Positions 1 to 64,000 of a DNA stretch of 64,000 nt are shown in pieces. The stretch comes from Clostridia bacterium. GTDB lineage: Bacteria; Bacillota; Clostridia; Oscillospirales; Acutalibacteraceae. The position numbers and the translations under genes were made by a program. The notes beneath the pieces are model-generated. The model was not told the origin of the DNA. It ran no database searches and saw only the letters and a list, made by a program, of their open reading frames with translations. The stretch's first letter is position 1. The number at the start of each line of letters is the position of its first letter. The stretch lies in contig JAFQCH010000016.1 in assembly GCA_017416485.1 (NCBI GenBank), positions 124,001 to 188,000 of the forward strand, written 5' to 3'.

Positions 1-526
1 CGCCGTCCACCTGAATGTGGGTGTCAAGCCCGCGGCGGTTGATTTCGGCACGGATCTTTTCAATTTTCGGCAGCATATCGGGCATAAATTTCTGCCCGCC
101 GAAACCGGGCTCCACGGTCATCACAAGCACCATGTAAAGGCGGTCAAGGTAGGGGAATACCGCTTCGGCAGGGGTGCCGGGCTTAACCGACAATGCCGCT
201 TTGATGCCTTTTTCTTCGAGGTAATCGAGCACTTCACTGATGTCGGAATCCGCTTCAATATGGAAGGTGATGAGGTTTGCCCCCGCGTCAACGAACAAGG
301 GCGCAATAAATTTGGGGTCCGTGACCATCAGATGCACGTCCAGCACCGTGTTGAACTGTTTGCGCAAGGTGCTGACAAGGCCGGGGCCGAAACTTAAATT
401 CGGCACAAAATGCCCGTCCATAATGTCAATATGCAGCATATCCGTGCCGCCGTTCACAACATCGGCGGCTTCTGCGGAAAGTTTACCGTAATCGCATCCC
501 AACAGGGAAGGGGAAACAAGGATCAT
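1..526 (-). CDS. rpe: Ribulose-phosphate 3-epimerase (C-terminus cut by window edge)
   Basis: Interconverts D-ribulose 5-phosphate and D-xylulose 5-phosphate in the pentose phosphate pathway; cytoplasmic TIM barrel. The 175 visible residues carry the family signatures: SPSLLGCDYGKL at the N-terminus, the metal-binding HIDIMDGHFVPN, DVHLMV, and MTVEPGFGGQKF. About 40-45 C-terminal residues lie outside the window. The ATG at 526 follows an AAGGAG-type site, and a sigma-A promoter sits just upstream at 552-580. The gene may be monocistronic or the first of an operon running left. Assignment is secure from motifs. Confidence 0.95.
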   Translation of the reverse strand, partial: MILVSPSLLGCDYGKLSAEAADVVNGGTDMLHIDIMDGHFVPNLSFGPGLVSTLRKQFNTVLDVHLMVTDPKFIAPLFVDAGANLITFHIEADSDISEVLDYLEEKGIKAALSVKPGTPAEAVFPYLDRLYMVLVMTVEPGFGGQKFMPDMLPKIEKIRAEINRRGLDTHIQVDG

Positions 527-551
527 AATAAAACACTCCTTTCATCCTTTT

Positions 552-580
552 ATTATACACCATCGCTTTGCGCTTTGCAA
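552..580 (-). promoter_or_regulatory. Sigma-A promoter of rpe
   Basis: On the minus strand TTGCAA (575-580), a 17-bp spacer and TATAAT (552-557) stand about 25 bp before the rpe start codon. The near-consensus boxes and ideal spacing make this a strong promoter. Confidence 0.7.
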
Positions 581-712
581 TTTCTTTTTAAAAGAAGATT
601 CAACACTTTTTTTATTTTTATTATTGATTTTTTAAGGAAAATAGTGTATTGTAGAATCAAAATATAATGGGTTTTTGCAGTATGCAATCCCGTTTTTTAA
701 GGAGTTATGGCA

Positions 713-1450
713 ATGAAAAGAAAGATGATCTCAATTTTTTGTGTGCTTCTGGCTATGAGCCTGCTGCTGTGCGGCTGTGCTGCAGATGACGAATCCGTTT
801 CGGGCGGAGATGTTGCTTTTGAATTGAGCAAAGACCTGATCGATGATGACATTGCACAGCTGAAACTGTTTGAAAGCGGCTGTTTTTATATCAGCGGCTC
901 CATGACGGATGCTTCCGGCGAAACCCTGCCCATGGAAATGGCAATCAAAAACGGCAACTCCAACATGGCTTCGCAGATGGAAGGCGTTACCATTGCTTTT
1001 ATGTGCGTGGACGGTAAATACTACATGAATTATCCCGACGGCGAATGCGTTCTGGAACTGGATGAAGCCGTTTGCCGCGAAATGGAGCTGGATCCGGCAG
1101 AACTGACTTTCGATGCGTCTTCCATTGCCATCGGCGATGTGGATAACAGCGTGCTCGTCAGCGAAGAAGACGCGCTTGTGGATACTGAAAAAGCGGTCTG
1201 CCGTACCTATCAGCAGCCCAACGGAGCCTATGTTAAAACATATATGAAAGACGGCAAAATGATTCGTCTGCAACGTGAAGATGCACAGGGCAATATGACC
1301 AGTGTGTTTGATATTGATGTGCTTGCCGATATTTTCCCCGATTCGGCTGTTAACCTTCCTTCGGGCAGCAAACTGTACAGCGGCACAACGGGCATGATGG
1401 CATTTATGCTCAAATTTGCCTCCGCTGTGGGCATGGATGCTTTTGAATAA
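713..1450 (+). CDS. Putative lipoprotein of unknown function
   Basis: A 245-residue exported protein. The N-terminus has a Lys/Arg-rich start, a hydrophobic stretch and the lipobox LLCGC, so it is expected to be cleaved and lipid-anchored on the outer face of the membrane. The mature part is acidic (start AADDESVSGGD) and has no domain I recognise. An in-frame ATG at 707 lies only 2 bp after AAGGAG, so the ATG at 713 (8 bp spacing) is chosen. The stop is followed after one base by the start of the next gene, so the two are probably translated together. No function is proposed. Confidence 0.75.
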   Translation: MKRKMISIFCVLLAMSLLLCGCAADDESVSGGDVAFELSKDLIDDDIAQLKLFESGCFYISGSMTDASGETLPMEMAIKNGNSNMASQMEGVTIAFMCVDGKYYMNYPDGECVLELDEAVCREMELDPAELTFDASSIAIGDVDNSVLVSEEDALVDTEKAVCRTYQQPNGAYVKTYMKDGKMIRLQREDAQGNMTSVFDIDVLADIFPDSAVNLPSGSKLYSGTTGMMAFMLKFASAVGMDAFE

Positions 1451-1451
1451 G

Positions 1452-2162
1452 ATGAAAACAGCACTTGTGTTCGGCGCAACGGGCGGCATCGGCGAAGCCG
1501 TTGTGCGCCGATTGCATCGTGACGGATACAAAACCGCGATCGGCTATTGCCGTTCCGAAGAAAAGGCAAAGGCGCTGGCGGCGGAACTGTCTGCTTTTTG
1601 CGTGCAGTGCGATCAAAGCGATCCTGCAAGTGTCAACAATGCCGTGCAGGCTGTTTATGAACAGTTCGGTTCGTTGGATCTGCTTGTCAATTGCGCGGGC
1701 ATTTCCGAATGGGGACTGTTCGATATGCTTTCCGACGAAGCATGGCAACGGCTTCGCGGTGTCAATTTCGACGGCGTTGTGTTTGCCTGTCGTGCCGCCG
1801 TACCGCTTATGGTGCGTCAAAAAAGCGGCAGTATTGTGAACATCGGCTCTGTGTGGGGCGAAACGGGGGCTTCCTGTGAGGTCGCTTATTCAGCCTGCAA
1901 AGCGGGGGTTTCAGGGCTCACAAAGGCACTCGCCAAGGAACTCGCTCCTTCGGGCATCACAGTCAACTGTGTTGCGCCCGGTGCGGTGCAAACGGCAATG
2001 ATGAACCGTTTTTCGCAACAGGAAATCACTGCTTTGTGCGAAGAAATTCCCCTCGGCAGAATGGCAAACCCCGCAGAAATTGCCGATGCCGTTGCATTCC
2101 TTGCAAATGCGCGCTACATAACAGGTCAGATCCTCGGTGTCAACGGAGGACTTTATATCTGA
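1452..2162 (+). CDS. Short-chain dehydrogenase/reductase, FabG-like
   Basis: A 236-residue classical SDR, probably NAD(P)(H)-dependent. Visible features are the Rossmann motif GATGGIG (residues 8-14), NCAG (80-83), catalytic Ser133, Tyr146 and Lys150 in YSACK, and the C-terminal ITGQILGVNGG typical of 3-oxoacyl-ACP reductases. The substrate cannot be read from the sequence. It may be a genuine FabG or a sugar/alcohol dehydrogenase; no other fatty-acid genes lie nearby. The start ATG lies one base after the lipoprotein stop and lacks a strong ribosome site, which suggests translational coupling. The next gene starts 20 bp after its stop. Confidence 0.88.
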   Translation: MKTALVFGATGGIGEAVVRRLHRDGYKTAIGYCRSEEKAKALAAELSAFCVQCDQSDPASVNNAVQAVYEQFGSLDLLVNCAGISEWGLFDMLSDEAWQRLRGVNFDGVVFACRAAVPLMVRQKSGSIVNIGSVWGETGASCEVAYSACKAGVSGLTKALAKELAPSGITVNCVAPGAVQTAMMNRFSQQEITALCEEIPLGRMANPAEIADAVAFLANARYITGQILGVNGGLYI

Positions 2163-2182
2163 TAAAAAATGAGGATTTCAAA

Positions 2183-3466
2183 ATGAAAATGTTGCAAAAA
2201 TCAAACCATATCGCAGCCCTTTTGCTGGTGCTTGTGTTGCTTGTGCCTGTTTTTGCCGTGCCGTGTTCGGCGGCTTCGGTCACAACCATCAGGGATGCAC
2301 AGCTCAAGGAGTTTTATCTGCATGAGTTCAACAGGGTCGTCAATGCCGTCAAGAAGAACCGTCCGGGGTTGACCGTGCTTGCAACGGGTGTGGTTTCGCA
2401 GAGCGCCGATGAAGAAGATCGCATGGCGGATTTCGCAAAAACGGCGGTTGAAAATGTGTTCAAAAATGAAAAATCCCTTGCCGCAGACTTGCTGGATGAC
2501 CTGAAAAATAATGATTTTTCAGATACGCAGCAGACGGCCGTTTCTTATGACCGCGGTGCTTTGAACGCGGATAAAGTGCCTGTGTCGGGCAAGGAGTATG
2601 TCAGCGCGCTGTCAACGAAGTATGACTTCACCATGAAAATGCTGCGCAATGACGAGAAGCAGAGAACAGAGCTGCTTATTCAGTTCCCCGAAACTTCCCT
2701 TTTGGATGCGCTCAATCCGCAGAAAAGTGATCTTTCCAAGGTGTTCGACCTGCCGACCAATACCGATGTTATCCTCAGCCAGGACGAGGATGAGGTCATT
2801 ATTCTCGAAGGCGGTTTCTTCCAGCTGGATGACATCGTCTGCACCAATGCGTATGTTGATATTATCTATAATGATAATATGGAACTCATTACCTATACCT
2901 CCAACATCACCTACCGTGTCAAATTCAGCACCTACACGATGCTTGAATCCCTTTGGCCTCTTTTCTTCAAGACCCTGCAAGGCATGGGACTTGATGTCGG
3001 CACTGCTGCAGACTTCAACATTGTATCTATCATCATGGGACTCATCGGTGCTTTTACGGACTTTGACCCCGAAGAATCCATGAGCAGTATCTATACGGAT
3101 TACACCGTGCAGTATCAGATGTATGAACTGGACTGGACACCGCGTTATTTCGGCGATGTGGACAAAGACAACCGTGTGGATGCCGACGATGCACGTAGAA
3201 TTCTGCGTTCGTCTGTCGGCTTGACACCCATCCGCGATGCGGGGGATATTTTCTTTGCCGATATGGATTTTGACGGCGTCATCACCGCCGGCGATGCCCG
3301 TCTTGCACTTCGTGTTTCTGTTGGCCTTGATAAAAAATACACGTCCTATGAAATGCGTCAGGAACAAATCAAAGGCAACTGGGAAGAACCCGATGAACCC
3401 ATGATTCCCGATACCCCCGTTGAAGTGCCCGATGAACCCGATGTTCCCGAAATCCCCATCGACTGA
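2183..3466 (+). CDS. Secreted protein with C-terminal dockerin-like repeats
   Basis: A 427-residue exported protein. It starts with a signal peptide (basic MKMLQKSNH, a Leu/Val-rich core, cleavage near PCSAAS). The middle 250 residues match no family I know. Near residues 317-385 there are two Ca-binding dockerin-like repeats (GDVDKDNRVDADDARRILR and ADMDFDGVITAGDARLALR), each an Asp-rich loop followed by a helix ending in SVGL. The tail is acidic and proline-rich (EEPDEP, PDEPDVPEIP). The ATG at 2183 follows GAGG with about 8 bp spacing; longer in-frame starts lie inside the upstream gene. Dockerins normally bind cohesins, but no cohesin is visible here, so the partner is unknown. Confidence 0.8.
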   Translation: MKMLQKSNHIAALLLVLVLLVPVFAVPCSAASVTTIRDAQLKEFYLHEFNRVVNAVKKNRPGLTVLATGVVSQSADEEDRMADFAKTAVENVFKNEKSLAADLLDDLKNNDFSDTQQTAVSYDRGALNADKVPVSGKEYVSALSTKYDFTMKMLRNDEKQRTELLIQFPETSLLDALNPQKSDLSKVFDLPTNTDVILSQDEDEVIILEGGFFQLDDIVCTNAYVDIIYNDNMELITYTSNITYRVKFSTYTMLESLWPLFFKTLQGMGLDVGTAADFNIVSIIMGLIGAFTDFDPEESMSSIYTDYTVQYQMYELDWTPRYFGDVDKDNRVDADDARRILRSSVGLTPIRDAGDIFFADMDFDGVITAGDARLALRVSVGLDKKYTSYEMRQEQIKGNWEEPDEPMIPDTPVEVPDEPDVPEIPID

Positions 3467-3502
3467 ACAAAGCGTTGTTTTTGGCAATTTGATATTATTT
3501 GC

Positions 3503-3531
3503 TTGACAAATTCAAAAATTTATTGTATATT
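3503..3531 (+). promoter_or_regulatory. Sigma-A promoter of greA
   Basis: TTGACA (3503-3508), 17-bp spacer, TATATT (3526-3531), about 40 bp upstream of the greA start. The -35 box is a perfect consensus. The short leader also holds an ATG-AAC-TGA mini-frame 10 bp before the true start. Confidence 0.75.
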
Positions 3532-3571
3532 GTTGCTTAATACTCTCCCCCCGGAAAGGAAATGAACTGAA

Positions 3572-4045
3572 ATGGCTGATGTTTACAAACTGACAGCGGA
3601 AGAATTTGCCCGTTACAAAGCAGAACTTGACACTTTGCGCGATACCGGCAGAAAAGAAATTGCCAGAAGACTCGACGAAGCAAGAAGCCTGGGCGATCTT
3701 TCCGAAAATGCGGAATATGATGCCGCAAAGGACGACCAGGGCAGAATGGAAGCCCGCATCGCAGAACTCAAAACCATCATTGAGAATTCTGAAATCATTG
3801 ATGCAAATTCTCTTTCTACCGCAACGGTTGCTGTGGGTCTGTCGGTTAAAGTGTTTGATAAAACATTCAACGAAGAAGTGGTTTATTCCATCGTCAATGC
3901 GCCGCAGGCTGATCCGTTTGAAAACAAGATTTCCGATGCTTCTCCCGTAGGTGCCGCTTTGCTCGGCCACTGCGTCGGTGATGTTGTTCATGTTGAAACA
4001 CCTGCCGGTATGCTTGAGTTTAAAATTCTCGACATCTTCAAGTAA
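3572..4045 (+). CDS. greA: Transcription elongation factor GreA
   Basis: Binds RNA polymerase and rescues backtracked complexes by stimulating transcript cleavage. At 157 residues it has the normal length. It has the N-terminal coiled coil with the tip motif GDLSENAEYDAAKDDQ (the acidic residues that reach the active site) and the C-terminal FKBP-like domain with the SPVGAALLGHCVGD signature. Transcribed from its own promoter. A weak hairpin separates it from the following cytidylyltransferase gene, so some read-through is likely. Confidence 0.96.
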   Translation: MADVYKLTAEEFARYKAELDTLRDTGRKEIARRLDEARSLGDLSENAEYDAAKDDQGRMEARIAELKTIIENSEIIDANSLSTATVAVGLSVKVFDKTFNEEVVYSIVNAPQADPFENKISDASPVGAALLGHCVGDVVHVETPAGMLEFKILDIFK

Positions 4046-4057
4046 AAATCACTCGCT

Positions 4058-4076
4058 GCCCGGAGTTTCTCCGGGC
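4058..4076 (+). terminator. Hairpin after greA, weak terminator or attenuator
   Basis: GCCCGGAG / TTT / CTCCGGGC forms a perfect 8-bp stem 12 bp after the greA stop. The run that follows (GGTGCTTGTTTAT) is not a good U-tract, so termination is probably partial. Confidence 0.45.
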
Positions 4077-4114
4077 GGTGCTTGTTTATCTGTTGACCGC
4101 ATAGAGGAGTTTGT

Positions 4115-4816
4115 ATGGTTGCAGCGGCAATTCTTGCAGGCGGCAGAGGAACCCGCATGGGTTCCGATACCCCCAAACAGTATCTTGAATTCAACAACGA
4201 ACCGATTCTGATTCATTCCGTGCGCGCTTTTTCGGCGCATGAACGGGTGGATCGGATTTGTGTTGTTGTGCCGCAAGCCTTTTGTGCCGAAACCGAACAA
4301 CTTTTGCAACACTTTTTGGGTAAAAACAGCGGTATCGATGTGATTGCAGGCGGCGAAAACCGCAGTTTGTCGCTGTTGCATGCGGCAAGGTTTTTTGCGC
4401 AATCCTGCCCGCCCGACACCGTTTTTATCACACATGATGCGGTGCGCCCCTTTGTTACAAAACGCATGATCGATGAAAACATTGATTTCTGCATACTGCA
4501 CGGTGCGGTCGGCACGGTCGTTCCCGCTGTGGACACCATTTTAATGAGTGAAGACGGGCTGTTTATAAGCCATGTTCCGCCCCGCAAAAATGCCTTTCAT
4601 GCCCAGACCCCACAGACCTTTCTGCTGGGCAAAATGACCCGGTTGCTCGAAAGCGCAACCGCCGAACAGCATGCGGCATTCACCGACGGCTGCTCTGTTT
4701 TTTTGCAGGCGGGCTTGCCCGTTTGCATGGTGCAGGGTGAAAATTATAACATAAAAATTACCTATGCCGACGATTTGACTCGTGCAGAAGAAATACGCAA
4801 AAAGTTTTTTAATTGA
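4115..4816 (+). CDS. ispD: IspD/TarI family cytidylyltransferase
   Basis: A 233-residue nucleotidyltransferase that transfers CMP to a sugar-alcohol phosphate. N-terminal LAGGRGTRMGSDTPKQYL (CTP loop with conserved Arg and Lys), the central HDAVRPFV, and QTPQTF are diagnostic of the family. It could be IspD (2-C-methyl-D-erythritol 4-phosphate, isoprenoid MEP pathway) or TarI (ribitol 5-phosphate, wall teichoic acid). The segment FNNEPILIHSVRAF leans a little towards TarI. No TarJ reductase or IspF lies beside it; the neighbour is a glycosyltransferase. The symbol is therefore provisional. Start ATG at 4115 follows GAGGAG. Confidence 0.75.
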   Translation: MVAAAILAGGRGTRMGSDTPKQYLEFNNEPILIHSVRAFSAHERVDRICVVVPQAFCAETEQLLQHFLGKNSGIDVIAGGENRSLSLLHAARFFAQSCPPDTVFITHDAVRPFVTKRMIDENIDFCILHGAVGTVVPAVDTILMSEDGLFISHVPPRKNAFHAQTPQTFLLGKMTRLLESATAEQHAAFTDGCSVFLQAGLPVCMVQGENYNIKITYADDLTRAEEIRKKFFN

Positions 4817-4829
4817 AAGAAGGAACACT

Positions 4830-6179
4830 ATGGCATCCATTACTGTTGTTGTGACTTCCCATAAGACGGACGAAGAAGGACTTCGCTGGTCGCTGGAAGC
4901 ATTGATTGACCAAACCGATGAGGATTTTGATGTTGTACTCGTGGATGACGGCACAACCGATTGTGCCGCCAAGGTCTTTGAGGAATATTGCAATGAATAT
5001 GACGGCTTTGTTTTCGTTTTCAGCGAAAAGCAGGGCACTGCCGCTTCGCGCAATGCGGGGGTGCTGAAAGCCAAGGGCGATTTTGTGACCTTCCTGGACG
5101 GCGGTGACTACATTTCCCCCGAAACGATTGACCGTTTCCGCAAAACGCAGGAAACAACCAAAGCCGACCTTGTTTGCAACCGTTATTATTATTCGGGCGA
5201 AGGCGAACCCGGATATGACAGCTGGTCCGAGCAGATCTGTGTTGTGCCCGATGTGGACCGTCTGGACAGAGCCCTGCTCAATACCTGCGACCTCGACGGC
5301 AAACTTTTTAACCGCAAATTCTTTAACCTGTATTCACTGCGTTTTCCCGAACAGGCAGTGGCTTACAATGCGTGGATGACCATGAAATGCGCGCTCAGCG
5401 GTGCAAAGGTAGCAGGATGCGCGGGTGCGATCTATGAGAAAAAGACCAATCCGCTGTTCGGCGAAGCCAAACCCACGGCAGACAGTTTCAAGGCTTTTGT
5501 TGCCGTTTATGATGAAATTCTCGGCTGGATCAAGGCTGTTATTGAAGAAGAAACAGGCAATCTGGACGGCGATGAATATGTGTGGCAGGAAATTCTGACC
5601 GTATATTTCCAGTTGCTCACCGACCGTTTTTACCGCGCTTTCTGGCACATTGATGATGATATTCTTGAACTGCTTCGTGCAAAGCTGGAAGAACTCAGCG
5701 AGCCGTTGGGGGAGGACAGAAAAAAGAAGATCAATGAAAAAAATATCGATATCCGATTCCCCGCGATGTATATCCGCGTGGCGGATGCCGTGCAGATGCC
5801 CCTGTTCAGCATGCTCATCGATATCACAAAGACCGAAGAACTCGGCGATCTGATCCGTTCCTTCTATGGGCAGAAGTTCCCGTTCTTTGACCTGTGGGTC
5901 AAGCAAAGCGACTTTGAATCGGGCTATTATCCCGCAGAATGGAAGTCTGCGCCCAACCTGCATCTGTTGGCCGACAACGGCTTCTTTGCCAATGCAAGGC
6001 AGGATTGCGCCGGAATCCCGATCAATGTCAAGGATGCAACCCCCGTGGACAGCAGTGTTCTCAGTGAATTGGCAACGGCCAAAATGCCGCGAGCCATGAT
6101 CCAGTATAAATTTGCCGCCCTTCGCAAATCCAAAGGCGCCAAAACCTACCTCAAGGGCAAAGGATTTAATATCAGATAA
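4830..6179 (+). CDS. Family 2 glycosyltransferase
   Basis: A 449-residue cytoplasmic GT-A glycosyltransferase. The N-terminal 110 residues are canonical: ITVVVTSHKTDE, VDDG at 38-41, SRNAGVLKAKGD and FLDGGDY (metal/nucleotide-sugar Asp at 90 and 93). The C-terminal 300 residues are unfamiliar and lack membrane segments. Acceptor and donor are unknown; the adjacent cytidylyltransferase suggests surface-polymer work. The ATG at 4830 follows AGAAGGAA; an earlier in-frame ATG at 4782 lies in the previous gene. A strong bidirectional terminator follows. Confidence 0.85.
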   Translation: MASITVVVTSHKTDEEGLRWSLEALIDQTDEDFDVVLVDDGTTDCAAKVFEEYCNEYDGFVFVFSEKQGTAASRNAGVLKAKGDFVTFLDGGDYISPETIDRFRKTQETTKADLVCNRYYYSGEGEPGYDSWSEQICVVPDVDRLDRALLNTCDLDGKLFNRKFFNLYSLRFPEQAVAYNAWMTMKCALSGAKVAGCAGAIYEKKTNPLFGEAKPTADSFKAFVAVYDEILGWIKAVIEEETGNLDGDEYVWQEILTVYFQLLTDRFYRAFWHIDDDILELLRAKLEELSEPLGEDRKKKINEKNIDIRFPAMYIRVADAVQMPLFSMLIDITKTEELGDLIRSFYGQKFPFFDLWVKQSDFESGYYPAEWKSAPNLHLLADNGFFANARQDCAGIPINVKDATPVDSSVLSELATAKMPRAMIQYKFAALRKSKGAKTYLKGKGFNIR

Positions 6180-6185
6180 TAATCA

Positions 6186-6216
6186 AAAAGAGGAGCTGTG
6201 CAACAGCTCCTCTTTT
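6186..6216. terminator. Bidirectional terminator between converging genes
   Basis: AAAAGAGGAGCTGT / GCA / ACAGCTCCTCTTTT is a perfect 14-bp inverted repeat with A- and T-runs on both sides. It serves the glycosyltransferase (+) and the alcohol dehydrogenase (-). Confidence 0.9.
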
Positions 6217-6227
6217 AATATGCTTTC

Positions 6228-7439
6228 TTATTCCACAATGTTTGCAAAGCGGCGGATCACGCTTTCGCAATCCTTTTTGTCCATGATCTTCGGCACGGGA
6301 TAAGTCGGGTTGCCTTCCTGCAGAGCACGTGCAACAAGGGTGGGAATGTCCTTTTCCTTGACATCGAGCTTTTCGGGAATGTCCATGCTTGCATTGAGCT
6401 CGCGGATTGCCTTGATGAAAGCGGCGGCTTTCTGATTGTCGGTCAAGCCTTTTGTGTCAAGACCTGCGAAATCAGCCAGCTTTGCAAGGCCTTCTGCGGC
6501 GGATTCGCCGTAGTATTCGAGTACATAAGGCAGAATCACAGCGTTTGCAAGGCCGTGCGGCACGCCGTACAGACCGCCCATGTTGTGTGCGATTGCGTGT
6601 ACATAACCGACATAAGCTCTCGTGAATGCAATCCCCGCAAGGTGGGATGCCATGAGCATGTTGGTGCGGGCGGCGGTGTTTTTGCCGTCGTCGTAAGCGG
6701 TCTTCAGATTTTCAAAAATCAGCTTGACGGCACGTTCTGCGCAGTCGAGTGTTTCTTTAGTGTTGGCATGGTTGATGTAGGCTTCCACAGCGTGGGTCAG
6801 CGCATCGATACCCGTGGTGGATGTGATGTGCTTGGGCAGACCGTAGGTAAGCTCGGGATCAAGCACCGCATACTTCGGGCGAAGCGACGGGTCGTTGATG
6901 GCATACTTTTCATGCGTCTGCGGGTTGGTAACAACAGCGGCAACCGTGGTTTCCGAACCCGTACCTGCTGTTGTGGGAACCGCAAACAGGGTGGGGATGG
7001 GTTTGATGACTTTCAGAAGACCTCTGAGTTGCGGCAATGTTGCCTTGGGACGGGCAAGCAGTGCACCGCAGGCTTTGGCACAGTCCATGGGAGAACCGCC
7101 GCCGAATGCAACGATGGCTTCGCAGTTGTTCTTTTTATAAAGATCTCTTGCGGCATGGATGTTGTCAAAGGTAGGGTTGGGCTGGGTGCCGTCATAAATG
7201 ACATATTCGATGCCCTGTTCGTCCATGGCATCATACAGCGGCTGTGCAAGACCGATTTTGGTGATGCCGCCGTCGGTTACAACGAGCACTTTTTTGAATC
7301 CCTTTGCTTTGATGAAAGCGGGCAACTGTTTGACTGCACCTGCACCCTGCAACAGTTCGGGACTCTTCCACGGCAGCACATAAGATGCACCGCGCATGAC
7401 AACCTGGTATGTACGATAAAAAGCATTGATAGGTTTCAT
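6228..7439 (-). CDS. Iron-containing alcohol dehydrogenase
   Basis: A 403-residue group III (Fe2+) alcohol dehydrogenase, likely NAD(P)H-dependent, reducing an aldehyde or ketone in fermentation. NAD-binding FGGGSPMDCAKA (residues 112-123), PTTAGTGSETT, and the metal-ligand helix HAIAHNMGGLYGVPHGLANA with conserved His residues are all present. The ATG at 7439 follows a perfect AAGGAGG with about 8 bp spacing. Monocistronic: it converges with the glycosyltransferase on one side and diverges from the reductase at 7610 on the other. Substrate (butanol, ethanol, 1,3-propanediol or lactaldehyde type) is not resolved. Confidence 0.93.
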   Translation of the reverse strand: MKPINAFYRTYQVVMRGASYVLPWKSPELLQGAGAVKQLPAFIKAKGFKKVLVVTDGGITKIGLAQPLYDAMDEQGIEYVIYDGTQPNPTFDNIHAARDLYKKNNCEAIVAFGGGSPMDCAKACGALLARPKATLPQLRGLLKVIKPIPTLFAVPTTAGTGSETTVAAVVTNPQTHEKYAINDPSLRPKYAVLDPELTYGLPKHITSTTGIDALTHAVEAYINHANTKETLDCAERAVKLIFENLKTAYDDGKNTAARTNMLMASHLAGIAFTRAYVGYVHAIAHNMGGLYGVPHGLANAVILPYVLEYYGESAAEGLAKLADFAGLDTKGLTDNQKAAAFIKAIRELNASMDIPEKLDVKEKDIPTLVARALQEGNPTYPVPKIMDKKDCESVIRRFANIVE

Positions 7440-7609
7440 TTCTCTGCCTCCTTTTTTTATAAACATAATTTTACCACTTTGCACTTGTTTTTGCAAGTAT
7501 TAAATCATTATTTTCCTTTTTTCCTGCGGCAAATGCAAAAATGGGATTGCTTTTTTTGCATAAAAGTGTTAATATTTTAACAGTTTAAAACCGAAAGGGG
7601 ATTTTAATT

Positions 7610-8626
7610 ATGAGAACAGCAATTTACGGAGCAGGATCTCTGGGTACGGTTCTTGGTGCTTACATCGCAAAAGCCGGCGTGCAGGTGGATCTTATCAACC
7701 GCAACAAAGCCCACATTGCCGCCCTTAAGGAAAAAGGTGCACACATTGTCGGTACGGTCGATTTCGTACAGCCTGTCAATGCACTTCTTCCCGAAGAAAT
7801 GGAGGGCAAATATGACCTCATCATTCTGATGACCAAACAGCTTTATAACAAAGAAGTGCTGGAATTCTTGCTTCCCTTTCTTGCAGATGACGGCGTTGTC
7901 TGCACCATGCAGAACGGTCTGCCGGAACTGTCCGTCAGTGAAGTGGTCGGCGAAGAACGCACCATGGGCTGTTCCGTCGCATGGGGTGCAACCCTCAAAG
8001 AACCCGGCGTGGCTGAGCTGACCAGCGAAGCAGATTCTCTGTCCTTCGGTTTGGGCAGAATGGACGGCAGACACGACAAGAAACTCGACGAAGTTAAGGA
8101 AGTTCTTGAATGTATGTGCACGGTCATCATTGAAGACAACTTCATGGGTGCCCGTTGGTCGAAACTGCTCATCAACTCCGCTTTCTCGGGTATGTCCGCT
8201 GTTATGGGCGGTACTTTCGGCGATGCCGCAGAACGCAAGGATTCCCGTGTTTGTTGCCAGAATATCATCAAAGAATGTATTGATGTTTCCCGTGCCGCAG
8301 GTGTCACCATCGAACCCGTACAGGGCAAGGATATCGTAAAACTGCTTGATTACAAGGGTGCATTCAAAAAGAAACTCGCATTCCTCATTTTGCCCCTTGC
8401 CATCAAAAAGCACCGTCTGCTCAAAGCAAGTATGTTGCAGGATCTTGAAAAGGGCAAAAAGTGCGAAATTGATGCCATCAACGGTGTTGTGTGTGCTTAC
8501 GGCAAAAAACTCGGTATCCCCACACCTTACAATGATAAGGTTGTGGAAATCGTGCACGGCATCGAAGACGGAACTTATACTTATTCTTTCAGCAACGTAA
8601 AGTTGTTCTCCAAACTGCCCAAATAA
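7610..8626 (+). CDS. Ketopantoate reductase family (ApbA/PanE) oxidoreductase
   Basis: A 338-residue NADP-type 6-phosphogluconate-fold reductase. The N-terminal IYGAGSLGTVLGAYIAKAG is the dinucleotide fold of PanE, followed by LIILMTKQLYNKEVL, TMQNG, and the active-site region MGARWSKLLINSAFS with the conserved Lys and Asn. PanE makes pantoate for coenzyme A, but many paralogues act on other 2-keto acids. No panB or panC lies nearby, so the pathway is uncertain. Ribosome site AAAGGGG. It is followed by a dispersed repeat and then a bidirectional terminator. Confidence 0.85.
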   Translation: MRTAIYGAGSLGTVLGAYIAKAGVQVDLINRNKAHIAALKEKGAHIVGTVDFVQPVNALLPEEMEGKYDLIILMTKQLYNKEVLEFLLPFLADDGVVCTMQNGLPELSVSEVVGEERTMGCSVAWGATLKEPGVAELTSEADSLSFGLGRMDGRHDKKLDEVKEVLECMCTVIIEDNFMGARWSKLLINSAFSGMSAVMGGTFGDAAERKDSRVCCQNIIKECIDVSRAAGVTIEPVQGKDIVKLLDYKGAFKKKLAFLILPLAIKKHRLLKASMLQDLEKGKKCEIDAINGVVCAYGKKLGIPTPYNDKVVEIVHGIEDGTYTYSFSNVKLFSKLPK

Positions 8627-8633
8627 GTATTAT

Positions 8634-8883
8634 GAAATGCAAAATGCAAAATGGAAAATGCAAAATTATCGGGTCGCTTCGCTCCGATTATAGAGTATGA
8701 AGAAATTTACATAAAAAATAAAATAGCACAATCTTAAACACTTTCAAATTATTTTATATGACATTGCGTGTGCAGAATCAGTGCAAACTAAAATTAAAAA
8801 TAGCAAAACCAAAAATTATATTTTCTATAATGGCAACGCCATTCCTTTAATTTTGCATTTTGCATTCCTGCATTTTGCATTTA
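8634..8883. repeat. Dispersed intergenic repeat, copy A (ATGCAAAATGCAAAAT ends)
   Basis: A roughly 250-bp element whose ends are inverted: several ATGCAAA-type units at the left and TTTTGCAT units at the right. A second copy lies at 24448-24664. Shared internal blocks are GGGTCGCTTCGCTCCGATTA followed by TAGAG, a TTCTATAA block with TGCCAACGC (here TGGCAACGC), and AATTTTgCATTTTGCAT. The interior is AT-rich and not coding. It looks like a small non-autonomous element or a folded intergenic repeat. Confidence 0.75.
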
Positions 8884-8884
8884 A

Positions 8885-8915
8885 AAAACCGAGGCTCGTT
8901 ATGAACCTCGGTTTT
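8885..8915. terminator. Bidirectional terminator between the reductase and folD
   Basis: AAAACCGAGG / 11-nt loop / CCTCGGTTTT. The 10-bp stem with A and T flanks lies between the converging genes, directly after repeat copy A. Confidence 0.88.
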
Positions 8916-8919
8916 GCGT

Positions 8920-9768
8920 TTATATTCCGTTCTGCTTTTTAGCCGCAATCACGGTATTCTGCATGAGCATGGCGATGGTCATGGGACCCACACCGCCGGG
9001 AACAGGGGTGATGGCAGAGGCCTTCGTGCTGACAGCTTCAAAGTCCACATCACCGCAGAGCTTGCCGTTTTCAAGGCGGTTGATGCCGACGTCGATCACA
9101 ACCGCACCGTCTTTCACCATGTCTGCTGTCACAAAATTCGGTCTTCCGACAGCGGCAATGATGATGTCTGCAGCCTTTACTGCCTCTTTGAGGTTGACGG
9201 TGCGGGAATGGCAGACTGTGACCGTGGCATCGGCGGCGAGCATCAGCAGAGCCGCAGGTTTGCCGACAATGTTGCTTCTTCCGATGACAACGCAGTTTTT
9301 ACCCTTGCAGTCGATGTTTTCATACTTGAGCATTTCCATAATGCCGGCGGGTGTGCAGGGCAAAAAGCCCTCTTTGCCCGACAGCAGAAGTCCCGCATTG
9401 ACGGGGTGGAAGCCGTCTACGTCCTTTTCGGGCAGGATGGCACTCGTGATTGTGTCTTCATCAATGTGCTTGGGCAGGGGCAACTGACAAAGAATGCCGT
9501 TGACCGTTTTGTCTGCATTTAAGTTTGCAATCAGTTTCAGAAGGTCTTCCTGTTTTGTGTCGGCGGGCAGTCTGTATTCAAGCGAACGCATGCCGCAGGC
9601 TTCGCAGGCCTTTTTCTTGTTGCCGACATACACCTGTGATGCGGGATCGTCACCCACCAAAATGACCGCAAGGCAGACTTCAATGCCTTGTTCTTTTAAT
9701 TTTGCAACCTCTGCGGCGGCTCTTTCCTTGACCGCCGCGGAGATTTCTTTACCGTTTATGAGTTTCAT
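8920..9768 (-). CDS. folD: Bifunctional methylenetetrahydrofolate dehydrogenase/cyclohydrolase FolD
   Basis: Oxidises 5,10-methylene-THF and hydrolyses methenyl-THF to 10-formyl-THF in one-carbon metabolism. At 282 residues it has the normal length. VGDDPASQVYVGNKKKACE (with the Tyr and catalytic Lys region), GILCQLPLP, KDVDGFHPVN, PCTPAGIMEML, VIGRSNIVGKP and the C-terminal TPVPGGVGPMT are all present. It is the last gene of a leftward operon after three sugar-type genes; its ATG lies 5 bp after the stop of the isomerase-like gene. The link with sugar genes is unusual and may be incidental. Confidence 0.96.
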   Translation of the reverse strand: MKLINGKEISAAVKERAAAEVAKLKEQGIEVCLAVILVGDDPASQVYVGNKKKACEACGMRSLEYRLPADTKQEDLLKLIANLNADKTVNGILCQLPLPKHIDEDTITSAILPEKDVDGFHPVNAGLLLSGKEGFLPCTPAGIMEMLKYENIDCKGKNCVVIGRSNIVGKPAALLMLAADATVTVCHSRTVNLKEAVKAADIIIAAVGRPNFVTADMVKDGAVVIDVGINRLENGKLCGDVDFEAVSTKASAITPVPGGVGPMTIAMLMQNTVIAAKKQNGI

Positions 9769-9773
9769 GTTGT

Positions 9774-10739
9774 TTATACCCACCACATCGCAGCGGCATC
9801 TTCGGTGATCAGAACGTTTTTCAGCGTTCCGACAGCCTTGGACAGACCTTCGTTCTGGCTCATGAGGGAATCTTCGTGTTCAATGGACAGAACATGGTCA
9901 TACCCCACAAGACGCAGGTTGCTGACGATGTCTTTCCAATACAGTTCGTCGTTGCCGTAGCCGACCGAACGGAAGCTCCATGCACGGTTGACAACATCGG
10001 CATAAGGTGTCATGTCAAGCACACCCGTACGCGCGGTGTTGTATTTGTCCACTCTGGTGTCCTTTGCGTGGACGTGGAAAATAGCATCCTTGAGCGTGCG
10101 GATAACCACAACGGGATCCATGCCCTGCCAGATGAGGTGCGACGGGTCGAAGTTTGCACCGATTTCGGGGCCGACGGCTTCGCGAAGACGAAGCAGGGAC
10201 TGCGTGTTATAAACGCAGAAACCGGGATGCAGTTCGAGTGCGATCTTGTCTACACCGTGTGCTTTTGCAAACGCAACCGTGTCTTTCCAATAGGGAATGA
10301 GCACTTCGTTCCACTGCCATTCGAGCACTTCCGAGAAGTCATTCGGCCACGGGCAGGTGACCCAGTTGGGATATTTTGCGGTTTCGCAGTCGCCGGGGCA
10401 ACCCGAGAAGGTGTTGATCTGATGAATATCCAGCTTTTCTGCAAGCAGAATGGTGTCCTTGATGACCTTGTCAAACTTTGCGGCAATTTCCTTGTTGGGA
10501 TGCACGGGGTTTGCATGGCAGGACAGGGCACTGATTTCAACATTATACTTTTTAATGAGTGCTTTGAATTCTTCAAGAGCCTTGGTGTCATTGAGCAGAA
10601 TGTCGGGGTTTGCGTGTGCATTGCCGGGGTATCCGCCGCAACCGATTTCGACCATTTCAATGCCGAGCGAGGTGAAATATTTGAGTGCATCTTCCAGCGG
10701 AAGATTGCTCAGAAGTGTGGTAAATACGCCTAATTTCAT
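9774..10739 (-). CDS. Sugar phosphate isomerase/epimerase family TIM barrel
   Basis: A 321-residue xylose-isomerase-like TIM barrel (AP-endonuclease 2 superfamily). It shows MKLGVFTTLLSNLP, MVEIGCGGYPG, ISALSCHANP, ALELHPGFCVYN, GANFDPSHLIWQG, HVHAKD and SIEHEDSL; the Glu/Asp/His set matches the divalent metal site of the family. Such proteins isomerise or epimerise sugars or inositol derivatives; the substrate is not readable. It sits between a paralogue (10752-11468) and folD in one operon led by a Gfo/Idh/MocA dehydrogenase, which suggests catabolism of an inositol- or glycoside-like substrate. Confidence 0.88.
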   Translation of the reverse strand: MKLGVFTTLLSNLPLEDALKYFTSLGIEMVEIGCGGYPGNAHANPDILLNDTKALEEFKALIKKYNVEISALSCHANPVHPNKEIAAKFDKVIKDTILLAEKLDIHQINTFSGCPGDCETAKYPNWVTCPWPNDFSEVLEWQWNEVLIPYWKDTVAFAKAHGVDKIALELHPGFCVYNTQSLLRLREAVGPEIGANFDPSHLIWQGMDPVVVIRTLKDAIFHVHAKDTRVDKYNTARTGVLDMTPYADVVNRAWSFRSVGYGNDELYWKDIVSNLRLVGYDHVLSIEHEDSLMSQNEGLSKAVGTLKNVLITEDAAAMWWV

Positions 10740-10751
10740 GTTTATTACTCC

Positions 10752-11468
10752 TTATACATTGGCTTTGAGCCACTTCATGCTTCTGCCGATATCGGAAAGA
10801 CCGTCCGGCACGGGATCGTCATTTTCAAGAACGATCCATTCAATGCCTGCATCTTTTGCGGCTTTGATGACGGCGGCAAGATCGTTGTTGCCTTCACCGA
10901 GTGCGGTGGGCTTGCGGTCGATGCCGTCCTTGATGTGCAGCAGAACGATATCCTCTTTGTTTTTGGTGATGTAATCATAGTTGTCCACACCGGCACAGAA
11001 ACTCCAGTAGGTATCGAGTTCAAGTTTACAGTATTCTGCCATAACCTGCATGGCGGTCTTGCCGTTGCGGAAAACCTTGAATTCTTCGGTATGGTTGTGG
11101 TAATAGGTCGGAATGCCGAGTTTTTCGGCGGCTTTTCCGAGAATTTTTGCGGTTTTTGTGGATTCTGCACAAGTGTCGTGCGGTGCCCCGCCGACACCGG
11201 CATACATAAGACCGAGTGTTTTGACATATTCGGCGGTTTTATTGATGTTGACGGGAAGATAGTCCTGCAGACCCATGTGTGTGCCCACGGCGACAAGTCC
11301 GCATTCATCGAGTTTTGCTTTGAGCACATCTGCTTCTACGCCGAAATAACCTGCAAATTCAACACCCTCAAAGCCGAGTTCCTTGATTTTGGGCAGAATG
11401 TTCAGCAGATCGTCACCGCATTTGATATGGTCACGTACGGAATAAAGCTGTACGGCAAGTTTCATCAT
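10752..11468 (-). CDS. Sugar phosphate isomerase/epimerase family protein, short form
   Basis: A 238-residue TIM-barrel protein of the same superfamily as its downstream neighbour but shorter. LAVQLYSVRDHIK, GVEFAGYFG, VGTHMG, YHNHTEEF (conserved His and Glu), LDTYWSFCAGVD and VLLHIKDG are typical. Two consecutive ATGs (11468 and 11465) follow GGAGG; the first is given. It may act on the product of the upstream dehydrogenase. Gaps of 12 and 17 bp to its neighbours support one transcript. Confidence 0.85.
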   Translation of the reverse strand: MMKLAVQLYSVRDHIKCGDDLLNILPKIKELGFEGVEFAGYFGVEADVLKAKLDECGLVAVGTHMGLQDYLPVNINKTAEYVKTLGLMYAGVGGAPHDTCAESTKTAKILGKAAEKLGIPTYYHNHTEEFKVFRNGKTAMQVMAEYCKLELDTYWSFCAGVDNYDYITKNKEDIVLLHIKDGIDRKPTALGEGNNDLAAVIKAAKDAGIEWIVLENDDPVPDGLSDIGRSMKWLKANV

Positions 11469-11485
11469 TTTATCCTCCGAAGTGA

Positions 11486-12586
11486 TTAGTCAAAGTATAC
11501 GGGTTCGCCTGTCTTTGCGGATGTGTAGATGGCTTCAAGAATCTGTGTGACGGTGGCTGCCTGTTCGGGAAGCACGCAGGGATCGGTGTCGGTTTCAATG
11601 GCCTTGAGCCAACGACCCATGTCAACCACAGAAGCATCGGAACTTGTGTTGCCGTCATAGAATGCAACACCGCCTGCATCGAGGTTGGGCTTTTCAATGG
11701 TCTGTCTGCCGTGGCGGACATAGTTGAGCTTGACTTCGTCAACCGTGTCGATACCGCCGTTGACACCGCAAAGCATATAGGATGCTTCGATGGGCTTGGA
11801 AATGTTGAGTGCCCAGCTTGATTCGAGCATAACAACCGCACCGTTCTTCATGACAATGTAGCCGAATGCGGAATCTTCAACCGTGAACTTGGCGGGATCC
11901 CAGTCGCCCCATGCGTTGCCGGTGTTGGTCTGATCGCGAAGCTTTGCGAAGGTGTTGCCGACGACCATCTTGGGTTCGTAGTTGTTCATCATCCAAAGGG
12001 TGAGGTCGAGTGCATGGGTGCCGATGTCGATCAGCGGACCGCCGCCCTGTTCGTATTCGTTAAGGAACACACCCCATGTGGGAACGGCTCTGCGCCGGAT
12101 GGCAAGTGCCTTGCCGTAGTAGATTTCGCCCAGAACACCGCTTTCGACAACGCTTCTTGCATACAGGTTTTCAGGGGTCTGACGGTTCTGATAGCCGATG
12201 GTCAGCTTTTTGCCGGTGCGTTTTGCGGCTTCGCACATGGCAACTGCTTCCGCATAGGTTTTTGCCATGGGCTTTTCGCACATAACGTGCTTGCCGGATT
12301 CAAGTGCATCTATTGTAATGAAAGAGTGAGAACGGTTGGGGGTGCAGACATGAATAACATCAATGGTTTTGTCTTCAAGCAGTTCTTTGTATGCGGTTTC
12401 GCTGCCGTAATAAACCTTTGCATCTTCCGTGCCGAACTTTTTGGCAGCAGCTTTTGCTTTTTCTTCATCGATGTCGCAGAATGCAACCATTTCGCATTTG
12501 CCGTCGTATTTTGCGAGAGCAGGCATGTGTTTGCCGTTGGCGATGCCGCCGCAGCCGATGATACCGATACGAAGTTTTTCACTCAT
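11486..12586 (-). CDS. Gfo/Idh/MocA family NAD(P)-dependent dehydrogenase
   Basis: A 366-residue dehydrogenase. N-terminal Rossmann fold IGIIGCGGIANGKHMPALAK, then DVIHVCTPNRSH, HVMCEKPMAKTYAEA (the conserved EKP catalytic Lys) and GPLIDIGTHALDLTLWMM with the catalytic Asp/His pair. Family members oxidise sugars, inositols or glycosides at a ring carbon. It is the first gene of the operon continuing through both isomerase-like genes to folD. The start ATG at 12586 follows GGGAGGAA. Confidence 0.92.
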   Translation of the reverse strand: MSEKLRIGIIGCGGIANGKHMPALAKYDGKCEMVAFCDIDEEKAKAAAKKFGTEDAKVYYGSETAYKELLEDKTIDVIHVCTPNRSHSFITIDALESGKHVMCEKPMAKTYAEAVAMCEAAKRTGKKLTIGYQNRQTPENLYARSVVESGVLGEIYYGKALAIRRRAVPTWGVFLNEYEQGGGPLIDIGTHALDLTLWMMNNYEPKMVVGNTFAKLRDQTNTGNAWGDWDPAKFTVEDSAFGYIVMKNGAVVMLESSWALNISKPIEASYMLCGVNGGIDTVDEVKLNYVRHGRQTIEKPNLDAGGVAFYDGNTSSDASVVDMGRWLKAIETDTDPCVLPEQAATVTQILEAIYTSAKTGEPVYFD

Positions 12587-12706
12587 AGTAATTTCCTCCC
12601 ATAAATCGAGATAAATTTGACAGAAACACACAGTTTCATAGTTTTATTATATAAAACATTGATTTATTTTCAAATACTATTTTCCACATCGTAAGTAGAA
12701 TATTAT

Positions 12707-12741
12707 GCCGCCCGTTTGTGTAGTTTGCACAAACGGGCGGC
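12707..12741. terminator. Strong hairpin downstream of spoIIE
   Basis: A perfect 14-bp stem (GCCGCCCGTTTGTG / 7-nt loop / CACAAACGGGCGGC) 13 bp beyond the spoIIE stop. The U-tract is poor on the minus strand and fair on the plus strand (CGTTTTCTG), so its efficiency is uncertain. Confidence 0.6.
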
Positions 12742-12753
12742 GTTTTCTGTGAT

Positions 12754-15126
12754 TTATTGTCTTGCAAAAGCGGGTGCGCGGCTCGTTTTTTGCCGGGCGG
12801 AAGCTGCTTTTTCGCTGCTTTCCAGCCGCAGGGCAAGGCAGGTGATGTCGTCGGCTTTGCCTTGGGTGGAGCCCCGCAGGGCTTCTTCCATGATGCTCTC
12901 CACCGTTTGTGCCAAGTCGTGCGTGTTGTATCGCAGGGTTCTGAAAAAATCGGGATGAATTGCACTTGCACCGTCCGACAGCAGAAACAGTGTGTCGCCG
13001 TCTTGCATGGTGAATTCACAGCACACGGGGTCGGCTTCGTCAAGAATGCCCAAGGGCAGGGATTGCTGCTCTATAACGGCAACGGAGCTTTCACTTTGCA
13101 ACACGGAAAAGGATGCGCCCGCTTTATAAATTTTCACTTTTCCTGTATAAAGATCGATTATGGCAACATCCAGCGTTGCCACCGTTTCCTGCCGCGATCG
13201 CAACAGCAGTGCGGCATTGACAAGGCGTGCGGTGCACTCCACACTTAAGTGCGCTTTCAGCAGCGTCTGTGCCAGACCCGTGGTCATTAAGCTGTCGAGG
13301 GCTGCACGTTCGCCCGTGCCCATGCCGTCCGACAAAACGGCTATATATCGGCCTTTGGCATCACGGAAACACGCAACGGAATCCCCGCAGATCTGTTCTC
13401 TGCCGCCGATGCTTTGCAGATTTTCGCATTGAATGGCAAAGGCTGGCTGTTCATAAAAGCAGTAGTGCAAGCCTTTTTCGTCACACCGAACCGCCTTTGC
13501 AAAGGGCTGTTTCAGCTTGTCCGACAGCAAATTTTCAATCACTTGCAGGCAACTGCGTGAGGGGAGTGCGTTGAATTGAATGTGTATAAATATGCGTTTT
13601 TCTGCATCGTATTCTGCATAAACATCGGCAACGGAAATATCTGCTTTTTTCAGCAGATGTGCCGCCGTTTCGCGTATCATCGGGGCGGGTTTTGTGTCCG
13701 GGGCATGGCGCAGATCTTCCAGCACTCCTGCCGCGGTGCGCAGTTGCGTGCTTGCCAGTTTTTTAACGGCAAGAATTTCCTTGTTCTGTGCATTGCGTTG
13801 CAAAAATCGCGCATAGGCATCGTTGAAGGTGTGCAAAAGCGCTTCGGGTTTGCGGCAAGCGGCGGTCAGACGGTCGGGCAAGGTAACGGGGGTGAGTTGC
13901 CCGTCCTTGATGAGCCTTTGTTTGGCTTGCAGAAAAACAGGACGAAGCCCCGCCAGCGAGTGATCCCAGCAAAGACTTTGCCGCGGGCAATCCGCACAGC
14001 AGACACTGCGAACATAGTGGCAGATCTCCTCTTCTTTCGGGGCTTTCACATCGGAAATGCGTTCATTGACCTCGGCGGCAGTCTGTGCAAAGCTGTTAAC
14101 GGCGGTTTGCGCCTGTTGCAGTTGCTTGTCAAACACACTGCGCATTTCGAGGGCAAAATTTTTGCTGTCCGATGCGCCGAAACGGGTGCGGATTTTCTGT
14201 AAAAATCGGTCCGGGAATAATAAAAAAACAGTCCCCGCCGCCACCGCGGCAAGTGCATACAGAATGGGGTTGCCCGTTACGCCGTTTGCAATCATGGTCA
14301 GCATGCAAGAAACAATGTAGGCGAGCGCGGCGGCGAATTTGCTTGCGGGCATGCAAAGCCCCGCCAGCAATCCGCCCATGCAACAGGAAATAACGGTGTA
14401 AGCTCCGTCGTCAGACAGTCCTGCAATGCAACCGCAACACACCCCCGCCAGGCAACCGCCCGTTTCTTTGTTGCAATATGCGGCAATAAGCACCGTGAGC
14501 CCTGCCAACACCGCAGCAACAGGGAAGCCGAACGGACGAAAACGCATAACGGACAGAATTCCAACCCCGCAGGCAAGCAGGATGAGAATTTTGGTTCTGC
14601 GGTTCAGCACGGCGGTTGTTCCGTTTTGCACTGTTTGTGTGAGATTGCGCAGTAAAAATGTTCCCGCACCGCTGAGAATGCCCTCGCAGACACTTAAAAT
14701 CACCCCTGCGGCGGTGATTCCTTTTGCAAATTCCACCGCCACACTGCACACACACAAACTGCCCGCGGCGGCAAGCATAGGAAAGGTGCAGTCGTCTTCT
14801 TTTTCAAAATGGCCTTGTGCGGTGATGCGCAGTAATGTAAGCAGCACGACTGCGGAAATGTATTTGAGTGCGCCGAGTACATCGCAAAACAGCAGTACCC
14901 CCAATGACGAGCCGAATGCCGCCCATATTTCGCAATCGGTGGGCAGTGCCGCGGCAAGGGAAATGCCGAACGGGCGGATGTTTCCGATGAGCCTTGCATT
15001 GCTCAGCAAAAAGCCCGCGCCCACGCAAGCGGCATACCGCAAAACCGTTTTTGCCGTGCGGGGAAGGATGAATTTTGTTTTTTGAAACCGATGTGCACGC
15101 AGGGGGCGCTTTTTTAATTTTTCCAT
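12754..15126 (-). CDS. spoIIE: Stage II sporulation protein E, PP2C-type phosphatase
   Basis: Membrane phosphatase that dephosphorylates SpoIIAA and so activates sigma-F in the forespore. The 790 residues (B. subtilis about 827) have the expected plan: a basic N-terminus, about ten membrane segments (roughly residues 25-310), a central region with the Cys-rich VRSVCCADCPRQSLCW, and a C-terminal PPM phosphatase domain with LSDGMGTGERA and LLSDGASAI (metal-binding Asp residues). Its presence indicates an endospore former. It stands alone, divergent from the gene at 15314. Confidence 0.95.
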   Translation of the reverse strand: MEKLKKRPLRAHRFQKTKFILPRTAKTVLRYAACVGAGFLLSNARLIGNIRPFGISLAAALPTDCEIWAAFGSSLGVLLFCDVLGALKYISAVVLLTLLRITAQGHFEKEDDCTFPMLAAAGSLCVCSVAVEFAKGITAAGVILSVCEGILSGAGTFLLRNLTQTVQNGTTAVLNRRTKILILLACGVGILSVMRFRPFGFPVAAVLAGLTVLIAAYCNKETGGCLAGVCCGCIAGLSDDGAYTVISCCMGGLLAGLCMPASKFAAALAYIVSCMLTMIANGVTGNPILYALAAVAAGTVFLLFPDRFLQKIRTRFGASDSKNFALEMRSVFDKQLQQAQTAVNSFAQTAAEVNERISDVKAPKEEEICHYVRSVCCADCPRQSLCWDHSLAGLRPVFLQAKQRLIKDGQLTPVTLPDRLTAACRKPEALLHTFNDAYARFLQRNAQNKEILAVKKLASTQLRTAAGVLEDLRHAPDTKPAPMIRETAAHLLKKADISVADVYAEYDAEKRIFIHIQFNALPSRSCLQVIENLLSDKLKQPFAKAVRCDEKGLHYCFYEQPAFAIQCENLQSIGGREQICGDSVACFRDAKGRYIAVLSDGMGTGERAALDSLMTTGLAQTLLKAHLSVECTARLVNAALLLRSRQETVATLDVAIIDLYTGKVKIYKAGASFSVLQSESSVAVIEQQSLPLGILDEADPVCCEFTMQDGDTLFLLSDGASAIHPDFFRTLRYNTHDLAQTVESIMEEALRGSTQGKADDITCLALRLESSEKAASARQKTSRAPAFARQ

Positions 15127-15251
15127 GGTTGCAATACGTCCTTGTTTTGTTTATTCTCAACTTTATTGTAGCGCACTGCGCACGGCATTTTTTGTCATTC
15201 CCGCTTGCAGTTTTTGCATTCTTGCAGTCGAAAGAAACAGAAAAATTTGTC

Positions 15252-15280
15252 TTGCATTTAAAGAATTATTGTGTTATTAT
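15252..15280 (+). promoter_or_regulatory. Sigma-A promoter of the hydrolase-like gene
   Basis: TTGCAT (15252-15257), 17-bp spacer, TATTAT (15275-15280), about 34 bp before the GTG start at 15314. Confidence 0.6.
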
Positions 15281-15313
15281 ATACGATGAGTAATTTTCGG
15301 GAGGTGTTGCGGT

Positions 15314-16492
15314 GTGAAAAGCCCTGTTCTGATTGTGCCGGGAATCGGTTTTTGCAAAGTTTTCAACGGCAGTGAAGAGGCAACGGCATGGCCGCCTGCA
15401 CTCAACGAAGATGCTTTTATGAAGAGTCTGGGGCTGCGCCTCGGCAAAATGGCTCTGTTTCGTAAGGACAGCGGATTTTCGGATGCACTTGCGCAAATGG
15501 CGCAAGACATTTTTTCTCCCTTTGCGGCAGATGAAACGGGAGCGCACATCAACAACAACCTGTTTGCCCGCGCCGCCTGTTCCTTTGCGTCGCTTTCGGA
15601 AGAAGAAAAGACGGCGCAGTTCCGCCTTTTGCCCGTGCAGAAAATCTGCGAACAGATCGGGGAAGAAAATGTATTTGTTTTTCCTTATGATTTTTCGGGC
15701 GACCCGCTTGAAAACGGCAAAAAACTTGCCGCGTGTATTGATGAAATTTGCACATCCCGCGGTTGTGAAAATATTTCTCTGCTGTGTGTCGGTTGCGGCA
15801 GTACGGTCGTGAACGCATACCTTGCAGAAAATGAAACTGCAAACAGGCTCGATCAACTTGTTTTCTGTTTTTCGCCCCTCAACGGCAGTCTGCTGTTGTC
15901 GGATCTGCTGTTGGACAGTTTTGATTACCGCAAAAGCGCATCCTTCCTCTGCTCGGTCATGAAGCAGGAGGATGCGGGCATGTTCATTGACCTGGACCGC
16001 ATGATTCCGGGGCTTCTCGAAAATGTGTTCGATAAAGTTTTTACCGTTGTGCGCGATCTGTTTTTGAATCTGCCTGCGGCATGGGCATTGTGCCCGTCGG
16101 ACGATTACGAAGACCTGGCCGAAGAACTGCTGGCAGACAAACCGCTTCTCAAATCCCGCACCGATGCCTTTGATGCCGTGCGCCGTGCATTGCCCGCATT
16201 GTTGCAAAAACTGCAAAATGACGGTGTTTCCGTGCACATTCTTGCAGGCTCTGCCTTGCCGTTTTTTGCGCTTTCAAAATCCTCGGATGTGGTCAGCGAC
16301 CGGCTTGTGAACACATCCTCGGCGGCGCTGAATGATTCCATTGAAGAAACGGCGGATGTGGCAGGTTACGCAATCGACGAAACCAAAGCCTGTTTGCCCG
16401 CACAAACAGTGTATTTCCCCGGCGTGTCCCACATGCAGGCACTCAAAAATGAACAGGTGCAAGCATTGCTCACCCAAATTCTGACCAACTGA
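15314..16492 (+). CDS. Alpha/beta-hydrolase-like protein, LCAT-type, nucleophile apparently lost
   Basis: A 392-residue protein. The N-terminal SPVLIVPGIGF, the middle VFVFPYDFSGDPLENGKKLA and the C-terminal FPGVSHMQALKN resemble lecithin:cholesterol acyltransferase-like lipases (PF02450-type: fpYDWR, and the final His loop). Where the family has GHSMGG, this protein has LCVGCGSTVV, with no GxSxG. It may therefore be inactive or bind rather than cleave. No signal peptide. The GTG start follows GGGAGGTG by 8 bp. The relation to the adjacent ABC transporter is unclear. Family placement is tentative. Confidence 0.6.
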   Translation: MKSPVLIVPGIGFCKVFNGSEEATAWPPALNEDAFMKSLGLRLGKMALFRKDSGFSDALAQMAQDIFSPFAADETGAHINNNLFARAACSFASLSEEEKTAQFRLLPVQKICEQIGEENVFVFPYDFSGDPLENGKKLAACIDEICTSRGCENISLLCVGCGSTVVNAYLAENETANRLDQLVFCFSPLNGSLLLSDLLLDSFDYRKSASFLCSVMKQEDAGMFIDLDRMIPGLLENVFDKVFTVVRDLFLNLPAAWALCPSDDYEDLAEELLADKPLLKSRTDAFDAVRRALPALLQKLQNDGVSVHILAGSALPFFALSKSSDVVSDRLVNTSSAALNDSIEETADVAGYAIDETKACLPAQTVYFPGVSHMQALKNEQVQALLTQILTN

Positions 16493-16535
16493 TTTTTTTT
16501 ACATAAACTTCAATCCCAACAAAGGAGACGATACA

Positions 16536-17330
16536 ATGGATTACATCCCTTCGGACATCAACCCCGCAACGGGACAGCCGTATTTCCCGCAGCAGGAAGA
16601 TGTTGTCATCTACACCCGCAACACATTTGCGTTCAAGGTGCGCAACCTCTCCAAATCCTACGGCGACAATCTGGTGCTGGATAACATTTCGTTTGATATC
16701 CCCGCAGGCAGAATCGTCGGTCTGCTCGGCCCCAACGGCTGCGGCAAAACAACGCTGATCAAAATTCTGGCAGGGCTTATCAATGACTACACGGGTCTTG
16801 TCAAGGTAGACGGCAAGCGCATCGGCATTGCCTCCAAGTCGCACACGGCTTACCTGCCCGACAAAACCTTCTTCCCCGGCCGCTTCCGCACCATCGACTG
16901 CATCGATTATTTCCAGGACTTCTTCACGGACTTCAACCGTGAAAAGGCAATCGATTTCATGGATCGCTTCGGCATCGAACGCAATCAGCGTGTGCAGACC
17001 ATGTCCAAGGGTATGCAGGAAAAACTGCAACTTCTGACCGTCATGGCACGCGAAGCAGACATTTATCTGCTCGACGAACCGCTTGGCGGTGTTGACCCTG
17101 CAGCAAGAAGCGTGATTCTTGACATTATTATGAATAACTACAAAGAGGATGCAACCGTGCTTCTGTCCACGCACCTCGTCAACGACCTTGAAACGAGCTT
17201 CGACCACGTTCTGATGCTCGGCAAGGGCAGTGTTCTTGTGAATACCGGCATCGACAATCTTCGTCAGACCGGTAAATCCGTTGAAGAAATCTTTAAGGAG
17301 GTTATCGGCGATGCTTGGGAAGTTGATTAA
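16536..17330 (+). CDS. ABC transporter ATP-binding protein
   Basis: A 264-residue ATPase. Walker A GPNGCGKTT, signature motif MSKGMQEKL (LSGGQ replaced by SKGMQ, as in many small efflux ATPases), Walker B IYLLDEPLGGVD and switch His in STHLV. It begins with a 30-residue Pro/Tyr-rich extension before the normal ABC start. The next gene (membrane protein) overlaps its 3' end by 20 bp, so the pair makes one exporter, likely for a lipid, peptide or antibiotic. A ribosome site AAAGGAG precedes the start. Confidence 0.93.
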   Translation: MDYIPSDINPATGQPYFPQQEDVVIYTRNTFAFKVRNLSKSYGDNLVLDNISFDIPAGRIVGLLGPNGCGKTTLIKILAGLINDYTGLVKVDGKRIGIASKSHTAYLPDKTFFPGRFRTIDCIDYFQDFFTDFNREKAIDFMDRFGIERNQRVQTMSKGMQEKLQLLTVMAREADIYLLDEPLGGVDPAARSVILDIIMNNYKEDATVLLSTHLVNDLETSFDHVLMLGKGSVLVNTGIDNLRQTGKSVEEIFKEVIGDAWEVD

Positions 17331-18219
17331 AAACGGGTTTAAGTCCAATCTTTCCGCAACCTTTACCATTTATATCACCATGCTCATCATGAGCGTTGTG
17401 CTGGGTGCTCTCATTCTGTTTGACTTCACTTCATTCGGCACAAACGGTGCAGTTGCGGCGCTCGTTTCCAAACTGGTTGTTTCTTTGGCTCTGTGCGTGA
17501 CCGCCATCGTTTCGGTCATTCTCACACTCGTTGCTGTGTTCGGCGATTTCACCAGAAACATGTACGGCACCGAAGGCCACCTGACCATGGCTCTGCCCGT
17601 GCGCGGCTCTGCTCTGTTGCTTGCAAAGTGGATCGCAGGTGCCCTGTGCGTGATCATCAGCTATTTTGTTTTCTATTTAAGCCTTGTTTTCTGTTCATTC
17701 TCGGTGCTTACGGACTTAAGCGGGTATATCAACGCGGGTGATGCGGCATCCTATAATGTCTACGCCATCGCATGGCAGTTCATCACCTATGCAATTCAGG
17801 CATCGGGCAAAGTGATTCCAGACGAAAGCATCATCTTCACCATGGTCAACCTTTATGCCATGGAAGGTGCCATCCGTGTGTGCATCTTTGTGTTGCTTGT
17901 TTTCTTTGCAGTCACGCTGTCGCACGTGCGTCCGTTCAGCAAAACCAAGAAATTGGGGCCCATCCTTTATTTCTTCGCAAGTTTTGCCGTCATCGAAGGC
18001 ATTGCAAAGCTGATTTCAAAGGTTTTCAATATTTATATGCTTGTGGATGCCAACTACGCATTCACCTTCTCCATGCAGGAAAGCGAAGCCAACCTTGCAT
18101 GGTCTTACGGGCTGGGGGCTTACCCCATCACGGGCGTTTATTGCTCGCTGATCATGTCCATTGCCGTGTTCCTTGTAACGGCATATCTGATCGACCGCAA
18201 GGTCAATGTGGACGCATAA
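17311..18219 (+). CDS. ABC transporter membrane protein
   Basis: A 302-residue integral membrane protein with about six hydrophobic segments (for example TIYITMLIMSVVLGALILF, the next one ending SVILTLVAVF, and a C-terminal SLIMSIAVFLVTAYL). It overlaps the ATPase gene by 20 bp; the ATG at 17311 follows AAGGAGG with about 10 bp spacing. It is the permease partner of the upstream ATPase. It resembles ABC-2-type efflux permeases of Clostridia by topology only; the cargo is unknown. Confidence 0.85.
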   Translation: MLGKLIKNGFKSNLSATFTIYITMLIMSVVLGALILFDFTSFGTNGAVAALVSKLVVSLALCVTAIVSVILTLVAVFGDFTRNMYGTEGHLTMALPVRGSALLLAKWIAGALCVIISYFVFYLSLVFCSFSVLTDLSGYINAGDAASYNVYAIAWQFITYAIQASGKVIPDESIIFTMVNLYAMEGAIRVCIFVLLVFFAVTLSHVRPFSKTKKLGPILYFFASFAVIEGIAKLISKVFNIYMLVDANYAFTFSMQESEANLAWSYGLGAYPITGVYCSLIMSIAVFLVTAYLIDRKVNVDA

Positions 18220-18245
18220 AAACCATTTAAACGGAGGGGATCGGT

Positions 18246-18869
18246 TTGGAACTTCGCATTATTGATATTTCAAAAGATATTCTGGACTGCCCCGTTTATC
18301 CGGGCGATCCCGAGCCGAAACTCGAACTGGTGTCGGGAATCCGCAACGGCGATGCGTGCAACACTGCCAAAATGACCGTATGCTTGCACACGGGCACCCA
18401 TGCGGATGCACCCCTGCATTTCATTGACGGCGCAGCCCCCATCAATCACACGGATCTGTCTGTGTATATCGGTGAATGCGTGGTTGTGGAATGCTCGGAA
18501 GGTCTCATCACGGGCGAAACGGTGAATTCCTCTTTCCCCAAAGCCGACCGCATTCTCGTCAAAGGCAACGGCAATGCCTTTTTCGATGTCACCGCGGCAG
18601 AGGAGCTCACCTTTGCCGGGGTCAAACTCATCGGCACGGATGCCGCCTCCGTCGGCGTGTTCGGCAATGAAGCCCCTGCACACAAAGCTTTTCTTCGTGA
18701 AAAAACCGCCATCCTCGAAAACCTCGATCTTTCAGCCGTGCAACCGGGAAAATATTTCCTCATGGCACAGCCGCTGAAAATCAAAGGGGTGGAAGCCGCA
18801 CCCTGCCGTGCCGTGCTCATTGAAGACTACCTCTTCTGGGGCGGAAAGCGCGGAATCGGTGCATTCTGA
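18246..18869 (+). CDS. Cyclase family protein (kynurenine formamidase-like)
   Basis: A 207-residue metal-dependent hydrolase of the cyclase family (PF04199). The signature HTGTHADAPLHF gives the metal-binding His and Asp residues; the N-terminal PVYPGDPEP and C-terminal AAPCRAVLIE also fit. Relatives hydrolyse N-formylkynurenine or isatin. No tryptophan-degradation genes lie nearby, so the substrate is open. The start is a TTG at 18246, 6 bp after GGAGGGGAT; no suitable ATG exists. Confidence 0.88.
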   Translation: MELRIIDISKDILDCPVYPGDPEPKLELVSGIRNGDACNTAKMTVCLHTGTHADAPLHFIDGAAPINHTDLSVYIGECVVVECSEGLITGETVNSSFPKADRILVKGNGNAFFDVTAAEELTFAGVKLIGTDAASVGVFGNEAPAHKAFLREKTAILENLDLSAVQPGKYFLMAQPLKIKGVEAAPCRAVLIEDYLFWGGKRGIGAF

Positions 18870-18945
18870 TTATTGTTAATACCCCCCTTACGGGGATATA
18901 TATTAAGTCAAAAATTTTAATCATAAAAAAGGAGTCTGAAAAACC

Positions 18946-20136
18946 ATGGGCAATCTCAACAAAAGAACCGTAGAGAACCTTGAAGTAAAAGGCAAGAAAG
19001 TTCTCGTACGCTGCGACTTCAACGTCAAAATGGAAAACGGTGTCATCACCAGCGACAAGCGCATTGTTGCCGCACTTCCCACCATCAAGTATCTTATTGA
19101 AAACGGCGCAAAGGTCATTCTTTGCTCTCACCTGGGCAGACCGAAGGGTGAATTTAACCCCGAATTCTCCATGAAGCCCGTTGCAGAATGCCTTGCCGGC
19201 TATCTCGGTCAGGAAGTAAAACTCGCTTCTGACGTTGTCGGCGAAAGCGCACAGGCACTTGCTGCCGAACTCAAGGACGGCGAAGTCATGCTTCTTGAAA
19301 ACGTACGTTTTGAAGCAGGCGAAACCAAGAACTGCCCGGAACTGAGCAAAAAGTTTGCTTCTCTTGCAGAACTGTTCGTCAGCGATGCTTTCGGCACCGT
19401 TCACAGAGCACACGCTTCCACCGCAGGTGTTGCAGCTCATCTTCCCTCTGCTGTCGGTTTCCTCATTCAGAAGGAACTCGAAGTCATGGGCGGCGCTCTT
19501 GAAAATCCTGTTCGTCCCCTTGTTGCCGTTCTCGGCGGCGCAAAAGTTTCCGATAAGATCGGCGTTATCGAAAACCTCATCGAAAAGTGCGACACCATCA
19601 TCATCGGCGGCGGCATGGCATACACCTTCTTCAAGGCTATGGGCAAAGAAGTCGGCACTTCCATCTGCGAAAACGACAAACTTGACCTTGCCCGCGAACT
19701 CATGGCAAAGGCACGTGAAAAGGGTGTCAACTTCCTGATTCCCGTTGACAACACCATCGGTAAGGAATACAAAGCAGACACACCCTTCATGCGCATTTAT
19801 TCCGATTCCATCCCCGACGGCTGGATGGGCCTTGACATCGGCAAGACCACCCAGGAACTCTTCGCAAAGTCCATTCAGGGCGCCGGCACCGTCATCTGGA
19901 ACGGCCCGATGGGTGTTTCCGAATGGGAAAACTTTGCAGCCGGCACCACTGCTGTTGCACAGGCTATTGCTGATTCGGGTGCTATCTCCATCATCGGCGG
20001 CGGCGACTCCGCAGCTGCGATCAAGAAGCTCGGCTTTGCAGACAAGATGACCCACATCTCCACCGGCGGCGGTGCATCTCTTGAATTCCTGGAAGGCAAA
20101 GAACTTCCCGGCATCGCTTGCATCAGCGAGAAATAA
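18946..20136 (+). CDS. pgk: Phosphoglycerate kinase
   Basis: Transfers phosphate from 1,3-bisphosphoglycerate to ADP in glycolysis. The 396 residues are standard: [68 protein letters not shown] and the C-terminal [13 protein letters not shown]. First gene of the pgk-tpiA-gpmI-fucI cluster. Upstream, TTGTTA and an AT-rich ATATAT 17 bp later (about 18875-18903) could be the promoter. Ribosome site AAAAGGAG. Codon use is strongly biased, as expected for an abundant enzyme. Confidence 0.98.
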
Positions 20137-20205
20137 AATAAAAATTAAACAGGGGGACGGGTTAAGAGTATGCCCGTCGCCCTGATTTTACGGAGGATAT
20201 AAATT

Positions 20206-20973
20206 ATGAACAAAGCTCTTCGCAAGGCTGTTATTGCCGGCAACTGGAAAATGAACAACACCCCCGACACCACCAAGGCTACCATCGAAGCGATGAAGCC
20301 CCTCGTAGCAGATGCAGACTGTGATGTCGTTCTCTGCGTACCTTACATCGACATTCCCGCAGCACTCGAAGCCACCGCAGGCTCCAACATCAAAATCGGT
20401 GCCGAAAACTGCCACTGGGCTGTTTCCGGCGCATTCACAGGCGAAGTTTCCGCTGAAATGCTCAAGGCAATCGGCGTTCCCTATGTTATCATCGGCCATT
20501 CCGAAAGAAGACAGTATTTCGGCGAAACCGACGAAACCGTCAACAAGCGTGTCCGTGCCGCTTTGGATGCAGGTCTCATCGTTATTCTTTGCGTAGGCGA
20601 AGTCAAAGAAGAACGTCTGCAGGGTGTTACTTCCGAAGTCGTCCGCAAGCAGACCAAGGTCGCTCTCGGCGGTGTTTCCGAAGCTGAACTCGACAATATC
20701 ATCCTTGCCTACGAACCCGTATGGGCAATCGGCACAGGCCTTACCGCTACGCCCGAACAGGCACAGGAAGTCTGTGCAGACATCCGTGCTCTTGTCGGTG
20801 AACTCTACAACAAAGCTGCTGCTGACAAGTTCGTCATTCAGTACGGCGGATCCATGAACGCTGCCAACGCTGCCGAACTTCTTGACAAAGAAGATGTTGA
20901 CGGCGGTCTCATCGGCGGTGCTTCCCTGAAAGCACAGGACTTCTCCGTCATCGTCAAGGCTGCTTCCAGATAA
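20206..20973 (+). CDS. tpiA: Triosephosphate isomerase
   Basis: Interconverts dihydroxyacetone phosphate and glyceraldehyde 3-phosphate. 255 residues. Visible catalytic elements are AGNWKMN (Lys), GHSERR (His), and AYEPVWAIGTG (Glu and the flexible loop), then YGGSMNAANA for the phosphate. It lies 69 bp after pgk and 13 bp before gpmI, in the same operon. Ribosome site GGAGG. Confidence 0.98.
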   Translation: MNKALRKAVIAGNWKMNNTPDTTKATIEAMKPLVADADCDVVLCVPYIDIPAALEATAGSNIKIGAENCHWAVSGAFTGEVSAEMLKAIGVPYVIIGHSERRQYFGETDETVNKRVRAALDAGLIVILCVGEVKEERLQGVTSEVVRKQTKVALGGVSEAELDNIILAYEPVWAIGTGLTATPEQAQEVCADIRALVGELYNKAAADKFVIQYGGSMNAANAAELLDKEDVDGGLIGGASLKAQDFSVIVKAASR

Positions 20974-20986
20974 GTGAGGATTTGAC

Positions 20987-22555
<1,569 letters not shown>

Positions 22556-22594
22556 AATTAAGAACAGTATTTTTTTGAAAGGATGGAAAATTTT

Positions 22595-24391
22595 ATGGCA
22601 GAAAACAGACTGATCGGCTCCTATCCCGTCATCGGCATCCGTCCCGTCATCGACGGACGCAGAGGCCCGCTGAAGGTTCGTGAATCCCTTGAGGATCAGA
22701 CCATGGGTATGGCACAGGCCGCCAAGAAACTGTTTGAAGAAAATCTTTGCTATTCCAACGGCGAACCTGTTCGTGTTGTTATTGCAGATACCACCATCGG
22801 CCGCGTTGCCGAAGCCGCTGCTTGTGCAGATAAATTCAAAAAAGAAGGCGTAGATATCACTCTGTCCGTTACTCCCTGCTGGTGCTACGGCTCGGAAACC
22901 ATGGATATGGATCCCAATACCATCAAAGGTGTATGGGGACTGAACGCAACCGAACGCCCGGGTGCCGTTTACCTTGCATCCGTTCTGGCTGCTCACGCAC
23001 AGAAGGGTCTGCCCGCATTCGGCATTTACGGCAAGGATGTTGTGGATGCCGATGATATGCGCATCCCCGCTGACGTAGAAGAAAAACTGCTGCGCTTTGC
23101 AAAGGCCGCTGTTGCTGCCGCTACCATGCGCGGTAAGAGCTACCTGCAGATCGGTTCCATCTGCATGGGTATTGCAGGTTCTTCCATCGACCCGAATTTC
23201 CTCGAAGAATACCTCGGCATGCGTGTTGAATCCGTTGACGAAGTGGAAATCATCCGCCGCATGACCGAAGGCATCTATGACGAAGAAGAATTCCAAAGAG
23301 CCCTCAAGTGGACAAAAGAAAAATGTCCCGAAGGCTTCGACAAGAACCCCGAATTCGTCCGCAAGTCCGACGAACAGAAGGAACAGGATTGGGAATTTGT
23401 TGTCAAGATGATGTGCATCATCAAGGACCTCATGAACGGCAACAAGAACCTGCCCGCAGGCCGTGAAGAAGAAATGGTCGGCCACAATGCCATCGCCGCC
23501 GGTTTCCAGGGGCAGCGTCAGTGGACAGACTTCTATCCCAACGCAGACTTTGCAGAAGCCCTTCTGAACACCTCCTTCGACTGGAACGGCATCCGTGAAC
23601 CGTACATTCTTGCAACTGAAAACGACGTTCTCAACGGCATCTCCATGCTGTTCATGAAGCTGCTCACCAACCGTCCGCAGATGTTTGCAGACGTGCGTAC
23701 CTGCTGGAACGGCGAATCCATCAAGCGTGTCACCGGTTACGACATTGAAGGCCATGCAAAGGATGCAAACGGCCTGATTCATCTTATCAACTCCGGTGCC
23801 TGCTGTCTTGACGCCTGCGGCGAAGCCAAGAATGCAGACGGCAACGGCGAAATCAAGGAATGGTACAATGTGACCGAAGAGGATATGGAAACAATCCTCA
23901 AGGCAACCACATGGAATGCAGCCGACAACGGCTATTTCAGAGGCGGCGGATATTCTTCCCGTTTCCTCACCAGAGCCGAAATGCCCGCAACCATGATCCG
24001 TCTGAATCTCGTCAAGGGCCTTGGCCCCTGCATCCAGATCTGCGAAGGCTGGACGGTCAACCTGCCCGACGAAGTTTCCGACATCATCTGGAAACGTACC
24101 GACTACACATGGCCCTGCACATGGTTTGCACCTCGTTGCGACGATTCTGCCGCATTCGCAAGTGCTTATGACCTGATGAACCACTGGGGTGCCAACCACG
24201 GCGCAATCTCCTACGGCCACATCGGTGCAGATATCATCACACTTTGCTCCATGCTCAGAATCCCCGTCAGCATGCACAACGTGCCCGATGAAAAGATCTT
24301 CCGTCCCGCTTGCTGGAACGCATTCGGCACCAAGGATCTCGAAGGTGCAGACTTCCGTGCCTGTGAAGCCTACGGCCCGCTTTACAAATAA
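22595..24391 (+). CDS. fucI: L-fucose isomerase
   Basis: Converts L-fucose to L-fuculose (also D-arabinose to D-ribulose). 598 residues, the usual length. It begins [15 protein letters not shown] and carries [42 protein letters not shown], and the metal-site Glu/Asp/His segments ([23 protein letters not shown]). The ATG at 22595 is preferred over 22583, which abuts the AAAGGA site. Its place directly behind three glycolytic genes, without a fuculokinase or aldolase, is unusual; a FGGY kinase lies 17 kb away at 41799. A strong terminator follows. Confidence 0.96.
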
Positions 24392-24398
24392 GCGATCG

Positions 24399-24423
24399 AA
24401 CCCCCGTTCATCGAACGGGGGTT
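24399..24423 (+). terminator. Terminator of the pgk-fucI operon
   Basis: AACCCCCGTTC / ATC / GAACGGGGGTT followed by TTAAAA, 8 bp after the fucI stop. The 11-bp stem is perfect. Confidence 0.88.
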
Positions 24424-24447
24424 TTAAAATGGAGGATAAACCGTAAT

Positions 24448-24664
24448 AATGCAAGAATGCAAAATGCAAAATTAAAGGGTCGCTTACGCTCCGATTATAG
24501 AGCATAAATAACTTTGATTTTAATACAAAGCCTCATTTTTTAATTTATTTTTGTAAAGGATGCCACAAAATTACCGTTGCTCGCACAAGATTAAAATTTA
24601 TATCTTCTATAAATGCCAACGCAGTTCCGATAATTTTACATTTTGCATTTTCCATTTTGCATTT
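24448..24664. repeat. Dispersed intergenic repeat, copy B
   Basis: Second copy of the element at 8634-8883, about 217 bp. It has the same inverted ends (AATGCAAAATGCAAAATT at the left, TTTTGCAT units at the right), GGGTCGCTTaCGCTCCGATT with TAGAGCATAA, and TTCTATAAATGCCAACGC. Both copies lie directly downstream of a plus-strand gene in a non-coding gap. The central part differs, so the copies are old or evolve quickly. Confidence 0.75.
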
Positions 24665-24705
24665 AGGGCACAGCCCGATAAACCGTAATTTCCACGTTCC
24701 GTAGG

Positions 24706-24734
24706 TTGTCTTCTGTTACGGTATGTATTATACT
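24706..24734 (+). promoter_or_regulatory. Promoter of the XRE-desulfoferrodoxin regulator
   Basis: TTGTCT (24706-24711), 17-bp spacer, TATACT (24729-24734), 30 bp before the start codon. The GTATgtattATAC symmetry overlapping the -10 could be an autoregulatory operator, but this is weak. Confidence 0.5.
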
Positions 24735-24763
24735 ATTACCATATCGCCAAAAGGAGAGAACCT

Positions 24764-25348
24764 ATGAATACCTATGTAACCGGACAGACCATCAAAAAAC
24801 TGCGTGAAGCCAAAGGCTTAACCCAGTCCGACCTTGCAGACCGCATCGGTGTCAGCAGTAAGGCGGTTTCCAAATGGGAAACGGCAAAAGGCCTGCCCGA
24901 TATTTCTCTGCTCGAACCGATAAGCAGAGCCCTCGGGGTTTCGGTTTCGGAATTACTCAGCGGTAACACGGTCGTCAATAAAAATATTTCATCCAATATT
25001 TTGTTTTCAAAGTTTTATGTCTGCCCCGTCTGCGGCAATATTATCCATGCAACAGGGGAAAGTGTGATTTCCTGCTGCGGTATCACCTTGCCGCCGCTGG
25101 AAGCGGAAGACACGGACGAAGACCACACCGTCACCATCGAACCCGTTGAGGATGAAAAATTCATCACCGTCAAACACCCCATGACCAAAAGCCATTTTAT
25201 TTCGTTTTTAGCCTATGTCACCTCCGACAAGGTGCACTTTGTCAAACTCTACCCCGAAGGCAACGCAGAAACAAGAATGCAGTTCAGAGGAAGAGGATAT
25301 CTGTATCTCTATTGCAACAAACACGGTCTGATGAAAATCAGGGTATAA
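24764..25348 (+). CDS. XRE-family regulator fused to a desulfoferrodoxin-like domain
   Basis: A 194-residue fusion. Residues 5-65 are a lambda-repressor-type helix-turn-helix (KLREAKGLTQSDLADRIGV, KAVSKWETAKGLP). Residues 84-194 look like a complete desulfoferrodoxin: a desulforedoxin-type site Cys87, Cys90, Cys104, Cys105 (CPVCGN and SCCG), then a superoxide-reductase-like centre His121, His138, His144, Cys184, His187 (KHPMTKSH, YCNKHGL). The 6- and 3-residue spacings match superoxide reductase. The catalytic Lys next to the first His is replaced by Asp120. I infer a redox- or superoxide-sensing repressor; whether it reduces superoxide is unknown. Ribosome site AAAGGAG. Confidence 0.85.
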   Translation: MNTYVTGQTIKKLREAKGLTQSDLADRIGVSSKAVSKWETAKGLPDISLLEPISRALGVSVSELLSGNTVVNKNISSNILFSKFYVCPVCGNIIHATGESVISCCGITLPPLEAEDTDEDHTVTIEPVEDEKFITVKHPMTKSHFISFLAYVTSDKVHFVKLYPEGNAETRMQFRGRGYLYLYCNKHGLMKIRV

Positions 25349-25363
25349 AAAATCATGAATCAC

Positions 25364-25397
25364 AAAAGCCGCCCGGGGGTACCCTCGGACGGCTTTT
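25364..25397 (+). terminator. Terminator after the XRE regulator
   Basis: AAAAGCCG ... CGGCTTTT with an inner GC-rich stem around GGGTACCC, followed by TGTT. It lies 16 bp after the stop codon. Confidence 0.8.
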
Positions 25398-25519
25398 GTT
25401 AAATAATAAGCAAGATGGTAAGCAAGATAATACGCAAGTTAACCTTCAACAAAATGTTGTGCACTGAAGTTAGCATTGTTGGATTGTCAAAAATTGTCTT
25501 ATGTGCTCATATCCCCCCG

Positions 25520-25548
25520 TTGCATATTGCAGTCAGTCATGCTATAAT
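25520..25548 (+). promoter_or_regulatory. Sigma-A promoter of the sulfatase gene
   Basis: TTGCAT (25520-25525), 17-bp spacer, TATAAT (25543-25548), 36 bp before the ATG at 25585. Confidence 0.75.
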
Positions 25549-25584
25549 TTATTCACATTCTGAAATTTGCAGCGGGGGATTTTT

Positions 25585-26991
25585 ATGCGTGAGCAACCGA
25601 ATATTTTGTTTATTGTCACCGATGATCAGCGGTTTGACACCATTCATGCGCTCGGAAACCGCGAGATCATTACGCCTAATCTTGACCGTCTTGTCAGTCG
25701 CGGTATGTCCTTCACCCGTGCACACATTGCAGGCGGCACTTGCGGCGCGGTCTGTATGCCCAGCCGTGCCATGATTCTTTCGGGCAGGAATCCCTTTCAT
25801 CTGGAAGGCCTCGGCGGCAACATTCCCGCAACGCACAAGACCATGCCCGAAACCTTTAAAAATAATGGCTACGAAACCATCGGCCTGGGCAAATGGCACA
25901 ACGGTTGCCCCGCCTATGCGCGCAGTTTCACGCAGGGGGCAAAGATCTTTTTCGGCGGCATGTGGGATCACTGGAACGTGCCGACCTGCCGTTTTGACCC
26001 CACGGGACAATATGACAACACCATCAATTTTGTAGTCGATTTTTACAACGACAACCACCCGCAGCAACAGCACTGCGACGAGTTTTCTCCGGGCAAGCAT
26101 TCAAGCGAGCTGCTGACGGATGCGGCCATTGATTTGTTGCAACAAAACGCAGGCAAGGAAAAACCGTTCTTTCTGTATCTTGCTTATCTTGCGCCGCACG
26201 ACCCGCGCACCATGCCCGACCGATTCCGTCAGATGTATGACCCCGAAAAAATCACCCTGCCGCCCAATTTCCAATCCGTCATCGACACAAACTATCCGCT
26301 GATGGTGCACCGTGACGAGCATCTTGCCGCCTATCCGCGTGAGGAAGAAGAAATCCGCCGCCACATTGCCGAGTATTATGCCATGATCACGCATCTCGAT
26401 TCCGAAATCGGCAGACTGCTCGATGCTCTGCACGAATCGGGCGAGGAAGACAACACAATCATCGTCTTTACAAGCGACAACGGCCTTGCTGTCGGTCAGC
26501 ACGGCTGGCTCGGCAAAGAGGATATTTTCGAACACGGTGTCCGCGTTCCGTTGATTCTGGCAGGTCCCGGCATTGCACAAAATGTCCGCAACGAAGCCTT
26601 TGTATATCTGTATGATGTTTTCCCGACCCTGTGCGAACTGACAGGGCTTACCACTCCCGAGACTGTGGACGGCAAGAGCTTTGCGCACCTGCTCGACGGC
26701 AACCACGCACAGCAATTCCGTGATGAACTGTATCTCATTTTTGATCAATTCGTCCGCGGTGTGAAAGACAACCGCTACAAACTGATTGAATACCGCAACG
26801 GCGACGGGGAAGGGGACAAGTGGACATTCCTCTATGACCTTGTAAACGACCCGTGGGAAATCAAAAACCTTGCCGACGATGAAAATTACCTTGCACTTGT
26901 CGGCGAAATGCGCAAAAAAATCCTTACCCACCGTGATGCTTGGGACGAGCAGTCCCACCCTTGGGGCAAGGATTTCTGGGGCAGATTCTGA
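25585..26991 (+). CDS. Cys-type sulfatase
   Basis: A 468-residue type I sulfatase/alkaline-phosphatase-fold hydrolase. Metal site NILFIVTDDQRFD, the formylglycine motif CMPSR (CxPxR), the following ILSGRNP, GLGKWHNG, YLAPHDPR, and the metal-binding TSDNGLAVGQHG are present. The Cys must be oxidised by a maturase encoded elsewhere. No signal peptide, so it acts in the cytoplasm on imported sulfated sugars or sulfate esters. The ATG at 25585 follows GCGGGGG. Transcribed alone between two terminators. A phosphonate or phosphate monoesterase is a less likely alternative. Confidence 0.9.
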   Translation: MREQPNILFIVTDDQRFDTIHALGNREIITPNLDRLVSRGMSFTRAHIAGGTCGAVCMPSRAMILSGRNPFHLEGLGGNIPATHKTMPETFKNNGYETIGLGKWHNGCPAYARSFTQGAKIFFGGMWDHWNVPTCRFDPTGQYDNTINFVVDFYNDNHPQQQHCDEFSPGKHSSELLTDAAIDLLQQNAGKEKPFFLYLAYLAPHDPRTMPDRFRQMYDPEKITLPPNFQSVIDTNYPLMVHRDEHLAAYPREEEEIRRHIAEYYAMITHLDSEIGRLLDALHESGEEDNTIIVFTSDNGLAVGQHGWLGKEDIFEHGVRVPLILAGPGIAQNVRNEAFVYLYDVFPTLCELTGLTTPETVDGKSFAHLLDGNHAQQFRDELYLIFDQFVRGVKDNRYKLIEYRNGDGEGDKWTFLYDLVNDPWEIKNLADDENYLALVGEMRKKILTHRDAWDEQSHPWGKDFWGRF

Positions 26992-27028
26992 CCCTCATTT
27001 TTCCCGTTTTTATCTGCGAAGACTTTAT

Positions 27029-27047
27029 CCCCCGGTTTTTCCGGGGG
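27029..27047 (+). terminator. Terminator after the sulfatase
   Basis: CCCCCGG / TTTTT / CCGGGGG followed by GTTCTTT. It also lies 49 bp beyond the stop of the converging oxidoreductase gene. Confidence 0.8.
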
Positions 27048-27095
27048 GTTCTTTACAATACATTACAGATTTTAACCGTTTGCAGTTTATTTGAT

Positions 27096-29321
27096 TTACA
27101 ATGCAGGATGCCCGGCCATTGCCTTGAGTCGATTCCACCGAAGGTCAACCTCCTGTTGAATGAACTCTAACAGCTCACTGTGTTTTTCTTCACATAAATG
27201 TTTTGTTCTGCCCATCATTTTAAACCAGTCAGACACGGGTATTTTTTTGTTCTTTTCCTCGGGGTCAAAAGAAAGGGAAGTGCAACCCTGCTCAACTTCA
27301 TACAACGGGAAATAGCAACTGTTCACTGCGGCGGCAATCACTTTGCGTTCGGTGTTAGGCTTATCTCCCCAATTCAGCGGACAGGCAGACAAGCACTTAA
27401 CATAGGCAGTTCCGTAATTCTTTGCATAATACTGTGCCTTTGCCGCCTTTTTTATAAAATCATTCGGCTCACTTTCGGCAACGGTGGCAACATAAGGCAT
27501 CCCTGTAGCCGCCATAATGCGAGGCATGTCTTTGTTGAAAAATGTCTTTCCCCATTGTTTTTCACCGAGATGTGAGGTTGCGCTTTTTGCACCCATCGGC
27601 GTTGAGTAAGACAACTGATAACCTGTATTCATATAACCGCCGTTGTCATATTCAAAGAGAATCACAGAATCGTTGCGCAGGGCTGTGCCCAAAGCCGACC
27701 CCATGCCGATATCCATCCCGCCGTCACCGCTGACCATAATAAAGGTAATATCCCCCTGCGGCAGCTCACCCCGTTGCTGCATTTTGTGATACATTTCGGA
27801 TAATCCTGCCAGCGTTGCGGCACCGTTCTGAAACAGATTGTGCACATAGGGCACTTTAAATGCGGTTTTCGGATATCCTGTTGTAACCACCATGCCGCAG
27901 CCGGTCTGAAAAAGCAAAACAACATTCCCTTCCATCCCTCTGAGCAGTAAATTCACATTGACAGGGATTCCGCAACCCGGACAAGCTCCGTGACCGGGTG
28001 CCAGTCGTTTTGGTCTTGCGGTGGTGTCACGAACCGTTGCCCCCTTGGCCGTTACCTTGCCGCCTTCTTCAGCGCACGAGATAAGAGAGGGGTTTTCGCT
28101 TTCGGTAACAGCGTTAAAAAAGGGTTGGGGCTTAAAATGCTCTTCTCCCGGATAAACGCCGATATAATCGAAGGCAGGTGCATTTTCCCTGCAACAGGAC
28201 TCAAACAACTCCAAGGCATCTTCTTCAAAAAAATCCCGTCCGCCGAGGCCGTATATGCGGCTGATGACCCGTGGCGTCAATCCCTTTTGTTGCAAGGCTG
28301 CGCGGATTTCAAGTGACATATTGCCGCCGTCGGCTCCGTAACTGTCCTGACGGTCGGCCACAATAATTGTTTTTGCCTTTTTGCACAAATCCGTTATTTT
28401 CTCTGCCGGAAAAGGCCTTAACACACCAAGCGTAAAAACCCCCACTTTTTTGCCCTTGCGCCTGAGCTTATCGGCGGCTGCTCTTGCTGTAAGGTATGCA
28501 GAGCCCAACACAAACAATATAACTTCGGCATCATCAGTCTGATAGGATTTTATTTCTTTCAGCATTCTTCCCGACAACTGCGCATACTCTGCAAACACTT
28601 GTGCAATGTCTGTTCGCGCCTTTTGCATTGCCAGATGAAGCTGATATTTATTGTTCATCAGATCCGGCTCGTTCATATACGAGCCGATTGTTACAGGCTT
28701 TTCGGGCTGCAGCGCTGTGTTTTCCCTTTTTACGGGACCGATGAAATTTTGCACGCTTGCATCGTCTGCAAACACATAAGAATTCCGCTTCTGGTGACTT
28801 GTAAAAAAGCCGTCAAAAGCCACTATAACGGGCAGGCTTAACATTTCAGCAATCTTAATCGCACAAATATTGCAGTCATATACCTCCTGCGGCGAATCTG
28901 CAAACAGAATGATCCAACCCGCATTCAAGGCATACATGATATCGCTGTGGTCGCCTTTTATTGAAAGCGGACCCGATACGGTGCGACAGGCAACATTGAG
29001 CACCATCGGAAGCCGTGTGCCCGACTGAACCGGCAGTTGTTCAAGGGCATATAAAAGTCCGTTTGCCGAAGTGGCATTCAAAACTCTGCCTCCGCCCGCA
29101 GACGCTCCGTAACAAATACCTGCGGCGCTGTGTTCCCCTTCAGCAGGCATCAAGGCAATCGTATGCAAGCCGTCTGCACCCATTTGGTCCAGATATTCTG
29201 CAATCTGTGTAGACGGTGTGATCGGATAATACCCCATTACATGATAGTTTATCTGCTTGGCGGCATGTGCTGCCAGTTCATTGCCGCTTTCAAATAAAAG
29301 AATTTGTTTTGCACTTTCCAT
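27096..29321 (-). CDS. 2-Oxoacid:ferredoxin oxidoreductase, fused alpha-beta subunit
   Basis: A 741-residue fusion. Residues 1 to about 395 are the alpha chain (MGYYPITPSTQIAEYL, LMPAEGEHSAAG), and about 435-741 the beta chain with GHGACPGCGIP (iron-sulfur Cys), QTGCGMVV and the thiamine-diphosphate motif GDGGMDIG ending in EYDNGGYMNTG. With the gamma-delta protein at 29323 it would oxidise pyruvate or another 2-oxoacid to acyl-CoA, passing electrons to ferredoxin. The ATG is separated from the upstream stop by one base, so the two are co-translated. Pyruvate is the likeliest substrate, but 2-oxoisovalerate or indolepyruvate cannot be excluded. Confidence 0.9.
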   Translation of the reverse strand: MESAKQILLFESGNELAAHAAKQINYHVMGYYPITPSTQIAEYLDQMGADGLHTIALMPAEGEHSAAGICYGASAGGGRVLNATSANGLLYALEQLPVQSGTRLPMVLNVACRTVSGPLSIKGDHSDIMYALNAGWIILFADSPQEVYDCNICAIKIAEMLSLPVIVAFDGFFTSHQKRNSYVFADDASVQNFIGPVKRENTALQPEKPVTIGSYMNEPDLMNNKYQLHLAMQKARTDIAQVFAEYAQLSGRMLKEIKSYQTDDAEVILFVLGSAYLTARAAADKLRRKGKKVGVFTLGVLRPFPAEKITDLCKKAKTIIVADRQDSYGADGGNMSLEIRAALQQKGLTPRVISRIYGLGGRDFFEEDALELFESCCRENAPAFDYIGVYPGEEHFKPQPFFNAVTESENPSLISCAEEGGKVTAKGATVRDTTARPKRLAPGHGACPGCGIPVNVNLLLRGMEGNVVLLFQTGCGMVVTTGYPKTAFKVPYVHNLFQNGAATLAGLSEMYHKMQQRGELPQGDITFIMVSGDGGMDIGMGSALGTALRNDSVILFEYDNGGYMNTGYQLSYSTPMGAKSATSHLGEKQWGKTFFNKDMPRIMAATGMPYVATVAESEPNDFIKKAAKAQYYAKNYGTAYVKCLSACPLNWGDKPNTERKVIAAAVNSCYFPLYEVEQGCTSLSFDPEEKNKKIPVSDWFKMMGRTKHLCEEKHSELLEFIQQEVDLRWNRLKAMAGHPAL

Positions 29322-29322
29322 T

Positions 29323-30447
29323 TTACATAAGCCCTCCGTCTACTCTCTTTTCATCCAGATATGACTCTCCCGTTATCCATGGGTCGGCCCCCTGCGGTTC
29401 AAAATCAAGATTGTCCGTTATCAGGTCTTTATTGCGCACAAACCACTTTTTATCGGGATGCTCGCTTTCTTTGCCCGACACCAAGGCACCCGTCGGGCAC
29501 ACATCCACACATCGCAGGCAACCTTTGCAGTGATGGTAGTCAAGGCCGCGGTTCATCATGGTCGGCTTGTTGCGGTATTCCCCAGGCAAAAATTGGAACA
29601 CCATATCGGGACAGGTTGTGTCACAAAGCCCGCAATGAATACATTTTTCAGGCAGGAAAAGAGGAATAAACCCTTCGCGCGAGGGGGATAAATCGTTGGA
29701 AACCGTGCTTCCGAAATGCGGGTTCACGCCGCCGACAGGCGCATTTTTATACCCCCATCTGCTGCGTATCTCACGGTATTCTGTTTTTTGAAATCGCCCG
29801 TCAGGAATAAATTTTTGGTTTGTTACCCCGGCATAGCCCAGTTCTATACCTTGCAGATTAAATGCAAGCATTGCGGGATATTTCTTGCCTAAGGTATCTC
29901 TCACCAATTCTTTCACTGCCTCAACAGGAATAAAGCCTGATGCTTTCGCAACAGCTCCCAGAAGCACCATATTGATCCGGCTTTTGCTTTTAAGTGCCAA
30001 TTCAAGGGCATTTACACAAAAGATATTTCCCGCATACAATTGAAGATCTTCACGAATTTTTGCAGGCGTTGCATCGGTATTAACGACCAGCGTGCAATTT
30101 TCATTCACACCGGCTGTTACGGGCAGCGTCTTTGAAAGTGCATGATGAAACAGAACCAGAAGATGCGGGTTTTCAACCGGACTGTTGTGCAGAATCTCAT
30201 GCTCCGGTGCGCTCCAGCGAACGTAGGATTTAACAGGCGACCCGCGCTTTTCAGACCCGTAGCTTGAAAACGCCGCTGCATTCAGTCCTAAATAAACGGC
30301 ACCGAGCTCCCCGAGCAACTTTCCGCAAAGATTCGCCCCGAGTCCGCCGATGCTTTCAAGCCGCATTTCATAACAACCGTTTTCGTTCGTCATAGGGAGG
30401 CTTACGGGATAAGGTTTTCGTTCACGAAATGTTTCAGATGGTTTCAT
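29323..30447 (-). CDS. 2-Oxoacid:ferredoxin oxidoreductase, fused gamma-delta subunit
   Basis: A 374-residue fusion. The N-terminal about 230 residues are the gamma chain (RLESIGGLGANLCGKLLGE, SSYGSEKRGSPVKSYVRW). The C-terminal part is the ferredoxin-like delta chain with two 4Fe-4S sites: CIHCGLCDTTCPDMVF and CKGCLRCVDVCPTGAL. The ATG at 30447 (AGGAGGG at about 7 bp) is preferred over the GTG just before it. Most Clostridia use a single-chain pyruvate oxidoreductase of about 1170 residues, so this two-gene form is noteworthy. First gene of the operon. Confidence 0.9.
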   Translation of the reverse strand: MKPSETFRERKPYPVSLPMTNENGCYEMRLESIGGLGANLCGKLLGELGAVYLGLNAAAFSSYGSEKRGSPVKSYVRWSAPEHEILHNSPVENPHLLVLFHHALSKTLPVTAGVNENCTLVVNTDATPAKIREDLQLYAGNIFCVNALELALKSKSRINMVLLGAVAKASGFIPVEAVKELVRDTLGKKYPAMLAFNLQGIELGYAGVTNQKFIPDGRFQKTEYREIRSRWGYKNAPVGGVNPHFGSTVSNDLSPSREGFIPLFLPEKCIHCGLCDTTCPDMVFQFLPGEYRNKPTMMNRGLDYHHCKGCLRCVDVCPTGALVSGKESEHPDKKWFVRNKDLITDNLDFEPQGADPWITGESYLDEKRVDGGLM

Positions 30448-30597
30448 CACAATACCCTCCTGTTTGTATTGCTTATATTATTCACTTTAAATTCTTCTGT
30501 ATGCAAAATTTCACAATTAAGGATTTTTGTTCTGAAAAAGGCACTCTGCTTTTTGTTTGTTTTTCTGTTTGTGCTGCTCATTGCGTGTCAGGGGAAA

Positions 30598-30631
30598 ATT
30601 ATATGCAAATTGCTCACACTGCGAGCAATTT
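30598..30631 (-). promoter_or_regulatory. Candidate promoter and palindromic operator of the oxidoreductase operon
   Basis: On the minus strand TATAAT (30598-30603) lies about 150 bp before the gamma-delta start. Overlapping its -35 region is the perfect 9-bp inverted repeat AAATTGCTC / 7 nt / GAGCAATTT (30607-30631). The combination suggests a repressor site, although a plain hairpin is possible. The -35 hexamer is poor (TTGCTC at 19 bp). Confidence 0.4.
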
Positions 30632-30641
30632 TCTATATAAT

Positions 30642-30695
30642 AAAAAGCGCAACCTCCCTGTATCGTTTGTCCGATACAGGGAGGTTGCGCTTTTT
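30642..30695. terminator. Very long perfect bidirectional terminator hairpin
   Basis: A 24-bp perfect stem (left arm 30642-30665, right arm 30672-30695, 6-nt loop TTTGTC), beginning AAAAAGCGCAACC and ending GGTTGCGCTTTTT. It separates the oxidoreductase promoter from the minus-strand gene at 30859 and would stop transcription from either side. Confidence 0.85.
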
Positions 30696-30768
30696 ATGCA
30701 GGAAATGTGGTAAGATAATAAGCAAGATAATTCTTTTACCGGTATTATTTGATATACAATAAATATAA

Positions 30769-30813
30769 AACAGGTACTTTTAAGCAACATTTTTACACTT
30801 AAAAATACCTGTT
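30769..30813. terminator. Terminator of the secreted protein at 30859
   Basis: A 16-bp stem with one mismatch (30769-30784 against 30798-30813), with T-rich runs on both strands (ATTTTTTTT on the plus side). It lies about 45 bp beyond the stop of the minus-strand gene. Confidence 0.8.
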
Positions 30814-30858
30814 ATTTTTTTTGCTTTGGGAGAAAAACAATCTTCCCTTGTTTTGCGT

Positions 30859-31740
30859 TTATTTCAAAGTGCTGAATAAGGTGTACAGGTCAATAATGAA
30901 GACACCCATAATGTATGTTCCCACAATCTGAATCACTTCACCGGGGATTCTGGCTTCTGTGATGTCAAGGTTTGCAATTCTTGCTTTCTGCCAGAGGTTA
31001 AAAATGAGTCCTTCCGTTGCGCCTGTAACAGAAAGATACTCATTCGATACAGCATACAGAATTGCGTGCAGAGCAAGCTCACCTGCAATATGCTCGTATG
31101 ACATCAAAGTTTCTTCTGCCATACCGGGGAAAAGGACTTTCTGCTCGTTGTAGAGTTTTTCTGTAGCTTCCATAAGGAGTGCGCGGTTAAGAAGTTCAGG
31201 GTGTTCTTCAATATTTACGGCAATAAATACTGTTTCCTTGCCGTCTTCAAGAAGAACATGTGAATATTCAGCTTTTTCTATAATATCATCAGCTGCAGCA
31301 GGAATATCCTCGATGTTTATGAAAAAATATTTGCTTACAAAATCAACAAAATTGCCGATGCTGAGCGTTGAAAGGAGAGTGCTGATGTCGGGAAGGGCAG
31401 GGATTGCCGGGGTTTCTGTGTCAGAGGTTTCATCATCTCCTCCTGCACCGCCCAATATTTTATCGTAAACTTTGACGATCATATCCATCATTGCGTCACC
31501 GGCTTTTTCCCAGTTTTCACTGTCAAGCAGGAAGTCCATCATCACGGACTGCGCCTTTTTTGCAAGTGAAGCGGAAAGCTTCGTAATGATAAAAAGTGAC
31601 TGCACTGTAGTCTGGGCATTGTCTGTTATTGTGCCGATGAGATCACCGGTTTTGTCGATTATGCTTGCAGCATAAACGTTGGATGCGAATGAAAAAATCA
31701 TCACAAGGGTGAGCAGAACAGCAATCAGTTTGTTTTTCAT
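30859..31740 (-). CDS. Secreted protein of unknown function
   Basis: A 293-residue exported protein. The signal peptide MKNKLIAVLLTLVMIFSFAS ends in NVYAAS. The mature part is mostly helical and acidic, with a Gly/Asp/Thr/Pro-rich hinge (GGAGGDDETSDTETP) near residue 100 and a hydrophobic C-terminus (YIMGVFIIDLYTLF). I recognise no domain. The ATG at 31740 is chosen because AAGGA lies 9 bp before it; earlier in-frame ATGs (31749, 31770) have no usable spacing. Its own promoter lies at 31772-31800 and its terminator at 30769-30813. Confidence 0.75.
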   Translation of the reverse strand: MKNKLIAVLLTLVMIFSFASNVYAASIIDKTGDLIGTITDNAQTTVQSLFIITKLSASLAKKAQSVMMDFLLDSENWEKAGDAMMDMIVKVYDKILGGAGGDDETSDTETPAIPALPDISTLLSTLSIGNFVDFVSKYFFINIEDIPAAADDIIEKAEYSHVLLEDGKETVFIAVNIEEHPELLNRALLMEATEKLYNEQKVLFPGMAEETLMSYEHIAGELALHAILYAVSNEYLSVTGATEGLIFNLWQKARIANLDITEARIPGEVIQIVGTYIMGVFIIDLYTLFSTLK

Positions 31741-31771
31741 GGTAGTCATTCCTTTTTTCTCTTTTGCCATT

Positions 31772-31800
31772 ATTCTAACATATCGTTTTGTAAAATACAA
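31772..31800 (-). promoter_or_regulatory. Promoter of the secreted protein gene
   Basis: Minus strand TTGTAT (31795-31800), 17-bp spacer, TAGAAT (31772-31777), about 30 bp before the ATG at 31740. Confidence 0.6.
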
Positions 31801-31870
31801 CAAGAAAATCAGATAAAAATTTCAATGCAATAAAAAAATCAAAACGATTATAATATATTTATATATACAA

Positions 31871-31906
31871 CATAGAACTTATAACAAATTTGTTGTAAGT
31901 TCTATG
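31871..31906. repeat. 36-bp near-perfect palindrome
   Basis: Left arm CATAGAACTTATAACAAA (31871-31888) meets its reverse complement at 31889-31906 with one mismatch and no loop. There is no gene or U-tract beside it. It could be a protein-binding site or an element end. It lies in the non-coding strip 31801-32515, which otherwise holds only repeats and gene remnants. Confidence 0.6.
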
Positions 31907-31946
31907 TAAATATCATGCTTTACTTGACATATTCGGCACAGAAGGG

Positions 31947-32023
31947 TTGCATATCATCAAAACAAAGTTTTGTATATCATCATTGTGAAAGCGCGCATGC
32001 AGCCTGCGGTTGATGATATGCAC
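31947..32023. repeat. GATGATATGCA-type hairpin repeat
   Basis: Short hairpins separated by the word GATGATAT(A/G)CA. TGCATATCATCAA (31948-31960) is perfectly inverted at 32010-32022, with a third copy (TATATCATCA) at about 31973 and a small stem AAAC-AAAG-TTTT between the first two. I recall this type of spaced hairpin repeat from other Clostridia genomes. It runs into the 3' end of the remnant ORF at 31957. Confidence 0.6.
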
Positions 32024-32182
32024 TTTTGATCCAAGGGGGTGCAAATGCTAATTTTGAGCCATTTGTATACCTCGTCTTTGTACGGACCAAACGGCGGTTT
32101 GTACCTTTTCAGCATTTCCTCCTTCCACAAATGCAGTTCCTTCTCGTTGATGATTCCCCGGTAATGGCTTTTGGACTTTCAT
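31957..32182 (-). pseudogene. Frameshifted remnant of an unknown small gene
   Basis: A ribosome site (AGAGGTG) and ATG at 32182 lead into a frame that soon turns non-protein-like. One A fewer in the AAA run after the ATG would give MKSKSHYRGIINEKELHLW and a credible continuation (KEEMLKRYKPPFGPYKDEVYKWL) before the frame enters the repeat at 31947-32023 and stops at 31957. I read it as a gene broken by a one-base shift and cut at its 3' end by the repeat. The original family is not recognised. A sequencing indel is an alternative. Confidence 0.5.
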
Positions 32183-32253
32183 AAAAGCACCTCTTTCAAA
32201 ATATTAGCCTTGCGGCTTAGCTTAATTAAAAAAGTCAAGTCCCTAAAAAATGA

Positions 32254-32288
32254 AATCACCGCGCCTATTATAAGTAGACGCGGTGATT
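32254..32288 (-). terminator. Terminator of the 34773-32327 transcript
   Basis: AATCACCGCG / 15 nt / CGCGGTGATT, a perfect 10-bp stem. Read on the minus strand it is followed by TCATTTTTTAG, a fair U-tract. It would close the operon that starts with the zinc-finger nuclease gene. Confidence 0.7.
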
Positions 32289-32326
32289 GATAAATTATTG
32301 TGAACGCTTTTGAATTGGGTTGGGGG

Positions 32327-32486
32327 TCATTGTTGAAAAGCACCAATACTCAAATCAGTTTTTATGGTGTATTTTCTGCCGTAATTGTCATAAAGAATGA
32401 TTTTTATTTTATCGTTAGGATACCATTTGAAGATGTAACCCATCTATAATTTCTGTTAATTTATCTTTCGAGATATGCTCCTGCAA
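32327..32486 (-). pseudogene. Small ORF with an apparent frameshift
   Basis: A TTG at 32486 after AAAAGGTGGG starts LQEHISKDKLTEIIDG. The adjacent frame then reads YIFKWYPNDKIKIILYDNY and continues to IGAFQQ and a stop at 32327. Removing one T in GGGTTAC would join the two into a 52-residue protein. The second part alone could start at ATG 32443 (38 residues) but has no ribosome site. No family is recognised. It lies 30 bp after the 121-residue gene, on the same strand. Confidence 0.4.
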
Positions 32487-32515
32487 TTGATTTCCCACCT
32501 TTTCTCAAAATCTGT

Positions 32516-32881
32516 TTAATCTACTTTTTCAATAAACTGCTCAATTGAAGTCGTAATTTCCTTTTTCAAAAGAACATCACATAAGATACCGAAATAATCC
32601 TGTTTGAGATTTGCATATTCGGGAAAATCTTGTGTATTACTTGGTGAAGCAACCGCAGGTATTAGATAATTATTTGCTATTGCAAGCATTTTATCGATAG
32701 TTGGATATTTTTTACGTAATTCATTATCTAATCTTTGCGCTTCAAATAAAATTTCAATAGTTGGTGTTGTTGATAAAACAGTATTGATTCTATTAAGATC
32801 ATTCGCCACATCAGATAATTCGTGCGCTTCGTGTGCAATTTTGAAAGCTTCTTTAGCTAAGTTATTATCAAAATGTATCAT
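32516..32881 (-). CDS. Small protein of unknown function next to the zinc-finger nuclease
   Basis: A 121-residue protein, predicted mostly helical and acidic, without signal peptide or membrane segment. It starts MIHFDNNLAKEAFKIAHEAH and ends TTSIEQFIEKVD. I recognise no domain. The ATG follows AAGGAAGTG at good spacing. It lies 20 bp after the 623-residue zinc-finger nuclease gene, so the two are probably co-transcribed, and may be functional partners. Base composition is markedly AT-rich compared with the housekeeping genes on either side, consistent with recent acquisition. Confidence 0.65.
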   Translation of the reverse strand: MIHFDNNLAKEAFKIAHEAHELSDVANDLNRINTVLSTTPTIEILFEAQRLDNELRKKYPTIDKMLAIANNYLIPAVASPSNTQDFPEYANLKQDYFGILCDVLLKKEITTSIEQFIEKVD

Positions 32882-32901
32882 TTTTCACTTCCTTTATGTA
32901 A

Positions 32902-34773
32902 TTAAAACTTCTGTTCTAATTTTTTTGACTTTCTACAAACAGGACATCCACTTCCTCTATTTCTATGAGCTATCGTCGCTTGCCACTCGTGTCCTTGGCT
33001 ACACTTCCACCATACTTTTATATGGCTGTTAGGCGTTACATCCGCAGGTGTTAATCCGTTATTCTTTTCATAATTCCATTCTTTCGCTAAAGATGGGTTA
33101 ATCGTTAGCAAATCGTTAAATCCTTTTAAAACTTTTTTTCCTGCGCAATATGGACAACCACGACCTCGATTTCTATCAGCAATACCAGCTTGCCATTCGT
33201 GGCCTTTACTACACTTCCACCATATTTTTTTATTGCTATTAGGCAATACATCCATAGGTGTTAATCCGCTGTTTTTTTCATAGTTCCATTCTTGTGCTAA
33301 TGTTGGATTAACAGTTTGTAAATCATTTTCACCTTTAATAGGATAACGACCCGAACAATACGGACAACCGCTTCCTTTGCTTCTATGAGATATGCACGCT
33401 TGCCATTCATGTCCTTTACTGCATTTCCACCATACCTTCTTCGCACTATTAGACATTACGTCCGCAGGTGTTAATCCATCGTTTTTTTCATAATTCCATT
33501 CTTTCACTAAAGATGGGTTGATTGTTTGTAAATCGTTTTCGCCTATTATAACTTTTTGACCTGCACAATATGGGCATCCATTTCCGCGGTTTCTATCGGA
33601 TATCGTCGCTTGCCACTCGTGTCCTTGGCTACATTTCCACCATACTTTTTTATTACTATTCGCTGCAAAATGTTCTGGCTTTAAATCGCCATTTCTCTCA
33701 AAATTCCACTCTTTCGCTCTCTCAGGATTAAAAAACAATAGGGAAATTTCTTTTTCTGTATATTCCCGCAAATTTTCTATGGCAATATTGTCTTTTTTTA
33801 GATCGACATCTACGATAGTTTCAGTGATTTCACTTAAAAGAAGTTTAAGCGTTTTTGAGAGGTCTTCTCGGTTTCTTTGAACAACATAATCTATAGAACA
33901 ATCATTGAGTGGCGGTAGTTCTTCTCTTATTCGATATAGTTTAATTCCATCTTTTGCACATTTATGGTTCTTTTCTAACTCTTGTTTCATTTTGTTTTTG
34001 TGCCAAAGATACCCATCATATTCAATGGCTATTTTTTTTGATGGAATATAAATGTCTAATTCGTATCCTTTTTCCCTATATGAGTGTATTACCTCTAAAC
34101 CATATTTTTTAAGATAATATACAATTGCATATTCGGGAAAAGAGGTATGTCGTTCAGAATTGCAAACAGGACATCCACGTCCTCTGCTTCTATCATTTAT
34201 AGTTGCTCGCCACTCGTGACCTTTGCTACATTTCCACCATGTCTTTTGTCCACTATTCGGTGTTACATCCCTGGGAGTTAATCCATCGTTTTTTTTATAA
34301 TTCCATTCTTTCGCTAAAGATGGGTTAATTGTTTGTAAATCGTTTTCGCCTACTATAACTTTTTGACCTGCACAATACGGGCAACCGTTGCCATTACTCC
34401 TGTTATTTATTGATACTTGCCATTCATGTCCCTTGCTACATTTCCACCAAGCTTTTTTGTTGCTATTCGGCGTAACATCCCCTGGGGTTAATCCATCGTT
34501 TTTTTCGTAATCCCATTCTTTCGCTAAAGATGGGTTAATCGTTAGCAAATCGTTGTATCCTCTTAAAACTTTTTTGCCCACACAATATGGACATCCATTT
34601 CCGCTGTTTCTACTGTATACCTCTGCCAACCACTCGTGACCTTTGCTACATTTCCACCAAACTTTTTTATGACTTCCTAGGGTAAGTTGCGATGGGGTGA
34701 CATCTGTATTTCTTTCCCAGTTCCATTCTGCCATCAGTTCGGCATTATCAATTAAGTATTTCTTTTCTGCCAT
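32902..34773 (-). CDS. Seven-repeat zinc-finger protein with embedded PD-(D/E)XK-like nuclease domain
   Basis: A 623-residue protein. Seven repeats of about 63-66 residues (three before and four after a central domain) each read xxAKEWNYEKNxGLTPxDV, then WWKCSKGHEW and GCPYC. This gives one CxxxH...CxxC treble-clef zinc site per repeat, as in DUF4379-type zinc-ribbon proteins. Between repeats 3 and 4, near residues 205-300, is a Vsr/DUF559-like domain: FPEYAIVYYLKKYG, YELDIYIPSKKIAIEYDGYLWH. The Glu, Asp, ExD and Trp-His are placed as in PD-(D/E)XK endonucleases. I infer a DNA-binding nuclease, perhaps of a defence or mobile system. The start follows GAGGTG. Confidence 0.82.
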   Translation of the reverse strand: MAEKKYLIDNAELMAEWNWERNTDVTPSQLTLGSHKKVWWKCSKGHEWLAEVYSRNSGNGCPYCVGKKVLRGYNDLLTINPSLAKEWDYEKNDGLTPGDVTPNSNKKAWWKCSKGHEWQVSINNRSNGNGCPYCAGQKVIVGENDLQTINPSLAKEWNYKKNDGLTPRDVTPNSGQKTWWKCSKGHEWRATINDRSRGRGCPVCNSERHTSFPEYAIVYYLKKYGLEVIHSYREKGYELDIYIPSKKIAIEYDGYLWHKNKMKQELEKNHKCAKDGIKLYRIREELPPLNDCSIDYVVQRNREDLSKTLKLLLSEITETIVDVDLKKDNIAIENLREYTEKEISLLFFNPERAKEWNFERNGDLKPEHFAANSNKKVWWKCSQGHEWQATISDRNRGNGCPYCAGQKVIIGENDLQTINPSLVKEWNYEKNDGLTPADVMSNSAKKVWWKCSKGHEWQACISHRSKGSGCPYCSGRYPIKGENDLQTVNPTLAQEWNYEKNSGLTPMDVLPNSNKKIWWKCSKGHEWQAGIADRNRGRGCPYCAGKKVLKGFNDLLTINPSLAKEWNYEKNNGLTPADVTPNSHIKVWWKCSQGHEWQATIAHRNRGSGCPVCRKSKKLEQKF

Positions 34774-34813
34774 AACCTTGGCACCTCGCTTTTTGATTTC
34801 ATATCATTTATAT

Positions 34814-34842
34814 ATTATACCATAAAATTCTACAATAGTAAA
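34814..34842 (-). promoter_or_regulatory. Promoter of the zinc-finger nuclease gene
   Basis: Minus strand TTTACT (34837-34842), 17-bp spacer, TATAAT (34814-34819), 41 bp before the ATG at 34773. The gap from 34843 to 35073 is AT-rich and shows no gene or other clear signal. Confidence 0.65.
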
Positions 34843-35073
34843 TACACCACTGAATTCATAACAGGTTATGTTTTCAGTGTTCTTTTACGGCAAAAGTGTT
34901 CGTTTGTGGGAGCAAATATTTATTGACTGGTAGTGTGCAAAAAAAAGCTGATTTTTGGTATTTTCGGTATTGGGATAACCTTATATTCCAGATATAATTT
35001 TAGTACAAAGATCTATTTTTACAGCGTTTTATACAAACAAAAGCATCAAGAATAGGTGAAAAAGCACAAAAAA

Positions 35074-35104
35074 TTAAGGCTGATTTGTTTTGAATCAGCC
35101 TTAA
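35074..35104 (-). terminator. Second terminator downstream of ssrA
   Basis: TTAAGGCTGATT / 7 nt / AATCAGCCTTAA, a perfect 12-bp stem followed on the minus strand by TTTTTTG. It lies 8 bp beyond the duplicated tmRNA 3'-end sequence at 35112-35134, just as the first terminator lies 2 bp beyond the real one. Confidence 0.8.
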
Positions 35105-35111
35105 GGCGGTT

Positions 35112-35219
35112 ATGGTGAAGCTGAGGGGAGTCGACTCTCGCACTGCGGTGCTCGGTCAGGCGCGGCTCTGACAGTCCACCGGACTGTCATTCACTCCCGC
35201 GCCGCTTCGACTCCCCTCA
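35112..35219 (-). repeat. Structured element carrying a copy of the tmRNA 3' end
   Basis: 35112-35134 repeats 35274-35296 (the ssrA T-arm, acceptor and CCA) in the same orientation, 22 of 23 positions identical. The same arm recurs inverted: TGAGGGGAGTCGA (35122-35134) against TCGACTCCCCTCA (35207-35219), 13 bp perfect. Inside are a GGCGCGG/CCGCGCC stem and the small hairpin ACAGTCC-ACC-GGACTGT (35171-35187). Read on the minus strand, it would fold into a branched RNA ending in a tRNA-like CAGCTTCACCA. It could be a remnant attachment site or a small mobile repeat that targets T-arms. Confidence 0.75.
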
Positions 35220-35232
35220 TTAACTCAAAGTA

Positions 35233-35272
35233 AAAAAAGATAACGGCACCTGTTGGCACCGTTATCTTTTTT
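35233..35272 (-). terminator. Terminator of ssrA
   Basis: AAAAAAGATAACGG / 12-nt loop / CCGTTATCTTTTTT, a 14-bp stem starting 2 bp after the tmRNA CCA end. On the minus strand it is followed by a run of T. Confidence 0.85.
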
Positions 35273-35274
35273 CA

Positions 35275-35629
35275 TGGTGGAGCTGAGGGGAGTCGAACCC
35301 CTGTCCGAAAATCCCTTACAGCGACTTTCTCCGGGCGCAGTCATTTATTTGATTCTCTCCTCAGACGGCGGGAAATGACACCCTCCGCCCTCGGACAGCC
35401 CCATTGTGCATGACAGGATATGAGGCGCTTCCCTGTGCACGTTCACCGCTGCATGACGCCTTTACACCGAGCCGCGGTGCTCTCGGGAAAGACGGCGGCC
35501 GCAATTAAGCAGCTGCGAGTACAGTATTTCTATTGTCGTTTATTTCTAAACTTGCGGAAGTTTAAAGAGGTACCGCACCTCTGCCCGCTTATCGGTGCTC
35601 AGAATCCCCGTCGAAATCCTTTCAGCCCC
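35275..35629 (-). ncRNA. ssrA: Transfer-messenger RNA (tmRNA)
   Basis: A 355-nt tmRNA that rescues stalled ribosomes with SmpB. The 5' end GGGGCTGAAAGGATTTCGACGG pairs with the 3' end CAGCTCC before an encoded ACCA. The T-arm reads GGACAGGGGTTCGACTCCCC. The tag frame ends AACGACAATAGAAATACTGT then GTACTCGCAGCTGCTTAA, giving a tag ending NDNRNTVLAAA; the resume codon is either just before or at this Asn. smpB lies upstream on the same strand. The gene has a 267-bp palindromic element directly at its 5' side and a copy of its 3' end downstream. Confidence 0.96.
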
Positions 35630-35631
35630 AT

Positions 35632-35898
35632 ATAGGGTAACGAATGCAATTCCAACCCGTTTTTTACAGGAGGATTTCCGTCGATCCTTCGTTAAAATAC
35701 TCGAAAATCCGTCAGGATTTTCTGCGTTTTGTGCCTTGTCTCGCCAAAAATCCTCTCTGTAAAAAATCTACGACCGAAAATCGAAGATTTTTTGAGTTGC
35801 AGTGGCAAGGCACATTCTGTTTGTTGTTTTTTTTCAGGGCAATGAATGAATAAAAATCTCCGATTTTCGGCGGATTTGAATTGCATCCGTCACCCTAT
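35632..35898. repeat. 267-bp inverted-repeat element between smpB and ssrA
   Basis: The ends are a 21-bp inverted repeat (35632-35652 against 35878-35898) with two mismatches; the left arm begins ATAGGGTAACGAATGCAATT. Internal hairpins include GAAAATCC-GTCA-GGATTTTC (35703-35722) and GTGCCTTG/CAAGGCAC. It lies 2 bp from the mature 5' end of tmRNA and 33 bp from the smpB stop. Non-coding. It resembles a MITE or a folded leader RNA. A TATAAT on the minus strand at 35914-35919, just outside it, could start the ssrA precursor. Confidence 0.7.
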
Positions 35899-35931
35899 TT
35901 GCGGTTCTATATTATTATACCCGTTTGGGCT

Positions 35932-36405
35932 TTAATAATCACTTTTACTGCCGCGGAACGAGCGTTCAATGTCACGCTCGGCACTCTTTTTGGCGGCAGA
36001 TTCGCGTTTGTCGTAAAGTTTTTTACCTTTGCAAAGGCCGACTTCGATCTTCAATCTGCCGTTGACAAAATAGGCAGACAGCGGAATGATGGCATAGCTC
36101 TGCTGCTTGACAAGACCGAACAGACGCATGATTTCACGCTTGTGCATCAGCAGCTTGCGTGTGCGCATGGGGTCACGGTTGAAGATGTTGCCCTTGTCAT
36201 AAGGGGAAACATGCATCCCGTGCAACAGCAGTTCGCCGTTTTCGACCATGCAATACGCATCCTTGAGGTTCAGTTTGCCCTGACGGATGGATTTGACTTC
36301 CGTTCCGCACAGTTCGATCCCGGCTTCGTGGGTTTCGATGACAAAATATTCATGGTAAGCCTGACGGTTGGTAGCTACCGTGTTTTCACGCACACTCTTT
36401 GCCAT
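35932..36405 (-). CDS. smpB: SsrA-binding protein SmpB
   Basis: Binds tmRNA and brings it to stalled ribosomes. 157 residues, normal length. It shows the OB-fold start NRQAYHEYFVIETHEAGIEL, GTEVKSIRQGKLNLKDAYC, HVSPYDKGN, DPMRTRKLLMHKREI and the basic C-terminal tail KGKKLYDKRESAAKKSAERD that enters the ribosome. It lies between argS and ssrA in a leftward cluster. Start ATG follows AAAAGGAGGG. Confidence 0.97.
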   Translation of the reverse strand: MAKSVRENTVATNRQAYHEYFVIETHEAGIELCGTEVKSIRQGKLNLKDAYCMVENGELLLHGMHVSPYDKGNIFNRDPMRTRKLLMHKREIMRLFGLVKQQSYAIIPLSAYFVNGRLKIEVGLCKGKKLYDKRESAAKKSAERDIERSFRGSKSDY

Positions 36406-36440
36406 AAAAACCCTCCTTTTCGGTGTTTATTGGTGTTTGC

Positions 36441-38129
36441 TTACATACTTTCGGGGGCTGCCACCTTGAGCATGGACAGCACTGTTTTCATCACACTGCG
36501 GGTTGCCATGCACAGCGAAAGTCTTGCATCTCGAAGAGCTTCTTCGGGCACGTCAACGCGGCAGGCGTTGTAGAATTTGTGGAACAGCGCCGCAAGGTCA
36601 ACCGCATACTTGGTGATTTTGGACGGATCGAGTGCCTGTGCGGCGGTGACGATTTCACCTGTGAGTGCGGCAATGTGGCGGATGAGTTCTTTTTCTTCGG
36701 GAGCAGTCAGCAGGCACAGTGCATCACGGTCTGCAAAGACGGCTTCCACGCCCTTTTCTTTCATCTTGGCAAGAATAGAGCAGATTCTTGCGTGGGCATA
36801 CTGGCAATAGTATACGGGATTCTGCGAGGATTCCTCAACGGCAAGGTCAAGGTCAAAGTCGCAATGGCTGTTGGCTTCACGCAGGTTGAAGAAGAATCTT
36901 GCCGCATCAATGGGCACTTCTTCGAGCAATGTCACAAGGGTGATTGCCTTACCCGAACGCTTGGAAGCCTTGACAATCTCGCCTTCTTTAATAAGACGTA
37001 CCATCTGCATGAGCACAACCTGCAGTCTTTCGGGATCGACACCGAGTGCCTGCAAAGCGGCTTTCAGACGGGGCACATAGCCGTGGTGGTCTGCTCCGAG
37101 AATGTCAACCGCAAGATCAAAATTACGGATGCAAAGTTTATTATAATGGTAAGCAATGTCGGGAACGATATAGGTGTAAAGTCCGTTTGAACGGACAAGA
37201 ACGAAATCCTTGTCACAGCCGAACTGTTCGGCTTTCAGCCACACGGCACCGTCCTGTTCGTAGGTGAAGCCCTTTTCGGTCAGGATTTCAACAACCTGCT
37301 TTGCCGCACCCGAATTGTGCAGGGTGCTTTCGTGGAACCATGTATCATATTTAATATTATACTTCAGCAGATCGCGTTCTAATCCTGCAATGTTCAGCGG
37401 CAGGGCATAGGCAACGAGTGCCTTTCTGCGTTCTGCTTCTTCTGCATGGATATATTTGTCGCCGTGGATTTCGGCAAAAGCGACTGCGTGGTCGATGATG
37501 TCCTGCCCGTGGTAGCTGTCTTCGGGCATTTCGATGGGATCACCGAAGTGCTGACGATAGCGGATATCCAGCGACAGACCGAATTTTTCGATCTGATTGC
37601 CGCCGTCGTTGATATAAAATTCACGCTCGGTCTGATAGCCTGCACGGGTAAGCACTTCTGCAAGGGTATCGCCCATAGCACCGCCTCTTGCGTTGCCGAC
37701 GTGCATCGGACCCGTGGGGTTGGCGGAAACGAATTCAACAAGTGCGCGTTTTCCTGCGGCATAGTCGGAACTGCCGTAGGCATCACCCTTTTCGTTGACA
37801 TCCGAAAGAATATCTGCATAGTAAGCGGGGGACAGACGGAAATTCAGAAAACCTGCACCTGCCACTTCGCAGCTCTCAAAATAAGTGCCTGCAAGGTCAA
37901 TGTTTGCCTGCAAAGCGGCTGCAATTTTGGGCGGTGCAGTGCGGAATACTCTTGCGCCGACGAGTGCGGCGTTGGCGGAATAGTCACCGTGGCTGCGGTC
38001 TGCGGGGATTTCCACCTTGAATGCGGGAATTTCTGCTTCGGGCAGATCGCCTTTCTCAAAGCAGGTGCGAAATGCGTTTTCAACGATCATGCGAAGCTGT
38101 TGTTCGGCTTTTGCTACAAGAATACTCAT
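36441..38129 (-). CDS. argS: Arginyl-tRNA synthetase
   Basis: Class I synthetase charging tRNA-Arg. 562 residues. N-terminal Add-1 domain, then VEFVSANPTGPMHVGNARG with the HIGH-type HVGN, FYINDGGNQ, VLGADHHGYV-type ILGADHHGYVPRLKAA, and a degenerate KMSKS (VKASKRSGKAITL), as is usual for ArgRS. The C-terminal DALR anticodon domain ends MLKVAAPESM. Its ATG overlaps the stop of the DUF1934 gene by 4 bp, so they are translationally coupled. Confidence 0.97.
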   Translation of the reverse strand: MSILVAKAEQQLRMIVENAFRTCFEKGDLPEAEIPAFKVEIPADRSHGDYSANAALVGARVFRTAPPKIAAALQANIDLAGTYFESCEVAGAGFLNFRLSPAYYADILSDVNEKGDAYGSSDYAAGKRALVEFVSANPTGPMHVGNARGGAMGDTLAEVLTRAGYQTEREFYINDGGNQIEKFGLSLDIRYRQHFGDPIEMPEDSYHGQDIIDHAVAFAEIHGDKYIHAEEAERRKALVAYALPLNIAGLERDLLKYNIKYDTWFHESTLHNSGAAKQVVEILTEKGFTYEQDGAVWLKAEQFGCDKDFVLVRSNGLYTYIVPDIAYHYNKLCIRNFDLAVDILGADHHGYVPRLKAALQALGVDPERLQVVLMQMVRLIKEGEIVKASKRSGKAITLVTLLEEVPIDAARFFFNLREANSHCDFDLDLAVEESSQNPVYYCQYAHARICSILAKMKEKGVEAVFADRDALCLLTAPEEKELIRHIAALTGEIVTAAQALDPSKITKYAVDLAALFHKFYNACRVDVPEEALRDARLSLCMATRSVMKTVLSMLKVAAPESM

Positions 38130-38617
38130 TGCTTTTTCTGCGGAACTCGCTTTGTAACCGGCGTTTTTCCGCTTTTCTCCTTTCCGTTTTGTGCCGTCGT
38201 TTTGGCACTGACATCAATAATCAGAACTTTTTCTGCGGCATGCCCGCCGAAAAAATCGATGGTGTAATGCAGTTTCAGCTTGCCGCCGTTCATTTCCACG
38301 GTGCTGTCCACGGATTTTGCAAAAATGCCGATCATGAACTCACCGTAGGGGGTGATGTAGTGGCTGTTGTGGCGGCGGCCGGCTTCGATGATCATTTCGG
38401 AGTTGTATGCCCCCGTGCGCAGAATGCTCACGCAACTGCGTTTTTTAACACGCATGCGTGTGTCGCACATGTGCTCATCGTCCAGCATTTCCGTAAAATG
38501 AAGGGTGTAATCTTCAGGTCCGCCGATCATACAGCCTTTGGTGATGACCTGACTGGAGTCTTCGCCGTCAGGGGTGCGGCTGATATCGGTAATGGTAATA
38601 ATGCGGTTTTGTATCAT
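38126..38617 (-). CDS. DUF1934 family beta-barrel protein
   Basis: A 163-residue cytoplasmic protein matching the YwiB/DUF1934 family by features: an early ISRTPDGEDSS, the calycin-like strands with DEHMCDTRMRVKKRSCVSILRTG, MIIEAGRRHNSHYITPYGEF, and GKLKLHYTIDF. The family often sits beside argS in Bacillota and its function is unknown. The C-terminus is basic (TAQNGKEKSGKTPVTKR). The ATG at 38617 follows CGAGGTATAC; longer frames upstream cross the promoter and are rejected. Confidence 0.85.
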   Translation of the reverse strand: MIQNRIITITDISRTPDGEDSSQVITKGCMIGGPEDYTLHFTEMLDDEHMCDTRMRVKKRSCVSILRTGAYNSEMIIEAGRRHNSHYITPYGEFMIGIFAKSVDSTVEMNGGKLKLHYTIDFFGGHAAEKVLIIDVSAKTTAQNGKEKSGKTPVTKRVPQKKQ

Positions 38618-38641
38618 AGTGTATACCTCGTTGGATTTAAT

Positions 38642-38670
38642 ATTATAACACAAACATAAAAGGAGTGCAA
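38642..38670 (-). promoter_or_regulatory. Promoter of the DUF1934-argS-smpB operon
   Basis: Minus strand TTGCAC (38665-38670), 17-bp spacer, TATAAT (38642-38647), 25 bp before the start at 38617. It is divergent from the SRP RNA promoter about 100 bp away. Confidence 0.8.
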
Positions 38671-38764
38671 GTGGCGGTTTGGCGGTATTTGCCGACAAAA
38701 GCGCATTTATTTTTGGTGAATTTGGGTAAATAAAATAAATATATAAAAAATATGCAATTCCCTC

Positions 38765-38793
38765 TTGCACAAACCTTTTTTTTGTACTATAAT
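38765..38793 (+). promoter_or_regulatory. Strong promoter of the SRP RNA
   Basis: TTGCAC (38765-38770), 17-bp spacer, TATAAT (38788-38793). The start point would be near 38800, about 20 nt before the SRP RNA 5' end. It can also feed dnaX-ybaB-recR. Confidence 0.8.
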
Positions 38794-38821
38794 AAAAACA
38801 CTTTATAAATTCTGTTTCTGT

Positions 38822-38932
38822 CATGCGGCGTGCGGGTCCTGTGCGGCGGAGCGCCGTGAACCATGTCAGGCGGGGAACCGAGCAGCATTAAGCGGTCTGC
38901 CCGAGCGCCACAGTCCGCCTGTACGCCGTGTG
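38822..38932 (+). ncRNA. ffs: Signal recognition particle RNA, small bacterial type
   Basis: About 110 nt forming one long hairpin: 5' GCGGCGTGCGGGTCCTGTG pairs with 3' CACAGTCCGCCTGTACGCCG. The apical domain IV carries ATGTCAGG, CGG-GGAA-CCG and AGCAGCA, i.e. the GGAA tetraloop with the symmetric and asymmetric loops bound by Ffh. Its position just upstream of dnaX is typical of Bacillota. Exact ends are estimated from the pairing. Confidence 0.88.
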
Positions 38933-38971
38933 ACAGAGGCAGAATTTTTTTATCCGAAGGGGGCTTGTACC

Positions 38972-40807
38972 GTGTACAGAGTCCTGTACCGCAAATGGCG
39001 ACCGCAAACATTTTCCGATGTGGTCGGTCAGCCGCAAGTAACAAAGGCTTTGGCCTGCCAGATCAAAGAAAACCGCCTGTCCCATGCCTACCTGTTCACA
39101 GGTTCGCGCGGAACGGGCAAAACCAGTTGTGCAAAGATTTTTGCAAAAGCTGTCAACTGCCTGCATCCCGTGGGCGGTGACCCCTGCAACGAATGCGAAA
39201 TCTGCAAGGGCATTGACGACGGTACCGTGCTCGATATAGTTGAAATCGACGCTGCCAGCAACCGCGGTGTGGATGATATTCGCCAACTGCGTGAAGAAGT
39301 AAAATTCACACCTTCGCAGGCAAGATTCCGCGTGTACATCGTGGACGAAGTGCACATGCTCACCATCGAAGCATTCAACGCATTGCTCAAAACATTGGAA
39401 GAACCGCCCGAACACGTCAAGTTCATTCTTGCCACCACTGAAGTGCAGAAGCTGCCGTCCACCATTCTTTCGCGTTGCCAGCGCTATGATTTCCGCCGCA
39501 TTGAGCCTGAGGTCATTGCAAAAAGACTGCAACGTATTTCCGAAGAAGAGGGCGCAAGCCTTGACAGCGATGCCGCGGTGCTCATTGCCCGCCTTGCAGA
39601 CGGCGGCATGCGTGATGCTTTGAGTCTGCTTGACCGTTGTTTAAGCACGGACGAACCACCCATCACCGTGCAAACCGTGACTGCCGCCGCAGGAATCATG
39701 GGTCGCGATTATCTGTTCAATCTCTGCCGCACCATCGCAAACCACGACACCGCCGCGGCACTGACAATTCTCGATGACCTGCACAAAGCATCGTGCGACA
39801 CCGAACGCCTTTGTACCGAGCTTATCAATCAATTCAGAAACTTGCTGATTGTTCATACCGTTACATATCCCGAAAAACTCATCGTTGCCACCAACGAAGA
39901 AATTGAAGAAAACCGCCGTCTTGCCGCTATGTTCACGACAGAAGCGATTCTTCGTGCACTGAATGTGCTTAGTGATGCGGTGGATGCCATCAAAAAGACT
40001 CAGAACCGCCGCGTGGAAGCGGAAATGGCTCTCATCCGACTTTGCCGTCCCGAAACGGACACCTCCGTTGTTGCTCTCGCACAGCGTGTGGCTGACCTTG
40101 AACAGCAAATCAAAAATATGCAGGCAAACGGCATTCCCGTGCAGGTGCAGACACCTGTTGCAGAGCCTGTTTTCGAAGAGGAGCTTCCCTTTGCACCCGA
40201 CAATATTCCCGCACAGCCCGAAGCATTGCCGTTTGACGCTGCCCCCGCATTTGAAGACGAAGCACTTCCGTTTGATGACGATGATGCACCGCCGTTTGAT
40301 TCCGACCTTTTGTGGGATGAAACACCGCCCGCACCGACGCAGGAAGTTGCAACGCCTGCCGCCCCCGAAGAATTTCCGTTTGACGGTGCACTTCCCTTTG
40401 ATGACGATGAATTCACCCCGCCCGAAGAAAACGCTTCTTTGTTCGGCGGCCCCGCACAGGTTGCGGCAAATGAGCCGCCCCCCTTTGCAGCTCTTCCGTT
40501 TGACGATGATGACTTTTCACCGCCTGCACCTGCGGCAACAGTGTCCGCACAGCAGGACGAGTCGTCCAACGGTGCGCTGGACAACCGCACATGGACAAGA
40601 TGCTGCATTGAAGCAGAAGCACTTTGCCGACCGCTGATCGGTCACTTGGCAGACTCAACAGCGGAGACGCGCGGTTCCATGCTCATCATCCACACCAAGA
40701 ATAAATTACTGGCAGTTCTTCTGCGCAATGAAGGTTTCAGCAATGCGCTTGCAACTGCAACCGAAAAAGTACTCGGCAGAAAACTGACCCCCAAAGTTGA
40801 ACTTTAA
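38972..40807 (+). CDS. dnaX: DNA polymerase III subunit gamma/tau
   Basis: Clamp-loader ATPase. 611 residues from a GTG start (VYRVLYRKWRPQTF), 8 bp after AAGGGGG. Walker A GSRGTGKTS (44-52), zinc site Cys63, Cys72, Cys75, Cys78, Walker B YIVDEVHML, and SRC motif LSRCQRYDFRR. The region about 395-530 is low-complexity and contains seven acidic/PF motifs (ELPFAPD, ALPFDDDD, FPFDGALPFDDDEF and similar) before a final folded domain of about 75 residues. Stands between the SRP RNA and ybaB, likely one transcript. Confidence 0.96.
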   Translation: MYRVLYRKWRPQTFSDVVGQPQVTKALACQIKENRLSHAYLFTGSRGTGKTSCAKIFAKAVNCLHPVGGDPCNECEICKGIDDGTVLDIVEIDAASNRGVDDIRQLREEVKFTPSQARFRVYIVDEVHMLTIEAFNALLKTLEEPPEHVKFILATTEVQKLPSTILSRCQRYDFRRIEPEVIAKRLQRISEEEGASLDSDAAVLIARLADGGMRDALSLLDRCLSTDEPPITVQTVTAAAGIMGRDYLFNLCRTIANHDTAAALTILDDLHKASCDTERLCTELINQFRNLLIVHTVTYPEKLIVATNEEIEENRRLAAMFTTEAILRALNVLSDAVDAIKKTQNRRVEAEMALIRLCRPETDTSVVALAQRVADLEQQIKNMQANGIPVQVQTPVAEPVFEEELPFAPDNIPAQPEALPFDAAPAFEDEALPFDDDDAPPFDSDLLWDETPPAPTQEVATPAAPEEFPFDGALPFDDDEFTPPEENASLFGGPAQVAANEPPPFAALPFDDDDFSPPAPAATVSAQQDESSNGALDNRTWTRCCIEAEALCRPLIGHLADSTAETRGSMLIIHTKNKLLAVLLRNEGFSNALATATEKVLGRKLTPKVEL

Positions 40808-40834
40808 CAAACAAGGAATATAAGGAGAAAAACT

Positions 40835-41176
40835 ATGAAAGCAAGAATCCCCAACCAGCCCAACAGAAATGAAATGATGATGCGCATTCAGAAAATGCAG
40901 GAAGAAATGCAGAGAGTGCAGGAAGAAGTGGAAAACAGCGAATTTTCCGCATCTGCAGGCGGCGGTGCCGTTGAAGTCACCGTAACCGGCAAGCATGAAA
41001 TCACTTCCATCAAAATGAAGCCCGAAATCGTGGACCCCGAAGACATTGACATGCTCGAAGACCTGCTTCTTGCATCCCTCAACGAAGCCATCCGCAAGGC
41101 AAACGACACCATGGAACAGACCATGAACGGTGTTACGGGTGGATTGAATATCCCCGGCATGGGCGGTTTGCTGTAA
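40835..41176 (+). CDS. YbaB/EbfC family nucleoid-associated protein
   Basis: A 113-residue DNA-binding protein forming homodimers. N-terminal helix MMMRIQKMQEEMQRVQEEVE, then the conserved VEVTVTGKHEITSIKMKPEIVDPED and LASLNEAIRKAN. The C-terminus is Gly/Met-rich (GLNIPGMGGLL), as usual. It lies between dnaX and recR as in most bacteria; it is thought to act with recombination repair and in nucleoid structure. Ribosome site AAGGAG. Confidence 0.95.
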   Translation: MKARIPNQPNRNEMMMRIQKMQEEMQRVQEEVENSEFSASAGGGAVEVTVTGKHEITSIKMKPEIVDPEDIDMLEDLLLASLNEAIRKANDTMEQTMNGVTGGLNIPGMGGLL

Positions 41177-41179
41177 GCA

Positions 41180-41779
41180 ATGGAATTCACAGCCGCACCG
41201 CTCGAAAAACTCATCGAGCAGTTTGAAAAAATGCCCGGTATCGGCAGAAAAACCGCACAACGCATGGCTTTTTATGTGCTCGGCCTTCCGCAGGAGGAAG
41301 GGCTTGCCATGGCGCAGGCGATCACCGATGCCTGTGTAAAAATAAAAAAATGCACTCTATGTTGCAATCTCACGGAGCAGACCTATTGCCCGATTTGCAG
41401 TCACCCAAAGCGCGACCGCAGTCTTGTGTGCGTGGTCGAAAATGCGGAAGACCTCATGGCGATTGAAAAAACCGATGAATTCAAGGGCACATACCATGTT
41501 CTGCACGGTGTTATTTCTCCGCTGGAAGGGGTCGGCCCCGAAGATCTGACCGTCAAGGAGCTGCTTGCCCGCATTGAGCCTGACAATGTCCGCGAAGTGA
41601 TTATGGCAACAAATTCCGACATTGAAGGCGAAGCGACTGCCATGTATCTTTCAAGGTTGCTCAAACCCATGGGAGTGAAGGTCTCCCGCCTTGCCTATGG
41701 TCTTCCCGTCGGCAGTGACCTGCAATATGCAGACTCTGTTACCCTTACCCGCGCCATCGAAGGCAGAAAAGATTTATGA
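41180..41779 (+). CDS. recR: Recombination protein RecR
   Basis: Part of the RecFOR system that loads RecA on gapped DNA. 199 residues: helix-hairpin-helix MPGIGRKTAQRMAFYVL, zinc finger CTLCCNLTEQTYCPIC, Toprim domain VCVVENAEDLMAIE and MATNSDIEGEATAMYLSRLL, then YGLPVGSDLQYADSVTL. The ATG is 3 bp after the ybaB stop, so translation is coupled. Confidence 0.97.
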   Translation: MEFTAAPLEKLIEQFEKMPGIGRKTAQRMAFYVLGLPQEEGLAMAQAITDACVKIKKCTLCCNLTEQTYCPICSHPKRDRSLVCVVENAEDLMAIEKTDEFKGTYHVLHGVISPLEGVGPEDLTVKELLARIEPDNVREVIMATNSDIEGEATAMYLSRLLKPMGVKVSRLAYGLPVGSDLQYADSVTLTRAIEGRKDL

Positions 41780-41798
41780 GAAAGGGTTGTTAATAAAA

Positions 41799-43391
41799 AT
41801 GAAGTACGCTATTACTTACGACATCGGCACCACGGGTGTCAAGACCTGCGTTTTTGAAATGTCCGACACCATCCGCCTGCTCGGCAGTGCATCCAAGGGT
41901 TATAAACTCTATGTATTCCCCGACGGCGGTGCAGAACAGGATCCCGACGAATGGTGGGCAGCACTGTGTGAAACCACCCCCGTTGCACTCGGAAAAGCAG
42001 GTATTTCCGCTGATAAAATCGACGGTATCTCGTTTTGTTCGCAGATGCAGGGTCTTGTGCTGGTTGACAAAGACGGCAATGCCATCCGCAGAGCATTCAG
42101 CTATATGGATCAGAGAGCCCGCGAGGAACTCAAAAAGGGCATGGCACACGGCTTCCAGATCGCAGGTGCCAACGTGCCGAAACTGCTGAAATCCCTTGCC
42201 ATCACGGGTGCGGTTGCCGCTTCCGTCAAGGACCCCGTGTGGAAATACAAGTGGGTGGAAGCACACGAACCCGAAAACTTCAAAAAAGTACATAAATGGC
42301 TCGATGTCAAAGAATATCTCATCGGCAGAATGACGGGCAGATTCATCATGACTCCCGATTCCGCATTCGGTGCAGAATTGTTTGATATCCGAGCAGGGCA
42401 TCAGTGCTGGAGTGCAAGCCTTTGCAAGATGCTCGGTGTCAACATTGATCATCTTCCCGAAGTCATTCCCTCCACCGCACAGGTCGGCGGCCTGCGTGCA
42501 CAGCAGGCAAAGGAACTCGGTCTCAAAGAAGGCACCATCGTCTTCGGCGGCGGCGGTGACGCTTCGCTCATCGGCGTGGGTGCAGGCTGTGTCAACCCCG
42601 GCGATACCCACATTTACAACGGCACATCCGGTTGGGTTTCCACCGTTGTTGAAAAGAGCGTTGTGGATGCCAACACCATGATCGCCGCTGTTACGGGCGC
42701 AGACGAAGGCAAGTTCAACTACTTTGCCGAACTCGAAACCGCCGGCAAGTGCCTTGAATGGGTCAAGGATCACCTTGCACTCGACGAAATCGGTATCTAT
42801 CTTGAAACCAAAAATGTGACCGATTCCTACGAAGGAAAATACACTTCTCTGTATGACTATATGACCGAAGTGTGCAGTCGTGTTCCCGCAGGTTGCGGCG
42901 GTGTCATCTTCACCCCATGGTTGCACGGTAACCGCTGTCCGTTTGAAGATCCCAATGCAAGGGGGATGTTCTTCAATCTCTCGCTTGAAACAGGCAAGAG
43001 TGAAATGATCCGTGCGGTGTTGGAAGGCGTTTGCTTCCACATGCGTTGGTTCCTCGAAGCCGAAGACAAGAAGGTCAAAACCAGTCAGACCGTCCGTTTT
43101 GTCGGCGGCGGTGCACTGTCTGCTCTGACTTGTCAGATCCTTGCAGACATCACGGGCAGAACCGTTGAAACGGTGGACAGCCCGCAGAATGTCGGTGCGG
43201 TCGGTGCGGCTGTTACGGTTGCTGTCGGCCTCGGGCTCATCCCCGGCTTTGCAGATGCAAAGAAGATGATCCCCGCCGTGAACACCTACAAGCCCAACCC
43301 CGCAAACAAAGAAGTTTACGACAAGAATTATGCCGTTTACAAGAATCTTTATAAAGCAAACAAAGCAAACTTTGCCGCATTGAATGGCTAA
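41799..43391 (+). CDS. FGGY-family carbohydrate kinase
   Basis: A 530-residue sugar kinase. N-terminal YAITYDIGTTGVKTCVFE (phosphate-1 loop), EQDPDEWW, ISFCSQMQGLVLVDKDG, and the C-terminal ATP-binding VRFVGGGALSALTCQILADITG with NVGAVGAA. Family members phosphorylate xylulose, gluconate, glycerol, fuculose or ribulose; the sequence does not settle which. L-fuculose is a reasonable guess because fucI lies in the same window, but the kinase is not in that operon. The ATG at 41799 begins 19 bp after recR; AAAGGG precedes it. Confidence 0.9.
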   Translation: MKYAITYDIGTTGVKTCVFEMSDTIRLLGSASKGYKLYVFPDGGAEQDPDEWWAALCETTPVALGKAGISADKIDGISFCSQMQGLVLVDKDGNAIRRAFSYMDQRAREELKKGMAHGFQIAGANVPKLLKSLAITGAVAASVKDPVWKYKWVEAHEPENFKKVHKWLDVKEYLIGRMTGRFIMTPDSAFGAELFDIRAGHQCWSASLCKMLGVNIDHLPEVIPSTAQVGGLRAQQAKELGLKEGTIVFGGGGDASLIGVGAGCVNPGDTHIYNGTSGWVSTVVEKSVVDANTMIAAVTGADEGKFNYFAELETAGKCLEWVKDHLALDEIGIYLETKNVTDSYEGKYTSLYDYMTEVCSRVPAGCGGVIFTPWLHGNRCPFEDPNARGMFFNLSLETGKSEMIRAVLEGVCFHMRWFLEAEDKKVKTSQTVRFVGGGALSALTCQILADITGRTVETVDSPQNVGAVGAAVTVAVGLGLIPGFADAKKMIPAVNTYKPNPANKEVYDKNYAVYKNLYKANKANFAALNG

Positions 43392-43409
43392 TGAAAGGAC
43401 AGATTCCCC

Positions 43410-44312
43410 ATGCTTGAACAAAAACCTATGATGGATGCCGTGTATGCAGGTATTCTCCCCGCTTGCACTGCCTGCGGTTTCAACCCGGTATTCAAAGACG
43501 ATATGGACAGAAAACAGCCTGCCGTTTACAGCCGTGATGCGGCAAGTGTAATCGATTTCACTTCCGAAAAAGGCAAGTTGCGTGTGGTTTTCAGCAACAA
43601 CCGCATCCATCTGCTGTCCTGTGCTCCCGACGTGGTTGCCGATGACGACTCCATGTATAACCTCGACGGCACATATCTGATGATCCTTGATGAATACGAC
43701 AACAAGGATGTTCGTTCTGTCGTCAACGAAATGAGCGAGCAGATCAGCGACACCTACGCAAAGAAAACCAAGATCATCTCCAAAAAGAATGCCCCTGCCA
43801 CCGTTTCCAAGGCGGCTGTGCGCGGCGGCAGCTCCTTTGACCCCTACACCCTCGCTTCCAAAATTGCCGTGGCTTATCCCGAGCTTAAAAACGCCCTGCA
43901 TGAAAATGTAGAAACCTACGGCGATTTCCTGTGCGAAGATTTCTTCCTCAATCACGCAAATCCCGTGATTAAGCAGACCATCACCGAAAACAACCCCGTG
44001 AAGATGAAAAAGCTGTTCGGCATTCTCGGCGAAATGTATGAAGACGGCACAAACGCCTGCCAGAGTCTGATCGCCGTAACCATCCTCGGTGAAATCTGCC
44101 GTGAAGACAGAAGTTTCGTCACGCAGATTATTCCCTATCTTACCGATACCATGCTTGAACCTGTTACCACGGTGCTCAAGCACATCTCCGCATCCAAGAG
44201 TGCCCGCACAAGACTCGACAATCCGCCCACCTTCAAACCCAAAAAGAAAAAACAGGGTCTTATGGAAAAGCTCATGGGCAGCGCTATGAACCAGAGCAAT
44301 CTTCAGCAATAA
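43410..44312 (+). CDS. Conserved-looking protein of unknown function
   Basis: A 300-residue cytoplasmic protein. Residues 1-110 form an alpha/beta domain (PACTACGFNPVF, RVVFSNNRIHLLSC). A Lys/Ala/Ser linker follows near 115-140, then a helical domain (SKIAVAYPELKNALHENVE; SLIAVTILGEICREDRSF). A basic tail KPKKKKQG precedes a short amphipathic end. No signal peptide. It follows the FGGY kinase by 18 bp after AAAGGAC, so the two are co-transcribed and may be linked. I do not recognise the family. A terminator follows. Confidence 0.75.
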   Translation: MLEQKPMMDAVYAGILPACTACGFNPVFKDDMDRKQPAVYSRDAASVIDFTSEKGKLRVVFSNNRIHLLSCAPDVVADDDSMYNLDGTYLMILDEYDNKDVRSVVNEMSEQISDTYAKKTKIISKKNAPATVSKAAVRGGSSFDPYTLASKIAVAYPELKNALHENVETYGDFLCEDFFLNHANPVIKQTITENNPVKMKKLFGILGEMYEDGTNACQSLIAVTILGEICREDRSFVTQIIPYLTDTMLEPVTTVLKHISASKSARTRLDNPPTFKPKKKKQGLMEKLMGSAMNQSNLQQ

Positions 44313-44328
44313 TAAGATGTAAAAAAAG

Positions 44329-44362
44329 GAAGCAACCGCAGTGCAAAAAGGTCGGTTGCTTC
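44329..44362. terminator. Bidirectional terminator between converging operons
   Basis: GAAGCAACCG / 14 nt / CGGTTGCTTC with A-rich left and T-rich right flanks (TTCTTTTTTTC). It ends the FGGY-kinase transcript and the leftward hexuronate-type operon. Confidence 0.85.
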
Positions 44363-44380
44363 TTCTTTTTTTCTTTTCAG

Positions 44381-45358
44381 TTACAGTTTTGCTTTGGTTA
44401 TTGCATCAATGACTTTTTTGCCGACTGTGAACAGATTTTGCATGGCAATGGGGAAAATGTCTGCCGCTTCCGGATCGTCATCGGAGTCGAATGCGGCACC
44501 CGACTGCGTTCCCCACAGCGTTTCGGGGGTCAGTCCGCTTGTGAACACAGACATGTTCACCGATGCACGCAAGGCAATAAAGCGATTCAGCATGCCGTAT
44601 CTGTCCAATGCGACCGCCAAGGGTGCGTCTTCCATTTCGGCGCACACAAACGGGTCGGGCACAGGGTAGGTCTGCACCATTTTTTCGGCATTTTTGTGGT
44701 CGTGCAGTCCTTTCCAGTAGTTGTCGCCCGAAAGGGTGGTGCCCTTGCGTACTTGCGGTTCTCGCACTGCCCAATCGGCATCGCCGAATTCCAGCCGCAT
44801 GAATGCTTTGGTCTTTTCAGTGGTCTGCAAGGGGGTGTCTTTGACAAGATTATACACCTTGTCGGTCAGTTCAGGGTTTAAAACTCTGTAAGCCGCAGAG
44901 TCATAAACGGGGTTATGAAACCATGTGGTTTCGGTATTTGGGGATAAATCCCTTGCATCCGCATGGTGCCCGAGGTCAAAATCCACGGCGGCGGAGATGA
45001 CAAACACATCTCCCATCACGGTCGATCCGACCGCCGAGCCTGCACAGCCGACGCTCAAAAAGAAAGTGTCGGAAAAATCAAACCGCTTGTCGTGAAGCAC
45101 AGCAGTAAGCCCGAGTATGGCATTTGTTTTGCCGCAACCCGTCACATACAGTGCAATGCCGTCTTTGAGGTACATCTTATGCCCCGGAAAACCGCCGTGC
45201 ACGGTGTATTCTTCGCCGCCCTTGCAGTAGTGTTCATAAAGATGCTGTGCTTCGCCGGGGAAATCGCCCGTCATTTCGCCGTTTTCAAATTTAGGCAGAA
45301 TCAGAACTTTGACGGGGATGACAGGTTGTACCGTTTTGTTATTGTGTAAATTGAACAT
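44381..45358 (-). CDS. NUP-family (purine nucleoside permease-like) protein
   Basis: A 325-residue protein. IPVKVLILPKFENGEMTGDFPGEAQHLYE is the N-terminal signature of the NUP family (PF06516), followed by HGGFPGHKMYLKDGIALYVTGCGKTNA, FFLSVGCAGSAVG, ISAAVDFDLGHHADARD, FVCAEMEDAPLAVALDRYG. The fold resembles nucleoside phosphorylases, so despite the name it may be a soluble enzyme; it has no membrane segments or clear signal peptide. Last gene of the leftward sugar-acid operon, 6 bp after the amidohydrolase. Its role there is unknown. Confidence 0.82.
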   Translation of the reverse strand: MFNLHNNKTVQPVIPVKVLILPKFENGEMTGDFPGEAQHLYEHYCKGGEEYTVHGGFPGHKMYLKDGIALYVTGCGKTNAILGLTAVLHDKRFDFSDTFFLSVGCAGSAVGSTVMGDVFVISAAVDFDLGHHADARDLSPNTETTWFHNPVYDSAAYRVLNPELTDKVYNLVKDTPLQTTEKTKAFMRLEFGDADWAVREPQVRKGTTLSGDNYWKGLHDHKNAEKMVQTYPVPDPFVCAEMEDAPLAVALDRYGMLNRFIALRASVNMSVFTSGLTPETLWGTQSGAAFDSDDDPEAADIFPIAMQNLFTVGKKVIDAITKAKL

Positions 45359-45364
45359 TTCTTT

Positions 45365-46231
45365 TTAATCTTCCACCATGTTTTTGATTTTTGTCAAAGC
45401 GGGTAAATTTGTGAAGTTGTAAAATTTTACGGCATTCTCGCCGAGGAATTTCCGTTTGTTATCTTCGGAGATTTCGTTTGTTTTTTCCACAAAATCAAGG
45501 CTCATTTTGTAGGTGATGGCAGTCATGGTGCGCGGGTAGTCACTGCCCCACATGAGTTTTTCAAAGCCGACAATTTCAGCCGCTTGGTTGATTGCGTTCA
45601 CTGCGGACGGATAGGGGTAGAATTCATCGTTGAACAGCCATGTGATACCGCCGCTTTCGATGAACACGTTCTTGTTGGTCGCAAGTTTGATTTGCTCTGT
45701 CCAGTTTTTTCTTGTCACCATGCCGAAATGACCGATGGCAATGCGAAGATCGGGAAACATATTGACGATTTTTTGCATCATTTCGGTCTGCTCATTGCCG
45801 TCGGCAAGGTCAATGGATATGAATTTGCCGTGGTCGGCGGCACTCTTGAACGGGGCCGGGTGGTTGAGCAGATTTTTGTCTTTTAACCTGCCTGCGCAGA
45901 GTTTGATGCCGTCAAAACCGCTTATATCGCCAAGCGGCTTTTCTTCATACAAAGCGCAGATTTTAATACGGTTGCTTTTGCAAGTGAGCAGGTATTCGTC
46001 CTGATTGCCGTCAATGTATTCCTGTGTGATGACTGCGCCGTTCACGCACGCATAGTCCATGTTGGCAAGAAACCGTTCGACCGTGTTTTCGCCGTCGGTC
46101 ATAAAGGGCGGCATCATCTGCCTGATTTCACCGCCGAAGTCGCTTTTGCCCCCGCCTATGTCATAAACGGGCTTGCCGTTTACGACTCCGTTTTGTTTTT
46201 TCCACAAATGGGCATGTGCATCAATAATCAT
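45365..46231 (-). CDS. Amidohydrolase (TIM-barrel, possible sugar lactonase)
   Basis: A 288-residue amidohydrolase-2 protein (PF04909). N-terminal MIIDAHAHLW (HxH metal site), a middle AIGHFGMV (His), and LMWGSDYPRTM (catalytic Asp) near residue 240 are the family landmarks. Relatives hydrolyse sugar lactones such as fucono- or galactono-lactone, or decarboxylate aromatic acids. Its neighbours are sugar-acid enzymes, so I infer an aldonolactonase. The ATG at 46231 overlaps the uxaA stop (ATGA). Confidence 0.82.
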   Translation of the reverse strand: MIIDAHAHLWKKQNGVVNGKPVYDIGGGKSDFGGEIRQMMPPFMTDGENTVERFLANMDYACVNGAVITQEYIDGNQDEYLLTCKSNRIKICALYEEKPLGDISGFDGIKLCAGRLKDKNLLNHPAPFKSAADHGKFISIDLADGNEQTEMMQKIVNMFPDLRIAIGHFGMVTRKNWTEQIKLATNKNVFIESGGITWLFNDEFYPYPSAVNAINQAAEIVGFEKLMWGSDYPRTMTAITYKMSLDFVEKTNEISEDNKRKFLGENAVKFYNFTNLPALTKIKNMVED

Positions 46232-47601
46232 AAGGTTACACCGTCCTTGAAAATGGCAATTTCGCGGTTGCCGCAAAGCTCGTTTTTGGTTTTCTCGCCG
46301 TTTGCAACCCGTTTGATGAGCTCAAGCAGTTCTTTGGCTTTCTCATCTTTGTCAAAACCGAAAGCCGAATAGTCGATCCAATGGCTTTTTTTATTTGCGA
46401 TTTGGTTATTGGATGCGATTTTCACCGTCGGCACTGCACCGCCGAGAGGGGTGCCCCTGCCTGTGGTGAACAGCACCATGTGGCAACCGACTGCCGCCAG
46501 GTTGGTAACAGACACAATGTCGTTTCCCGGGCCGTTGAGCAGATGAAGACCCGCTTTCCGGACGGTATCGCCGTAGTCGAGCACATCCACCACGGGTGCC
46601 GTGCCGCCTTTCTGAATGCAGCCGAGGGATTTTTCTTCGAGTGTGGTAATGCCGCCGTCCTTGTTGCCGGGGGAGGGATTTTCGGACACGGGCTGGTTGT
46701 GGTTTTTAAAATACTGCTTGAAATTGTTGATGAGTGCAACACTGCGGTTGAACACATCTTCGTTCACACATCTTTGGAACAAAACCGTTTCCGCGCCAAA
46801 CATTTCGGGCACTTCCGTTAACACGGCACTTGCGCCCATGGCACAAAGCTCGTCCGTCACTCTGCCGACAACGGCGTTGGCTGTGATGCCCGAAAAACCG
46901 TCCGACCCGCCGCATTTCAGCCCGATTTTTAAATTTGAAACAGGAACTTCCTGCCGTTGGTCGGTTGCGGCATTCTTTTGCAGTGCTTCAATCAGTTTTG
47001 TACCTTCTTCAATTTCGTCTTCGCAGTCCTGCACCGAAAGGAATTTGACTCTCTGTGTATCCCATGTGCCGAGCACTTTTTTCATTTCGCTGATGTTGTT
47101 GTTTTCGCAACCGAGTCCCAATACAAGCACACCGCCCGCATTGGGGTGGTTGATGAGGCCGCGCAGAATCAGTTGGGTGATTTTCATGTCATCACCCAAT
47201 TGACTGCAGCCGTAAGGGTGTGAAAAGCAGATTGCGCCCGTTTTTTCACTTAAAGTTTTTGCAATGCTGTTCACGCAACCCACCGTCGGCACAATAAAAA
47301 TATCATTGCGGATGCCGATATCCCCGTTTTTTCGCACAAAAGCACGGATGGTGAACGGCTCTTTTTTCGGTAAAGCAGTAAAATCGGGTTTGTATTCGTA
47401 AGAAAGAATGTCCCCTAATTTTGTTTTCATGTTGTGTGAATGCACGGCATCGCCTTTGCTTACGGCTTCGGTCGCAACGCCGATGGGGAAGCCGTATTTG
47501 ATAATGTCCGTTCCTTTTTCGATGTCGCACAAAGCCGTTTTGTGCCCTGTTTGCAGGTCAACGCAGACATTGTCTTTTTCGTGAATTATGAAAGGTTCCA
47601 T
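46228..47601 (-). CDS. uxaA: Altronate dehydratase (UxaA family)
   Basis: Converts D-altronate to 2-keto-3-deoxygluconate. The 457 residues hold the small N-terminal SAF domain (MEPFIIHEKDNVCVDL ... GDAVHSHNM) and the main domain with GDIGIRNDIFIVPTVGCVN, CFSHPYGCSQLGDD, VLGLGCENNN, LKCGGSDGFSGITANAVVG and VLFTTGRGTPLGG. Cys residues in these segments would hold the metal or cluster. Its start lies inside the uxaB 3' end (16-bp overlap) behind AAAGGAAAC. A related galactarate or other sugar-acid dehydratase is possible, but the uxaB neighbour favours altronate. Confidence 0.9.
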   Translation of the reverse strand: MEPFIIHEKDNVCVDLQTGHKTALCDIEKGTDIIKYGFPIGVATEAVSKGDAVHSHNMKTKLGDILSYEYKPDFTALPKKEPFTIRAFVRKNGDIGIRNDIFIVPTVGCVNSIAKTLSEKTGAICFSHPYGCSQLGDDMKITQLILRGLINHPNAGGVLVLGLGCENNNISEMKKVLGTWDTQRVKFLSVQDCEDEIEEGTKLIEALQKNAATDQRQEVPVSNLKIGLKCGGSDGFSGITANAVVGRVTDELCAMGASAVLTEVPEMFGAETVLFQRCVNEDVFNRSVALINNFKQYFKNHNQPVSENPSPGNKDGGITTLEEKSLGCIQKGGTAPVVDVLDYGDTVRKAGLHLLNGPGNDIVSVTNLAAVGCHMVLFTTGRGTPLGGAVPTVKIASNNQIANKKSHWIDYSAFGFDKDEKAKELLELIKRVANGEKTKNELCGNREIAIFKDGVTL

Positions 47602-48899
47602 TGCATTGTTTCCTTTGCACCGATATGGTCAATTTTGTTGTAATATTCGGTAATGAGTTCCTTCATGTCAGACAAATCTGCCTGCCACAAAGCGGTGTTT
47701 TTAAGAATATCGGCAATGCAGGTATTCTTCATAATTTCCACCACGGCAGGTGCATCTTCGGGTGTGTCGTTTTTGTAGAAATAAATAAGATAAGCCAAAG
47801 ACAGCGACAGATGCTTCGGATAAACGCCGTTTTGCTCTTTGTATTCGAGGATGGTGGGAAGCACCCGCACCGCAAATTTGCTGACGGAGTTGAGCGCAAT
47901 GGACCGCCATTTGTGCTGAATAAACGGATTGCGGAAGCGGTCAAACACGCTGTTTGCAAAGGCAATGCTTTCTTCGGTTTCGCCGATGGTCGGCAGGATT
48001 TCTTCTTTCATGCAGGCGTTCAGAAATGCGCTTGTCAGCTCATTTTGCATCGCTTCGCCGACCGTTTCAATGCCTGAAAGAAGTGCACCTGCCACGAGAG
48101 AGGTGTGTGCACCGTTGAGGATTCGCACCTTGATTTTTTTGTAAGGCTTGGCATCGTCCGTCCACACCACGTTGAAACCTGCCTTCTGCAAGGGCAGTTC
48201 ATTTTCAAAATTGCCCTCAATGACCCACAGGTGGAAAATTTCTGCCGTGTCAAGGAACTTGTCTTCGGGGTGCGTGTCCTTGGTTTCGTCGTTTGGATAA
48301 CCCGTTACAATGCGGTCAACGAGAGTGTTGGCAAAATGATTTTCTTTTTCGAGCCAATCTGCAAAACCGTCTTCAAGGTTCCACAATTTTACATATTGCA
48401 GAACGCATTTTTTGAGTGCGTCGCCATTGTTGTCGATCAGTTCACACGGCAGGAGTATAAACCCGTTCAAGCCGTTTTTGTATCTTCTGTAAAGAAGCTG
48501 TGTCAGTTTTGCAGGGAAGCCCGTGCAGGGTGTGTCCGTGAATTTGCAGGTTTCGTCAAATGCAATGCCCGCTTCCGTGGTGTTGGAAACGATGAATCGG
48601 AAATCGGGATTGTCGGCAAGTGCCATGTAGGAATCAAATTCCTTGTAAGGGTCCACGCAACGCGAAATCGATTCAATGAAAGTATGCTCATTCACGATAT
48701 TTCCGTTTTGAATACCTCGTGCATACAGGTTATATTTGCAGTCCTGTGCGCTTAAAAGGGCACATTTTCCGCCGGCTCTCGGCTGAATGACGACCGCTTT
48801 GCCGTCATAAAGCCCTGCTTGGTTCATTTTGTGCAGAAAATAATCAACAAATCCGCGCAGGAAATTGCCTTCGCCGAACTGAATCACTGTTTCTTTCAT
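47586..48899 (-). CDS. uxaB: Tagaturonate reductase (altronate oxidoreductase)
   Basis: NADH-dependent interconversion of D-tagaturonate and D-altronate; mannitol dehydrogenase superfamily. 437 residues: IQFGEGNFLRGFVDYFLHKM (dinucleotide fold), FIVSNTTEAGIAFD, LPCELIDNNGD, and the catalytic helix region KIRILNGAHTS-type VRILNGAHTSLVAG with the conserved Lys-Asn-His set. The ATG at 48899 (after AGGTGA) is preferred over a GTG at 48908, which overlaps the previous gene. Middle gene of the operon. Confidence 0.93.
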   Translation of the reverse strand: MKETVIQFGEGNFLRGFVDYFLHKMNQAGLYDGKAVVIQPRAGGKCALLSAQDCKYNLYARGIQNGNIVNEHTFIESISRCVDPYKEFDSYMALADNPDFRFIVSNTTEAGIAFDETCKFTDTPCTGFPAKLTQLLYRRYKNGLNGFILLPCELIDNNGDALKKCVLQYVKLWNLEDGFADWLEKENHFANTLVDRIVTGYPNDETKDTHPEDKFLDTAEIFHLWVIEGNFENELPLQKAGFNVVWTDDAKPYKKIKVRILNGAHTSLVAGALLSGIETVGEAMQNELTSAFLNACMKEEILPTIGETEESIAFANSVFDRFRNPFIQHKWRSIALNSVSKFAVRVLPTILEYKEQNGVYPKHLSLSLAYLIYFYKNDTPEDAPAVVEIMKNTCIADILKNTALWQADLSDMKELITEYYNKIDHIGAKETMQWNLS

Positions 48900-48900
48900 G

Positions 48901-49920
48901 TCAGTCACCTATTTTAATCAGAAGTTTGGCAAGTGTGCCGTCGTTGTGGCTGAGCGCTTTAAAAGCATCAAGCGCATCGCTCATTTCGTAAATACCGCTG
49001 ACCATTTTCATCACATCCGCTTTGCCCGATGCAACAAGGTCAATGTTGTTGATGAAATCATCTTTCAGTGCATTGCGGCTGCCGTGGATGTTGAGTTCTT
49101 TTTTGAGGATAACGGAATGGTTGAAAGTGGTTTCACGTTTTCCGTTGCCGATGAGAATGATATTGCCTGCAAAAGCGGCATTGTCAACGCAAGCTAAAAA
49201 GGTTTCGGGTGCGCCGCAGGCTTCAATGCACACATCAAAGCCGTGGCCGTGGGTGAATTCGTTGGTGAAGTCTGCAAGGGATTTCTGTTTGGTGTTGATG
49301 ACCGTATCTGCACCGTATTCACTTGCGAGTGCAAGGCGGTTGTCAAGAATATCCGCAACCACGATTCTGTTGCATTTCTGCTTTGCGGCAAGCAGTGCAA
49401 ACAAGCCGATGGGGCCGGCGCCCACAACAAGCACATTGTCGGTTTCTTTGATGGTTGCACGGGACACGGCATGCTGCGAAATGGAAAACGGCTCAATGAG
49501 GGCTAACTCCTGTGCAGACAGCCCCTTGCCGTCGTATATGCGTTCCACGGGCATGGCAATGTATTCGCAGAAAGCGCCGTCGCGTTGCACACCCATGGTC
49601 TGATTATCCGTGCAGCAGTTCACAAAACCGCGTTCACAGCTGTAGCAAGTGCCGCAGTTAAAATACGGATTGCAGGTGACGATGTCGCCTGCTTTGAGCC
49701 CTTTGTCATTTTCGGGAATACTGACGATTTCGGCAGAAAACTCATGTCCGGGAATGCGGGGATAGGTGGTAAACGGCTGGTTCCCCGTGAACGATGCCAC
49801 GTCCGCACCGCAGATGCCCACGTATTTCACTTTCAGCAGAGCTTCTCCGTCTTTTACTTCGGGCATCGGGATTTCGCGGATCTCTATTTCATTCGGATTG
49901 GAAATTACGATGACTTTCAT
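48901..49920 (-). CDS. Zinc-dependent MDR dehydrogenase, LgoD/RspB-like
   Basis: A 339-residue medium-chain dehydrogenase. Catalytic zinc ligands YVGICGADVASF (Cys) and PGHEFSAEI (His-Glu), the structural zinc loop NCGTCYSCERGFVNCC, and the NAD motif VVGAGPIGLFALLA. It resembles sugar-acid and polyol dehydrogenases, among them L-galactonate 5-dehydrogenases, which make D-tagaturonate. Directly upstream of uxaB, which uses that product, so I infer that activity. Sorbitol- or threonine-type dehydrogenases are alternatives. It follows the previous gene by one base. Confidence 0.85.
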   Translation of the reverse strand: MKVIVISNPNEIEIREIPMPEVKDGEALLKVKYVGICGADVASFTGNQPFTTYPRIPGHEFSAEIVSIPENDKGLKAGDIVTCNPYFNCGTCYSCERGFVNCCTDNQTMGVQRDGAFCEYIAMPVERIYDGKGLSAQELALIEPFSISQHAVSRATIKETDNVLVVGAGPIGLFALLAAKQKCNRIVVADILDNRLALASEYGADTVINTKQKSLADFTNEFTHGHGFDVCIEACGAPETFLACVDNAAFAGNIILIGNGKRETTFNHSVILKKELNIHGSRNALKDDFINNIDLVASGKADVMKMVSGIYEMSDALDAFKALSHNDGTLAKLLIKIGD

Positions 49921-49921
49921 G

Positions 49922-51127
49922 TTATTTGTCTTCCTCCATGTATTGTTTGTTCCAGATGATTCCCGTTTTTAAAGGGGCACCCTTGCAGAAAATTTTGTTT
50001 TCGTAAGCAAAAAGGGGATCTTTGATGAATTCGTCCTTGTCAATCAGTTCCACCACTTCGTCATGACGGCTGTCCACGAGCACTTCAATTGCCTTTTCCA
50101 TGTGCACCTGACGGAAATTGATGGACGCAAAAATCAGATGATTTTCAAAGCCGAAGGGCATGGTGTCGTAAGTCACCTGCGGACCTAATGAGAAGCTGTT
50201 GTAAATGCCGTTGCAGCCGAGCACCTTGTACTGAAAAGCAATTCTGTGCTCTGTATCCGAACCGCTTGTGCCGACAAATAGGGTGGCTCTGCCGCCGATT
50301 TTCTCCATAATCCTTGCGGCGGTTTCTTCTTCGGAAAGTCCGCTTGTGCAAAGGTAATCTGCATTCGCAATTTCTTTGGAGAAGGTTACTTTTTTGGAAG
50401 ATTCGTCACTTCTGCCCACAAAAAGAATCTGTGCATGCGGGTGATTTCTTCTGATCTGATCGGCAATAAACAGCCCCGTCATGCCGAGGCCGAACACCAC
50501 CGTTCTTGCAAAAATGTTTTCTTTTGCCAATGCACGGGCTTCGGTTTCACTGCACTTGTGTTTTGCCATTTCCACGCGGAAATTCTGCGCTTCGCCAAGG
50601 TCTTCCATGCGCTCAAGCTGGAAAATGGCGCAGGCATACGGGTCTGCAAACGAAAGCCGTTTTGCCGCCGATAAGGGCAGTTTTGTGAGATTTGCATATT
50701 GTTTGGGCAGGTGCAGAAGCATATCGGGGTTAAAGTAGTTTTTGTCGCAGAACAATCCGTCCGCACCGTCGCAGCCGTATTCAAAATAGGTTTCGTCTTC
50801 GGTGTAGCGGGTCGGATCCCAGCTGTCGCCGCCGCGGATGAGCACGATGGCAAAGCGGTTTTCCGACGGTACCCAAACGACTCCCTCGTGACCGTTTATA
50901 AGTCTGTTTTCGCCTGCGGGGAATTTGGCACCGAGTTTGTTTTCTCTGCCCATTTTCATCAGTTCAAAGTCTGTACCGCAAAAGCCCTGAAACACGGGGT
51001 ACGCTTCAATGCCTTTCTGCAACGGCTCCCCGCGCAGTCGTTGTCTTGCGGGGTTTATCAAATTGATTTCGCCGTACCTGATTGGCAAATCTGTATCATT
51101 CTGAAAATATGTACCGTATGTTTTCAT
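49922..51127 (-). CDS. Divergent MDR sugar dehydrogenase (glucose-dehydrogenase-like)
   Basis: A 401-residue protein. FQGFCGTDFELMKMG and NRLINGHEGVVWV correspond to the Cys and His-Glu zinc ligands of archaeal-type glucose/galactose dehydrogenases, and TVVFGLGMTGLFIADQI is the cofactor fold (GxGxxG). The structural-zinc cysteine cluster is absent. An insertion with many aromatic and acidic residues lies between. I infer an aldose 1-dehydrogenase that makes a lactone for the amidohydrolase downstream. First gene of the operon; the start follows CAGGTGG. Confidence 0.7.
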   Translation of the reverse strand: MKTYGTYFQNDTDLPIRYGEINLINPARQRLRGEPLQKGIEAYPVFQGFCGTDFELMKMGRENKLGAKFPAGENRLINGHEGVVWVPSENRFAIVLIRGGDSWDPTRYTEDETYFEYGCDGADGLFCDKNYFNPDMLLHLPKQYANLTKLPLSAAKRLSFADPYACAIFQLERMEDLGEAQNFRVEMAKHKCSETEARALAKENIFARTVVFGLGMTGLFIADQIRRNHPHAQILFVGRSDESSKKVTFSKEIANADYLCTSGLSEEETAARIMEKIGGRATLFVGTSGSDTEHRIAFQYKVLGCNGIYNSFSLGPQVTYDTMPFGFENHLIFASINFRQVHMEKAIEVLVDSRHDEVVELIDKDEFIKDPLFAYENKIFCKGAPLKTGIIWNKQYMEEDK

Positions 51128-51166
51128 AAAACCACCTGCTGTGACAGATTTTTATTATTTTTTTTT

Positions 51167-51195
51167 ATTTTATCACACATAAATAAATTTGTAAA
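51167..51195 (-). promoter_or_regulatory. Promoter of the sugar-acid operon
   Basis: Minus strand TTTACA (51190-51195), 17-bp spacer, TAAAAT (51167-51172), 40 bp before the first start codon. It is divergent from the enolase promoter. No clear operator is visible. Confidence 0.6.
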
Positions 51196-51249
51196 TAAAT
51201 ATAATAGTGTTTCGTAAAAAATCCCCGAGCATCGCAAGATGTACGGGAT

Positions 51250-51278
51250 TTGCATTGCACCGATACTTGTGATATAAT
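51250..51278 (+). promoter_or_regulatory. Sigma-A promoter of eno
   Basis: TTGCAT (51250-51255), 17-bp spacer, TATAAT (51273-51278), about 90 bp before the enolase start. Confidence 0.75.
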
Positions 51279-51345
51279 AATTACACACTTTTTTATTTGC
51301 ATGCAATGTGTTATGGTATTTCTTGCAGGTTTGTGTTTACACTAA

Positions 51346-52668
<1,323 letters not shown>

Positions 52669-52734
52669 TACCCTTTTCTTTAACCCGAAGGCGTACAAAG
52701 GAACTTCGAGAGGCAAAAAAGGGCAAATATATGC

Positions 52735-52772
52735 AAAAAAATGTCAAACATTCGATGTGTCTGACATTTTTT
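52735..52772 (+). terminator. Terminator of eno
   Basis: AAAAAATGTCA, an inner ACAT-TCG-ATGT stem, then TGACATTTTTT. It lies about 65 bp after the enolase stop. The 52669-53190 gap holds this, a second hairpin at 52910-52940 and an AT-rich stretch. No gene is seen there. Confidence 0.8.
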
Positions 52773-52909
52773 CATTTCTCCCGTTATTTAATTTTTTATG
52801 CTATGCTTTTTTCTTGTTTTATTTCATATATGCTCTTGGGACTTTATCGACAGAAAGAGACAATTCCGAAGAATCGTCTTTTTCCGGCATTCACTACGCT
52901 GATTGATAC

Positions 52910-52940
52910 AATGCAACACTACTGCGCCGAGTGTTGCATT
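52910..52940 (+). terminator. Second hairpin in the eno-GH35 gap
   Basis: AATGCAACACT / ACTGCGCCG / AGTGTTGCATT, a perfect 11-bp stem followed by GTTTG. The U-tract is short. It may be a reserve terminator or a transcript-stabilising hairpin. Confidence 0.5.
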
Positions 52941-53190
52941 GTTTGAAAAAAGTAAGACCGTAAAACTTAAAATTATCAGCCTGTAAAAAACAAACTTTTG
53001 CAGATTTTTGGTTTTTTTGAGAGTGAGATGTCTGTTTGTCTGAAAAAAATTCAAAAAAAATATTTTTTTGTGGAATATGATCCTGATATATGGTATAATT
53101 ATTGTCATAAATCTGTAGGATCGGGAAAGGCAAAGAGCGATATAATTCACAATAAGAGTGCAGCTTTGTAATAAGCGGGGTATATCAATT

Positions 53191-55119
53191 ATGAATTTTC
53201 AGACACGGCAAATACAGAATAATATACAAATTGTTGGTAACGCAGGCGATGGCAGGATCAGTGTCACAAATCAGATGCTTCTGAAGGACGGTAAAGCGTG
53301 GATACCCGTTATGGGAGAAATGCATTACAGCCGTGTGCCTTGTGACAGATGGGAAGAGAATCTGCGGAAGATGAAGGAAGGCGGAATAGATGTTGTTGCT
53401 TCATATGTCTTCTGGATTCATCATGAGGAGCAAAAAGGAGAATTTGTTTTCAGCGACAACCGTGATATAAGATGCTTTATAAATCTTTGTCATAAAACAG
53501 GTCTTGAATTCTGTCTTCGTATCGGCCCGTGGGCTCACGGTGAATGCAGAAACGGCGGTTTTCCCGACTGGCTGCAAAATGAATGCTCCGACATTCTGCG
53601 GTCAAGACAAGAGCCTTATATATCTTATGTCAGACGCTATATAAACAAAATTGCAGAGCAGGTCAAAGGGCTTCCTCTTTTTGCAATACAGATTGAAAAC
53701 GAATTGACAGGAGATCCCGATTATATTGAGCTGGTTCGTCAGTTTGTTACAGATGCGGGACTTCATGCACCTTTATATACTGCAACAGCTTGGGGAAAAG
53801 CAAAACTGCCCGAAACTGTTTTTCCTATGTACGGCGCATATCCCGAGGCACCCTGGACAAATCATATAAAGGAGCTTGAGCCGAACCCCAACTATTTCTT
53901 TTCTCTGATACGTGAAGACGGCTGTATCGGCTCGGATATTCTCGGCACATCAACACAAGCAACAGACTGCTCAGGCAATGTGCCGTTTATGACGTGTGAA
54001 ATGGGCGGGGGCAATCAGATTACCTACCATCGCAGACCTCTTATAAATTCCCGTGATATTGAGGCTCTTGTTATATGTAAGCTCGGAAGCGGTGTGAATC
54101 TCTTAGGATATTATATGTTCTGTGGCGGACTGAATCCCATAGGTCTTACTACTATGCAGGAAAGTAAGGCAAGCGGCTACCCGAATGACTGTCCCGTTAT
54201 ATCATACGATTTTCAGGCACCCGTCGGCGATATGGGACAAATACGGGAAAGCTATTTCCGTTTATCCTTCATTCACAGATTTTTGCATTCATTCGGTGAA
54301 ATGCTTGCTCCGATGATTGCAATAATGCCCGATAAGGCACCGTCCTCAAAGGATGATACAAAAACACTGAGGTGTGCTTTAAGAAGTGACGGAAACAGCG
54401 GTTTTCTGTTTGTGAACAACCATATCCGTCTCCATCAAATGCCTGCACATCCCGCGCATAGCTTTAATATAGCCTTAAATGAGCGAACTGTGTCCTTCAG
54501 CCTTGATATTCCTGAAGACAGCTCATTCTTTATTCCTGTGAATATCTCAGTCGGCGGTCTTGACATCCTTTATGCAACTGCACAGCCTGTTTCATACTCC
54601 GAAAACCGTTTAGAACTGCTGCAGATTGCAGGAATGAAAGCAGTTGTTGCGCTTGCAAACGGACAGATATATGCTCTTGAAGCAGGCCTGAATCGTATCA
54701 ATGACACAGATGTCGTTCTTCTGAAAAATGAGTCCTATGAAAAATCAGTGCTTCAGAAAATGAATGCTTCAGTAATACAAAAATGCTGCGATTCGGATGT
54801 GTTATTGGGCCATTTGCCGATTGAAGATAAAACCGATGAATACAAAGTATGCTGGACTGATGAGGATCAATGGCTTGTAATAAAAGCCAAAGGAAACATA
54901 GCAGGCTTTTTCGTAAACCGACAATTGGTGTCAGATTTTTATCTTAACGGCGACAGCTGGGTAATTGATCTTCGTAACATCAGAGAGAAAAACGGTATCA
55001 TAAAAATCCAACCGCTTACAGAGAAGGATATAAAAGAAATATATGCCGAGACCCCCCTCGAAACAGGCTCCTTTGTCCCCGAGGTATACACGAGTAAGGA
55101 TGACCGCTTATTAATATGA
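53191..55119 (+). CDS. Glycoside hydrolase family 35, beta-galactosidase-like
   Basis: A 642-residue enzyme. N-terminal catalytic TIM barrel with MGEMHYSRVPCDRW, KEGGIDVVASYVFWIHHE, RIGPWAHGECRNGGFPDWL, acid/base Glu in AIQIENEL (near 173) and nucleophile Glu in FMTCEMGGG (near 270). C-terminal beta domains follow. No signal peptide, so it probably acts on imported oligosaccharides, releasing beta-galactose. The ATG at 53191 follows AAGCGGGG. A promoter-like TATAAT lies near 53093. Codon use is more AT-rich than in the housekeeping genes. A terminator follows. Confidence 0.92.
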   Translation: MNFQTRQIQNNIQIVGNAGDGRISVTNQMLLKDGKAWIPVMGEMHYSRVPCDRWEENLRKMKEGGIDVVASYVFWIHHEEQKGEFVFSDNRDIRCFINLCHKTGLEFCLRIGPWAHGECRNGGFPDWLQNECSDILRSRQEPYISYVRRYINKIAEQVKGLPLFAIQIENELTGDPDYIELVRQFVTDAGLHAPLYTATAWGKAKLPETVFPMYGAYPEAPWTNHIKELEPNPNYFFSLIREDGCIGSDILGTSTQATDCSGNVPFMTCEMGGGNQITYHRRPLINSRDIEALVICKLGSGVNLLGYYMFCGGLNPIGLTTMQESKASGYPNDCPVISYDFQAPVGDMGQIRESYFRLSFIHRFLHSFGEMLAPMIAIMPDKAPSSKDDTKTLRCALRSDGNSGFLFVNNHIRLHQMPAHPAHSFNIALNERTVSFSLDIPEDSSFFIPVNISVGGLDILYATAQPVSYSENRLELLQIAGMKAVVALANGQIYALEAGLNRINDTDVVLLKNESYEKSVLQKMNASVIQKCCDSDVLLGHLPIEDKTDEYKVCWTDEDQWLVIKAKGNIAGFFVNRQLVSDFYLNGDSWVIDLRNIREKNGIIKIQPLTEKDIKEIYAETPLETGSFVPEVYTSKDDRLLI

Positions 55120-55193
55120 TAACATCCCGGCAAAGCCGGTCCGGTCCCGCAGAGGCTGTCGGTCCGGTCCCTTATCTCAGCATAACAAAAAAC

Positions 55194-55216
55194 GAAGCAC
55201 GCCAAAGGTGTGCTTC
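55194..55216 (+). terminator. Terminator after the GH35 gene
   Basis: GAAGCACGCC / AAA / GGTGTGCTTC (one G-T pair) followed by ATTTTTTC, 75 bp after the stop codon. Just before it (55134-55171) CGGTCCGGTCCC occurs twice. Confidence 0.85.
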
Positions 55217-55282
55217 ATTTTTTCTGGCTCGTAGCACCGAAAAAGATATCAAGATTGAACTGGACAGAAAAATTGGAATTGG

Positions 55283-55900
55283 TCATACTTTTCTATTTGC
55301 ATTTTTTATGTATGAAATCCAGTTTTCCAGACTATCCACGCTGAAATCCGCAAGAGCCGTTTGATAGCAATCAAAAGCGGTGGGATGATTTTCCTCCATC
55401 CATTTCAAAGACTTTTTAGGCCCCCAATAAGGATAATGCATTATATCACAGAAAATTTCCAAACTATCAATCAATACCCAATGCCATCGAAACATTCCTT
55501 CTGCATCGTATCGTTTTACCCGTGCAAGCATTTTGACACACCAATCGACACTTGCATCAATTTCTGCCTTTGATTTTTGTGGACGGTTTTGCAGATAAGA
55601 CTGCACCTTCGTTTGGAGTGCTTTTCCTCTTTCATCACTATCTACAACAATCTTTCCATCAAAAATTTGAACAAAGTCATTGCAGTCATAGTCTCCATCA
55701 AAATAAGAAGCAGGATATACGAAAACATCCAGTTGAATGCCGTTTACGAAAGATGTATCGTGGAATTGTTCGTGGTCATACGATATAACCAACGAGTCAA
55801 AATCACTGTTCAGATTGTTTGTTCCGTTAGCATATGAGCCATAAAGAATGATGGAAAGAGGATTGTATTTTCGCTTAATGTATTCAATAATCTTCTCCAA
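55283..55900 (-). CDS. MNT-type nucleotidyltransferase domain protein
   Basis: A 205-residue protein. The N-terminal about 90 residues hold LYGSYANGTNNLNSDFDSLVIS (GSY...DFD metal and nucleotide site of the polymerase-beta superfamily) and a third acidic strand LDVFVYP. The C-terminal half is helical, with VDWCVKMLARVKRYDAEGMF, as in HEPN-like or kanamycin-nucleotidyltransferase helices. It may be an AMP-transferring enzyme or antitoxin; fused helices and the lack of a partner leave this open. The TTG at 55900 after AGGTGA is preferred; a GTG at 55909 lies inside that ribosome site. Confidence 0.75.
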   Translation of the reverse strand: MEKIIEYIKRKYNPLSIILYGSYANGTNNLNSDFDSLVISYDHEQFHDTSFVNGIQLDVFVYPASYFDGDYDCNDFVQIFDGKIVVDSDERGKALQTKVQSYLQNRPQKSKAEIDASVDWCVKMLARVKRYDAEGMFRWHWVLIDSLEIFCDIMHYPYWGPKKSLKWMEENHPTAFDCYQTALADFSVDSLENWISYIKNANRKV

Positions 55901-56069
55901 TGAAATCACCTCATCAAATTCTTATTTATTAAACCAATGTTATTATATCATACAAATGCAGATTTTTCCACTCAATATTGCTTTGGTAAGAAGTTCAAGT
56001 CCTCCCCAAAGGTCGTTTTGTGGAAATGATATCTTTTGAATTGCACCTTGAAAAATGGCACAAAAAAAA

Positions 56070-56092
56070 CCAGAAACCGTTGTGGTTTCTGG
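56070..56092 (-). terminator. Terminator behind the tRNA-Met fragment
   Basis: CCAGAAACC / GTTGT / GGTTTCTGG, followed on the minus strand by GTTTTTTTTG. It probably belonged to the original tRNA transcript. Confidence 0.8.
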
Positions 56093-56129
56093 ATTTTCCG
56101 AACCGATATCTTTTTCGGTTTCGCATTGT

Positions 56130-56174
56130 TGGTTGCGGGGAGAGGACTTGAACCTATGACCTCCGGGTTATGAG
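56130..56174 (-). tRNA. 3' fragment of a tRNA-Met gene, probable attachment site
   Basis: 45 nt on the minus strand run exactly from the anticodon loop (CTCATAA, anticodon CAU) through CCCGGAGGTC and the T-arm ATAGGTTCAAGTCCTCTCCC to CGCAACCA. The matching 5' half is absent; upstream is unrelated AT-rich DNA. tRNA fragments of this extent are left by tyrosine-recombinase integration (attR). It is not a functional tRNA. The gap 55901-56545 otherwise shows a terminator and no gene. Confidence 0.85.
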
Positions 56175-56545
56175 TCGTTTTCACAAAAGTTCTGCATAAC
56201 TTTTTTGCTGAAAATGCAGATTTTTCCAATGAAAAACAATTTTTAACCGACAGAAACCGTAAAAAATATCTCAAAAAGGGCTTCGTCACGAGTTGTAAAT
56301 ATTAAAATAATGCTCTTTTTTATGTAAAAGTGGTCAGGTGTTTTGGTCAATTTTAATGTTTTGTTGTATGGCCATCTTGCATAGTGCAGCGCAATTAGGG
56401 CATAAGCAGACGTTCATAGGCATCAGAAATCACTGTGGAAATACGACGGTTAATCTAATGTCGAGTAGTTTGTGCTGTTGTAAAAAAAGGGGATAGATTT
56501 AATCGTTTCTCTGTGGTATTATGAAGAAAAAAGGAGGTGTGCGGT

Positions 56546-58198
56546 ATGAAATTCGGTTCTGCTAAAAATATCAGAAATATCATAATAATATCTGTGCTTT
56601 TGGTCTGCGCCTTTGTTTTTCGTGCTGTTGCCTTTAAAACCGATGATTATTTTATCGCAACACTTCTTCTGACTTTAAGAAATGTTGTGCATATCATTAT
56701 GATAATCGTATGGTCTGTATCAATTTATATGCGTGTTGTCAGCAAGCAGATCCGCAATATGCTGATGACCGTTGGTGCATTGATGATTGCATGGCTCATT
56801 ATAAGAACCTGCAAGCTGGAGTTTTTGTATACCACCGATACACTTACGCGTTATTTATGGTATGCTTTTTATGTGCCGATGATTCTGATTCCTCTGATCG
56901 GGGTCTTTATTACCATGCACATCGGCAAAGCCGACGATTATATGATTCCGGCCAAATACAAACTGTATTTCATTCCGGCTGTTCTTGTGATTCTGTTGGT
57001 ATTTACGAATGATTACCATCGTCTTGTCTTTGATTTTCCGAATGGTATACATTATTTTAATTCTGATTATACATATGGAATTTTGTATTTTATTCCGGCC
57101 GGTTGGTTTACTTTGCTCGGCTTTTATTTTGTACTCAAGCTCCTTATTAAAAGCAGAGTGCCAGGAAGTCGGGTGTTTCAGAAGGTACATATTCTGATTA
57201 TGGCAACGGCTGTTGTTTTCTGGTGTCTGTATGCATTTACCGGAATTGACGCGGACCTTACAGCGGTTGACTGTGCTCTTATTACACTTCTTCTTGAAAG
57301 TGCAATTCAGAGCGGTCTTATCCGAACAAGCACTAACTACAGAACGCTTTTTGAAATATCAAGCGTAACGGCACAGATCGTTGATGATAATTTCAATGTT
57401 TGCATCCGTTCTGCTGAATCCGGGTATTTTACAACAGATATACTGAAAAATGCCGTTTCGGCACCGCAGAATCTCGGTGACTATATTCTGAATGCCGAAA
57501 AAATATCGGGCGGTTTCGTTTACTGGCAGGATGATATAAAGAAAATATCGGAGCTCATTGAAACCTTGCAGGAAACACAGAAGCAGCTGAGTGAAAATAA
57601 TTTTCTTTTGCAGGCTGAGTATGAGCTTAAGGAAAATAAAGCTAAAACAGAAGAAAAAAACCGTCTTTTCAATAAACTGATTTATGAAATTTCTCCTCAG
57701 CTTTCAAAGGCAGAAGAATTGCTGAATCTTGCTTCTTGTGAGGAAGAAAACAAAAGAAAACATCTTGCTAAGCTTGCAGTAATCGGGGCATATATAAAAA
57801 GACGGGGAAATCTTTTTATCATTTCTGAGGACAAAAAAATTATAAGGTCCCGTGAGATAGAATTCTGTATAAATGAGTCTTTGAGCAATTTAAGACAGCT
57901 TGATGTTGCCCCTTCGTTTGTTTTCAGCCTGCAAGAAGATATTGCAGCAGAAACTGCCGTAAAAGTATATGATATTTTTGAATTTTTCATTGAAGAGCTT
58001 CTGAATTTTGTTGATGCTGTTTTTGTTAAGATTTCTGAAAAAGACGGCTATATTTCAATGAGAATGATGTTCGGTGCTGAAAAAACGGGGTATGAAATCC
58101 ATACAGACAGTGAAATATTGAACGGTACAGAAATCAATATTGAAAACTCCGATGAGGATATACTTGTCGATATTCTCATCCCGAAGGAGGTAATGTGA
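56546..58198 (+). CDS. Membrane sensor with degenerate kinase domain (7TM N-terminus)
   Basis: A 550-residue protein. The first 235 residues have about seven or eight membrane segments, like the 7TM histidine-kinase N-terminal domain. Then comes a PAS-like part (residues 255-335), a coiled coil (LIETLQETQKQLSENNFLLQ) and a kinase-like C-terminus. The expected phospho-His helix reads LFNKLIYEISPQLSKAEELL, without His, and the N-box is degenerate (FFIEELLNFVDAVFVKI, lacking Asn-x-x-x-His). I read it as a sensor pseudokinase that works with the kinase encoded next. The ATG at 56546 follows AAGGAGGTG. First gene of the signalling operon. Confidence 0.75.
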   Translation: MKFGSAKNIRNIIIISVLLVCAFVFRAVAFKTDDYFIATLLLTLRNVVHIIMIIVWSVSIYMRVVSKQIRNMLMTVGALMIAWLIIRTCKLEFLYTTDTLTRYLWYAFYVPMILIPLIGVFITMHIGKADDYMIPAKYKLYFIPAVLVILLVFTNDYHRLVFDFPNGIHYFNSDYTYGILYFIPAGWFTLLGFYFVLKLLIKSRVPGSRVFQKVHILIMATAVVFWCLYAFTGIDADLTAVDCALITLLLESAIQSGLIRTSTNYRTLFEISSVTAQIVDDNFNVCIRSAESGYFTTDILKNAVSAPQNLGDYILNAEKISGGFVYWQDDIKKISELIETLQETQKQLSENNFLLQAEYELKENKAKTEEKNRLFNKLIYEISPQLSKAEELLNLASCEEENKRKHLAKLAVIGAYIKRRGNLFIISEDKKIIRSREIEFCINESLSNLRQLDVAPSFVFSLQEDIAAETAVKVYDIFEFFIEELLNFVDAVFVKISEKDGYISMRMMFGAEKTGYEIHTDSEILNGTEINIENSDEDILVDILIPKEVM

Positions 58199-58199
58199 T

Positions 58200-59471
58200 A
58201 TGATACCTTTTATCGGTCTGGGAACTTATGTAAGAGCATTGTTTCTGACAATTTTGTTTATTGAAGTGTGTGTTTCATTTTGTCTTACATTGTGGAGTTT
58301 TTTGCAAAAGCCGTTATTTCCGAAAATCATTTCACCTGCCGCCGCAATTTCTGCTCTTCTCTTTCTTCTGCCGTATGCTGCTTATGTTTTTGCGGAAAAG
58401 GAAGGCGTTGCAGTCAACGGCTACAGCTATATCGAAAAGTTTCTCAATATTCCTGCATTTTTCGTTATCTTGTTCACGATAGCAGATGCTATTATCCTTT
58501 CATTACTTCTTGTTTTTTTCTTTGTAAAAATCCGCCACAGTATATCAGCCTTTTCCGTAAAAGAGAGTGCAGATAAGCTTAAAACAGGAATATGCTTTTC
58601 TTATGAAAACGGAATGATAAAGCTTATAAATCACAAAATGGATGAATTGAGCAGAATCATAACCGGAAAAGAAATGACCAATGCCCTTGATTTCATAAAT
58701 TCCATCAGGAACAGAGAATGTCAGCCGGGAACAGAGGTTTTGTCCAGTGATAACGACATAATGATTCATCTTCCCGATGAGACAGTATGGCGATTCTCTG
58801 TTAAGAAAATAGGTGACATGTACGAGATTACTGCTGCGGATACCACTGATTTGTACAGGGTATCGGAAGAACTGAAGCTTTCCAATAATGAATTGAAGGA
58901 AATGAATGAACGTCTTCTTAAATACGGAGAAAATGTTGATGAGCTCACAAAATCCCGCGAGCGTCTTGAAACAAAATACCGTATTCATGCAGATCTCGGA
59001 AATGCACTTCTGGCGACAAGGTTGTATCTTCAGAATAATGACGGAAACGCCGACGATATTATTAACATCTGGAGGCGCAACATTACTGCATTGGGAGTCA
59101 AATATTCAGAAGAAACAGAGTATGATGACATAAAAGGACTTATTGATGCGGCAAAGGCTGTCGGAATAAAAGTGCACATCTCCGGTGATATGCCCGAAAA
59201 AGAGTATATAAAAAAACTGTTTACCGAGGCGACTGCCGAAGCACTCACAAATGCCGTTAAGCACGCAGATGCAAAGCATTTTAATATTTCCTTTACATCT
59301 GATCTTTTCAGTTTTACCGCATCATTTTCCAATGACGGCAAAATGGCAAACGAGTCTTTTTATGAAGGCGGAGGGCTTTCTTCGCTCAGAAAAAAGACGG
59401 AACGCATGGGCGGCAGAATGACAGTTGAAACCGAGCCTGCTTTTAATCTGATTTTAAAAGTTCCAAAATAA
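58200..59471 (+). CDS. Sensor histidine kinase
   Basis: A 423-residue kinase. Three N-terminal membrane segments (about 10-36, 43-66, 85-110), a PAS-like segment, a coiled coil (SEELKLSNNELKEMNERL) and a HisKA_3-like helix with the probable phospho-acceptor His263 in YRIHADLGNALLATRLYL. The ATPase N-box EALTNAVKHADAKH and the G-box EGGGLSSLRKKTERMGG look intact. The ATG lies one base after the previous stop, behind AAGGAGGT. Its partner is the LuxR-type regulator encoded 12 bp downstream. Confidence 0.85.
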   Translation: MIPFIGLGTYVRALFLTILFIEVCVSFCLTLWSFLQKPLFPKIISPAAAISALLFLLPYAAYVFAEKEGVAVNGYSYIEKFLNIPAFFVILFTIADAIILSLLLVFFFVKIRHSISAFSVKESADKLKTGICFSYENGMIKLINHKMDELSRIITGKEMTNALDFINSIRNRECQPGTEVLSSDNDIMIHLPDETVWRFSVKKIGDMYEITAADTTDLYRVSEELKLSNNELKEMNERLLKYGENVDELTKSRERLETKYRIHADLGNALLATRLYLQNNDGNADDIINIWRRNITALGVKYSEETEYDDIKGLIDAAKAVGIKVHISGDMPEKEYIKKLFTEATAEALTNAVKHADAKHFNISFTSDLFSFTASFSNDGKMANESFYEGGGLSSLRKKTERMGGRMTVETEPAFNLILKVPK

Positions 59472-59483
59472 GGAGAACATCGT

Positions 59484-60104
59484 ATGATAAACGTACTTAT
59501 AGTTGAAGATGACCGAATGGCAAGCAAGCTGCTTGAAGTGTTTTTACAGGACAGTGAGGTCTATAAGGTCATAGCCACAGTTGAAAGTGCTTCCATGGCA
59601 GAGCTTTTCTGCAGTAAAAAAATGTGCGATCTCATACTTATGGATGTTTGCACATCAATGAATGCAAGCGGACTTGATGCCGCAGAAAAAATCAAGGCAT
59701 CTTATCCTGAAATAAAAATTATAATCATCACAAGTCAGCCCGAAATCAGCTTTCTTGAGAGAGCAAAAAATATCGGTGTTGAGAGCTTCTGGTATAAAAC
59801 TCCGGTTGCAAGTGAATTGATAAGTGTAATGGACAGCACGGTTGCGGGCAAAAATGTGTATCCCGAAATGACTCCGACGCTTAAGATGGGCTACGCATTG
59901 AGTGTAGATTTCACAGAACGTGAGCTTGATGTGTTGCGTGCACTTATCACGGGTGACACAAACAAGGAAATCGGAGAACGGCTGAATATGTCGCAATATA
60001 CCGTGCGCGATTACATTCAGAGTATGCTCGAAAAAACAGGCTTCAGGAGCCGTACCGAACTCGCCGTAAAGGCAAGAGAAAGCGGACTTGTAATCAACCA
60101 ATAA
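59484..60104 (+). CDS. LuxR/NarL-type response regulator
   Basis: A 206-residue regulator. Receiver domain with acidic pair Glu8-Asp9, Asp10, phospho-acceptor Asp54 (LILMDVCTS), Thr/Ser switch ITSQPE and Lys in FWYKTP. C-terminal helix-turn-helix about 140-200: TERELDVLRALITGDTNKEI and LNMSQYTVRDYIQSMLEKTG. Third gene of the signalling operon. The palindrome at 60164-60177, just downstream in the promoter of the next gene, is its most likely target. Confidence 0.93.
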   Translation: MINVLIVEDDRMASKLLEVFLQDSEVYKVIATVESASMAELFCSKKMCDLILMDVCTSMNASGLDAAEKIKASYPEIKIIIITSQPEISFLERAKNIGVESFWYKTPVASELISVMDSTVAGKNVYPEMTPTLKMGYALSVDFTERELDVLRALITGDTNKEIGERLNMSQYTVRDYIQSMLEKTGFRSRTELAVKARESGLVINQ

Positions 60105-60108
60105 CTAC

Positions 60109-60140
60109 GGGGCTGTGAAAACAGCCTCTTTTCTTTTTTT
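60109..60140 (+). terminator. Terminator of the signalling operon
   Basis: GGGGCTGT-GAAA-ACAGCCTC followed by TTTTCTTTTTTTT, starting 5 bp after the regulator stop. It separates the regulator transcript from its presumed target gene. Confidence 0.85.
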
Positions 60141-60163
60141 TGCTGTATTTCTGTTTCTTTACC

Positions 60164-60206
60164 CCTACAAATGTAGGTAGATGAAAAAGATGTCCTGATT
60201 TATAAT
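60164..60206 (+). promoter_or_regulatory. Activator site and promoter of the 1206-residue secreted protein
   Basis: Palindrome CCTACAAATGTAGG (60164-60177), exactly 23 bp of spacer, then TATAAT (60201-60206), 34 bp before the ATG at 60240. No -35 hexamer is present where one is expected, which fits an activator-dependent promoter. The identical palindrome with identical spacing occurs at 63913-63955. Confidence 0.75.
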
Positions 60207-60239
60207 AATAAATAATTATGCAAAAAAGGAGTTAAATGT

Positions 60240-63200
60240 ATGCAAAAGAAAATTTTGAGCTTCATTCTTACCGCGACTCTTGTGCTTGGTGCTTTTTTGC
60301 CGTCCTTTGCGGTTTTGCCCAAAACGCAGGCACAAGCTGAAGTTGCATCGCCCTATAAGCAGAATGCAAACAATTCTATGGTTTATGTCAGTACCTATGA
60401 GGAGTTGCGTACTGCTGTCAAGTATGCAACGGATAACCAGACGATAACATTGCAAAGCGACATCAGTGAGGTGTCCGGGCATCCGATGGAAACATACGGT
60501 GATCTCGAATTCACTGTGGATGGTACTGTTGTGCTGGATATGAACGGTTGCAGCATCAGACTTGGCTCAAAAAACACGATAACTGTGTTCAACATCACGG
60601 GCAAGACGAAACTGCATATCATCAACTCAAGAATTGATGAAAACGATTGCGACATCAACTTCGTTCCCCAGAATAAAGTGGTTACCTACCGCATGCCCCG
60701 TTCAGTTATCTGCGTCAACAATGCCGCCGCAGAGTTGTATATCCACAACGGTATTCATCTCATTCTCGAAGAAAATACAAATCTGACGGACAGTGATTCA
60801 CTTGTGGCACTTCTGATATATGCCATCGGCCGTCTGGAAGTAATGGGAGAGATTGAAAGCGTTCCCACCATCTGGGCACAGCCCAAGGGGAGCGACGGCA
60901 TTTTCTTCTGGGGTGACCCGAGAGATCCGGATACGTTTGTTAATACATCCGTTTTTCTGCGCTCGGGTGTCATTTCAGCACACGGAAACAGCGTCAGAGC
61001 GGATGAACTGAGCACATCCTCCTTCAAGGAATTCAAACTTGCAACGAATCTTATGGCATACGGTGACGACAGCAATACCGACAGACTGTATGTTAAATAC
61101 AGTACGGATATGACCATTGATGACATTACACTTACGGACGGCACCTTCGTGGCTGCCGGCAACGATCTTTCCGCAATCGATACGATCGCAGAGCTGTGTG
61201 TCAATGACGGTGAATGTGTTTATTTTTACCCCAAAACATACTGTACGCACAGCAGTGGTGAGAACACGCCGGTTCTCAGCTATGCAGACGGACATTTGGA
61301 TCTGTGCAGCTGCAAAACAGCGTATGTGACAAGCAGTCACAATGCAGGCGCTGATAAAGCCTGCCTGCAGTGCGAGCTTACAGAAATGAACACCAATCCC
61401 GCAACAGCTATTGTTGACGAGGATGTTATTGAAGTCGGTACGCTGAGTGAGCTCAGAGATGCACTCAGAAGCAACAAGAGCAATTTTACGATCAGGCTTA
61501 CAAAAGACATTTATGATGCAAGCTTTTCTTCTGCTTCGATCAGAGCAGAAGCCATTACCCTTGCCGCTTACGGTACGGTTGTGCTGGATCTCAACGGCTT
61601 CGGTCTGTTTGTGACAACCGACAATGGGCCTTTGTTCATCCTGCAGGACAACTACTGCAACACCGCCGGCCCCACAAAGCTGATTATCAAGAATTCAGCA
61701 AGCAAAATGAGCTACATTGTAAATATGACTGCCGGCATTGTTATGCTTGACAATGCAGATTGCACATTCGTCCTTCTTGATAATGTAACTCTGATTACGG
61801 AAAGCACTGCAGATGCAGACAGCGCTGTGATCATTGCAAGAGAATTTGCCAATCTGAATATATTTGGCGGCGCCGTCAAAAACGTAATCGGTCATGCGGT
61901 TGCGTTTGACAACTCGTCCTACGAACCGTATCGGAATTCGTCTGTTTCCATCAGCACTGCTGATCTCGTCTCCGCTGAATCCTGCATTTCCTTCGGTTCT
62001 TCCGCATTCAAAACTGACTCGTTTGCGTCGTTTAAAGTCGGTCTTGCACGTTTTGAAATTCTGAACAACGAAAGCATTGCCGTGTTCGAGTGCAATAATC
62101 AGTCAACTGTCAAATGGAGTAATATCATCAGAACCTGGAATGCAACACAGTCTTATGATCTGTATGACAGCAAAATGAACAAGATGGACAAGACGGTTGC
62201 CGTCAACGGACAGAAGGGCACCATTCAGGTGCTTTTCGGTGAGGCATCCGATTGCACGGAGCATAATTTTGAATATTTCCTGTCCGAAACCGACAAGCAT
62301 TACGGAAATTGTACCCTGTGCGGACGCACGTACACTGCAGAACACACCAAGGTTGATTCCTGCACAAAGGGCGAGGTGATCGTATGTGATTGCGGAATCA
62401 GGGAAAAGGTTGTTGCACATACGATCAGACCACTCTCTGCTAAGAATCCTACCTGTGAACAGACCGGTATAAAAGAAGGATATTACAGATGTATTGTTGT
62501 GACCTGCGGCAAGTATTTTGCTGATGCAGCAGGTACAATTGAAGTTGCAAAAGAAGATGTTATCATCCCTGTAAAGCACACGCTGAATTTTGTTCCTGCA
62601 GAAGGTCCCGAATATCCGTCCTGTACTGACAACTGCATCCTGGCACACTACCACTGCTCCAAGTGTGAGCGCATGTTTGCTGATGAAAACGGTACAACCG
62701 AGCTGACGGAAGCTGAGGTTTACTTTACCGGAGCGCATGATTTTGAATATTTCACCAACAAGTATCCCACTTGTGAGGATTACGGTGTGATTGAGCATAA
62801 ATGGTGCCGCAACTGCAATCAGTATTTTGCACCCGACGGCAGCATCGGAAAGCAGGAGGATTTCTTTATCGAGCCCAACGGCCATACCTTCCCGCTGCTT
62901 CACTTCACCTACAAGGCTGAAACCTGTGTGGACGGCGGTCACATGGAATACTATCAGTGTGAAGAATGCGAAAAGTATTTCTCGGATGCCGCTGCAGCCG
63001 AAGAACTGACAACAACCGAGGTTTTCTTCCCCTCTCTCGGCGGCCACACAATGGTATTTGTTGAAAAAATCGAACCCTCCTGCACAATGGGCGGTGCCGA
63101 AGCACATTATGAATGTTCCTACTGCGGTCTGCTGGCAGAAGATGCGGACGCAACGGTTGAGCTTGAAGAAAGTGATATTTACATTGCACCCAAAGGACAC

Positions 63201-63860
63201 ATGAGCCAGTACCGTGATGCGGTCGCACCCGATTGTGTCAATCCCGGTAATAAAGAGCATTATGTTTGCCTGAACTGCGGCGAAACCTTCACGGATGCAT
63301 CCTGCAGCACCTACTTTGATGCTGTGATTCCCGCACTCGGTCACACCCCGGGTACAGCCGTAAAGGAAAATGAAGTTGCCCCCGAATGCGAAACAGCCGG
63401 TTCTTATGATTCGGTCACATACTGCACGGTCTGCAACGCAGAGGCAAGCAGAGAAACCATCCCGGTTGCACCGCTGTATCATCCCGATGATTACATTTCC
63501 GTTGAAAACAAGGTGGAGGCTACCTGTACACAGGACGGCTCTTATGATGAGGTTTTGCGTTGTATGATCTGTCACGGTGAGCTCAGCTGTGTAAGCCACA
63601 CTGTTCCTGCACTCGGTCACAATTACGTGAACGGCAAATGCACCAACTGCGGTGAAAAGGAATATCTGCCCGGTGACGTGGATGGAACCGGCACCGTCAC
63701 AGCTGCAGACGCCAGACTGGCGCTGCGTGCTTCTGTTAGCCTTGAAGTTCTCGACGAAAAACAGCTTCTTTCTGCCGATGTAGACGGCATCGCAGGCGTC
63801 ACTGCAGCCGATGCCCGCCTGATTTTGAGAGCATCTGTCGGTCTGGAAACACTTTCATAA
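60240..63860 (+). CDS. Large secreted repeat protein with C-terminal dockerin
   Basis: A 1206-residue exported protein. Signal peptide 1 to about 33 (MQKKILSFILTATLVLGAFL). Residues about 48-380 and 405-670 are two related beta-helix-like regions (STYEELRTAVKY with GTVVLDMNGCSI; TLSELRDALRS with GTVVLDLNGFGL). Residues about 680-1130 hold about ten repeats of 35-45 residues with a single Cys, a CxxC and a GH (ECSYCGL, CLNCGETF, ALGHT). The last 65 residues are a dockerin with two Ca loops (GDVDGTGTVTAADARLALRA, ADVDGIAGVTAADARLILRA). A surface adhesin or substrate-binding role is inferred. Ribosome site AAAAAGGAG. Confidence 0.85.
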   Translation: MQKKILSFILTATLVLGAFLPSFAVLPKTQAQAEVASPYKQNANNSMVYVSTYEELRTAVKYATDNQTITLQSDISEVSGHPMETYGDLEFTVDGTVVLDMNGCSIRLGSKNTITVFNITGKTKLHIINSRIDENDCDINFVPQNKVVTYRMPRSVICVNNAAAELYIHNGIHLILEENTNLTDSDSLVALLIYAIGRLEVMGEIESVPTIWAQPKGSDGIFFWGDPRDPDTFVNTSVFLRSGVISAHGNSVRADELSTSSFKEFKLATNLMAYGDDSNTDRLYVKYSTDMTIDDITLTDGTFVAAGNDLSAIDTIAELCVNDGECVYFYPKTYCTHSSGENTPVLSYADGHLDLCSCKTAYVTSSHNAGADKACLQCELTEMNTNPATAIVDEDVIEVGTLSELRDALRSNKSNFTIRLTKDIYDASFSSASIRAEAITLAAYGTVVLDLNGFGLFVTTDNGPLFILQDNYCNTAGPTKLIIKNSASKMSYIVNMTAGIVMLDNADCTFVLLDNVTLITESTADADSAVIIAREFANLNIFGGAVKNVIGHAVAFDNSSYEPYRNSSVSISTADLVSAESCISFGSSAFKTDSFASFKVGLARFEILNNESIAVFECNNQSTVKWSNIIRTWNATQSYDLYDSKMNKMDKTVAVNGQKGTIQVLFGEASDCTEHNFEYFLSETDKHYGNCTLCGRTYTAEHTKVDSCTKGEVIVCDCGIREKVVAHTIRPLSAKNPTCEQTGIKEGYYRCIVVTCGKYFADAAGTIEVAKEDVIIPVKHTLNFVPAEGPEYPSCTDNCILAHYHCSKCERMFADENGTTELTEAEVYFTGAHDFEYFTNKYPTCEDYGVIEHKWCRNCNQYFAPDGSIGKQEDFFIEPNGHTFPLLHFTYKAETCVDGGHMEYYQCEECEKYFSDAAAAEELTTTEVFFPSLGGHTMVFVEKIEPSCTMGGAEAHYECSYCGLLAEDADATVELEESDIYIAPKGHMSQYRDAVAPDCVNPGNKEHYVCLNCGETFTDASCSTYFDAVIPALGHTPGTAVKENEVAPECETAGSYDSVTYCTVCNAEASRETIPVAPLYHPDDYISVENKVEATCTQDGSYDEVLRCMICHGELSCVSHTVPALGHNYVNGKCTNCGEKEYLPGDVDGTGTVTAADARLALRASVSLEVLDEKQLLSADVDGIAGVTAADARLILRASVGLETLS

Positions 63861-63872
63861 ATAAACTGCACA

Positions 63873-63904
63873 GCAGGCGCTCTTTTCGGAGTGCCTGTTT
63901 TTTT
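63873..63904 (+). terminator. Terminator of the large secreted protein
   Basis: CAGGCGCTC-TTTTCG-GAGTGCCTG (one G-T pair) followed by TTTTTTTTT, about 15 bp after the stop codon. Confidence 0.85.
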
Positions 63905-63912
63905 TTGCTCAC

Positions 63913-64000
63913 CCTACAAATGTAGGTTGTTTGACGGCATTATATTTTTTATTATATTACTGTGTATCTCTATACCAAATTCATATGACCAAAGGAGAAC
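63913..64000 (+). promoter_or_regulatory. Second activator site and promoter; gene starts beyond the window
   Basis: CCTACAAATGTAGG (63913-63926), 23-bp spacer, TATTAT (63950-63955), then an AT-rich leader with AAAGGAG at 63992-63998, the ribosome site of a gene that begins outside the window. No good -35 box. Same layout as 60164-60206, so the next gene is probably co-regulated with the 1206-residue protein. Confidence 0.75.

Follow-up and report, generated by a model that had tools for sequence, protein, structure and literature searches.

The palindrome CCTACANNTGTAGG is very probably the operator of the response regulator (RR) encoded at 59484-60104, which would activate a local regulon by a class II mechanism in answer to a signal passed through two kinase-like proteins, HK1 and HK2; judged from sequence comparison, we put the probability of this reading at about 0.87. 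Two of the sites lie in the window, by which we mean the whole stretch of 64,000 nucleotides analysed, and a third lies beyond its end. On the best reading of the sequences the regulon is local and would consist of two secreted beta-helix/dockerin-like surface proteins together with an SPFH/YdjI-like envelope-stress operon.

Palindromes and promoter geometry

An earlier note on this DNA had described two identical palindromes at identical spacing from a -10 box, the first of them 60 bp behind the end of a LuxR-type regulator gene. The coordinates, the distance to the RR gene, the 23-bp spacing and the hexamers TATAAT and TATTAT were all verified (Table 1). A genome-wide scan for palindromes at this spacing from a -10 box, which the note had proposed, gave three sites including one that its author had not seen. 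Over the 3.0 Mb of the genome there are only three copies of CTACANNTGTAG, compared with nine of the reversed control pattern; the three copies all lie on one contig, in a span of at most 7.1 kb, downstream of the RR gene. In the window, where chance would give 0.28 matches, no further copy of CCTACAAATGTAGG with up to two mismatches was found. Near-matches with one and two mismatches are present elsewhere, on contigs C35 and C25, and the match on C35 falls within a coding frame; the genome-wide search did not reveal palindromes scattered through coding regions. A chance origin of the palindromes was ruled out by this rarity together with phylogenetic footprinting. Duplication of a single region was likewise ruled out, as the note had argued, because spacers and flanks differ: the 24 homologous sites hold 21 distinct spacer sequences, and the palindrome centre varies as well.

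Table 1. Features of the signalling operon and its candidate regulon (window positions unless stated otherwise)
Feature	Position	Strand	Remarks
HK1	56537..58198	+	7TM sensor histidine-kinase-like, 553 aa, probably pseudokinase; Pfam HisKA_7TM, E 2.3e-8
HK2	58200..59471	+	membrane histidine kinase, UhpB/NarX type, 423 aa; weak HATPase_c match, E 9e-4, below the curated Pfam cut-off; UhpB C-terminal match
RR	59484..60104	+	NarL/FixJ (LuxR-HTH) type, 206 aa; recognition helix TVRDYIQ; Response_reg 5.9e-16, GerE 8.7e-15
Intrinsic terminator after RR gene	60109..60128	+	
Operator 1 (candidate) CCTACAAATGTAGG	60164..60177	.	centre about -42.5
-10 box TATAAT, promoter 1	60201..60206	+	predicted; 23 bp after operator 1
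Target 1	60240..63860	+	ORF; secreted surface protein, 1206 aa; two beta-helix-like domains, Cys-rich repeats, dockerin-like end
Terminator after target 1	63872..63899	+	
Operator 2 (candidate) CCTACAAATGTAGG	63913..63926	.	
-10 box TATTAT, promoter 2	63950..63955	+	predicted; 23 bp after operator 2
Target 2	starts 6 bp past window end		surface protein, relative of target 1, 909 aa; Dockerin_1
Third site CCTACAATTGTAGG	C23:191229, outside window, ~3.3 kb past site 2		23 bp, then predicted -10 box TAAAAT

The geometry of these promoters is rigid. At all 24 sites, drawn from nine genomes, the palindrome centre lies 30 bp from the -10 box, with the 23-bp spacing kept throughout; the palindrome arms are invariant across the same sites, but they were fixed by the search pattern. 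The best match to a TTGACA -35 box is at the background of random positions (mostly 3/6). With a constant distance to the -10 box, the site thus occupies the -35 region, whose own sequence stays at background level, and this suggests promoters of class II type with the palindrome at about -42.5 from the predicted start. Class II activators generally sit at about -42.5. The lux boxes, which are bound by related LuxR-type domains, are likewise centred at -42.5 (PMC4471428).

The absence of a -35 box from both promoters, as first claimed, therefore holds in substance, but at site 2 there is a possible overlapping promoter, TTGACG-16-TATATT. Its presence beside operator 2, and the capacity of NarL-type regulators to act as repressors, could mean that RR binds these sites and represses, so that the promoters are turned off upon signal. 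Orthologues do not keep the TTGACG-16-TATATT promoter, the -35 sequence does not exceed background, as suits an activator, and the centre-to-(-10) distance is rigid in every lineage, a constraint required by a class II activator but not by a repressor. Repression is consequently improbable, and both the geometry and the missing -35 box point to activation.

The signalling operon

The system had been described as an orphan, which is wrong, since RR is the third gene of an operon behind two kinase-like genes. RR belongs to the NarL/FixJ type: both Pfam domains score over the cut-off, and the translation shows LILMD, whose phospho-acceptor Asp, D54, is invariant in eight orthologues. Its nearest solved relatives are the response regulators 4zmr/4hye, DesR, VraR and NarL. 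HK2 has the features of a kinase, with a His in the DHp region and HATPase N and G boxes, as judged from a translation showing TNAVKHADA, GGGLSSLR and RIHADLG, and its ATPase motifs look intact. HK1, on the other hand, shows neither a conserved phospho-acceptor His nor HATPase motifs, as no HATPase match was obtained from Pfam at E values up to 5 and no His is conserved in the two-helix region among the 10 homologues compared. Its predicted structure (pLDDT 72) contains TM helices, a PAS-like region, a two-helix stalk and a degenerate ATPase-like end, and it is probably a kinase-like sensor of the pseudokinase kind.

Upstream of the operon the window carries an enolase gene and a GH35 beta-galactosidase-like gene (51370-55119). 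Farther away, Rfam places a tmRNA at 35275-35629 (-) and a bacterial small SRP RNA at 38830-38927 (+).

The mechanism that we consider most likely is the following. HK1, as a 7TM pseudokinase sensor, would steer HK2, the active kinase, which would in turn phosphorylate RR. A dimer of phosphorylated RR would then bind CCTACANNTGTAGG with one DNA-binding domain on each half-site, in keeping with the sequence covariation described below. The operator, with its centre 30 bp upstream of the -10 box (about -42.5), would stand in for the -35 box, and RR would recruit RNA polymerase from the class II position. Binding of RR to the sites and the roles of both kinases are predicted here from sequence.

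Conservation in the genus and an unlinked case

Six further genomes of the genus encode an RR orthologue of 92-98% identity, and all six carry two to four CCTACANNTGTAGG sites each, downstream of RR. Within the genus the motif is present in 7/7 genomes with an RR orthologue compared with 1/19 without. The exception, G017, has two sites on a 4.35-kb contig that ends 160 bp before the first of them, and its 84% complete assembly yielded no RR orthologue. Among the nearest named genomes, which belong to uncultured Oscillospiraceae/Clostridia bacteria, several come from gut samples of goat, sheep and water deer.

In this genus the motif and the RR locus are linked, so every gene of the locus co-occurs with the motif equally well, and the palindrome could in principle belong to another regulator, or form an RNA hairpin, and merely travel with the locus. 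The case of G028, a genome from another genus of the same family, speaks against this. Here two divergent CCTACANNTGTAGG sites, each 23 bp before TATAAT, lie on a contig other than that of RR, and the motif is not explained by mere linkage. The site pair faces an SPFH operon (SPFH 57% identical) in one direction and a surface protein of the same kind in the other. The G028 regulator is 58% identical to the present RR overall, with 50% in the receiver and 81% in GerE, and shares 31/33 residues across the recognition helix and the helix that follows; HK1 is only 26% identical. Across lineages, moreover, the motif tracks the recognition helix. As for a hairpin, the palindrome lies upstream of the -10 box and hence outside the transcript of that promoter, and separate terminators precede the palindromes. 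A travelling element is barely credible on this evidence, and we retain the operator of RR as our reading.

CCTACANNTGTAGG was also seen in the other genera represented by G041, G047, G066, G108, G110 and G098, with no -10 box at 23 bp. The dispersed repeat CCTACATTTGTAGGGCGACGC... of G459, found on five contigs (L096, L098, L100, L102, L103), contains the same palindrome, apparently by coincidence.

By sequence, the main rival is an operator for a repressor of the BlaI/MecI/CopY type. Known operators of this family contain TACANNTGTA, the palindrome core TACAAATGTA fits the textbook cop/bla box, and the genome encodes a BlaI-family protein. However, BlaI-family genes are present in all 27 genomes tested, those devoid of the motif included, and the resident BlaI gene has operators of its own, (GT)CTACANNNTGTAAAC, with a 3-nt centre, over its -35/-10 region. 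TACANNTGTA is absent from that promoter. The palindrome therefore neither co-occurs specifically with a BlaI gene nor matches the operator of the resident one, and the missing -35 box suits an activator better. We rejected this identity, which is very improbable, on the distribution of BlaI and the differing resident operators, again in favour of RR.

Covariation of operator and recognition helix

We evaluated palindromes in 51 loci of distant RR homologues, counting those followed by a -10 box and then a gene start. The centre-to-(-10) distance peaks at 30 bp, with 17 palindromes compared with a mean of 2.3 at other distances. The palindrome changes with the recognition helix: the present helix, TVRDYIQ, goes with CCTACANNTGTAGG, TVRKYVK (Blautia and a Lachnospiraceae genome) with TATACTANNNNTAGTATA, TVKSHIQHL with ATCARCCNNNNGGYTGAT, TVKAHVR with AGTCACNNGTGACGAT, TVK(A/T)HVS with TNACCCANNTGGGTNA and NIRWHIG with ACTRTTACNNGTAAYAGT. 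A matrix of motif by helix group is diagonal except for one cell, a pattern that arises partly by construction, as the consensus sequences were derived from the same loci. Since the helix groups are partly clades, part of this covariation is shared descent.

Two further comparisons bear on descent. The Blautia RR is closer than that of G028 to the present RR in the receiver, and the same holds for HK1, yet its helix and operator differ. The branch of the RR tree that unites the present clade and Blautia does not include G028, and the operator that it shares with the present clade is thus not explained by nearest kinship. Loci fetched later at the level of the class carry the helix-predicted motif at the same distance; that of L191 had already been seen in an unguided scan, whereas those of L195, L198, L199 and L200 were found only by searching for the helix-predicted motif (up to two mismatches). 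The distance peak alone is weak in this set, at 4 compared with 1.3. Together, co-occurrence, the unlinked match in G028 and helix covariation lend strong support to the dedicated regulon of the adjacent LuxR-type regulator that the earlier note had proposed.

The further suggestion that the system is not autoregulated holds in the present lineage, where no motif was seen upstream of the signalling operon, but not among relatives, some of which have their own motif immediately in front of the RR gene. This is so in the TVKSHIQHL group, whose members are likely autoregulated, as judged from the position of the motif. Some genomes hold up to five RR copies, most with both kinase genes (G024, loci L058, L059, L064 and L071; G004, locus L057), and in L057 several GTCACTTGTGAC sites cluster round one module.

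Candidate target genes

The note had assigned to the regulon the 1206-residue protein and the gene just beyond the window. Both stand as candidate targets, but a third target operon was missing from that list. The predicted structure of target 1 (residues 1-688; pLDDT 65, moderate confidence) shows two beta-helix-like domains, with PL6 lyases and other beta-helix proteins as weak matches to its fold. We set a PL6 lyase function aside and read these matches as the beta-helix fold only. In Pfam, the Dockerin_1 match is weak and below the cut-off in target 1 and just over it in target 2.

Target 3, behind the third site, is an operon with SPFH (Band_7_1), DUF4428, zinc-ribbon, TPM-domain and DUF6935 genes. 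The SPFH gene adjoins the zinc-ribbon and TPM (YdjH-like) genes, as in a YdjI-type SPFH operon, and this arrangement is kept beside the G028 sites. In B. subtilis ydjGHI is controlled by sigma-W, whereas target 3 would here be assigned to a two-component system. In its SPFH (YdjI-like), zinc-ribbon and TPM-domain genes target 3 is like B. subtilis YdjGHI, a complex that anchors PspA at the membrane during stress (PMC8581546). No PspA gene was seen in the target 3 operon.

In G006 and G018 one site lies upstream of a gene named by sequence as a putative 5'-nucleotidase-type metallophosphatase. In G015 (L048) operator and SPFH gene are separated by a small membrane-protein-like ORF (about 11740-12080 in RR orientation), and G020 has a similar 400-nt gap there. 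SPFH or DUF4428 genes also adjoin distant RR homologues in L067 (G002), L070 (G008) and L118 (G335), and the link between regulator and target may thus be old. Contig C23 also carries, about 11-13 kb beyond the window end, an MjaI-type restriction endonuclease gene (Pfam RE_MjaI, E 5.5e-65) next to a putative DNA methyltransferase gene on the other strand (L007:1383-1976, 2010-3287).

Discussion

Neither the regulator nor the promoter type is of a new kind, and the underlying principle is known. At the 7-2-7 sites of E. coli NarL, two half-sites flank a 2-bp centre, and the present palindrome likewise has two half-sites and a 2-bp centre; the half-site is CCTACA for NarL and TACYYMT here, and other species of the present family differ again. 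VraR, LiaR and DesR, the NarL/FixJ regulators of Firmicutes, share with the present RR a receiver and a LuxR-type HTH. The present system departs from these in its operator sequence, in having two kinase-like proteins, one of them a 7TM pseudokinase, and in its local surface-protein regulon. In S. mutans, LiaR recognises a motif that contains a 16-bp inverted repeat, and it leaves the promoter of its own operon unbound (PMC4447274). LuxR provides a further parallel, as its class II promoters also have a palindrome bound by a LuxR-type HTH (PMC4471428). The lux box, however, is 20 bp long compared with 14-16 bp for the present site, and LuxR has an acyl-homoserine-lactone domain where the present RR has a phosphorylation-type receiver.

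Given the content of the targets, the data suggest, with low certainty, that the system responds to an envelope or surface signal. We consider it probable that these genes belong to a Clostridia-wide family of three-gene modules, each with a 7TM pseudokinase, a kinase and a NarL-type RR, whose operators have changed along with the recognition helix at an unchanged -42.5 geometry. In a limited search of open-access papers we found no description of such a three-gene family or of a helix-operator code.

A predicted binding site, a target list and a promoter geometry are rarely available together for regulators of uncultured gut bacteria. Here all three come from sequence. The rule also applies to relatives whose recognition helices differ, which gives helix-to-operator pairs for the LuxR-type HTH, and a 7TM-type sensor is linked both to large surface proteins and to a membrane-stress operon. 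If the module family is real, its many insulated local regulons would drive beta-helix surface proteins as well as an SPFH membrane-stress operon, and with its members as a natural data set one could learn to read the operator sequence off a LuxR-type helix.
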